Shown here piece by piece: positions 1 to 35,495 of a stretch of DNA of 35,495 bases. A program made the position numbers and the translations under genes. Source of the stretch: Burkholderiaceae bacterium (GTDB lineage: Bacteria; Pseudomonadota; Gammaproteobacteria; Burkholderiales; Burkholderiaceae_C); assembly GCA_004322085.1 (NCBI GenBank), contig SCRR01000259.1, forward strand, positions 1-35,495, read 5' to 3'. Position 1 is the first letter of the stretch; each line of letters opens with the position of its first letter. The notes under the pieces were generated by a model. That model searched no databases. It was not told where the DNA came from and worked only from the letters and a program-made list of their open reading frames with translations.

Positions 1-1310
1 TTGCGGTGAATCGTCCAGGGGATATTGCCGCCCAGTGCCCACTGCTCGACGCCGTTCATCAGCGTGGCCACGGTCAGCCCCTTCTTGAACCAGGCCTTGA
101 AGTTGCGCGACTTGACCAGCTCCGCATGGAGCCAGCTCTTCTCGAACGCCTGCGGATAGGCGCTGAGCTCATCGTGCTGGCGTCCACCGGTGACCGCGTC
201 ATAGGCGGCTTCGGCCGCCAGCATGCCGGTCTTGATGGCGGCGTGGCTGCCCTTGATGCGGCTCACATTCATGTATCCGGCGTCGCATCCCACCAGCGCA
301 CCGCCCGGGAACACCGTTTTGGGCAGCGACATCAGGCCACCCGCCGTAATGGCACGCGCGCCGTAGGCCAGCCGTTTGGCGGGCTTGAGACCGCGGTCCT
401 CGCCTTCCAGGTACCAGCGGATGTTGGGGTGCGTTTTCCAGCGCTGGAATTCCTCGAACGGGCTCAGGTAGGGATTCGCGTAATCCAGTCCCGTGATGAA
501 TCCCAGCGCGATCTTGTTGTCTTCCATGTGATACAGGAACGCGCCGCCGTAGGTGCTGCTGTCCATCGGCCAGCCCGCGGTGTGCATGACGAAGCCGGGC
601 TGGTGCCGGGCCGGGTCGATTTCCCACAGCTCCTTGATACCAATGGCGTAACCTTGCGGATCCTTGCCCGCGTCGAGCTTGTAGCGGGCAATGAGCTGCT
701 TGCCCAGGTGACCGCGCGAGCCTTCGGCAAAAATCGTGTACTTGCCGTGCAGTTCCATGCCGAGCTGGAAGTTCTCGGTCGGCTTGCCATCCTTGCCAAT
801 GCCCAGGTTGCCGGTGGCTACGCCCTTCACGCTGCCATCCTCGTTGTAGAGCAACTCGGCGCCGGCAAAGCCGGGGAAGATCTCGACGCCCAGGCTCTCG
901 GCCTGCTGCGCCATCCAGCGTGTGATGTTACCCACGCTGACCACGTAGTTGCCGTGGTTCTGAAAGCACTTGGGCAACACAAAGCCCGGCGTGCGAAACG
1001 ACGATTTTTCACCCAGAAAAATCATCGCGTCACCCGTCACCGGCTGGTTCAAGGGGCAGCCCAACTCCTTCCAGTCGGGAAACAGTTCGTTCATGGCGAT
1101 CGGGTCCATGACCGCGCCCGACAGGATGTGCGCGCCCGGCTCCGATCCCTTCTCGAGCACGACCACCGACACGTCCGTGCCCTTTTCGGCGGCGAGCTGC
1201 TTGAGCCGGATGGCAGTGGCCAGACCGCCCGGGCCGCCGCCCACCACCACCACGTCGTACTCCATGGCCTCGCGCGGGCCGAACTGGGACAGGATTTCTT
1301 CGTTGGTCAT
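1..1310 (-). CDS. Electron-transfer flavoprotein-ubiquinone oxidoreductase (ETF-QO), 3' end outside window
   Basis: Passes electrons from reduced ETF (fed by acyl-CoA and amino-acid dehydrogenases) to the membrane quinone pool. The protein starts at an ATG (1310-1308, reverse strand) and reads open for 436 residues to the window edge; the family is about 550 residues, so the C-terminal iron-sulfur ferredoxin-like part lies outside. An FAD-binding GGGPGG motif sits at residues 24-29 after a beta strand (YDVVVV), followed by EKGSEPGAHILSGAV, typical of ETF-QO. Farther on are FAEGSRGHLGKQL and KGSHAAIKTGMLAAEA, also family-typical. The ribosome site is weak (GAGACG). It is divergent from the downstream SDR gene. 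Family assignment is confident. Confidence 0.95.
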   Translation of the reverse strand, partial: MTNEEILSQFGPREAMEYDVVVVGGGPGGLATAIRLKQLAAEKGTDVSVVVLEKGSEPGAHILSGAVMDPIAMNELFPDWKELGCPLNQPVTGDAMIFLGEKSSFRTPGFVLPKCFQNHGNYVVSVGNITRWMAQQAESLGVEIFPGFAGAELLYNEDGSVKGVATGNLGIGKDGKPTENFQLGMELHGKYTIFAEGSRGHLGKQLIARYKLDAGKDPQGYAIGIKELWEIDPARHQPGFVMHTAGWPMDSSTYGGAFLYHMEDNKIALGFITGLDYANPYLSPFEEFQRWKTHPNIRWYLEGEDRGLKPAKRLAYGARAITAGGLMSLPKTVFPGGALVGCDAGYMNVSRIKGSHAAIKTGMLAAEAAYDAVTGGRQHDELSAYPQAFEKSWLHAELVKSRNFKAWFKKGLTVATLMNGVEQWALGGNIPWTIHR

Positions 1311-1452
1311 GGGGCGTCTCGGTTGATTCTGGTTTGATAATGGGACGACGGGCGCCAGTGCTGGCTGCACCGCGCTCTCGGGTGTGCAGCCAATTTTATG
1401 CGGGGAATCGGCACAATGGCGCGATGGCCTCGGCACAGTGGAGACTCTCAAA

Positions 1453-2235
1453 ATGGCTTACAGCATTGATCTTGCGGGGCGCGTCGCCTTCATCACGGGC
1501 GCATCGGGCGGCCTGGGCGCGCAATTCGCCCGGACCCTGTCGCGTGCCGGCGCCGCCGTGGTGCTGGCGAGTCGGCGTGTGGACAAGCTCAGGGAACTGC
1601 GCGCGCGCATCGAGGGTGAGGGCGGTGACGCGCACGTCGTGGAACTCGATGTGACGGACACCGACTCGATCAAGGCCGCCGTGGCGCGGGCCGAGACCGA
1701 GGTCGGCTCGATCGACATCCTGGTCAACAACTCCGGCGTCAGCGCCACGCAGCGCCTGCAGGACGTGACCGAGGCCAACTTCGATTTCATGTTCGACACC
1801 AACGTGAAGGGAGCGTTCTTCGTGGCGCAGGAGGTCGGCCGGCGCATGCTCGCGCGGGCCCGCGGCGCGGCGCCCGGCACTTACACCGGCGGACGCATCA
1901 TCAACATCGCCAGCATGGCGGGCCTGCGCGTGCTGCCGCAAATCGGTGTGTATTGCATGAGCAAGGCGGCCGTGGTGCAGATGACGCGCGCGATGGCGCT
2001 GGAGTGGGGCAAGTTCGGCATCAATGTGAACGCCATTTGCCCGGGCTACATCGACACTGAACTCAACCACCATCACTGGCATACCGAGCAGGGGCAAAAG
2101 CTGGTTCAGATGCTGCCGCGCAAGCGCGTGGGCAAGCCGCAAGACCTGGACGCGCTGATCGTGCTGCTGGCCAGCGCGCAAAGCCACTTCGTGAATGGTG
2201 CCGTGATTGCAGCCGACGACGGGTTTGCGGCTTGA
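1453..2235 (+). CDS. SDR-family NAD(P)-dependent oxidoreductase
   Basis: Classical short-chain dehydrogenase of 260 residues. Visible motifs: cofactor-binding TGASGGLG at 15-22, NNSG at 92-95, catalytic Ser154, Tyr167 and Lys171 (YCMSK), and a PGYIDTE loop after the active site. A longer frame opens at 1384, but the ATG at 1453 has a good Shine-Dalgarno (TGGAGA about 8 bases upstream) and begins exactly where family members begin, so it was chosen. The substrate cannot be told from sequence. A thioesterase gene follows 65 bases downstream on the same strand, and ETF-QO is divergent upstream, which suggests fatty-acyl or beta-oxidation-linked chemistry by context only. Confidence 0.9.
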   Translation: MAYSIDLAGRVAFITGASGGLGAQFARTLSRAGAAVVLASRRVDKLRELRARIEGEGGDAHVVELDVTDTDSIKAAVARAETEVGSIDILVNNSGVSATQRLQDVTEANFDFMFDTNVKGAFFVAQEVGRRMLARARGAAPGTYTGGRIINIASMAGLRVLPQIGVYCMSKAAVVQMTRAMALEWGKFGINVNAICPGYIDTELNHHHWHTEQGQKLVQMLPRKRVGKPQDLDALIVLLASAQSHFVNGAVIAADDGFAA

Positions 2236-2279
2236 CAGGAAAATACGGCCGTTGCCATTGAAGGTATTGAACAGTTAGC

Positions 2280-2295
2280 TACTATTCTTCTAGTA
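2280..2295. repeat. Small AT-rich inverted repeat upstream of thioesterase gene
   Basis: TACTA and TAGTA arms flank a six-base spacer just before the thioesterase start at 2301. The surrounding bases (GTTAGCTACTATT) resemble one end of the dispersed repeat seen at 18258 and 19801, so this may be a truncated copy; that is a weak inference. Confidence 0.35.
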
Positions 2296-2300
2296 AACCC

Positions 2301-2720
2301 ATGAAAATTCAAATTCCCGAGGTCAAGAAACTCGTTTACGAAATGCGCATTCCGATTCGCTGGGGCGACATGGACGCGATGGGTCATCTCAACAATACGA
2401 CCTATTTCCGTTATCTGGAGACCGCGCGCATAGACTGGTTTCGCTCGCTTGGCTGCGAGGCCGACCCGTCCGGCGAGGGCATCGTCATCGTGAACGCGTT
2501 CTGCAACTTCTACCGGCAACTCGTCTATCCGGGCGACGTGCTGCTCAAGATGTACGCGAGCGATCCGGCGCGCTGCACGTTCGAGAGCTGGGCCACGATG
2601 GAGCGCACCAATATGCCCGGGGAGATCCATGCCGCCGGCGGTGCAACCACGGTGTGGGTCAATTTCAAGCAGCAGAAGGCGCTCCCACTGCCCGACTGGA
2701 TGCGCCAGATCGTCAGCTGA
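2301..2720 (+). CDS. Acyl-CoA thioesterase, 4HBT/YbgC-like hotdog fold
   Basis: Predicted cytoplasmic thioesterase of 139 residues, a normal length for the 4-hydroxybenzoyl-CoA thioesterase/YbgC group. The diagnostic block WGDMDAMGHLNNTTYFRYLE (residues 21-40) contains the catalytic Asp region and the G-H-x-N-N turn of the hotdog helix. Family members hydrolyse acyl-CoA thioesters; the chain specificity here is unknown. The gene lies 65 bases after an SDR gene on the same strand and may share its transcript. No strong Shine-Dalgarno precedes the ATG; bases just upstream are AT-rich and contain a small inverted repeat. Confidence 0.88.
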   Translation: MKIQIPEVKKLVYEMRIPIRWGDMDAMGHLNNTTYFRYLETARIDWFRSLGCEADPSGEGIVIVNAFCNFYRQLVYPGDVLLKMYASDPARCTFESWATMERTNMPGEIHAAGGATTVWVNFKQQKALPLPDWMRQIVS

Positions 2721-2766
2721 GCGCCACACCCGTTCCCCGGCCTGTGCAAAGCCCAGGCAAAGATGA

Positions 2767-2796
2767 TTGACATTGCTGCGCTGCACAAGTTATTCT
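2767..2796 (+). promoter_or_regulatory. Candidate sigma-70 promoter, distal mgtA promoter
   Basis: A perfect -35 TTGACA (2767-2772) and TATTCT (2791-2796, 4 of 6) are separated by 18 bases. If active, it would make a transcript with a leader of about 390 bases before the mgtA start codon. No convincing gene lies in 2721-3192; the open frames there look like chance. No known riboswitch class was recognised in the leader. Confidence 0.45.
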
Positions 2797-3110
2797 CGCC
2801 GGCTTGTCAATCAACGGAGTTTCGCTTGGGTACGTGTTCCAGTGACAGTCCTCGATCTTGGATCGACACCACTGCCTGAGCGGCGCCCCGGAACCCATCT
2901 TCCGCCGTGCCGCGCTAGCGGTCACGGTGTCTTGGCCAGCCACTGCCGGCCTTCCCAAATCGGTTTGATTCTGTCTCCAGACGCTTGCGTCGCGCGCCGG
3001 CCATGCCGCGTGTACAAGACGGGCGACTGGGTTTGAAATCCATCCTGCCATGATGGGTACGCCGGTCTGCGCGCGGGCGGCAGGTCGGCTTTCACGGGGC
3101 CGCCATGAAA

Positions 3111-3128
3111 CTGTCATGAACCTGTAAT
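3111..3128 (+). promoter_or_regulatory. Pho-box-like direct repeat upstream of mgtA
   Basis: CTGTCAT (3111-3117) and CTGTAAT (3122-3128) form two 7-base direct repeats spaced by four bases, the arrangement of a PhoB-binding Pho box (consensus half-site CTGTCAT). It ends 64 bases before the mgtA start codon. No clear -10 was found at the expected distance downstream, so activity is unproven. Confidence 0.5.
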
Positions 3129-3192
3129 TAAGTAAACGCTTGGATCTGCGCCTCGCAGCGGTGCATTGATCTCCAGCGGCGGGAGCCACAGC

Positions 3193-5952
3193 ATGAATCT
3201 ACTAAGAAGCCTTTTCGTTTCGTTTTTGAAGACCCGGCACACCCTGCGCCACTTTCGGCGCCTGATGATTCTCGATTCTCTGTCTGGCCCGGGCATCACG
3301 CGTGGCGTGCCGGAGGATCTGGCGCGCGAGTTGATGCAGGCCTCCGCGGACGATGCGGCGGGCGTGCTGGTGCGGCTGCACTCGCATGACGGCGGTCTGG
3401 CCCAATCCGAGGTTGACCTCATTGCCGAGCGGGTCGGGCCGAACGAGGTGGAACACGAGAAGCCCTTGCGCTGGTGGCAGCATCTCTGGCACTGCTATAG
3501 AAATCCGTTCAACCTGCTGCTCACGGTACTGGCCGCAATATCTTATTTCACCGACGACGACAAGGGCGCCATCGTGATTGGCCTCATGGTGGTGCTGTCC
3601 ACCCTGATTCGCTTTGTGCAGGAGGGGCGTTCCAGCCGCGCGGCCGAACGTCTCAAGGAGATGGTGAGCAACACGGCCACGGTGATCCGGCGCGACCTGG
3701 CCACCGACGTGGTGCAGGTGGCGCAGCGTTATTTTGAGCTGCCACTGCCCGTGCGCGTGCCGACCCGTATTGAAGTGCCGATCAGGGACCTGGTGCCGGG
3801 TGAACTGGTGGTGCTGTCGGCCGGTGACATGATCCCCGCAGACTGCCGCGTGCTGCAGGCCAAGGACCTGTTCGTGAGCCAGGCCGCGATGACAGGCGAG
3901 TCCTTGCCGGTCGAGAAATTTCCCGAGCATCGCGGGGCCGCATCGCACAATCCGCTGGAGATGAACAACCTGTTGTTCATGGGCACCAACGTGGTGTCGG
4001 GGTCCGCCACGGCGGTGGTGGTCACCACCGGCAACCGCACCTATTTTGGCGTGCTGGCCACGCGCGTCACGGCCACCGACCGTACGCCCACATCATTCGA
4101 GACCGGCGTGAACAGCGTGAGTTGGTTGTTGATCCGGTTCGCGCTCGTGATGGTGCCCGTCGTGCTGCTGATCAATGGCTTCACCAAGGACGACTGGACC
4201 GAGGCCTTCCTGTTTGCGCTGTCCGTGGCGGTGGGGCTGACGCCCGAAATGCTGCCGATGATCGTGACCTCGACGCTGGCCAAAGGCGCGGTGATCCTGT
4301 CGCGCAAGAAGGTGATCGTGAAAAGGCTGGATGCGATCCAGAACTTCGGCGCCATGAACGTCCTCTGTACCGACAAGACCGGCACGCTGACGCAGGACAA
4401 GATTTTCCTGGAGCGCCACACCGACGTATTCGGCCAGGACTCGGATGACGTGCTCAAGTACGCCTACCTCAACAGCTATTACCAGACCGGCCTGAAAAAC
4501 CTGCTGGACCGCGCCGTTCTCGATCGTGCGGGCCTGAAGGCCGAGCTCAAGCTGGCGCAGGACTACCAGAAGGTGGACGAGATCCCGTTCGACTTCGAGC
4601 GCCGGCGCATGTCGGTCGTGGTGTCCGAGAAGAGCCACCATCACGAGCTCATCTGCAAGGGCGCGGTCGAGGAGATCCTGACGACCTGCACCCAGGTACA
4701 GGTGGACGGCCAGGTTCTGGCGCTCGATGCCGCCATGCTGGAGCGCGTGCGCAGCGTCACTTCGGAGTTGAACGAGCAGGGCCTGCGCGTGGTGGCGGTG
4801 GCCATGAAAGAGGTCCCGCCCGACAAGTCGACCTACGCGATTGCCGACGAGGCGGAACTTACGTTGGTGGGCTACATCGCCTTCCTGGACCCGCCCAAGG
4901 AGTCGACCGCGCCTGCGCTGCGCGCTTTGGCCGAACATGGCGTGACGGTCAAGGTGCTGACGGGCGACAACGAACTGGTCACGGCCAAGATCTGCCGCGA
5001 GGTGGGGCTGCCGCTCGAGCGCGTGGTCCTGGGGCAGCAGCTCGATGCGCTGGACGATGCCGCGCTGTCCGCGCTGGTGGAGCGCTACAACGTTTTTGCC
5101 AAGCTCACTCCGCTGAACAAGGAGCGCATCGTGCGTGCGCTGCGCGCCAACGGCCACGTGGTCGGCTTCATGGGTGACGGTATCAACGACGCGCCGGCGC
5201 TGCGCGCGGCCGACATCGGCATCTCGGTGGACAGCGCGGTGGACATCGCGAAGGAGGCGGCCGACATCATCCTGCTCGAAAAGAGTCTGATGGTGCTGGA
5301 GGAGGGTGTGCTGGAGGGGCGCAAGACCTTCAGCAACATGCTCAAGTACATCCGCATGACGGCCAGCTCCAACTTCGGCAACGTGTTCTCGGTGCTGATC
5401 GCCAGCGCCTTCCTGCCGTTCCTGCCGATGCTGCCGCTGCAGCTGCTGGTGCAGAACCTGCTGTACGACATTTCGCAGATTGCGATCCCGTTCGACAACG
5501 TGGACGAAGAGTTGATCAGGATGCCCTTGAAGTGGAATCCCGCGGATATCGGCCGCTTCATGGTGTTCTTCGGCCCGACCAGTTCCGTTTTCGATATCGT
5601 CACGTTTTGTCTCATGTGGTATGTGTTCAAGGCCAATACGGTGCAGGATCAGGCATTGTTCCAGTCAGGCTGGTTCATTGTCGGCCTGATCACGCAGACG
5701 CTGATCGTGCACATGATCCGCACGCCCAAGCTGCCCTTCATCCAGAGCCGGGCGGCTTGGCCCTTGACGGCCATGACGCTGTTCATCATGGCGCTGGGCG
5801 TGTTCCTGCCCATGGGTCCGCTGGCCGGTTCCTTCAAGCTGGTGCCGCTGCCGCTGCTGTACTTCCCGTTCATGGTCGCCATCGTTCTGGCCTACATGCT
5901 GCTCACGCAGGCCATGAAGAAGTTCTATGTGCGGTGGTTTGGGTGGCAGTGA
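3193..5952 (+). CDS. mgtA: P-type Mg2+-importing ATPase, MgtA family
   Basis: Inner-membrane P3B-type ATPase that brings Mg2+ into the cytoplasm; 919 residues, normal length. Visible landmarks: TGES actuator loop with Glu236, phosphorylation motif DKTGTLT with Asp394, and hinge GDGINDAPA at about 661-669 with Asp662 and Asp666. Paired hydrophobic segments occur early (NPFNLLLTVLAAISYF), mid-protein (LLIRFALVMVPVVLLI) and as a C-terminal bundle. The MgtA-specific stretch NLLYDISQIAIPFDNVDEE is present. A TTG at 3166 would add nine residues, but ATG 3193 has GGCGGGAG eight bases upstream and fits the family. A Pho-box-like repeat and a long leader lie upstream. A diverged scrap of a second mgtA 3' end is at 7452-7556. 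Confidence 0.96.
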   Translation: MNLLRSLFVSFLKTRHTLRHFRRLMILDSLSGPGITRGVPEDLARELMQASADDAAGVLVRLHSHDGGLAQSEVDLIAERVGPNEVEHEKPLRWWQHLWHCYRNPFNLLLTVLAAISYFTDDDKGAIVIGLMVVLSTLIRFVQEGRSSRAAERLKEMVSNTATVIRRDLATDVVQVAQRYFELPLPVRVPTRIEVPIRDLVPGELVVLSAGDMIPADCRVLQAKDLFVSQAAMTGESLPVEKFPEHRGAASHNPLEMNNLLFMGTNVVSGSATAVVVTTGNRTYFGVLATRVTATDRTPTSFETGVNSVSWLLIRFALVMVPVVLLINGFTKDDWTEAFLFALSVAVGLTPEMLPMIVTSTLAKGAVILSRKKVIVKRLDAIQNFGAMNVLCTDKTGTLTQDKIFLERHTDVFGQDSDDVLKYAYLNSYYQTGLKNLLDRAVLDRAGLKAELKLAQDYQKVDEIPFDFERRRMSVVVSEKSHHHELICKGAVEEILTTCTQVQVDGQVLALDAAMLERVRSVTSELNEQGLRVVAVAMKEVPPDKSTYAIADEAELTLVGYIAFLDPPKESTAPALRALAEHGVTVKVLTGDNELVTAKICREVGLPLERVVLGQQLDALDDAALSALVERYNVFAKLTPLNKERIVRALRANGHVVGFMGDGINDAPALRAADIGISVDSAVDIAKEAADIILLEKSLMVLEEGVLEGRKTFSNMLKYIRMTASSNFGNVFSVLIASAFLPFLPMLPLQLLVQNLLYDISQIAIPFDNVDEELIRMPLKWNPADIGRFMVFFGPTSSVFDIVTFCLMWYVFKANTVQDQALFQSGWFIVGLITQTLIVHMIRTPKLPFIQSRAAWPLTAMTLFIMALGVFLPMGPLAGSFKLVPLPLLYFPFMVAIVLAYMLLTQAMKKFYVRWFGWQ

Positions 5953-6022
5953 GGCCGCGGGTGGGTATTCGACGGCGCAATGTGATCGATGCGCTTGAAA
6001 CGCAGGTGTGTGTCCAGTGCCG

Positions 6023-6778
6023 TCACCACGGAATTGGCCCGTTCTCGTCCGAGAAGGTGCCTGTGGGTCCATCCGGGCCAAGCAGCGCAAGCCGGACAGG
6101 CTCGCGTGCAGCCTCTTCTATCGTGAGCCGGCCTTCGAAGTTGTTCATGGCCGTCACCGTGAAGCCGGGCGCCGCCGCGTTGACCTTGATGCCAGTCGAC
6201 TCAAGGTCCAGCGCGAAGGCGACCGTCACGGCGTTGAGCGCCACCTTTGACGCGGAGTAGGTCACGCCGAACATTTCACGGCGTCGCTGCTCGCTCGGGT
6301 CCGAGGCCAGCGTCAGTGAAGCCCTGCCGCTCGACACATTGACGATGCGCGCAGCCGCCGCTGCGCGCAGCAGCGGCAACATGGCCTGGGTGACGGCGAT
6401 CACCCCGAACACATTGGTTTCGAAAACCGCGCGCACCTCGTCAAGCGAGGCGACGCTGGCGCGTCCTGCCTTGACCGTATCCGCGAGCGACCGACCCGGC
6501 GGGCTGGCATGCGCGATGCCGGCGTTGTTCACCAAGACATCGAGGCGACCGAATTCATGGCGTACGCGCTTTGCCGCTGCTTCGATAGACGCCCGATTGG
6601 TTACATCCAGCTGGATGGCGTGAGCGTCACCGTCGATGCTCCTGGCCGCCGCCTCGCCGTTCGCAAGCTTGCGCGACCCGACGAGCACGGTGAAGCCTTG
6701 CTTTGCAAGGTCTTTCGCGATCTGCAGGCCGATTCCCTGATTGGCCCCGGTCACTAAAGCGATGGGTTTCTTTTGCAT
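6023..6778 (-). CDS. SDR-family oxidoreductase
   Basis: Short-chain dehydrogenase of 251 residues. It has TGANQGIG at 10-17, NNAG at 84-87, catalytic Ser in VNVSS (146-150), and Tyr164 and Lys168 in YSASK. An insert between about 91 and 115 (PPGRSLADTVKAGRASV) and the ending DENGPIPW are typical of a subgroup of small NADPH-dependent carbonyl reductases. The substrate is unknown. It is convergent with mgtA and lies 76 bases downstream of an antitoxin gene on the same strand, so it may ride on the toxin-antitoxin transcript. It lies at the start of an accessory patch and is probably horizontally acquired (inference). Confidence 0.88.
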   Translation of the reverse strand: MQKKPIALVTGANQGIGLQIAKDLAKQGFTVLVGSRKLANGEAAARSIDGDAHAIQLDVTNRASIEAAAKRVRHEFGRLDVLVNNAGIAHASPPGRSLADTVKAGRASVASLDEVRAVFETNVFGVIAVTQAMLPLLRAAAAARIVNVSSGRASLTLASDPSEQRRREMFGVTYSASKVALNAVTVAFALDLESTGIKVNAAAPGFTVTAMNNFEGRLTIEEAAREPVRLALLGPDGPTGTFSDENGPIPW

Positions 6779-6854
6779 AGTTCTGTTCCGGGTTGTGGGC
6801 GATCAGCTGGCTAGGCAGCCTCGCCACGGGTGCAATGATGGGTTGGGCTGCACG

Positions 6855-7166
6855 CTACGACGCGTGCTCGACGGGCTGGGCCGTGAGTCGCACGCCCAGT
6901 GCGCGTGCGACTTTGAACACGGTATCGAAGCGCGGCTTCGCCCCTGGAGCCAGTGCCTTGTACAGGCTCTCGCGACCGAGACCGGCATCCTTCGCTACTT
7001 GAGCCATGCCTCGGGCCCGCGCAACATCGCCGAGAGCAAGGAGCAAGAGATCGGGGTCCTCGGCTTCCAGCACGGCGTTCATGTACTCCGAGACAGCCTC
7101 ATCGTCGGTCAGATACTTCGCCGCATCGAAGGGCACAAGCCTGGATTGGGGTTTCACTTTGTTCAT
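6855..7166 (-). CDS. HigA-like antitoxin (COG3636-type addiction module antidote)
   Basis: Protein of 103 residues with the layout of the antidote partner of RelE/HigB-like killer proteins. An N-terminal FDAAKYLTDDEAVSEYMNAV segment is followed by LGDVARARGMAQVAKDAGL and the helix-turn-helix RESLYKALAPGAKPRFDTVFKV. Its role would be to bind and neutralise the toxin and to repress the operon. The ATG overlaps the stop of the upstream toxin remnant as ATGA, the standard arrangement. The toxin has lost its middle (see 7163-7344), so this is an orphan antitoxin. A perfect palindrome at 7346-7361, immediately upstream of the toxin remnant, is its likely operator. Confidence 0.85.
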   Translation of the reverse strand: MNKVKPQSRLVPFDAAKYLTDDEAVSEYMNAVLEAEDPDLLLLALGDVARARGMAQVAKDAGLGRESLYKALAPGAKPRFDTVFKVARALGVRLTAQPVEHAS

Positions 7167-7344
7167 AATTCAGACTCCAGTTCGTTCAGGATCTGCTGCG
7201 TGCGCTTGATGTCTTTAGTTTGGGTCGACTTGTCACCGCCATTGAGCAAGACGATCGAGATGCGGACCGGAGCCTTCTTGTCTTGCATACCATCGAGCCA
7301 AGCTTCGAACTCTGCGGCGAGTTGGACGGCGAACACGCAATCAT
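7163..7344 (-). pseudogene. Broken RelE/HigB-like toxin (COG3657-type), internal deletion and frameshift
   Basis: Reading back from the stop that overlaps the antitoxin ATG, one frame encodes QLAAEFEAWLDGMQDKKA, matching the N-terminus of COG3657 killer proteins. It runs straight into SIVLLNGGDKSTQTKDIKR, matching their C-terminus. The central part (usually about 40 residues, including the GPGYRVYF region) is missing. The in-frame piece is at most about 57 residues from a GTG at 7336, against roughly 95-100 in the family. The natural ATG at 7344 is in another frame, which implies an additional indel near 7335. The toxin is very unlikely to be active. Confidence 0.75.
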
Positions 7345-7345
7345 T

Positions 7346-7361
7346 GTATCCATTTGGATAC
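7346..7361. promoter_or_regulatory. Palindromic operator of the toxin-antitoxin operon (candidate)
   Basis: GTATCC and GGATAC form a perfect 6-base inverted repeat with a 4-base AT spacer, placed two bases upstream of the toxin remnant's ATG (7344, reverse strand). The position fits autorepression by the helix-turn-helix antitoxin encoded at 6855-7166. Confidence 0.55.
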
Positions 7362-7451
7362 CGACGTCAAGCGGCTCGGCTCTGCCGGTGTGTGGCCCAA
7401 CGCATGAATTGAGCAGCGGTTGAAAGCCGTCTTCTCGGATGATGGAATGGA

Positions 7452-7556
7452 CTGCCGCTCGCCTACTTTCCGTACCTGGTCGCGATCATCGTCGGCTACA
7501 TGCTGCTGACGCAGGCGATGAAGACGTTCTATGTGCAGCGGTTTGGGTGGCAGTGA
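7452..7556 (+). pseudogene. 3' remnant of a second mgtA
   Basis: Thirty-four codons plus stop encode LPLAYFPYLVAIIVGYMLLT and continue to FGWQ-stop. They align without gaps to the last residues of the intact MgtA upstream (LPLLYFPFMVAIVLAYMLLT to FGWQ). By eye, about 83 percent of bases match over 105 positions, with many third-position changes, so this is a diverged paralogue's tail, not a fresh duplication. Nothing mgtA-like precedes it. It marks a deletion or recombination junction between the toxin remnant and the cassette-like genes. Confidence 0.8.
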
Positions 7557-7694
7557 GGGGCGGGCGGATGTTGCGCCCGGTTTTATGAGCAAAATCGCGT
7601 TGGAGTCGTTGATTGGCGCCTGCGGTGTGCTATAAAAAACACAGTAACATGCGTCTGCGCGCCACTGGTCACTCCCGGTCCGCAGCGTTTCGCA

Positions 7695-7745
7695 GGGCTG
7701 ACTGAATTGCGCCGCGCCGCGAAGCGGCGTCAGCCCGAATGAATT
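7695..7745 (-). repeat. Degenerate integron attC-like palindrome
   Basis: Nested inverted repeats: outer arms GGGCTGAC (7695-7702) and GTCAGCCC (7729-7736), and inner arms GCCGC (7716-7720) and GCGGC (7724-7728) around GAA. The core (CTGAATT, then GCCGCGCCGCGAAGCGGC, then GAATGAATT) closely matches the 60-base-element type of attC of integron gene cassettes as I recall it. The simple-site boxes (GTTRRRY and RYYYAAC) are not intact. The stop codon of the SHOCT-protein gene (7730-7732) lies inside it, as is common for cassette genes. There is no T-tract, so it is not an intrinsic terminator. Confidence 0.6.
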
Positions 7746-8467
7746 TTCCAACCCAGCAACTTTGCCTTTTGCGCCGCAAATTCCGCGCCCGTCAGGATGC
7801 CTCTGTCCCTAAGCTCAGCCAGCTTGCGAAGCTCATCCGATAGATTCTGCTTATCCTCTTGCGACGCAACATGGCTGGACGCGTCGTCCCTGTTGGCGCG
7901 CTTTATAACGCCGTCCAGGCGTGCCTGCCATTTTTTTGCCTGTTCAGACGAGTTTTTATAGAGAAGCCCATTCCGTTTTGATTTGACTGAAAGAAAGAAA
8001 ATCTCATGGATCGGCTGAACGGAATCATTGAGAACAAGACGAAGGCCAATTTTGCTGACTTTGCCAGACTCCACCTTTTTCGCGGACATTCCTCCGACAA
8101 ACGCGCCCACGTTCCCCAGCAGCATGCCTCCAACCAAAGCGCGAACAGCCAGACTGGAGCGTGAAGTTTTGACCATCGTCTGTCCGTCCTCAAACAATTC
8201 ACAACTCAGAACGTCACGGTAATCAAAGACTCGGTGCGTAAGTGTTTTGCTTTCGCGCTTGAACAAGCACACCTTTGACCGCGTCTCGTCAACTGCTATG
8301 CCGTTGCCCCCATCAGCGCCAAGATATTGAAAGCTCGCCGAAAACCTTGGAATATTTGAAATGGCAGTGCCAAGCTCTTTCAGCCCGCTTGACGTGTGGA
8401 TGACCGATGCAACGCCGATTGCAACAACTGCAACGGCGAAAATGATCAAGATCGCCCAGAAACTCAT
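7730..8467 (-). CDS. Membrane-anchored protein with C-terminal SHOCT domain, function unknown
   Basis: Protein of 245 residues. Residues about 3-23 (FWAILIIFAVAVVAIGVASV) form one N-terminal membrane helix, and a glycine-rich hydrophobic stretch (LVGGMLLGNVGAFVGGM) lies mid-protein. The C-terminus (about 211-240: LSDELRKLAELRDRGILTGA then EFAAQKAKLLG) is a SHOCT domain, a short helical module frequent at the ends of bacterial proteins of unknown role. The start has a clear Shine-Dalgarno (AAAGGGAC). It lies 60 bases downstream of a PD-(D/E)XK-like gene on the same strand, and its stop is inside an attC-like palindrome, so the two genes may be one mobile cassette. Molecular function is unknown. 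Confidence 0.75.
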   Translation of the reverse strand: MSFWAILIIFAVAVVAIGVASVIHTSSGLKELGTAISNIPRFSASFQYLGADGGNGIAVDETRSKVCLFKRESKTLTHRVFDYRDVLSCELFEDGQTMVKTSRSSLAVRALVGGMLLGNVGAFVGGMSAKKVESGKVSKIGLRLVLNDSVQPIHEIFFLSVKSKRNGLLYKNSSEQAKKWQARLDGVIKRANRDDASSHVASQEDKQNLSDELRKLAELRDRGILTGAEFAAQKAKLLGWKIHSG

Positions 8468-8527
8468 GCCGTCCCTTTGATCTCGTAAATGCTCAGCATT
8501 TCCATCAAGAAGCTTGACGTTTGGAAT

Positions 8528-9247
8528 TCAGTGGCCGTCCAAGGTAGTCCGCTGAAGCGCGGTGGTTTGGGCCACACGCGACAACTTGCCGAGTGCGGCC
8601 TCCCAAACGGAGAGACAACGCGCTCGGTCGTGCCCCCAAGCACGGTACTGACCATAGCGACTAGCTTCGACGGAATTGAGGTTTACGCGAAAGTAGTTGG
8701 TCCGGATCTCGCTCATTGGAAGGACGAAAAACGAACACAGCGACAGGAAATCTTCTTCGTGTGGCAAGGCATCAACCCTTGCGGGGATCCTCGCCTCATG
8801 AAGAGTGGTTAGGAGATCATGCAAGTGTTCCCAGTAGCGTTCGTTTTCCAACCCCAGTGTTGTGATGCCAATTGCTATAAGTACGCCGTACGATTTAGGT
8901 TTCTTGGCTGGCGTGGTACTCAGATTCACGAATGCCCAGTTTTCCTTCGACTCTCCTTTGTAGCGGTTGGCGATATTGATCCTCGCGCATTTGACCTCAT
9001 AGCTGACCGCGCCTATTTTTGTCTCTACGAAACCGTCGGCTGGATCGTGAACCGCTCCGCCTTCGATAGCGTACTTTCGCGCTGCGTCTCCATAGCGGCC
9101 GAGTGGCGTGGAAACATCGGAGGATTGATATCCTACGCGATTTACCAGAAAGTTTTTTGCAATAAGCTTTCCGAGAAGGTCGCCATCAATATAGCGCGAG
9201 TACTCAGCGATTGAATTTGGCGCTTGCGGATCAAGAAATCCAGTCAT
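8528..9247 (-). CDS. Hypothetical protein with PD-(D/E)XK nuclease-like motif
   Basis: Protein of 239 residues that I do not recognise as a named family. A possible PD-(D/E)XK core is visible: Asp71 in HDPADGFVETKIG, then Glu84-Val85-Lys86 in VSYEVKCARI at the right distance. It is followed by ENWAFVNL and a hydrophobic strand YGVLIAIGITTLG, an order common in restriction-endonuclease-like folds. No methyltransferase is nearby. The start (ATG, 9247) follows GTTAGAA by four bases with no clear Shine-Dalgarno, a configuration seen at the 5' edge of integron cassettes. Likely co-transcribed with the SHOCT gene. The nuclease reading is an inference from motif spacing only. Confidence 0.6.
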   Translation of the reverse strand: MTGFLDPQAPNSIAEYSRYIDGDLLGKLIAKNFLVNRVGYQSSDVSTPLGRYGDAARKYAIEGGAVHDPADGFVETKIGAVSYEVKCARINIANRYKGESKENWAFVNLSTTPAKKPKSYGVLIAIGITTLGLENERYWEHLHDLLTTLHEARIPARVDALPHEEDFLSLCSFFVLPMSEIRTNYFRVNLNSVEASRYGQYRAWGHDRARCLSVWEAALGKLSRVAQTTALQRTTLDGH

Positions 9248-9250
9248 AGG

Positions 9251-9267
9251 TTCTAACGGAGTTAGGC
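9251..9267 (-). repeat. Possible cassette boundary (attC simple-site-like boxes)
   Basis: On the reverse strand GCCTAAC (9267-9261) and GTTAGAA (9257-9251) lie three bases apart directly before the ATG at 9247. The boxes resemble the RYYYAAC and GTTRRRY motifs of attC (one mismatch in the second). A complete attC with paired arms was not found upstream, so this could be half a site or coincidence. Confidence 0.3.
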
Positions 9268-9303
9268 GGTGGTCTTCTGATCGCTATCGTGAGCAAGGAT
9301 TAT

Positions 9304-9456
9304 CTAGGCGTGGAGATCGAGCAAACACCAGCCTGATAAGCCGCCGCATTGCATCTTCACGATGTCAGACCCAAACACCATGACCACGGCAACGCCGCGA
9401 TCTTGGGACCGTAAAAGCATCTTGGCCATTTGAATAGTCACTCGCACTCGATTCAT
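9304..9456 (-). CDS. Small hypothetical ORF, 50 residues
   Basis: The only sizeable frame in the 325-base gap between the DUF3553-type gene and the PD-(D/E)XK-like gene. It starts with ATG at 9456 (MNRVRVTIQMAKMLLRSQDR) and ends ...GWCLLDLHA. No recognised domain and no strong ribosome site. In a cassette-like array a small gene is plausible, but chance is equally possible. The rest of 9248-9572 shows only weak attC-like fragments (GCCTGATAAGCCGCCGC near 9332; a GC-rich imperfect palindrome near 9540-9562). Confidence 0.22.
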   Translation of the reverse strand: MNRVRVTIQMAKMLLRSQDRGVAVVMVFGSDIVKMQCGGLSGWCLLDLHA

Positions 9457-9572
9457 TATTGACTCAGGATGGATAGTTGCTCGTCATGGCTATTCCTCCA
9501 ACTGCTGAACAATTCCGCAGTCGTCCGCTTTGAGGCGCTGCGCCGTCTGTGCGCCGGCGAATGAATGAGAAA

Positions 9573-10457
9573 TCAAGCGTACGATTTTGGATCGATGCAC
9601 CAGATGAAAGACTGCGCATCAATCATGTCGCGTGGTTTTAGGCCGATGCGCTGCAATTCGTCAAAGAGGTGTTGGGCCATCCTCTCAGCCCGCGCCAAGG
9701 TGTTCCAGTTTAGCGCGCTGTCGTACTGGAGGTCCCAGCCGCAGGCTTGCGCAGCGAACTTCGTAACTTCCGGCTTGATGAATATCCGGGACTCCGGATG
9801 CATCAGAAATCCGTAGTAGGTAGCAATCGTCCATTTGCTGCAGCCCTCTGCCGCACCCAACGCATCGGCAAGTATTGCAAATCCAGCCATCCGACTGTCG
9901 GTTCCGAACAAGTCATTGAAAAAGGCATCTGCCAGCCCTTTTTGCAGCCGTGCATCTTTCAAGGCTGCATGCCATTTTATCTTCTCAAATGAGTGAAGGA
10001 GATTTGTCTTCGATTCGATTCTGGCGAGTCGCAAGCAGATTTCCGCGTGGTTGCCCGCATCGGCGAGTGACCTCCACTCCGATTCGCCCAATACCTCCTT
10101 GACGTAGGTGCTCGCGACGAGCTTATATTGTCGCTCGCCACCATCGAGGCCAGGTGAGAGATAGGTTGGATCGTCAAAGCCTTGTGGGAACAGCTTGAGA
10201 AAATATTGAATGCAATCCGGCAAGGGTAAAAACCTCGACGAATCATGTAGCATTGCCGACGCAAGATTCAAGAGCAGAGGATGTGCATGCATCGGGGCCG
10301 GAGCGGCTTCCAGCAATGCCGCCGGTTGGGAGAGTGTTTTTCGGCCAGCGTTCACAAAGAAAACATCAACTTCCTGCGAGTTGGCATGCAAGACCTTGCC
10401 AACACCCCACTCCGGCTTGTTCTTGTGAACGACGCGATCTTCAATTTTCCAGTTCAT
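9573..10457 (-). CDS. Hypothetical protein with N-terminal DUF3553-like domain
   Basis: Protein of 294 residues. Residues about 5-42 (EDRVVHKNKPEWGVGKVLHA then VDVFFVNAGRKTL) match the small beta-barrel DUF3553/CarD-N-like module found fused to helicases and other nucleic-acid proteins. The remaining 250 residues are mostly helical and not recognised; notable stretches are LPDCIQYFLKLFPQGFDDP and TYYGFLMHPESRIFIKPEV. The start has AAGGGAG about eight bases upstream. The gene lies between an IS110 element and cassette-like genes, all on the reverse strand. A DNA- or RNA-associated role is suggested by the N-terminal domain only. Confidence 0.72.
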   Translation of the reverse strand: MNWKIEDRVVHKNKPEWGVGKVLHANSQEVDVFFVNAGRKTLSQPAALLEAAPAPMHAHPLLLNLASAMLHDSSRFLPLPDCIQYFLKLFPQGFDDPTYLSPGLDGGERQYKLVASTYVKEVLGESEWRSLADAGNHAEICLRLARIESKTNLLHSFEKIKWHAALKDARLQKGLADAFFNDLFGTDSRMAGFAILADALGAAEGCSKWTIATYYGFLMHPESRIFIKPEVTKFAAQACGWDLQYDSALNWNTLARAERMAQHLFDELQRIGLKPRDMIDAQSFIWCIDPKSYA

Positions 10458-10592
10458 CGTCTGCGCTCCCTTGCCTCCGATTGATTTTTAGCCTCGGCTT
10501 GCTGACCATTGCTATCGGCATTTAAGTAGCGCCACTGTGCCAGATTTTCAGAGAAGCGTTTTCCACCCAGCCGGTCTATGAGACACCCTGTG

Positions 10593-11804
10593 TCAACCCC
10601 CCGCTGTTTTGAGCAAGGCTTGATAGGCGCCATGACGAGCCGGGTCGTAGGGCGTGCGCTCGGTCCATGCACGCCAGATGACACGCACCCAGGCGCGGCA
10701 CAGGATGCGCACGGCGTGCGGATGGTCGCAGCCGCGAGCTCGCGCCCTGGCGTAGACATCGGCGGCCCAGGCGCTGGCGTGGCGCGAGTTGTCGGCCAGG
10801 CAGGTCAAGGCCGCGCGCAGCCGGTGGTTGCAGGCCCATCGGAAGGCCACGGCCTGGGACTTGCCCGAGGCGTAGGTGACAGGGGCCACACCGGCCTCGG
10901 CGGCCAGTTGCGCGTCGCTATCGAAACGTTCACGTGACCTGCCCAGCTCGGCCAGGATCTGCGCGGCGCAGATGCGCCCGGCACGCGGGAAGCTCATCAG
11001 AATGCGGCCGTCGTCACTGCTGGCCACGTGGTGCTCGATGCGCGCCGACAGCAGTCTGATCTGCTCGACCAGCCGTGCCAGCGTGCGCACCAGGCAGCGC
11101 ACCAGCTCGCCCTTGGCGTCCATCTCCAGCTCGCCATTGACCGGCGCAGGCGCCTCGTGCAGGCGCGTCAGCAACTCCTCGGGCGAACGCCGACCGCAGT
11201 AGGCGTGCTGGGCACAGAAGGCGGCCATGCGCTTGGGCCCCAGCCGGGCTGCACTCTCCGGGCTGGGATAGCGCTCGATGAAGGCCAGCGCTATGGGCGA
11301 GTCCACATCGGCGAAGACGGCTACGGCACCCGGCCAGAATGCCTGCAGCAGGCTGCGCAGCTGGTTGGCCAGTTGCACGCGCGTGGCCACCAGATCGTCG
11401 CGCCCGCGCACCAGCGCACGCAAGGCGCGGATCTCATCGCCCTGGGGCTTGAGCGGCTTGAAGCGGTGGCCATCGGTGCGCAGCAGATCGGCCAGCAGAT
11501 AGGCGTCGCTGGCATCGCTCTTGGCGCCGTGGCTGCGGTAGCGCGGGCGCGTGGCCTTGACCGCGTTGGGGTGGATCGGCACGACCGTAATGCCGGCTTC
11601 CACCAGGGTATCGACCACCAGCCCCGAAGGCCGCTCGATGGCCACCGGCGGCATACCCCAAGCCTTCAGGCGACGCAGCAGCTCGGTCAGGCCGGCGGCG
11701 CTGTGTGCCACCTCCAGGCGTTCGCGCACGCCGCCCTGCGCATCGATGACGCACACCGCGTGCGTCTGGCTGGCCCAATCGAGCCCGGCGAAGAAAGTAT
11801 TCAT
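10593..11804 (-). CDS. IS110-family transposase (DEDD recombinase)
   Basis: Intact 403-residue transposase. The RuvC-like N-terminal domain shows Asp9 (GLDWASQTH), Glu57 (IERPSG), Asp97 and Asp100 (KSDASDAYLLADL), the DEDD set. The C-terminal Transposase_20 domain has SFPRAGRICAAQILAELG and GVAPVTYASGKSQ, where the serine is a candidate for the second catalytic residue by analogy with IS621. It catalyses excision and insertion, in this family guided by an element-encoded bridge RNA. No frameshift or truncation, so the element may be active. Confidence 0.95.
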   Translation of the reverse strand: MNTFFAGLDWASQTHAVCVIDAQGGVRERLEVAHSAAGLTELLRRLKAWGMPPVAIERPSGLVVDTLVEAGITVVPIHPNAVKATRPRYRSHGAKSDASDAYLLADLLRTDGHRFKPLKPQGDEIRALRALVRGRDDLVATRVQLANQLRSLLQAFWPGAVAVFADVDSPIALAFIERYPSPESAARLGPKRMAAFCAQHAYCGRRSPEELLTRLHEAPAPVNGELEMDAKGELVRCLVRTLARLVEQIRLLSARIEHHVASSDDGRILMSFPRAGRICAAQILAELGRSRERFDSDAQLAAEAGVAPVTYASGKSQAVAFRWACNHRLRAALTCLADNSRHASAWAADVYARARARGCDHPHAVRILCRAWVRVIWRAWTERTPYDPARHGAYQALLKTAGG

Positions 11805-12200
11805 GGACAGTCTCCTTGCATTTGCGGTATGACTTGCCGTGTCGGAAGTCCCTGCGGGTCGCTCACTGATCGGCGCTCCTGGCTGCTGACCTTGGCGCTA
11901 CACCCTGTAGCCCGTCGGGGTCTTCCGGCACCCTGGAGGCTGCGGGTCTCATACGGGCCATCGCGTGGCCAGCGACGCAGGCAGTCACCCCAGGGGCACG
12001 GAAGTCGGATCGAACGCTGTGCCTGCGCAACTCCTTGGGTCAATCAAAAGCCCTGTTTGCAGCATCACCATGGCCCCAAAGACGGGTTGACCACCGGGTG
12101 CTTCGCAGTTGTGGACAACACGCCTTGGGGCGTGAGAGGCGCCCGTCGCGTTGTCCACAACCAAGCCCGGTGGACAACCCTGCGGCGTGCTTCATCCAAT
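11805..12200 (-). ncRNA. Candidate bridge RNA (seekRNA) region of the IS110 element
   Basis: Non-coding end upstream of the transposase; the frames through it look like chance. It contains nested inverted repeats at 12085-12179: outer arms 12085-12098 and 12166-12179 with one mismatch, and perfect 12-base inner arms 12108-12119 and 12150-12161. More short palindromes follow toward the transposase. In IS110-group elements the structured RNA guiding donor and target recognition is encoded here. The 8-mer GTCTCATA at 11946-11953 recurs (reverse strand) at the presumed right end near 10576-10583, as a guide might, though an 8-base match can be chance. RNA ends cannot be set from sequence. Confidence 0.45.
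12085..12179. repeat. Nested inverted repeat at the IS110 left end
   Basis: Arms GGTTGACCACCGGG and CCCGGTGGACAACC pair with one mismatch. Inside them, GTTGTGGACAAC pairs perfectly with GTTGTCCACAAC. The 30-base apex contains a further GGGGCGTGAGAGGCGCCC mini-hairpin. This could fold as a long RNA hairpin or act as a transposase-binding end. Confidence 0.7.
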
Positions 12201-12237
12201 GCCTCTATGGGCAGGAGGGTAGGCCAGTGAGCAGCCA

Positions 12238-12864
12238 TCAACTCTTGCTCGGCTGAAACTCCGGAAAGTCCTTGTACAGATCAGCGCGACTGCCCAAGGT
12301 CTGCGCATTGACATCCAGGCGGCCCGTTGGTTTGATATAGCTGTAGATCGCCTTCTTCGGGCGCTCGTGCCAGTTGATGTTGAAGGCCGCCAGCCTTGGA
12401 AAGAACTCAAGTGCGCTATAGGGTAGGTGGTCGTGGATCCAATAGGCCATGGACCGCCAATCCATTCCCAGGCCGTCGGCGTACTGGTCCGAAAACCATG
12501 GCACCACGACACATGCCGTGGCGCCTTTGAAACCGTCGGCATCGACATGGTCCCAGATGTGAGACGCAAAATTCTTTTCATTGGTCGCGCAACTGTCACC
12601 CTTTTCGTTGCCCAGTGCATTGACTGTCGGTGACCTGTAGCCCGAGCGAATTGCCAGACGCCCGAAAGTGGCGTTCAGCGGCTCCAGAAGCTCAGCACAT
12701 AACCGCTTCCCGACCTCTATCGCCAGGTCGGGGGTCTCCGGGATATTCGGGACGCCATAACAATTGCTGATCTCGCTATACAGGAAATCCCGCATGAAGA
12801 AGGAGGGTGACAGGCGAACTCGACCGAGTTCCTCCAGTGCTCGAACACTCCGCGGAGATTTCAT
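12238..12864 (-). CDS. Predicted hedgehog/DD-peptidase-fold protein, Peptidase M15-like
   Basis: Protein of 208 residues, no signal peptide. The order of motifs resembles small M15/phage endolysin-like peptidases: SPSFFMRDFLYSEISNCYGV (about 19-38), RLCAELLEPLNATFGRLAI, SGYRSPTVN (74-82), SHIWDH with His102, GATACVVV, and C-terminal FNINWHERPKKAIYSYI with His166. Two of the usual zinc ligands (His102, His166) can be placed. The conserved Asp of the GxAxD motif seems replaced (Cys118 or a neighbour), so catalytic activity is uncertain. It could be a peptidoglycan-acting enzyme or a structural relative. The IS110 element lies just beyond its 3' end. Confidence 0.5.
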   Translation of the reverse strand: MKSPRSVRALEELGRVRLSPSFFMRDFLYSEISNCYGVPNIPETPDLAIEVGKRLCAELLEPLNATFGRLAIRSGYRSPTVNALGNEKGDSCATNEKNFASHIWDHVDADGFKGATACVVVPWFSDQYADGLGMDWRSMAYWIHDHLPYSALEFFPRLAAFNINWHERPKKAIYSYIKPTGRLDVNAQTLGSRADLYKDFPEFQPSKS

Positions 12865-12966
12865 CGCTTCATGATGCCAGACTTCATTGGCGGGTGGAAT
12901 GCTCGAAACTCGCCAGTCCCGATCGGTCGAAACATGTGCATTCGAGGCGCGAGCATCTCAATTTCA

Positions 12967-12996
12967 TTGACATTCCGAGCATTTTGAGCGCACAAT
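12967..12996 (+). promoter_or_regulatory. Candidate sigma-70 promoter for a small RNA
   Basis: Perfect -35 TTGACA (12967-12972) and -10 CACAAT (12991-12996, 4 of 6), spaced 18 bases. An intrinsic terminator ends about 100 bases downstream (13104) with no intervening gene. Confidence 0.45.
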
Positions 12997-13002
12997 AACC
13001 AT

Positions 13003-13104
13003 GCGCCCGATTTGATATTCAGCTTGCGGTGGCGCGTTAAAAATAACGGCTAAAGTGGGTACTGATGACCCCGTTTTGGCTTGAAGGCTGGAACGGGTTT
13101 TTTT
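13003..13104 (+). ncRNA. Candidate ~100-nt small RNA or leader transcript
   Basis: Bounded by the promoter at 12967-12996 and the terminator at 13069-13104. The segment has a first small hairpin (CGTTA, AAAA, TAACG at 13035-13048) followed by the terminator hairpin, a typical small-RNA build. It lies in a 385-base stretch (12865-13249) with no credible protein gene. It could instead be an attenuated leader of the gene at 13250. No known RNA family was recognised. Confidence 0.35.
13069..13104 (+). terminator. Rho-independent terminator
   Basis: CCCGTT (13070-13075) pairs with AACGGG (13092-13097) across a GGCTTGAAGGCT-type loop and is followed directly by seven T. It faces the forward strand although no forward protein gene ends upstream. 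Confidence 0.75.
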
Positions 13105-13249
13105 GTTTTCGCAGTTCATCGGCCCTGTGGCCGGTCGCCGGTTTAAGCAACAACTTCCGGGGCGACTCACAAATGACCGGTAAAGCGTCGTCTACTCCTC
13201 CCTTGAGTCGGCTGCGTCCTTGGCTCTAAGGGAAACAGGAGGCTGGTGC

Positions 13250-13789
13250 ATGGATCGTCGAAATATGGTGCTCTCGATCGCCGGAGCACGCTTGGGTGCC
13301 GGGCTGCCGATGGCCTGGTTGAATACGTCAAATGCTCATGCTTGGCCGCCCAATTTCCTGCTGGGCCTGCCCTCGGTGGAGGTTCCGGGCGCAACGGAGT
13401 ACCTCATGCGGCCCAACCAGATCCCGCTCGTACTGGAGCAGTTGCAGTGGAACGCTCGGGATGGATCATGGGCTACCCTGATGTTCAGCACGGCCATCTC
13501 GTCGGCCGATACCGATGACTCAATCCTCAATCTCCAGTACTCCGTGGAAGAGGGCATCGCAGGTCTGGATTGGGTCTTGCTCGGGCCGCGCAACATTGCC
13601 GAGCTCGAACAGGTCGCAGCCTTCGCGGCCTCGCGTGGCCATCAAGTGATGGTCCGGACGATGAACAACGTGTCGTACCTTCGCGTGGAGGACGGCGACA
13701 TTGGTGCGCTTGGGCAATCCATCATCGCGCAGTACGGTATCCCCAGCGACAACGATATTGGCCTGCTGGCCAGTGCAGGGGCGTCATGA
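13250..13789 (+). CDS. Exported hypothetical protein with possible Tat signal
   Basis: Protein of 179 residues starting at ATG 13250, which has an excellent AGGAGG seven bases upstream. A frame open from 13220 is longer but lacks a ribosome site. The N-terminus MDRRNMVLSIAGARLGAGLP has a twin-arginine-like motif, a hydrophobic core and a likely cleavage site at SNAHA-W. No domain was recognised in the mature part (for example LDWVLLGPRNIAELEQVAAF). Its stop overlaps a tiny downstream ORF as ATGA, and further small ORFs follow, suggesting an operon. Function unknown; a periplasmic location is inferred from the signal. Confidence 0.65.
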   Translation: MDRRNMVLSIAGARLGAGLPMAWLNTSNAHAWPPNFLLGLPSVEVPGATEYLMRPNQIPLVLEQLQWNARDGSWATLMFSTAISSADTDDSILNLQYSVEEGIAGLDWVLLGPRNIAELEQVAAFAASRGHQVMVRTMNNVSYLRVEDGDIGALGQSIIAQYGIPSDNDIGLLASAGAS

Positions 13790-13842
13790 AGACACTGATG
13801 ATCGAGAACGCTTCCGTAAAGGCGGCGCCCGGATGCGCGTGA
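13786..13842 (+). CDS. Tiny ORF, 18 residues, translationally coupled
   Basis: MKTLMIENASVKAAPGCA, starting in an ATGA overlap with the preceding stop. The overlap and the following small gene make it worth noting, perhaps as a peptide precursor or a coupling ORF, but an ORF this short may be chance. Confidence 0.25.
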   Translation: MKTLMIENASVKAAPGCA

Positions 13843-13875
13843 CTATTGGATCAGACATTCACTGATGGGTTATTG

Positions 13876-14094
13876 ATGAGGATGGCGATGAAGAAGCAAG
13901 AAAAATTGGATAACTCCATGGAGGCCGTATTGGCTCGGTTCAACAAGCTCGACGAAAACTGGCCGTATGACGTCAACCTTCCTTTGACCAAAGAACAGGA
14001 GGAAGCCGAGGGTGTGGTGGATCTCACGGATGTCTCTGGCGGCGTCGGACTCATGATCTTGGGAGTCGGTCGGTCCAAAAAACTGCATCCATAG
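13876..14094 (+). CDS. Small acidic protein with a double-glycine-like motif
   Basis: Reads about 72 residues from ATG 13876; ATG 13888 is equally plausible because TGAGGA lies five bases before it. The body is charged (KKQEKLDNSMEAVLARFNKL, then LTKEQEEAEGVVDL) and ends LTDVSGG followed by VGLMILGVGRSKKLHP. A hydrophilic segment ending in GG before a short hydrophobic tail resembles double-glycine leader peptides of bacteriocin-type precursors, but no ABC peptidase-transporter is present in the window. No family recognised. Confidence 0.42.
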   Translation: MRMAMKKQEKLDNSMEAVLARFNKLDENWPYDVNLPLTKEQEEAEGVVDLTDVSGGVGLMILGVGRSKKLHP

Positions 14095-14342
14095 TGACTG
14101 TGGCATGCACTACGATAGAAACTTCGCCGGTGACCCCCACATCGACAGACGCCGATAACCCTTCCGGCAGCTTGCCTGCCGCTTGCAACAATTGGCGCGT
14201 CGGTGATGCAGATTCCATGTCGGCACGGGACAAATACGATCCCACCCCAGATGCCGGATATACGATTGCAGGCGCTTCCTCAACAGCCACACTATCGGTC
14301 AATTTCTTGCGCTTGTGGGGGAGTCCATATATGAAATCTTAG
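14094..14342 (+). CDS. Doubtful small ORF
   Basis: GTG at 14094 overlaps the preceding TAG as TAGTG and opens a frame of 82 residues rich in Thr, Ser and Asp with no recognised domain. No ribosome site stands out and codon use is not clearly coding-like. It converges with the EEP nuclease gene and overlaps it by four bases. Listed because of the overlap only. Confidence 0.2.
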   Translation: MTVACTTIETSPVTPTSTDADNPSGSLPAACNNWRVGDADSMSARDKYDPTPDAGYTIAGASSTATLSVNFLRLWGSPYMKS

Positions 14343-15034
14343 CTGCCGTACTCCACGAGCAGCGCGGCGTGATCTGTGATTGACGATGTAAGCGGCGTTT
14401 GATCATATCGAATGCTCGAAATGCGCCTATTGATTTCTATTGTTGCAAAGGCGTGATCGATACGAAAGCCGTTGCCGGCGGAGCTGTACCAGGTAAATTC
14501 CTTAATGTCGGGGTTTCTTGATCGCCAACAATCGATGTAGGGCTCACAGGACAGCGCCTCGAATAGCTGCGAGCAGTGGAATGTGGCTCCCACTTCATCT
14601 ACGTAGTGTCGTCCCGTGTTGAAGTCGCCGATAAACAATGCTGTTGGATCCCCGCTCGGAGGCCCTTGAAGCAGGAACTCGAATACCGCAGATTTTGCGC
14701 GCTGTTGTGGGAAATAGACGCCGTACAACGATAAGTTGGTGAAGTGGGCGGATATAACGCGGTGGCCATGTTCTGGCCCCAACTCTGGGTAGGTGCTTGC
14801 AACGAAAGAGGTCCGCGACACAATGCACACGCTGTTTTGGTTGTGTGCAACTGATGCCGCAGCGAAGAACGACAAACCTTCCTGGTTGAGGTGCTCGCGC
14901 AGTAGCTTCGCGTTTTTGTTCTCCCTGAATTCTGACAGCACAACCACATCCGGGTGCCAAGCGCAGATGTACCGCGCGATTGGAAGGATGCGGGTACCAC
15001 CACCATGTCGGATGTTAAGAGAGAGAATCTTCAC
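14339..15034 (-). CDS. Endonuclease/exonuclease/phosphatase (EEP) family protein
   Basis: Protein of 231 residues with a GTG start. The EEP fold signatures are in order: Asn7 (LSLNIRHGG), Glu35 (VVVLSEFREN), GDFN at 136-139, RIDHAF with Asp193, and the C-terminal TDHA pair Asp221-His222. Members cleave phosphodiesters in DNA, RNA, phospholipids or nucleotides using Mg2+. The short length and lack of a signal favour a cytoplasmic nuclease-type enzyme, but the substrate cannot be told. It is AT-richer than flanking core genes and lies at the edge of the accessory patch, so probably acquired. A GTTAG box lies six bases before the start, as at 9251, which may be coincidence. Confidence 0.85.
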   Translation of the reverse strand: MKILSLNIRHGGGTRILPIARYICAWHPDVVVLSEFRENKNAKLLREHLNQEGLSFFAAASVAHNQNSVCIVSRTSFVASTYPELGPEHGHRVISAHFTNLSLYGVYFPQQRAKSAVFEFLLQGPPSGDPTALFIGDFNTGRHYVDEVGATFHCSQLFEALSCEPYIDCWRSRNPDIKEFTWYSSAGNGFRIDHAFATIEINRRISSIRYDQTPLTSSITDHAALLVEYGS

Positions 15035-15151
15035 AGGCAGCTAACAAGAATTGGTCGAAGTTGGTTCCGATGGCGCCGGTCGACCAACACGACAACCTGC
15101 GGACTACTGCCGCCAATTGGGCCGCTTTTCTTGGTCCAGCCGCACCCCAAT

Positions 15152-15748
15152 TCACCCCCCCTTCTTCTCCCTCGGCACCCGCCCCATCAGGTAGAACTCG
15201 GGGTTCGGCATCATGTTCGAGAAGCTCGCGATGCGGTTCGAGAGGCCGAAGAACGCGGTGATGGCGGCGATGTCCCAGATGTCCTCGTCGCTGAAGCCGT
15301 GCGCGTGCAGCGGCGCGAAGTCGGATTCGTTCAGTTCTGCCGAGCGCAGGCACACCTTCATCGCGAAGTCGAGCATGGCGTGCTGGCGTTCGCTGATGTC
15401 GGCCTTGCGGTAGTTGGCCGCGACCTGGTCGGTCACGAGCGGCTTCTTTTCGTAGATGCGCAAGAGTGCCCCGTGCGCGACCACGCAGTACAGGCACTGG
15501 TTGGCACTGCTGGTGGCGACCACGATCATCTCGCGGTCGCCCTTGGTCAGGCTGCTCGCGCGGCCCACGCTCTCGGGTTCCATCAGCGCGTCGTGGTACG
15601 CGAAGAACGCGCGCCACTCGGCCGGGCGGCGTGCCAGCGCGAGGAACACGTTGGGGACGAAGCCGGCCTTTTCCTGCACCGCCAGCACTTTGGCGCGGAT
15701 GTCGTCGGGCAGGTCGGCGAGGGTGGGGGCAGGGTAGCGCGTCGTCAT
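15152..15748 (-). CDS. Peroxidase-related AhpD-like (carboxymuconolactone decarboxylase) family protein
   Basis: 198 residues from ATG 15748; a GTG at 15805 would add 19 residues with no family support. The core NQCLYCVVAHGA contains Cys85-x-x-Cys88 and His92, the AhpD-type redox motif. The N-terminal segment LADLPDDIRAKVLAVQEKAG and C-terminal FGLSNRIASFSNMMPNPEFY match the uncharacterised peroxidase-related subgroup. It probably has thiol peroxidase or reductase activity against hydroperoxides. Its own neighbours give no pathway; scoA is divergent. Confidence 0.9.
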   Translation of the reverse strand: MTTRYPAPTLADLPDDIRAKVLAVQEKAGFVPNVFLALARRPAEWRAFFAYHDALMEPESVGRASSLTKGDREMIVVATSSANQCLYCVVAHGALLRIYEKKPLVTDQVAANYRKADISERQHAMLDFAMKVCLRSAELNESDFAPLHAHGFSDEDIWDIAAITAFFGLSNRIASFSNMMPNPEFYLMGRVPREKKGG

Positions 15749-15882
15749 GGGAGGGATGCCTTTCAGGGTGGGGATGAGTCGGGTTCTTGCACAGATTACA
15801 CCCACCGTCCAAGCACCTTTCGCTGCGCGGGTGTTTCAGCTGCATGTAGTATCGTCAGGGTGAACATTTACAGGAGATCCGT

Positions 15883-16590
15883 GTGAACAAGATTTATCCC
15901 TCCGCCGCGGAGGCCCTCAGAGGCATCGTCAAGGACGGCCAGATGCTGGCGGTCGGCGGTTTCGGCCTGTGCGGCATTCCCGAGGCACTGATCCAGGCGC
16001 TGCACGACAGCGGCGTGAAGAACCTGACCTGCATCTCGAACAACGCGGGGGTCGACGGCTTCGGCCTGGGCAAGCTGCTGGAAACGCGCCAGATCAAAAA
16101 GATGATTTCCAGCTACGTGGGCGAGAACAAGGAGTTCGAGCGCCAGTATCTGGCCAAGGAGCTCGAGCTCGAATTCACGCCCCAGGGCACGCTGGCCGAG
16201 AAGCTGCGCGCCGGCGGCGCTGGCATTCCCGCGTTCTTCACCAAGACCGGCGTGGGCACCGTGGTGGCCGAGGGCAAGGAGACGCGCGAGTTTGACGGCC
16301 ACACCTACTTGATGGAGCGTTCACTGGTTCCCGACGTGGCGCTGGTCAAGGCCGCCGTGGCCGACACCAGCGGCAACCTGCGCTTCAACCTGACGGCGCG
16401 CAACTTCAACCCGGCCTGTGCAATGGCCGGCAAGATCTGCGTCGTCGAGGTCGAGAAGATCGTTGAGCTCGGCGAGCTCGCGCCCGACGACGTGCACCTG
16501 CCGGGCATCTACGTGCACCGCATCGTGCTCAATGCGCATCCCGAGAAGCGCATCGAAAAGCGCACCCTGACCGAAACCAAAGGAGCCTGA
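15883..16590 (+). CDS. scoA: 3-oxoacid CoA-transferase subunit A
   Basis: Alpha subunit, 235 residues, of succinyl-CoA:3-ketoacid CoA-transferase, which activates acetoacetate or another 3-oxoacid with CoA from succinyl-CoA. The GTG start has AGGAGA six bases upstream. CoA-transferase family I features: [14 protein letters not shown] (about 24-37), [15 protein letters not shown], and [16 protein letters not shown]. The subunit B gene starts two bases after the stop, so both come from one transcript and form a heteromer. pcaI or atoD are alternative names for close relatives; the scoA type is favoured by the [12 protein letters not shown] and [13 protein letters not shown] segments. Confidence 0.92.
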
Positions 16591-16591
16591 C

Positions 16592-17230
16592 ATGGCCTGG
16601 ACTCAAGATCAAATGGCCGCGCGCGCGGCGCAGGAACTGCAGGACGGTTTTTACGTCAACCTCGGCATCGGCATCCCGACGCTGGTGGCCAACCACACCG
16701 GCAACAAGGAAGTCTGGCTGCAGTCGGAAAACGGCCTGCTCGGTATCGGGCCGTTCCCGACCGAAAAGACGATCGACGCCGACATGATCAATGCCGGCAA
16801 GCAGACGGTCACCACCATTCCCGGCTCGTCCATCTTCGGCAGCCACGACAGCTTCGCGATGATTCGCGGCGGCAAGATCAACCTCGCCATCCTCGGCGCC
16901 ATGCAGGTCAGCGAGAAGGGTGACCTGGCCAACTGGATGATCCCCGGCAAGATGATCAAGGGCATGGGCGGTGCGATGGATCTCGTGGGCGGTGTGCCGC
17001 GCGTGATCGTGCTGATGGAGCATGTGGCGCGCAAGAAGGACGGCACCACGGATCTCAAGATTCTGCCCAAGTGCACGTTGCCACTGACCGGCGTGGGCGT
17101 GGTGCACGAGATCATCACCGATCTCGGCGTGTTCGCGGTCACGCCCAAGGGCCTGAAGGTGACCGAACTGGCGCCCGGCGTGACGTTCGATGAAGTGCAG
17201 GGCAAGACGGGTGCGACGCTGATCCAGTAA
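16592..17230 (+). CDS. scoB: 3-oxoacid CoA-transferase subunit B
   Basis: Beta subunit, 212 residues, supplying the catalytic glutamate: Glu46 in [14 protein letters not shown], which forms the glutamyl-CoA intermediate. Other family blocks are [14 protein letters not shown] (22-35), [20 protein letters not shown] and [19 protein letters not shown]. The ATG follows the scoA stop by one base and has GGAGCC upstream. A strong intrinsic terminator at 17271-17301 closes the operon. Confidence 0.93.
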
Positions 17231-17270
17231 GGCCGCTGCACCACGCGCAGCAGCGTGTGGAGAACGCAAG

Positions 17271-17301
17271 GCAGGGCAGCGAAAGCGGGCCCTGCTTTTT
17301 T
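17271..17301 (+). terminator. Rho-independent terminator of scoAB
   Basis: GCAGGGC (17271-17277) pairs with GCCCTGC (17289-17295) across an AGCGAAAGCGG loop, followed by six T. It insulates scoAB from the SOS operon starting about 50 bases later. Confidence 0.88.
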
Positions 17302-17327
17302 GTCTGCGCTTGCGATGCGGTGGGTCC

Positions 17328-17356
17328 TTGCGGGGGCATTGAAAATACTGTATAAA
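17328..17356 (+). promoter_or_regulatory. Candidate promoter of imuA-imuB-dnaE2
   Basis: TTGCGG (17328-17333) and TATAAA (17351-17356), spaced 17 bases. The -10 lies within the LexA box, so LexA binding would block RNA polymerase. A second possible -35, TTGAAA at 17339, is less well placed. Confidence 0.5.
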
Positions 17357-17363
17357 AATACAG
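17348..17363. promoter_or_regulatory. LexA box (SOS operator)
   Basis: CTGTATAAAAATACAG: perfect CTGT-N8-ACAG with an AT-only centre, the gamma/betaproteobacterial LexA consensus. It lies 36 bases before the imuA start and predicts induction of the whole operon by DNA damage. Confidence 0.93.
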
Positions 17364-17398
17364 TTATTATTGCAACCCCTTTTTGGACCTTGCCCGCC

Positions 17399-18121
17399 GT
17401 GGCTGCCGCTTCTTCACACCTTCATCTGCTCGACCTGCCTCATGTGTGGCGTGGGGAGGAGATTGCCCGTGCCGACAGTGCTGTTCTGTCTACCGGTCAT
17501 GCCTTGCTGGATGCGCAGTTGCCCGGCGGCGGCTGGCCGGTTGGCGGCATGGTCGAGGTGCTGCAGGCGGGCGCCAGCCTGCATGTCTGGCAACTGCTGC
17601 TGCCGGGCCTGGTGCAATCGGCCCGGAACCAGGCCGGCCCGGTGGTGCTGGTCGGCGCGCCGTGCGAGCCCTTTGGTCCCAGCCTGCGGGCTCGGGGCTT
17701 GCCGGGCGAGCGACTGCTCTGGGTGCGCACCGACAAACCAGCGGCCCGGCTCTGGGCCGCCGAGCAGGCCCTGCGCTGCGCCGAGGTGGTAGCCGTGCTG
17801 GCCTGGTTGCCGCAGGCCAAAGGCGCCGAGCTGCGGCGACTGCATCTGGCGGCGCAGCAGCAGGAGCGCCTGCTGTTTGTGTTCCGGACCTTGCGCGCGC
17901 GGCATGACGCATCACCGGCGCCACTGCGCCTGCTGGTGGAAGGTGTCGATGCGTTGAACGTGCATATCCTCAAGCGGCGCGGGCCGCCGCTGGAAGCACC
18001 GGTAACGCTGGCCGCCCATGCGCCGCGGCTGGCGGCGCTGCTGGCGGCGCGGCGCCCGCGGCTGCGCGCTGTGCCCTTGCGCGAGGCATGCCATGCACTG
18101 GATCGCCCTGTTGCCGCCTGA
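17399..18121 (+). CDS. imuA: Translesion synthesis-associated protein ImuA
   Basis: RecA/SulA-like protein of 240 residues that works with ImuB and DnaE2 in damage-induced mutagenesis. The N-terminus (LHLLDLPHVWRGEEIAR) and ALLDAQLPGGGWPVGGMVEV are typical of proteobacterial ImuA, as are LLWVRTDKPAARLWAAEQAL and LRRLHLAAQQQERLLFVFR. The frame is open from 17255, but that would run across the terminator and LexA box. GTG 17399 is the first good start downstream of the operator and gives the usual ImuA beginning. The imuB start lies inside the last 29 bases of this gene. Confidence 0.9.
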   Translation: MAAASSHLHLLDLPHVWRGEEIARADSAVLSTGHALLDAQLPGGGWPVGGMVEVLQAGASLHVWQLLLPGLVQSARNQAGPVVLVGAPCEPFGPSLRARGLPGERLLWVRTDKPAARLWAAEQALRCAEVVAVLAWLPQAKGAELRRLHLAAQQQERLLFVFRTLRARHDASPAPLRLLVEGVDALNVHILKRRGPPLEAPVTLAAHAPRLAALLAARRPRLRAVPLREACHALDRPVAA

Positions 18122-19367
18122 GGCCGACCGCGCGGCCTGGAGCTGGTGGGCCCTGCGCTTCACGCCGCGTGTGGCACGGGTGGAGGAGGCCTTTTTGCTC
18201 GAGGTCTCGGTATCGCAGCGGCTGTGGGGCGGGCGAGAGCGGCTTTTGCACCAACTACTTGAGGAAAATCCACTCGAAACCCTTGTGGGGTATGCGCAAG
18301 GTGCTACATCGCTGGTAGCAGCGGCGTTGCTGCGGCTGGCTTGCCGCGGCGCGGCTGCCCCCAGCCAGTTGCCGGACCAGCTGCCGCTGGACACGCTGAG
18401 CGCCGCGCTGCCACATGTGCACACCCTGGCGCGTATCGGCTGCCGCAGCTGGGCTGATGTGCGGGCCCTGCCGCGCGGCGGTGTAGCAAGGCGTTTCGGC
18501 GCGGCGCTACTGGAGGCGCTCGACGCGGCCTATGGCGAGCAGCCCGAAGGCTACCCGTGGCTCGCCATGCCCGAGGTGTTCGATGTGAAGATCGAGTTGC
18601 CCGCGCTGGCCACCAGCGCGCCTGAACTTCTGTGGAGCGCGGGGCGCCTGCTGTCGCAGCTGCAGGTCTGGCTGCAGGCGCGTCAGCGCGGCGTGCTGGC
18701 GCTCGAACTCGAATGGGCGCTGGACCGCAGGCGCTACAACGGCGAGAACCTGCCGTCGCACGAGCAACTGGTGATCCGCACGGCTCAGCCGGCACAGGGC
18801 ATGACGCATCTGCGCCGGCTCATGGGCGAGCACCTGGCGCGTAGCACGCTGGCGGCGCCGGCCCATCATCTGCGCCTGCGTTCGCTGGAGACCGCGCCCT
18901 GGGCCGGTGCCAGCCAGAGCTTCCTGCCCGAAGACGCGGCCCGGGGTGACCGCCTGCACCAGCTGGTCGAGCGGCTCAGCGCGCGGCTGGGGCCGGCGCA
19001 GGTGGTGGTGCCGTTGGCGCAGGCCGATCACCGGCCCGAGCGCATGCAGCGCTGGGTGCCGGCCCAAGGCGGCACGCCGCGGGAGCATCAGGGCGCCGCG
19101 CAGGCGACGTACCCGGCCTGGCTGCTGCCGCGACCGCTGGCGCTGCAGATGCAGGGCGACCAGCCGTGCTACCGCGGCCCGCTGCATCTGCTGTGCGCCG
19201 AGCAGCGTATCGAGGCCGGCTGGTGGGACGCGCCGCCACAGGGCCTGGCCTCGCGCGACTACTTCATTGCCGGCAACGAGGCGGCGGGGCTGGTCTGGAT
19301 TTACCGCGAGCGTCTGAGGTCCGGGCGGACGCCCGCTCGCTGGTTCCTGCACGGCCTCTACGCTTGA
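18093..19367 (+). CDS. imuB: Y-family polymerase-like protein ImuB
   Basis: ImuB is a catalytically inactive relative of Y-family polymerases that links DnaE2 to the beta clamp. It starts MHWIALLPPEADRAAWSWWA, overlapping imuA by 29 bases, and is 424 residues, somewhat short for the family. Recognisable blocks: RVARVEEAFLLEVSVSQRLW, HTLARIGCRSWADVRALPRG (helix-hairpin-helix-like), FDVKIELPALATSAPELLWS and the C-terminal RDYFIAGNEAAGLVWIYRER. Residues about 56-77 (LLEENPLETLVGYAQGATSL) are encoded by an inverted copy of the 64-base repeat also found in dnaE2. Confidence 0.9.
   Translation: MHWIALLPPEADRAAWSWWALRFTPRVARVEEAFLLEVSVSQRLWGGRERLLHQLLEENPLETLVGYAQGATSLVAAALLRLACRGAAAPSQLPDQLPLDTLSAALPHVHTLARIGCRSWADVRALPRGGVARRFGAALLEALDAAYGEQPEGYPWLAMPEVFDVKIELPALATSAPELLWSAGRLLSQLQVWLQARQRGVLALELEWALDRRRYNGENLPSHEQLVIRTAQPAQGMTHLRRLMGEHLARSTLAAPAHHLRLRSLETAPWAGASQSFLPEDAARGDRLHQLVERLSARLGPAQVVVPLAQADHRPERMQRWVPAQGGTPREHQGAAQATYPAWLLPRPLALQMQGDQPCYRGPLHLLCAEQRIEAGWWDAPPQGLASRDYFIAGNEAAGLVWIYRERLRSGRTPARWFLHGLYA
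18258..18321 (-). repeat. Dispersed 64-base repeat, copy B, inside imuB
   Basis: Read on the reverse strand, this stretch aligns without gaps to copy A at 19801-19864 (about 37 of 64 bases identical by eye, with shared blocks TGCTA, GGG, TTC and terminal CTCAAG). It is an in-frame coding part of imuB and is locally richer in A and T than its surroundings. The consensus resembles a short repeat that I recall as abundant in Comamonadaceae intergenic regions. Confidence 0.55.
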
Positions 19368-19379
19368 AGGCGGCGTGTC

Positions 19380-22300
19380 ATGAGTGCTTCACTGCCCCGC
19401 TATGCCGAGCTGCATTGCCTGACCAACTTCAGCTTCCAGCGCGGCGCCTCGCATGCTGCAGAGCTGGTGGCGCGTGCGCATGAACTCGGCTATGCGGCGC
19501 TGGCCATCACCGACGAGTGTTCCGTCGCCGGCGTGGTGCGCGCGCACAGTGCGCTCAAGGCGCTGCAGCTGGACAAGGACGACCCCTTCAAACTGATCCC
19601 GGGCAGCGAGTTCCTGCTCGGCGGCTTTCGGCTGATCGCGCTGGCGCGCAATCTGAACGGCTGGGGCAACCTGTGCGAGTTCATCACGGCCGCGCGGCGC
19701 CAGGCGCCCAAGGGCGAATACCGCGTGAGCCGCACCGGCAGCGATTTCGCGCTGCTGCGGGACTGCGAGATTCTGCTGGCGCCGTGCCGTGATACCGAAG
19801 ATGCTATTGATTTTGAAGCTGTCTGTGCAATCGTGTCATGGGCTTCAAGCCAATTTGGCTCAAGAGCCTGGCTCGCGGCCGAGTTGTGGCGAGGGCCGGA
19901 CGACGATGCCTGGTTGGACACGTTGCAGCGCGTGAGCGCAGCCACGGGCGTGCCGCTGGTGGCCGCAGGCGACGTGCACATGCACGTGCGCTCGCGCAAG
20001 GCCCTGCAGGATGTGATCACGGCCGTGCGGCTGGGCCAGCCCGTGGCCGACTGCGGCTTCGCCTTGCAGCCCAATGCCGAGCGGCACCTGCGCCAGCGCG
20101 TGCGCCTTGGCAGCCTCTATCCGGCTGAACTGCTGGCCAACACGCTGGTGGTGGCCGGGCGCTGCGGCTTCAGCCTCGAAGAAATCAAATACAACTATCC
20201 GCTGGAGACGGTGCCGACCGGCTTGACGCCGGCGCAGGCGCTGGCGCAACTCACCTTCGAAGGAGCGGCCGAGCGTTACCCGCAAGGCGTGCCAAGCAGC
20301 GTGCAGCAGCAGCTCGTGCGCGAACTGGCCCTGATCGCCGATTGCCAGTACGAGATGTTCTTCCTCACGGTGCACGACATCGTGCGTTTTGCGCGCAGCG
20401 TCAATATCTTGTGCCAGGGCCGCGGCTCGGCCGCCAATTCGGCGGTCTGCTATTGCCTGGGCATCACGGCGGTGGATCCGACGCGCTCGCATTTGCTGTT
20501 CGAGCGCTTCATCAGCCACGAGCGCAAGGAGCCGCCCGACATCGACGTGGACTTCGAGCATGAGCGGCGCGAGGAAGTGATCCAGTACATCTACGGCAAG
20601 TACGGCCGCGAACGCGCGGCCATCGCGGCGGTGGTGACTACCTACCGCACGCGCAGCGCGATCCGCGACGTGGGCAAGGCCCTTGGCCTGCCGCCGGCGC
20701 TGATCGACGCCGTTGCGAAAGATCACGTCTGGTTCGACGACGCGCTGGCCGCGCAGCGCCTGCGCGAGCTGGCGCAGCAAGCCGGGCTGGCGATCGGCGA
20801 GCGGTCCGCGCAGCTGTGGCTGGAGCTGACCGGGCAGCTCAAGGGTTTCCCGCGGCATCTGAGCCAGCACGTGGGCGGCTTCGTGCTGACGCAGGACAAG
20901 CTGACCCGGCTGGTGCCGGTGGAAAACGCCGCGATGCCGGAGCGCTCGATCATCCAGTGGGACAAGGACGACCTCGAGGACGTGGGGCTGATGAAGGTCG
21001 ACGTGCTGGCGCTGGGCATGCTGACGGCGCTGCGGCGCTGCCTGGATTTCGTCAGCCGGCGGCGCAGGGCGCCCTTTTCGATGCTGGATATCGAGCCCGA
21101 GGACGATGCCACCTACGACATGATCTGCGCCGCCGACACCGTGGGCGTGTTCCAGATCGAGAGCCGGGCCCAGATGTCGATGTTGCCGCGCCTGCGGCCA
21201 CGTGTGTTCTACGACCTCGTGGTCGAGGTGGCGATCGTGCGGCCCGGGCCGATCCAGGGCGGCATGGTGCATCCCTACCTCAAGGCACGGGAACGGGTGC
21301 GCAACAGGCTGCCCATCGAATACGAAAAACCCGAACTGGAGGGCGCTCTGGGGCGCACGCTGGGCGTGCCCATCTTCCAGGAGCAGGTCATGCAGATCTC
21401 GATGATCGCCGCCGGCTTCACGCCCGGCGAGGCGGACCGCCTGCGCCGCGCCATGGCCGCCTGGAAGCGCCATGGCGGCGTGCACAAGTTCGAGGACCGC
21501 CTGATCAACGGCATGCTGGCCAAGGGCTATCGACGGGAGTTCGCCGAGGCCATCTTCAAGCAGATCCTCGGCTTCGGCGAGTATGGTTTTCCGGAAAGCC
21601 ACGCCTACAGCTTTGCGCTGCTGGCCTATGCGAGCAGCTGGCTCAAGCGCCATGAACCCGCGTGCTTTCTGGCCGCGCTGCTCAATTCGCAGCCCATGGG
21701 CTTTTATCTGCCTTCGCAATTGATTCAGGATGCCCGGCGCCACGATGTCGTCGTGCGCCCGCCCGACGTGACGCGCAGCGATTGGGACTGCACGCTCGAA
21801 GAGGATGGCGAAAAACCGGCCGTGCGCCTAGGCCTGCGCCTGGTCGGCAGCCTGAGCGAGGCGGGGGCAGGGCGGCTGGTGCAGGCGCGCGCACAGGCAC
21901 CGTTCATCGATACAGAAGACCTGGCCCTGCGCGCCCAACTCGGCAGGCCAGACCTTGATGCGCTGGCCGCGGCCGATACGCTGGCATCGCTCTCGGGCCA
22001 CCGGCGCCAGCAGGTCTGGGATGCCAGCGCGCTGCAGCGCGCCCCGGCACTGTTGCAGGGCGCGCCGGTACGGGAGACACCGCTGGTGCTGCCGGCCGCG
22101 CCCGAAGGCGAGGAGATCGTGTTCGACTACGCCGCCATGGGCCTGAGTCTGCGCCGGCATCCGCTGGCGCTGTTGCGGCCGCGGTTGGCGCGCATGCAGT
22201 TGCTGACGGCGCGCGAGCTGCAAGAGCTCCCCAGCGGCCGCCAGGTGGCGGCCTGCGGCCTGGTCACCGTGCGCCAGCAGCCGCAGACCGCCAACGGCAC

Positions 22301-22541
22301 CATCTTCGTCACGCTGGAGGACGAGACCGGCCCGGTCAACGTGATCGTGTGGAAGCAGGTGCGCGCGCGCCAGCGCGAGGCGCTGCTGCAGTCACGCCTG
22401 CTGGCGGTCCATGGCGTCTGGCAGCGCGACGTGGAGAGCGGCGGCGAGGTGCGTCATCTGGTGGCCAGACGCCTGCGCGATCTGACGTCCCTGCTGGGGC
22501 GGCTTGGTGAGCAGGCCAGCCGCAGCCGGGACTTTCATTGA
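19380..22541 (+). CDS. dnaE2: Error-prone DNA polymerase DnaE2 (ImuC)
   Basis: C-family polymerase of 1053 residues, the catalytic member of the ImuA-ImuB-DnaE2 mutasome that copies past lesions. N-terminal PHP domain (YAELHCLTNFSFQRGASHA, then ITDECSVAGVVRAH). Palm: QGRGSAANSAVCYCLGI and the acidic cluster PPDIDVDFEHERREEVIQYI with Asp387, Asp389 and Asp391. Then HVGGFVLTQ, IVRPGPIQGGMVHPYLKARE and the DnaE2-typical GFGEYGFPESHAYSFALLAY. A C-terminal OB domain (GTIFVTLEDETGPVNVIVWK) is present. ATG 19380 follows imuB by 12 bases. Residues about 141-161 are encoded by a copy of the dispersed 64-base repeat, an in-frame addition near the PHP domain. Confidence 0.96.
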   Translation: MSASLPRYAELHCLTNFSFQRGASHAAELVARAHELGYAALAITDECSVAGVVRAHSALKALQLDKDDPFKLIPGSEFLLGGFRLIALARNLNGWGNLCEFITAARRQAPKGEYRVSRTGSDFALLRDCEILLAPCRDTEDAIDFEAVCAIVSWASSQFGSRAWLAAELWRGPDDDAWLDTLQRVSAATGVPLVAAGDVHMHVRSRKALQDVITAVRLGQPVADCGFALQPNAERHLRQRVRLGSLYPAELLANTLVVAGRCGFSLEEIKYNYPLETVPTGLTPAQALAQLTFEGAAERYPQGVPSSVQQQLVRELALIADCQYEMFFLTVHDIVRFARSVNILCQGRGSAANSAVCYCLGITAVDPTRSHLLFERFISHERKEPPDIDVDFEHERREEVIQYIYGKYGRERAAIAAVVTTYRTRSAIRDVGKALGLPPALIDAVAKDHVWFDDALAAQRLRELAQQAGLAIGERSAQLWLELTGQLKGFPRHLSQHVGGFVLTQDKLTRLVPVENAAMPERSIIQWDKDDLEDVGLMKVDVLALGMLTALRRCLDFVSRRRRAPFSMLDIEPEDDATYDMICAADTVGVFQIESRAQMSMLPRLRPRVFYDLVVEVAIVRPGPIQGGMVHPYLKARERVRNRLPIEYEKPELEGALGRTLGVPIFQEQVMQISMIAAGFTPGEADRLRRAMAAWKRHGGVHKFEDRLINGMLAKGYRREFAEAIFKQILGFGEYGFPESHAYSFALLAYASSWLKRHEPACFLAALLNSQPMGFYLPSQLIQDARRHDVVVRPPDVTRSDWDCTLEEDGEKPAVRLGLRLVGSLSEAGAGRLVQARAQAPFIDTEDLALRAQLGRPDLDALAAADTLASLSGHRRQQVWDASALQRAPALLQGAPVRETPLVLPAAPEGEEIVFDYAAMGLSLRRHPLALLRPRLARMQLLTARELQELPSGRQVAACGLVTVRQQPQTANGTIFVTLEDETGPVNVIVWKQVRARQREALLQSRLLAVHGVWQRDVESGGEVRHLVARRLRDLTSLLGRLGEQASRSRDFH
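19801..19864 (+). repeat. Dispersed 64-base repeat, copy A, inside dnaE2
   Basis: A patch with AT-rich codons (GCTATTGATTTTGAAGC onward, ending TTTGGCTCAAG) interrupts otherwise GC-rich dnaE2 codons. It encodes DAIDFEAVCAIVSWASSQFG in frame. It aligns without gaps to the inverted copy in imuB. Similarity to Comamonadaceae dispersed repeats is from memory and unverified. Confidence 0.6.
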
Positions 22542-22596
22542 TGGAGATCTCGCACCGCCCGTGGCCCGGCGGGTGCGGCAGGCGCAGTGTTGGCGC

Positions 22597-23523
22597 TCAG
22601 CCCAGCTCGCTGCGGCGTGGCATGTCGGCACCGCGGCGCGAACAGGTGATGGCCGCGGCGCGCGCAGCAAAACCCAGCGCCAATTCCAGGTCGGCACTGG
22701 ACAGTGTTGCGAGCGCCGGCACCGACAACGCGTCGTGTTCGGCCAGCCAGGTCAGCAGCGCGGCCTGAAAGGTATCGCCGGCGCCCACCGTATCGACTAC
22801 CTCGACCGGGGTCGTCGGCACGGTGGCGCAGGCGTTCGGCGTGCAGCCCACGACACCCCCGCTGCCGCGCGTCACGACGGCCAGCTTCACGCCGTGGCTC
22901 AGTGCCCGGCGGGCGAACTCTTCAGGGGTGACGCCGGGCAGAAGCAGTTGCAGGTCTTCTTCGCTGATCTTGAGCAGGTCGGTGCGCGTGAGCATCCATT
23001 GCAGCATGTCCCCCCAGCGTGTCAGATCGGGCTCCACATTCAGGCGGATGTTGGGGTCGTAGGCGATCAGCGTGCGCCCATGTTCGCGCTCGACCAGTGC
23101 GCGCAGCGTCGAAGCCGTCGGCTCCACCACTGTGGCAAAGGAGCCGAGGTGGATCGCGTCGATGTCCTGGGGCAACGAGGCCAGCGCGGCGGTCGTGAGC
23201 AGGCGGTCGGCACAGCCCTGGCCGTAGAAGGAATACGAAGGCACGCCCTGGGAATCGACGCCAACGAGCCCGAGCGTGGTCGGCGCGTCCATGCGCTGTA
23301 CCGCCGAGGTATCGACTCCCTCGGCCACGAGCGTTTGCACCAATCGCTCGCCGAGGAAGTCCCGGGACACCGCTGAAAAAAAAGCCACCGGTTGCGCGAG
23401 CCGCGCCAATCCGACCGCCGCGTTGAACGGCGACCCTCCTACTCGGGCGTCCAGGGTCATGCCTGCAGCGGTGGGGCCGACCGCAAACACGTCCATCAAT
23501 GCTTCACCGCAGACAACGAACAT
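22597..23523 (-). CDS. PfkB-family sugar kinase, probable fructokinase
   Basis: Ribokinase/PfkB kinase, 308 residues from ATG 23523 (MFVVCGEALMDVF, the usual beginning of this group). An upstream ATG at 23616 would add 31 residues that do not look like the fold. The N-terminal substrate loop VGGSPFNAAVGLARL and the C-terminal ATP/anion-hole motif DTVGAGDTFQAALL with the catalytic Asp are both intact. It probably phosphorylates fructose to fructose-6-phosphate, inferred from its divergent position to the frcBCA-type importer and pgi. The 25-base palindrome at 23629 lies in its upstream region and may control it too. It converges with dnaE2. Confidence 0.85.
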   Translation of the reverse strand: MFVVCGEALMDVFAVGPTAAGMTLDARVGGSPFNAAVGLARLAQPVAFFSAVSRDFLGERLVQTLVAEGVDTSAVQRMDAPTTLGLVGVDSQGVPSYSFYGQGCADRLLTTAALASLPQDIDAIHLGSFATVVEPTASTLRALVEREHGRTLIAYDPNIRLNVEPDLTRWGDMLQWMLTRTDLLKISEEDLQLLLPGVTPEEFARRALSHGVKLAVVTRGSGGVVGCTPNACATVPTTPVEVVDTVGAGDTFQAALLTWLAEHDALSVPALATLSSADLELALGFAARAAAITCSRRGADMPRRSELG

Positions 23524-23628
23524 GACACAGCTTTCATTCGGGTTGAGGGGCGTCATCACAGCGCGCGGCAGGAATGGCAACGGGTCAAGCATGCCTGCTT
23601 TTATTTTTTCGGGCATCAGGGTTTTCCA

Positions 23629-23653
23629 TTAATAAATCGCCTTGATTTATTAA
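23629..23653. promoter_or_regulatory. Perfect 25-base palindromic operator (candidate ROK regulator site)
   Basis: Arms TTAATAAATC (23629-23638) and GATTTATTAA (23644-23653) are exact reverse complements around a 5-base spacer. It lies between the divergent kinase and importer genes and overlaps the importer's -35 element, a classic repressor position. AT-rich palindromes are typical of NagC/Mlc-type ROK operators, and a ROK regulator is encoded in the same gene set. Confidence 0.75.
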
Positions 23654-23670
23654 TTAATAGCTCCGATACT
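23642..23670 (+). promoter_or_regulatory. Candidate promoter of the sugar importer operon
   Basis: TTGATT (23642-23647) and GATACT (23665-23670), spaced exactly 17 bases. The -35 lies inside the palindromic operator. The leader to the frcB-like ATG is about 90 bases. Confidence 0.6.
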
Positions 23671-23763
23671 CATGCCAGACCCGCAAGCGAGGCACGGCAA
23701 AACCAGATGCCGAACTCCTGCTGGTTCAAGGCCCCCAACCCGACTCACACCAGGAGACAATCC

Positions 23764-24762
23764 ATGAAACTCAAGAACGCCACTGTCCTTGCCGCCCTGC
23801 TGGCCAGCGCCGGCCTCGCGATCGCTGCCGACGCACCAGTCATCGGCCTGATCACGAAAACCGACACGAACCCCTACTTCGTGACCATGAAGAAAGGCGC
23901 AACAGCCGAGGCGACCAAGCTGGGCGCCAAGCTACTCACTGCCGCCGGCAGGATGGATGGCGACAATGCCGGGCAGGTCACGGCCATCGAGAACATGGTG
24001 GCTGCGGGTGCCAAGACGATCCTGATCACGCCGAGTGACGCAAAGGCCATCGTGCCCTCGATCAAGAAGGCCGAGGCGCAAGGCGTCATGTTCATTGCGC
24101 TGGACAGTCCGACCGAACCGATGAGCGCGGCCAATGCGCTGTTCGCAACCAACAACTACACGGCCGGCGAGTTGATCGGCGAGTACGCCAAGGCCGCGAT
24201 GGCGGGCAAGCCCGTGAAGATCGCCATGATGGACCTGTTTCCTGGCAATCCGGTCGGTGCACAGCGGCATAACGGTTTCATGAAGGGCTTTGGAATGAAG
24301 GCTGCGGACGCCTCCAGCAATGAACTGTCCACCAACCCTGCCATCGTGTGCTCGGCCGACAGCTACGGCGACCAGGCCAAGGGTCAGACCGGGATGGAGA
24401 ACTGCCTGCAAAAGGACCCCGGCATCAACCTGGTCTACACCATCAACGAACCGGCGGCAGCCGGTGCCTACCAGGCACTGAAGTCAGCCGGCAAGGAAAA
24501 AGGCGTGTTGATCGTGTCGATTGACGGCGGCTGCAAGGGTGTGGAAAACGTGAAGGCCGGGGTGATCGCGGCAACCTCCCAGCAGTACCCGCTGAAGATG
24601 GCCGCCATGGGCGTGGAAGCGGGCGTGAACTTCGCGAAGACAGGCAAGAAGGTCAGCGGCTATACCGACACTGGCGTCACGCTGATCACCGACAAGCCAA
24701 TCACAGGCGTCGCCAGCAAGGACACCAAGTTCGGCATGGACATGTGCTGGGGCAACAAGTAA
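23764..24762 (+). CDS. frcB: Sugar ABC transporter periplasmic substrate-binding protein, FrcB-like
   Basis: Periplasmic binding protein of 332 residues with a Sec signal (MKLKNATVLAALLASAGLAI, cleavage near AIA-AD). The mature protein is the type I, ribose-binding fold: PVIGLITKTDTNPYFVTMKK, GAKTILITPSDAKAIVPSIK, VMFIALDSPTEP and TINEPAAAGAYQALKSAGKE. ATG 23764 has AGGAGA upstream; an open frame extends further 5' but without a ribosome site. Fructose is the favoured ligand because the operon has a single-domain ATPase like FrcA and a nearby kinase and pgi. Ribose or mannose are alternatives. Confidence 0.85.
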   Translation: MKLKNATVLAALLASAGLAIAADAPVIGLITKTDTNPYFVTMKKGATAEATKLGAKLLTAAGRMDGDNAGQVTAIENMVAAGAKTILITPSDAKAIVPSIKKAEAQGVMFIALDSPTEPMSAANALFATNNYTAGELIGEYAKAAMAGKPVKIAMMDLFPGNPVGAQRHNGFMKGFGMKAADASSNELSTNPAIVCSADSYGDQAKGQTGMENCLQKDPGINLVYTINEPAAAGAYQALKSAGKEKGVLIVSIDGGCKGVENVKAGVIAATSQQYPLKMAAMGVEAGVNFAKTGKKVSGYTDTGVTLITDKPITGVASKDTKFGMDMCWGNK

Positions 24763-24836
24763 GCGCCGCAAACTGAAGAGCGACGACGCCCGCTGGTCTG
24801 CTGCTGCCACCGCCCGTTACCCCCACCGGAGACAAT

Positions 24837-25799
24837 ATGTCCATCACCAAACCTTCATGGCTGCCACCCGTGGCCACGCTCGGCCCGCTGATCGCGTTGC
24901 TGCTCGCAGTGATCTTCTTTGCCATGCAAAGCGACCGATTCATGTCGGTGCAGAACTTTTCGCTGATCTTGCAGCAAGTCATGGTGGTGGGACTGATTGC
25001 CATCGGCCAGACGCTGATCATCCTGACCGCAGGCATTGATCTGGCGTGCGGTGCGGTGATGGCGCTGGGCGGCATCGTGATGACCAAGCTGGCCGTGGAC
25101 AGTGGCATGAATCAGTACCTCGCGATCGTATGCGGGATCCTGGTTTGCATGGCGTTCGGACTGATCAACGGTCTGCTCGTCACCCGCATCCGGCTGCCGT
25201 CGTTCATCGTCACCCTGGGCACCCTGAACATCGCCTTCGCGTTCACCCAGCTCTACTCGGGCGCGGAGACGATTACCGGCCTGCCGCCGGCCATGACCTT
25301 CTTTGGCAACACGTTCCGGCTCGGCAACGCGGAAATCAACTACGGTGCCCTGCTGATGCTATTGCTGTACCTCTTCATGTGGTGGTGGTTGCGCGAGACT
25401 CAGCCCGGGCGTCATATCTACGCGGTCGGCAATAACCCGGAGGCCACCCGCCTGACCGGTATCGCGACCGACAAGGTGCTGCTCGGCGTGTATGTGACCG
25501 CCGGACTCTTTTATGGCATCGCCTCACTGCTGTCGGTGGCGCGAACCGGTGTGGGTGATCCGAATGCCGGGCAAACCGAAAACCTGAGCGCGATTACGGC
25601 GGTGGTGCTGGGCGGCACCAGCCTGTTCGGGGGCCGCGGCATGATCCTGGGCAGCCTGATCGGCGCCTTGATCGTGGGCGTGTTCCGCAATGGACTCACG
25701 CTGATGGGGGTGTCTTCTGTCTACCAGGTGTTGATCACCGGCATCCTGGTCATTCTGGCGGTGACTACTGATCAACTCTCACACAAAGGGGCACACTGA
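24837..25799 (+). CDS. frcC: Sugar ABC transporter permease, FrcC-like
   Basis: Inner-membrane permease of 320 residues in the BPD_transp_2/RbsC family, with eight or more hydrophobic segments starting at LIALLLAVIFFAMQ. Family blocks: GQTLIILTAGIDLACGAVMA, LPSFIVTLGTLNIAFAFTQL, the EAA-like loop GNNPEATRLTGIATDKVLLG, and AVVLGGTSLFGGRGMILGSL. GGAGA precedes the ATG. Its stop overlaps the ATPase start by one base, so the importer subunits are translationally coupled. Confidence 0.93.
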   Translation: MSITKPSWLPPVATLGPLIALLLAVIFFAMQSDRFMSVQNFSLILQQVMVVGLIAIGQTLIILTAGIDLACGAVMALGGIVMTKLAVDSGMNQYLAIVCGILVCMAFGLINGLLVTRIRLPSFIVTLGTLNIAFAFTQLYSGAETITGLPPAMTFFGNTFRLGNAEINYGALLMLLLYLFMWWWLRETQPGRHIYAVGNNPEATRLTGIATDKVLLGVYVTAGLFYGIASLLSVARTGVGDPNAGQTENLSAITAVVLGGTSLFGGRGMILGSLIGALIVGVFRNGLTLMGVSSVYQVLITGILVILAVTTDQLSHKGAH

Positions 25800-26602
25800 T
25801 GAGCACAGCCAATCAAACCCCGGCGCTCGTAATGGAAGCGCGCGGACTGGTCAAGCGGTACGGCCACGTCACCGCGCTCGACGGCAGTGATTTTGAATTG
25901 CGTGCCGGCGAGATCATCGCGGTGATCGGCGACAACGGCGCCGGCAAGTCTTCGCTGATCAAGGCGCTGTCGGGTGCCACGATCCCCGACGAGGGCCAGA
26001 TCCGGCTGGACGGCAAGGTCATCCATTTCAAGTCACCCATCGATGCGCGCCGCGAAGGCATCGAGACGGTCTATCAGGACCTTGCGGTGGCACCCGCGAT
26101 GACGATTGCAGAGAACCTGTTCATGGGCCGCGAAATCATCAAGCCCGGCTGGTTCTCGCAGTTGCTGCGCGTGATCGACAAGAGGCAGATGCTGGAGCAG
26201 AGCATTGCGCGGATGAATGATCTCAAGGTCGGCATCCGCTCCATGACGCAGGCGGTCGAAACACTCTCGGGCGGGCAGCGCCAGTGCGTCGCCGTGGCGC
26301 GCAGTGCCGCGTTCGCCAGGCACGTCGTGATCCTGGATGAGCCGACGGCCGCGCTCGGCGTCAAGGAAGGCAACATGGTGCTCGAGCTGATCCGGCGCAT
26401 TCGCGACAAGGGCCTGCCGGTGATCCTGATCAGCCACAACATGCCGCATGTGTTCGAGGTGGCCGACCGCATCCATGTGGCCAGGCTGGGCAAACGCGCG
26501 GCCTTGCTGGATCCGAAAAAAATCAGCATGAGCGACACGGTGGCGGTCATGACGGGCGCCATGAGCCCGCAGGACATACCTGCAGACTGCCTGGCCCATT
26601 GA
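25799..26602 (+). CDS. frcA: Sugar ABC transporter ATPase, FrcA-like
   Basis: ATP-binding subunit of 267 residues with a single nucleotide-binding domain, as in FrcA and unlike the double-domain RbsA/XylG ATPases. Walker [10 protein letters not shown] (44-52), signature LSGGQ (156-160), Walker B VVILDE (176-181), switch His in LISHNMPHV. It starts in a TGATG overlap with the permease gene. A truncated fucU reading frame follows 10 bases later. Confidence 0.92.
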
Positions 26603-26612
26603 GGACGCGACG

Positions 26613-26771
26613 ATGCTCAAGGGAGTCGATCCGCTGCTCTCGCCCGAGATGCCGAAGTTATTGTGCGAGATGGGGCACGGCGACGAGATCGTGCTGGCTG
26701 ACGCGAACTTCGCGGCCGCCTCGCTCGGGCGCGGCAAACTACTGGCGATCGCCGGGGAGCTTCGCAAGTGA
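26613..26771 (+). pseudogene. Truncated FucU/RbsD-type sugar mutarotase
   Basis: ATG 26613 begins [20 protein letters not shown] and continues [20 protein letters not shown], a near-perfect match to the N-terminus of the FucU mutarotase family. It then ends after only 52 residues ([11 protein letters not shown]) against about 140-150 normally. The conserved C-terminal half is absent, so the enzyme cannot be functional as such. The stop overlaps the ROK gene's GTG start (GTGA), which suggests the stub may survive to couple translation. The likely history is an in-place deletion. Confidence 0.8.
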
Positions 26772-28009
26772 ACGAAGCACGCATTGCGGCGACGCCGACT
26801 GAAGCCCGGTTACGACCACGGGGCTCCAACCAGGTCGGCATGCGGCAGTTCAACGAGCGGGTTGTGCTGCAGGCGATCCGGCTGCAGGGGAGTTGTCCGA
26901 AGGCCGAAATTGCGCGCCTGACGCATTTGACGGCACAGACCGTGCAGCTCATCATTGGTCGTCTGGAGGCTGATGATCTGGTGCGAAAACTGGCGCCCGT
27001 GCGTGGCAAGGTCGGCCAGCCCTCGGTGCCGATGGCACTCAACCCGGACGGTGCGTTCTCCATTGGTGTGAAGATCGGTCGCCGCAACGCGGATATGTTG
27101 CTGGTGGACTTCACGGGCCAGGTTCGCGAGCGCCTGTCACTGAGCTATCCGTTCCCCGATCCACTCAAGCTATTCGGCGACATCGACGCCGGGCTGCGGC
27201 AACTGCGCAAGTCGCTCACACCCGCGCTGCGCAAACGCCTGCACGGCATCGGTGTTGCTGCCCCGCTGTCGCTCGGCGGCTGGAAGGTGCTTCTTGGCAT
27301 CACACCCGAACTCGCGCAAGAGTGGAATGACATCGACATGTGCGAGCGAATCGCCTCGCTGGATGGCGCTGCCGGGCTGCCGGTCGAGTTCGTCAAGGAC
27401 ACGGCCGCCGCCTGCGTGGCGGAGTTGGTGGCGGGTCGCGGCCGCAGCGTGCGCAGCTTCCTGTACTTCTTTGTCGACACCTTCATTGGCGGCGGCCTGG
27501 TGCTTGACAGCCACCTGTTCGGGGGCCTCAACGGCAACGCCGGTGCGGTGGGTTCGCTGCCGCTGGGTCTGAGCACCACCGCCGGCATGCCGCCCGAACA
27601 ACTGCTCAACGTCGGTTCGCTGTGGAACCTGGAAGCCCTATACGCCAAGGCCGGCATCGACACGGGCGCCTGGGTCGATGCGCGCGCGCTGGACGCGCCC
27701 TGGCTGGCGAGCACGCAAGCCTGGCTGGACCGGGCCTGCCCGGCCATTGCGCTGGCCATCAACAGCGCTGCCTGTCTGCTCGATCTGGGTGGCGTGATTA
27801 TTGACGGCTCCTTCGGCCGCGAATTGCTGGCGGCGCTGGTGCCTGGGGTCGAACGAGCACTCGACCTTTACAACTGGGAAGGTGCAGCACGGCCCAGGGT
27901 GCTGGCCGGCACCATTGGCAGCGACGCGCGTGCCATAGGTGGCGCACTGCTGCCGTTGTACGCGAATTTCGCGCCGGATCGGGATTTGTTCCTGAAAGTT
28001 GACCCTTGA
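26768..28009 (+). CDS. ROK-family transcriptional regulator
   Basis: 413 residues with an N-terminal winged helix-turn-helix (about 27-75: [20 protein letters not shown], then [19 protein letters not shown]) and a C-terminal ROK sugar-kinase-like domain ([49 protein letters not shown]). Likely a sugar-responsive repressor of the importer and Entner-Doudoroff genes, acting at the palindrome at 23629-23653. The zinc-binding CxCGxxGC motif usual in ROK proteins is missing after [12 protein letters not shown], seen also in other Burkholderiales-type sugar ROK regulators from memory. GTG start overlapping the fucU stub stop. Confidence 0.9.
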
Positions 28010-28019
28010 AAGAGACTGC

Positions 28020-29660
28020 ATGATGAACTCGCCGGAAAGCAATTCGATGCAACGAGAGATGATTTTTCATCGCTGTGACCGGACCGACGCGTGGAAGGTG
28101 CTGCAACGCCATTACGAGACACAGGGCCGCAGATTCAATCTGCGCGATGCCTTCGCGCGTTCCGCTGACCGATTCGAGATCATGAGCGTGCAGGCTCCGG
28201 AGGTCTTTGCCGACCTGTCGAAGAATCTGCTGGACACTGCGACGCTGCAACTCCTGCTCGATCTGGCGCGCGAGTGCGGTGTCGAAACCCGGCGTGCCGC
28301 CATGTTCGCCGGCCAGCCCGTCAACACGACCGAAGGGCGTGCGGTACTGCACACGGCGCTGCGCGCGCCCAAGGGGCAGGGCCCTTTCAGCGACGACGTT
28401 CATCGTGTGCTCGATGCGATGCTGGCTTACGCCGAGACCGTGCGCGACACGGCAACAAGCGGCATTCGGCACATCGTCAACATCGGCATTGGCGGCAGCG
28501 ATCTGGGGCCACAGATGGTGGTTCCGGCGCTCGACGCGTTCGCCCACCGGGGCTTGACGTTCCACTTTGTCTCGAATGTCGACGGCCACGACATCGTTCC
28601 CACTCTGCGGGGCCTGAAGCCGGCCGAGACCCTGTTTGTCATTGCCAGCAAGACCTTCACCACACAGGAGACGATGGCCAACGCGCATGTCGCGAAGGAC
28701 TGGTTCGTAGCCAACGGTGGCACCGACACGGCCCGGCAATTCGTTGCCGCCACAACCAACGTGAAGGCCGCCGCTGAATTCGGCATCACCACCACCTTTG
28801 GCTTCTGGGACTGGGTCGGTGGGCGCTACTCGCTCTGGTCCGCCATCGGGCTGCCGATCGGACTGGCCATCGGTGCGGAGCATTTTTGCGCGCTGCTCGC
28901 CGGAGCCCACGCGATGGATCGCCATTTTGCCGAAGCGCCGGCGCACAGGAACCTGCCGCTGCTGCTCGGGTTGCTCGATGTCTGGTACCGCAACTTCCAT
29001 GGGTTCACAAGCCGCAGCGTGGCGCCGTACCACCAGGGCCTGCGGCGACTTCCGGCCTATCTGCAGCAGCTCGAAATGGAGAGCAACGGCAAATGTGTCG
29101 ATCTCGGCGGCGAGCCGCTGCCCTTTGCCACCAGCCCGGTGGTGTGGGGCGAGCCGGGAACCAACGGACAGCACGCCTACTTCCAGATGCTGCACCAGGG
29201 CACGGACGTGATTCCGGTCGAGTTCATCCTGGTGAAGACGCCGGCGCATCCTTTGCACGACCTGCACGCCAAGCTCCTCGCGAACGGCCTGGCGCAGTCG
29301 CAGGCGCTGATGCGGGGCAAGTCCAGCGCCGAGGCCCTAGGCGAAAAGGCGTCGACGGCGTCGGCGGCGCTGGACCCGCTGGTGCTGGCGAAGCACCGCA
29401 GCTTTCCCGGCAATCGCCCCAGCACGACATTGATCCTGGATGAACTCACGCCGACGAGTCTGGGCGCACTGATTGCGCTTTACGAGCACCGCGTCTTCAC
29501 CAGTGGCGCCGTGTGGGGCATCAACAGCTTCGACCAGTGGGGTGTGGAGCTGGGAAAGGCGCTGTGCGCGGACCTGCTTCCGCGCCTCGCAAAGGACGGC
29601 GACCTCGACGGCATCGACGCCTCGACGGCCGGACTCATTCAACGATTGCGAGCGGCCTAG
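28020..29660 (+). CDS. pgi: Glucose-6-phosphate isomerase
   Basis: Interconverts fructose-6-phosphate and glucose-6-phosphate; 546 residues, normal length. Signatures: NIGIGGSDLGPQMVVPAL, SKTFTTQETMANA, WVGGRYSLWSAIGLPI, YHQGLRRLPAYLQQLEMESN, and GINSFDQWGVELGK near the C-terminus (PGI signature 2). ATG 28020 lies 10 bases after the ROK stop with AAAGAGAC upstream; the second ATG at 28023 is equally possible. In this operon it likely carries F6P from the kinase up to G6P for Zwf, feeding the Entner-Doudoroff branch. Confidence 0.95.
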   Translation: MMNSPESNSMQREMIFHRCDRTDAWKVLQRHYETQGRRFNLRDAFARSADRFEIMSVQAPEVFADLSKNLLDTATLQLLLDLARECGVETRRAAMFAGQPVNTTEGRAVLHTALRAPKGQGPFSDDVHRVLDAMLAYAETVRDTATSGIRHIVNIGIGGSDLGPQMVVPALDAFAHRGLTFHFVSNVDGHDIVPTLRGLKPAETLFVIASKTFTTQETMANAHVAKDWFVANGGTDTARQFVAATTNVKAAAEFGITTTFGFWDWVGGRYSLWSAIGLPIGLAIGAEHFCALLAGAHAMDRHFAEAPAHRNLPLLLGLLDVWYRNFHGFTSRSVAPYHQGLRRLPAYLQQLEMESNGKCVDLGGEPLPFATSPVVWGEPGTNGQHAYFQMLHQGTDVIPVEFILVKTPAHPLHDLHAKLLANGLAQSQALMRGKSSAEALGEKASTASAALDPLVLAKHRSFPGNRPSTTLILDELTPTSLGALIALYEHRVFTSGAVWGINSFDQWGVELGKALCADLLPRLAKDGDLDGIDASTAGLIQRLRAA

Positions 29661-29687
29661 GACGAACGTTCCCGAGGCCGCCACGCC

Positions 29688-31181
29688 ATGGAAAGCAGCA
29701 TGTCATTCGATCTCGTCTTTTTCGGCGGTACCGGCGATCTGGCCTGGCGCAAGCTGATGCCCGCCCTGTTCCAGGCCTTTCGTCACGGCAAGCTACCGCC
29801 CGGCGGGCGTATCGTTGCGGTCGCATGGGAAGATTTTGCCGATGACACCTATCGCATCTGGCTGAAGGAGCGTTTCCACGACGTCGAGGGCGCCAAGCGG
29901 CCCAGCGACGAGGAGTTCGCGCGCTTCGCCGTGCTGGTGCGCTACTTACGAGTCGACTTGTCAAAGCCCGAGGACTATGTCCGGCTGCGGCAATGGCTGG
30001 ACGGGCCGCGGGACGTAGAGGGTCACGGCGCGGATTCGGCGGAAACGGTGGTGCTTTACCTGGCCACCAGCCCGCACCTGTTCCCGCAGATCTGCCAACA
30101 ACTCGGCGCGGTCGGACTGAACGGACCGAACGTGCGCGTGGTGCTCGAAAAGCCGCTCGGGCACGATCTGGAAAGCGCACAGGAAATCAACCGCGTGGTG
30201 CGCTCGGTGTTCAGCGAAACTCAAGCCTTTCGCATCGACCATTACCTGGGCAAGTCGGCGGTGCAGAACCTGATGGCGCTGCGCTTCGGTAATGCGCTGT
30301 TCGAGCCGCTGTGGCGCCGCGAAAGCATCGCCAACATCCAGATCACGCTGGCCGAGCAACTCGGCGTGGGTACGCGCGGTGACTTCTACGATCGCACCGG
30401 CGCGTTACGCGACATGATCCAGAACCATGCGCTGCAATTGCTGACGATGATTGCGATGGAGCCGCCTTCGCGCAACGATGCCAACGCGATTCGCGACGAG
30501 AAGCTGAAGGTCCTGCATGCGCTCAAGCCGTTCACCGAGGACAACGTGCTGCGCGATGTGATACGCGGCCAGTACCGCCGCGGCACGGTCGGCGGCCAAC
30601 CCGTACCTGGCTATCAGGAAGAAGCGAAAGTGCCATCGCACAGCCACACCGAGACCTTCGTCGCGCTGCGAACCGAGGTGCAGAACTGGCGCTGGTCGGG
30701 CGTGCCCTTCTACCTGCGCACCGGCAAGCGTCTGGCAGCGCCCGAAGCGCAGATCGTGGTGAATTTCCGTCCCGCGCCACACCGTATCTTCCCGGGTGCG
30801 AACGTGCCGAACAAATTGGTCATCAAGCTGCAGCCTGAGGACGGCCTGGAGCTGCACCTGCTGGCGGCCAAGGGATCCGGCCCATCGGAAGCGCTGTCGC
30901 CGGTGTGCCTCGATCTCGATTTCGACGAGGCTTTCGCCGAGAACCGGGTAGGCGGCTACGAGCGCCTGCTGCTGGAGGCGATTGCCGGTCGCCTGAACCT
31001 GTTCGTGCGCAGCGACGAGCAGGAACAGGCCTGGCGCTGGATCGAACCCGTATTGCGCGCCTGGGAGCGCGACAACGATATCTCCGGCGGTCCTCGCTCC
31101 TATCCCGCCGGCACCTGGGGGCCCGCGGCGGCCAGCGCGCTGGTGGCGCGCGACGGCTTCGCATGGCCCGAGGAACAGTGA
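29688..31181 (+). CDS. zwf: Glucose-6-phosphate 1-dehydrogenase
   Basis: Oxidises G6P to 6-phosphogluconolactone with NAD(P)+; 497 residues. N-terminal dinucleotide motif DLVFFGGTGDLAWRKLMPAL, active-site block RIDHYLGK at 182-189 with the catalytic His, and VPFYLRTGKRL. The start could equally be ATG 29700 (MSFDLVFF), which has GGAAAG four bases upstream; 29688 has a more distant GAGG. It lies 27 bases after pgi. No 6-phosphogluconolactonase gene is adjacent, unusual for such operons. Confidence 0.95.
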   Translation: MESSMSFDLVFFGGTGDLAWRKLMPALFQAFRHGKLPPGGRIVAVAWEDFADDTYRIWLKERFHDVEGAKRPSDEEFARFAVLVRYLRVDLSKPEDYVRLRQWLDGPRDVEGHGADSAETVVLYLATSPHLFPQICQQLGAVGLNGPNVRVVLEKPLGHDLESAQEINRVVRSVFSETQAFRIDHYLGKSAVQNLMALRFGNALFEPLWRRESIANIQITLAEQLGVGTRGDFYDRTGALRDMIQNHALQLLTMIAMEPPSRNDANAIRDEKLKVLHALKPFTEDNVLRDVIRGQYRRGTVGGQPVPGYQEEAKVPSHSHTETFVALRTEVQNWRWSGVPFYLRTGKRLAAPEAQIVVNFRPAPHRIFPGANVPNKLVIKLQPEDGLELHLLAAKGSGPSEALSPVCLDLDFDEAFAENRVGGYERLLLEAIAGRLNLFVRSDEQEQAWRWIEPVLRAWERDNDISGGPRSYPAGTWGPAAASALVARDGFAWPEEQ

Positions 31182-31210
31182 CGGCACCACGCCTGTATCG
31201 AGAGGAACGA

Positions 31211-32842
31211 ATGATGAGAAACACTGAAAACCTGAAGCAACTGTTCCCCGGCCCGGGCGAGATTCCACTGGAACACCGCCTGGCGTCGCCGATTCACCAG
31301 CGAACTTACCTGGTCGGCGGCGAGTTCAAGACCTGGAATGGAGCGTGCAAGACGGTGCTGTCGCCGATCTGTGAACAGCAGCCCGATGGCACCGTTCAGC
31401 AGCTCGAAATCGGCAGCTATCCGGTGATGGGCGAGGCCGAAAGCGACGCCGCGCTGGACGCCGCGGTCGCCGCCTATGACAGCGGGCGCGGAGAATGGCC
31501 GACGATGCCGGTAGCCGCGCGCATTGCCTGCATGCAGGACTTCGTGCGGCAGATGGTCGCGCAGCGCCAGACCATCGTCAGCCTGATCATGTGGGAGATC
31601 GGCAAGAGCCTGGCCGATTCGCAAAAGGAGTTTGACCGCACGGTCGAATACATCGTCGCCACCATCGAAGCGCTCAAGTCGCTCGACAACAATGCCTCGC
31701 GCTTCGAGATCGCCGACGGTACCATCGGCCAGATCCGGCGCACACCGCTGGGCGTGGTGCTGTGCATGGGGCCCTACAACTACCCGCTCAACGAGACCTT
31801 CGCCACCCTGATCCCGGCGCTGCTGATGGGCAACACGGTGGTGTTCAAGCCGCCGCAGTACGGCACGCTTCTGTTCTGGCCTTTGGTGGAGGCGTTCCGC
31901 AGCGCTTTCCCGTGCGGCGTGATCAATACTATCTACGCGCCGGGTGCCGTGGTGGTTCCGCACATGCTGGCCAGCGGCAAGATCAGCGTGCTGGCGCTGA
32001 TTGGCTCCAGCAAGGTGGCCGACCACCTGAAGAAGCAGCACCCCAAGTCGCACCGGCTGCGCGCCGTCCTGGGTCTGGACGCCAAGAACGCAGCGATCGT
32101 GCTGCCCGATGCCGACCTCGACCTCACAGTCAAGGAGTGTCTGCTGGGCGCACTCTCCTTCAACGGCCAGCGTTGCACGGCGCTCAAGATGCTGATCGTG
32201 CACCGCTCGATCGTCGAAGAGTTCCTGCGCCGCTTCACCGAAGCCGTCGGCAAACTCAAGGTTGGCATGTCGTGGGAGCCGGGCGTCAGCATCACGCCGC
32301 TGCCGGGGCTGCACCGCACAGCCTACATGACGGAGGCGATCGAGGACGCCAAGGCCAAGGGTGCCCAGGTGGTCAACGAAGGCGGCGGAGCGTACTGCGC
32401 AACGCTTTACTACCCGGCCGTGGTGTATCCGGTGAGGGAAGGTATGAAGCTCTACCGCGAGGAGCAGTTCGGCCCGTTGGTCCCGGTCATGGCCTACGAC
32501 GAGGTCGAAGAGGCGCTCCAGTATGTGATCAGCTCCGACCACGGCCAGCAGGTCAGCGTGTTTGGCAACGACCCGGTGCAGATCGGCGCCCTGGTCGATC
32601 CGCTGGTTAATCAGGTGTGTCGTGTCAACCTGAACTGCCAGTGCCAGCGCGGGCCCGATGTGTTCCCGTTCGCGGGGCGCAAGGATTCGGCCGAGGGCAC
32701 CCTGTCGGTGAGCGACGCGTTGCGCGCCTTCTCGATCCGCTCGATGGTCGCGGCCAAGCAGACGCAGGCCAGCAAGCGCCTGCTTGACGGCATCGTGCGC
32801 GACCACCGCTCGAACTTCGTCAACACGGGCTTCATTCTGTGA
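31211..32842 (+). CDS. gapN: GapN-like NADP-dependent glyceraldehyde-3-phosphate dehydrogenase (aldehyde dehydrogenase family)
   Basis: Aldehyde dehydrogenase of 543 residues, most like non-phosphorylating GAPDH (GapN), which oxidises glyceraldehyde-3-phosphate to 3-phosphoglycerate with NADPH formation and no ATP. Visible: [32 protein letters not shown], catalytic Cys322 in [10 protein letters not shown], and a GapN-like C-terminus [20 protein letters not shown]. The usual ELGGK general-base motif reads LGLDAKN (287-293), so Gly288 replaces Glu, with Asp290 two residues on. ATG 31211 has GAGAGGA upstream; the frame is open much further 5' inside zwf by chance. Its place between zwf and edd supports a role downstream of KDPG cleavage. 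Confidence 0.85.
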
Positions 32843-32874
32843 ACGAGGCCGGATTCACGTCAGGAGGTTCCAAA

Positions 32875-34772
<1,898 letters not shown>

Positions 34773-34776
<4 letters not shown>

Positions 34777-35399
34777 ACATTCTCGAGCTGATGCGCACCG
34801 GCCCCGTGATTCCGGTCATCGTCATCGACCAGCTGGAGCAGGCGGTGCCGCTGGCCCGGGCGCTGGTGGCGGGCGGTGTCCGCGTGCTGGAGCTGACTCT
34901 GCGCACGCCGGTGGCGCTGCAAGCCGTCAAGGATATTGCCGAGCAAGTCGAGGGGGCGATCATCGGTGTTGGCACCATCACGCGGCCGCAGGATTTCGAG
35001 CGCTCGATCGAGGCCGGCGCGATTTTCGGCGTGAGCCCGGGGCTGACGCTGGAACTCGCCGCCGCGGCGAGCGCCAGCGGCTTGCCGCTGCTGCCCGGGG
35101 TAATGACCCCGTCGGATGTGATCGCCGCGCGTGCGGCCGGTTTCACCGACTTGAAGCTCTTTCCGGCGCAACAGGCCGGTGGCGTGGGCATGCTGAAAGC
35201 CCTGAGTGGCCCGTTCCCGGATATGACCTTCTGCCCGACAGGCGGCATCAACGCCGCCACAGCGCGCGACTTTCTGGCGCTGCCCAACGTGGCCTGCGTC
35301 GGTGGTTCCTGGCTCACCCCAGCCGATGCCGTGGCTACCGGCGACTGGGCACGCATCACCGCGTTGGCCCGCGAGACAGTGGCCTTGCGCGATGCCTGA
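34773..35399 (+). CDS. eda: KDPG aldolase (2-dehydro-3-deoxy-phosphogluconate aldolase)
   Basis: Cleaves KDPG to pyruvate and glyceraldehyde-3-phosphate; 208 residues. Class I aldolase with the Schiff-base Lys128 in DLKLFPA, Glu40 and Arg44 in LELTLRT, and GVGTIT and PTGGIN phosphate-binding segments. It starts inside the edd stop (ATGA overlap) and is preceded by GGGAGA, so edd and eda are translationally coupled. Confidence 0.96.
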
Positions 35400-35441
35400 T
35401 CGGCTCCCAATCTGCCGCCGCAACTCAAGGAGAACACTGAC

Positions 35442-35495
35442 ATGACAGGCCGATTGGGTTGGGGATTGATTGGCGCGAGCAACATCGCGCGCGAA
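35442..35495 (+). CDS. Gfo/Idh/MocA-family oxidoreductase, N-terminus only
   Basis: Only 18 codons are in the window: MTGRLGWGLIGASNIARE. The strand-turn-helix GLIGASNIA matches the Rossmann start of Gfo/Idh/MocA sugar or inositol dehydrogenases. ATG 35442 has AAGGAGA eight bases upstream and lies 42 bases after eda on the same strand, so it is probably the next gene of the same operon. Substrate unknown. Confidence 0.7.
   Translation, partial: MTGRLGWGLIGASNIARE

Follow-up and report, generated by a model that had tools for sequence, protein, structure and literature searches.

A candidate ROK-family operator between a divergent sugar kinase gene and an frcBCA Entner-Doudoroff operon in Burkholderiaceae

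Genes, palindrome and promoter of the locus

The window (the whole 35,495-nucleotide stretch of Burkholderiaceae DNA analysed here) contains a sugar kinase gene on the minus strand and, divergent from it, a run of plus-strand genes extending from frcB to eda. A palindrome and a promoter lie between the two. The features of the locus are as follows:

22597..23523, minus strand: PfkB-type sugar kinase, predicted fructokinase, divergent; likeliest start 23523 (MFVVCGEALMDVF), open frame reaching 23616
23618..23627, no strand assigned: conserved, one-sided block AGGGTTTTCC, abutting the predicted operator on its kinase side
23628..23654, no strand assigned: predicted operator, perfect inverted repeat ATTAATAAATC-gcctt-GATTTATTAAT, centre 23641, predicted ROK dimer site
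23642..23647, plus strand: -35-like hexamer TTGATT of the frcB promoter, within the right arm and the most conserved part of the site
23665..23670, plus strand: -10-like hexamer GATACT, 17 bp from the -35
23764..24762, plus strand: frcB-type sugar-binding protein (Peripla_BP_4), first gene behind the promoter
24837..25799, plus strand: frcC-type permease (BPD_transp_2)
25799..26602, plus strand: frcA-type ATPase (ABC_tran)
26613..26771, plus strand: RbsD/FucU mutarotase gene remnant of 52 codons (PF05025, E 1.8e-10)
26768..28009, plus strand: ROK-family regulator (rok), 413 aa, proposed operator binder
28005-29660, plus strand: pgi
29688-31181, plus strand: zwf
31208-32842, plus strand: aldehyde dehydrogenase (aldh)
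32875-34776, plus strand: edd
34767-35399, plus strand: eda

The longest gap in the operon, 165 bp between frcA and rok, is filled by the mutarotase remnant and contains no promoter match, and from rok through the 28005..35399 set to eda the genes either overlap or are separated by at most 33 bp. Since the long gap is a gene remnant and the later gaps are this short, one promoter could serve the entire set from frcB to eda. The mutarotase gene between frcA and rok is full-length (150-154 aa) in four related loci (L106, L107, L108 and L118).

A sequence-only reading of this DNA had described a perfect 25-base palindrome over the -35 of a promoter with ideal spacing. The palindrome is real and is longer by one pair on each side, with perfect arms of 11 bp around a 5-bp spacer for a total of 27 bp. 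The position of the -35 and the 17-bp spacing likewise hold, and "ideal" suits that spacing but not the hexamers, as TTGATT and GATACT each match only 4/6 positions of the sigma70 consensus; for this reason a simple promoter scan that required 9/12 matches had no entry there. Within the 35-kb window, four inverted repeats with perfect arms of at least 10 bp and a spacer of at most 15 bp were found against 1.4 expected, and one with perfect arms of at least 11 bp against 0.3 expected; for the 240-bp intergenic region, 0.15% of Markov shuffles gave arms of at least 11 bp. The palindrome by itself is therefore mildly unusual, and weak evidence in 35 kb. Pattern searches for the motif found no second copy within 3 mismatches in either the window or the genome (3.6 Mb, about 90% complete), and a looser pattern returned additional genomic matches that were all poor.

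The protein encoded at 26768-28009 matches the ROK domain PF00480 with 49.8 bits against a Pfam gathering score of 22.9. Its N-terminus matches MarR_2 and HTH_24 with scores slightly under the gathering thresholds, and residues 18-90, which are conserved in orthologs, align with the helix-turn-helix (HTH) regions of 7rhe, Lmo0178 and Mlc. A cysteine zinc cluster, CxCGxxGC, following an ExGH motif is typical of NagC and Mlc and is not universal among ROK proteins. Residues 250-310 of the present protein contain no cysteine, its alignment to Mlc stops at residue 254, and its scores fall below the NCBIfam equivalog cutoffs for NagC and Mlc (37.9 vs 650 and 29.7 vs 530 bits). By these sequence measures the 413-residue regulator is a member of the ROK family and is neither NagC nor Mlc.

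Conservation and rearrangement of the site among relatives

Comparison of anchored 27-mers shows a dyad of 25-27 bp lying 85-135 bp before frcB in 16 orthologous loci (the window counted; nearly all from Burkholderiales). Across these loci, mirrored positions are complementary in 79% of cases at the dyad centre and in no more than 62% at any other centre, and compensating change at one mirrored pair of columns, 4 and 22, exceeds that in shuffles, a comparison in which relatedness was left uncorrected. Conservation is weaker in the left arm than in the right, where the overlapping -35 accounts for some of it. Every orthologous locus also has a -10-like hexamer 17-18 bp from the overlapped -35, with a mean of 4.4/6 consensus matches against 2.4 in shuffles (0/2000 shuffles as high), and these kept hexamers independently back the predicted frcB promoter. 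Burkholderiales that retain frcBCA-rok keep the palindrome, whose absence from such relatives had been named in advance as evidence against its role. In G126, G304, G290 and their sister clade the motif is shifted, so the specificity of the binder probably drifts.

In L118 (G064) the operator occurs twice before frcB, and the rok gene seems to be split into frames or duplicated. A tandem pair of operator-like sites about 20 kb from rok is present in L190 and L192 (G126 and G229). The actinobacterial frcB orthologs of Catenulispora (L027 and L028; 66-67% identical) carry LacI-type GGAAACGTTTCC palindromes instead, and their transporter appears to have switched regulator.

Amongst 401 genomes of the family, a ROK ortholog (E <= 1e-60) was identified in 102 and a site differing from the pattern by at most one mismatch in 101; both were present in 91, only the ROK gene in 11, only the site in 10 and neither in 289, for an odds ratio of 239 in a test that ignores phylogeny. 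Of 66 sites that share a contig with rok, 62 lie upstream of it at a distance of 2.9-3.7 kb. Two of the site-only genomes (G323 and G378) have kinase, site and frcB at contig ends, a third (G059) is nearly complete and has a fair site and no ROK, and the remaining seven contain single-mismatch matches on one strand. A weaker site, at the expected place or near rok, was found in four of the ROK-only genomes (G260, G353, G293 and G359), and five others (G119, G128, G170, G234 and G308) have, next to a different transporter, a ATTAGTAAAACTACTAGGTTTA(C/T)TTA-like variant with the same geometry. The last two are G142, in which ROK is present with no good site, and G409, whose contig ends at the locus.

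The variant operator, ATTAGTAAAACTACTAGGTTTAYTTA, has unchanged geometry and was found at six loci (L115, L206, L207, L209, L210 and L213, from G038, G119, G128, G170, G234 and G308), where related ROK proteins adjoin a different ABC transporter and zwf is adjacent in some. We considered a clean co-evolution of ROK clade with motif and set it aside; the variant-operator group needs three changes on the ROK tree, which leaves only partial support for such co-evolution.

Because the co-occurrence test ignores phylogeny, loci at which the operon has been rearranged weigh more. In G214 the order is pgi-aldh-zwf-kinase, site, frcBCA-rok, with the genes joined behind a single site. Its congener G291 has two sites, one at frk/frcB and one in front of the zwf-aldh-pgi operon, which lies apart on the same contig. 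G341 has no frcBCA beside rok, and its site is located between the kinase gene (frk) and rok. In G126 and G304 the site falls between divergent rok and frcBCA-kinase, rok being followed in G126 by zwf and edd. G059 has lost frk, frcBCA and rok, and a copy of the site with three changed bases precedes zwf and adjoins the LacI-type gene that flanks rok in congeners; this layout is what a deletion of frk and frcBCA-rok would be predicted to leave. Further afield, the alphaproteobacterial locus L033 encodes a 39%-identical ROK protein divergent from frcB and has a site (score 30), and the site score is at most 15.4 at eleven other distant frcB loci with no such ROK gene in their 5-kb flanks.

By separating the ROK gene from the transporter, these rearrangements point to ROK as the probable binder, and they likewise point to zwf, aldh and pgi as likely targets in their own right. 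The linkage to rok and the rearranged loci thereby lend support to the proposal that ROK regulates the palindrome, and the rearranged loci, with a second copy before the moved zwf-aldh-pgi genes, to the proposal that the operator governs the Entner-Doudoroff (ED) set. A search for the palindrome before other sugar genes, suggested as a check, drew a blank in this genome and succeeded in G291, where that second copy lies.

The kinase side of the operator

Although the kinase frame could open at 23616, relatives point to a start at the MFVVCGEALMD codon, 23523, which is the likeliest because the relatives' start there has a ribosome-binding site and the longer frame is not kept. In the genus of the window ~105 bp separate the kinase start from the operator, and in the window itself the old ATGGAAAACCC start, next to the operator, is out of frame. 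In six relatives (G006, G015, G019, G026, G051 and L026) the ATG of the divergent kinase gene overlaps the outer edge of the operator, so the kinase transcript must originate either inside the operator or upstream of it; these relatives encode a different PfkB kinase, with about 30% identity to that of the window. Zwf genes, accompanied by edd, pgi or aldh, are found on the kinase side in L026, G290 and G214 and on the frcB side in the window, such that the ED genes, wherever they are attached, are located behind the predicted operator. The kinase ATG overlap in relatives and the occurrence of ED genes on either side favour the earlier suggestion that one operator acts in both directions. On the minus strand of the window we found no sigma70-like promoter, and its kinase promoter was not located.

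Two non-orthologous PfkB kinases occupy the same divergent position in different lineages, as seen when L152, L155, L156, L110, L111 and L026 are set against 22597-23523 of the window. The MENP-type kinase has its ATG at the operator edge and no visible Shine-Dalgarno sequence.

The block abutting the operator on this side, AGGGTTTTCC, corresponds in the six relatives to the reverse complement of ATGGAAAACCC, or of a similar sequence, at the kinase start. It also persists at loci lacking a kinase start in that position (L024, L025, L104, L109, G059 and the zwf-side site of G291), so coding does not explain AGGGTTTTCC, and we ruled out that the GGGTTTTCC block is mere kinase coding sequence. 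A GGG recurs at the same distance where the rest of the block differs (G126, G304 and G290). We raise, tentatively, the possibility of a composite element in which the ROK operator is joined by a separate block (AGGGTTTTCC, or variants with GGG ~20 bp from the centre) that may be the site of a second factor or an asymmetric ROK contact. If so, the kinase of several relatives would be translated from an mRNA that starts inside the operator and has no Shine-Dalgarno sequence.

Proposed mechanism and comparison with known systems

The palindrome is, in all likelihood, the operator of the operon's own ROK-family regulator, an FrcR-like fructose repressor. With a dimer or tetramer of ROK on the inverted repeat, the -35 in front of frcB would be covered and RNA polymerase blocked; we infer that ROK acts by repression, not activation, such that frcBCA-rok-pgi-zwf-aldh-edd-eda would be shut off while it is bound. 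Transcription of the divergent kinase gene, from a promoter presumed to lie in the window, would also be blocked, because the gene is transcribed out of the same region as the frcB promoter. Release of ROK would be brought about by a fructose-related, presumably fructose-derived, signal, and a single switch could in this way govern the uptake, phosphorylation and breakdown of fructose.

Three other explanations of the locus were weighed against this one. A coincidental symmetry, arising in an AT-rich promoter made up of a UP element and the -35, might be argued from the number of long chance arms that 35 kb can hold, but the conservation centred on the dyad across genera rules out a chance AT-rich palindrome, and with mirrored covariation, linkage to rok and the second copy before the relocated zwf genes added, we give the idea almost no credence. 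It is improbable, too, that another regulator, such as a global factor or the LacI-type neighbour of rok, binds the site and that ROK merely travels along with it. G059, where the site and the LacI-type gene are kept and ROK is gone, fits such a binder, as does the finding that rok and the transporter genes are mostly inherited together; against this, the LacI-type protein of G059 shares 86-87% identity with its counterpart next to rok in G291 and G214, its congeners, and a search with it gave no match in the other loci covered. We rejected the LacI neighbour as the binder because only one genus has it next to rok and because G059 looks deletion-derived. ROK also occurs with the site and without frcBCA in G341, and among distant frcB loci those without a flanking ROK gene have no site and the alphaproteobacterial one with ROK has it.

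The remaining explanation concerns the reach of the regulator. In the window ROK may control the frcB direction only, with the kinase expressed constitutively from its own promoter nearer 23523, as the ~105-bp distance of the kinase start in this genus, the out-of-frame old start and the lack of a detected sigma70-like promoter on the minus strand would allow. This seems unlikely, given that kinase transcription from upstream of or inside the operator would still be blocked, that the kinase open reading frame begins at the operator edge in six relatives and that in G291 and G059 the kinase side of the operator faces zwf.

The site has the features by which ROK operators are recognised, namely an AT-rich inverted repeat of ~22-28 bp over a sugar-gene promoter or start codon, and its assignment to an ordinary bacterial kind, the ROK operator, is well supported by sequence comparison. 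It offers a concrete, testable predicted operator for fructose/Entner-Doudoroff operons in about a quarter of the family genomes sampled and the rearrangements of the operon in several lineages make the locus a useful natural series on how an operator follows its target genes. Literature searches on FrcR plus ROK found no description of this operator.

The general layout of ROK sites has been summarised previously (PMC4856308). Similar to NagC and Mlc of E. coli, the present system pairs a ROK-domain protein, with a probable N-terminal HTH, with an AT-rich inverted repeat that has T-rich and A-rich ends, and its operators lie over sugar-uptake promoters. It differs from them in that the half-site TTGATTTATTAAT is distinct, the targets are ABC rather than PTS systems, and the cysteine zinc cluster is absent. 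The Streptomyces coelicolor protein RokB has an inverted-repeat site of ~28 bp on PnovH that overlaps a start codon (PMC4856308), much as the operator overlaps the kinase start in six relatives, but the motif is another one, the spacer is 11 bp and the RokB regulon is believed to concern amino acids. HexR controls zwf, edd and eda jointly in gammaproteobacteria (PMC5343134); it is an RpiR-type regulator, whereas the linked regulator here is a ROK protein and the ED genes stand in one operon with the transporter. A parallel in gene content is the frc locus of Sinorhizobium meliloti, where frcBCA and genes for a kinase and a mutarotase are linked to FrcR, a putative negative regulator (PMC10433430), and the operon in the window even retains a mutarotase remnant. 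There, frcRS and frcB are divergently arranged and two promoters serve frcBCA, whereas here rok lies downstream within the operon and the ED genes are attached to it.
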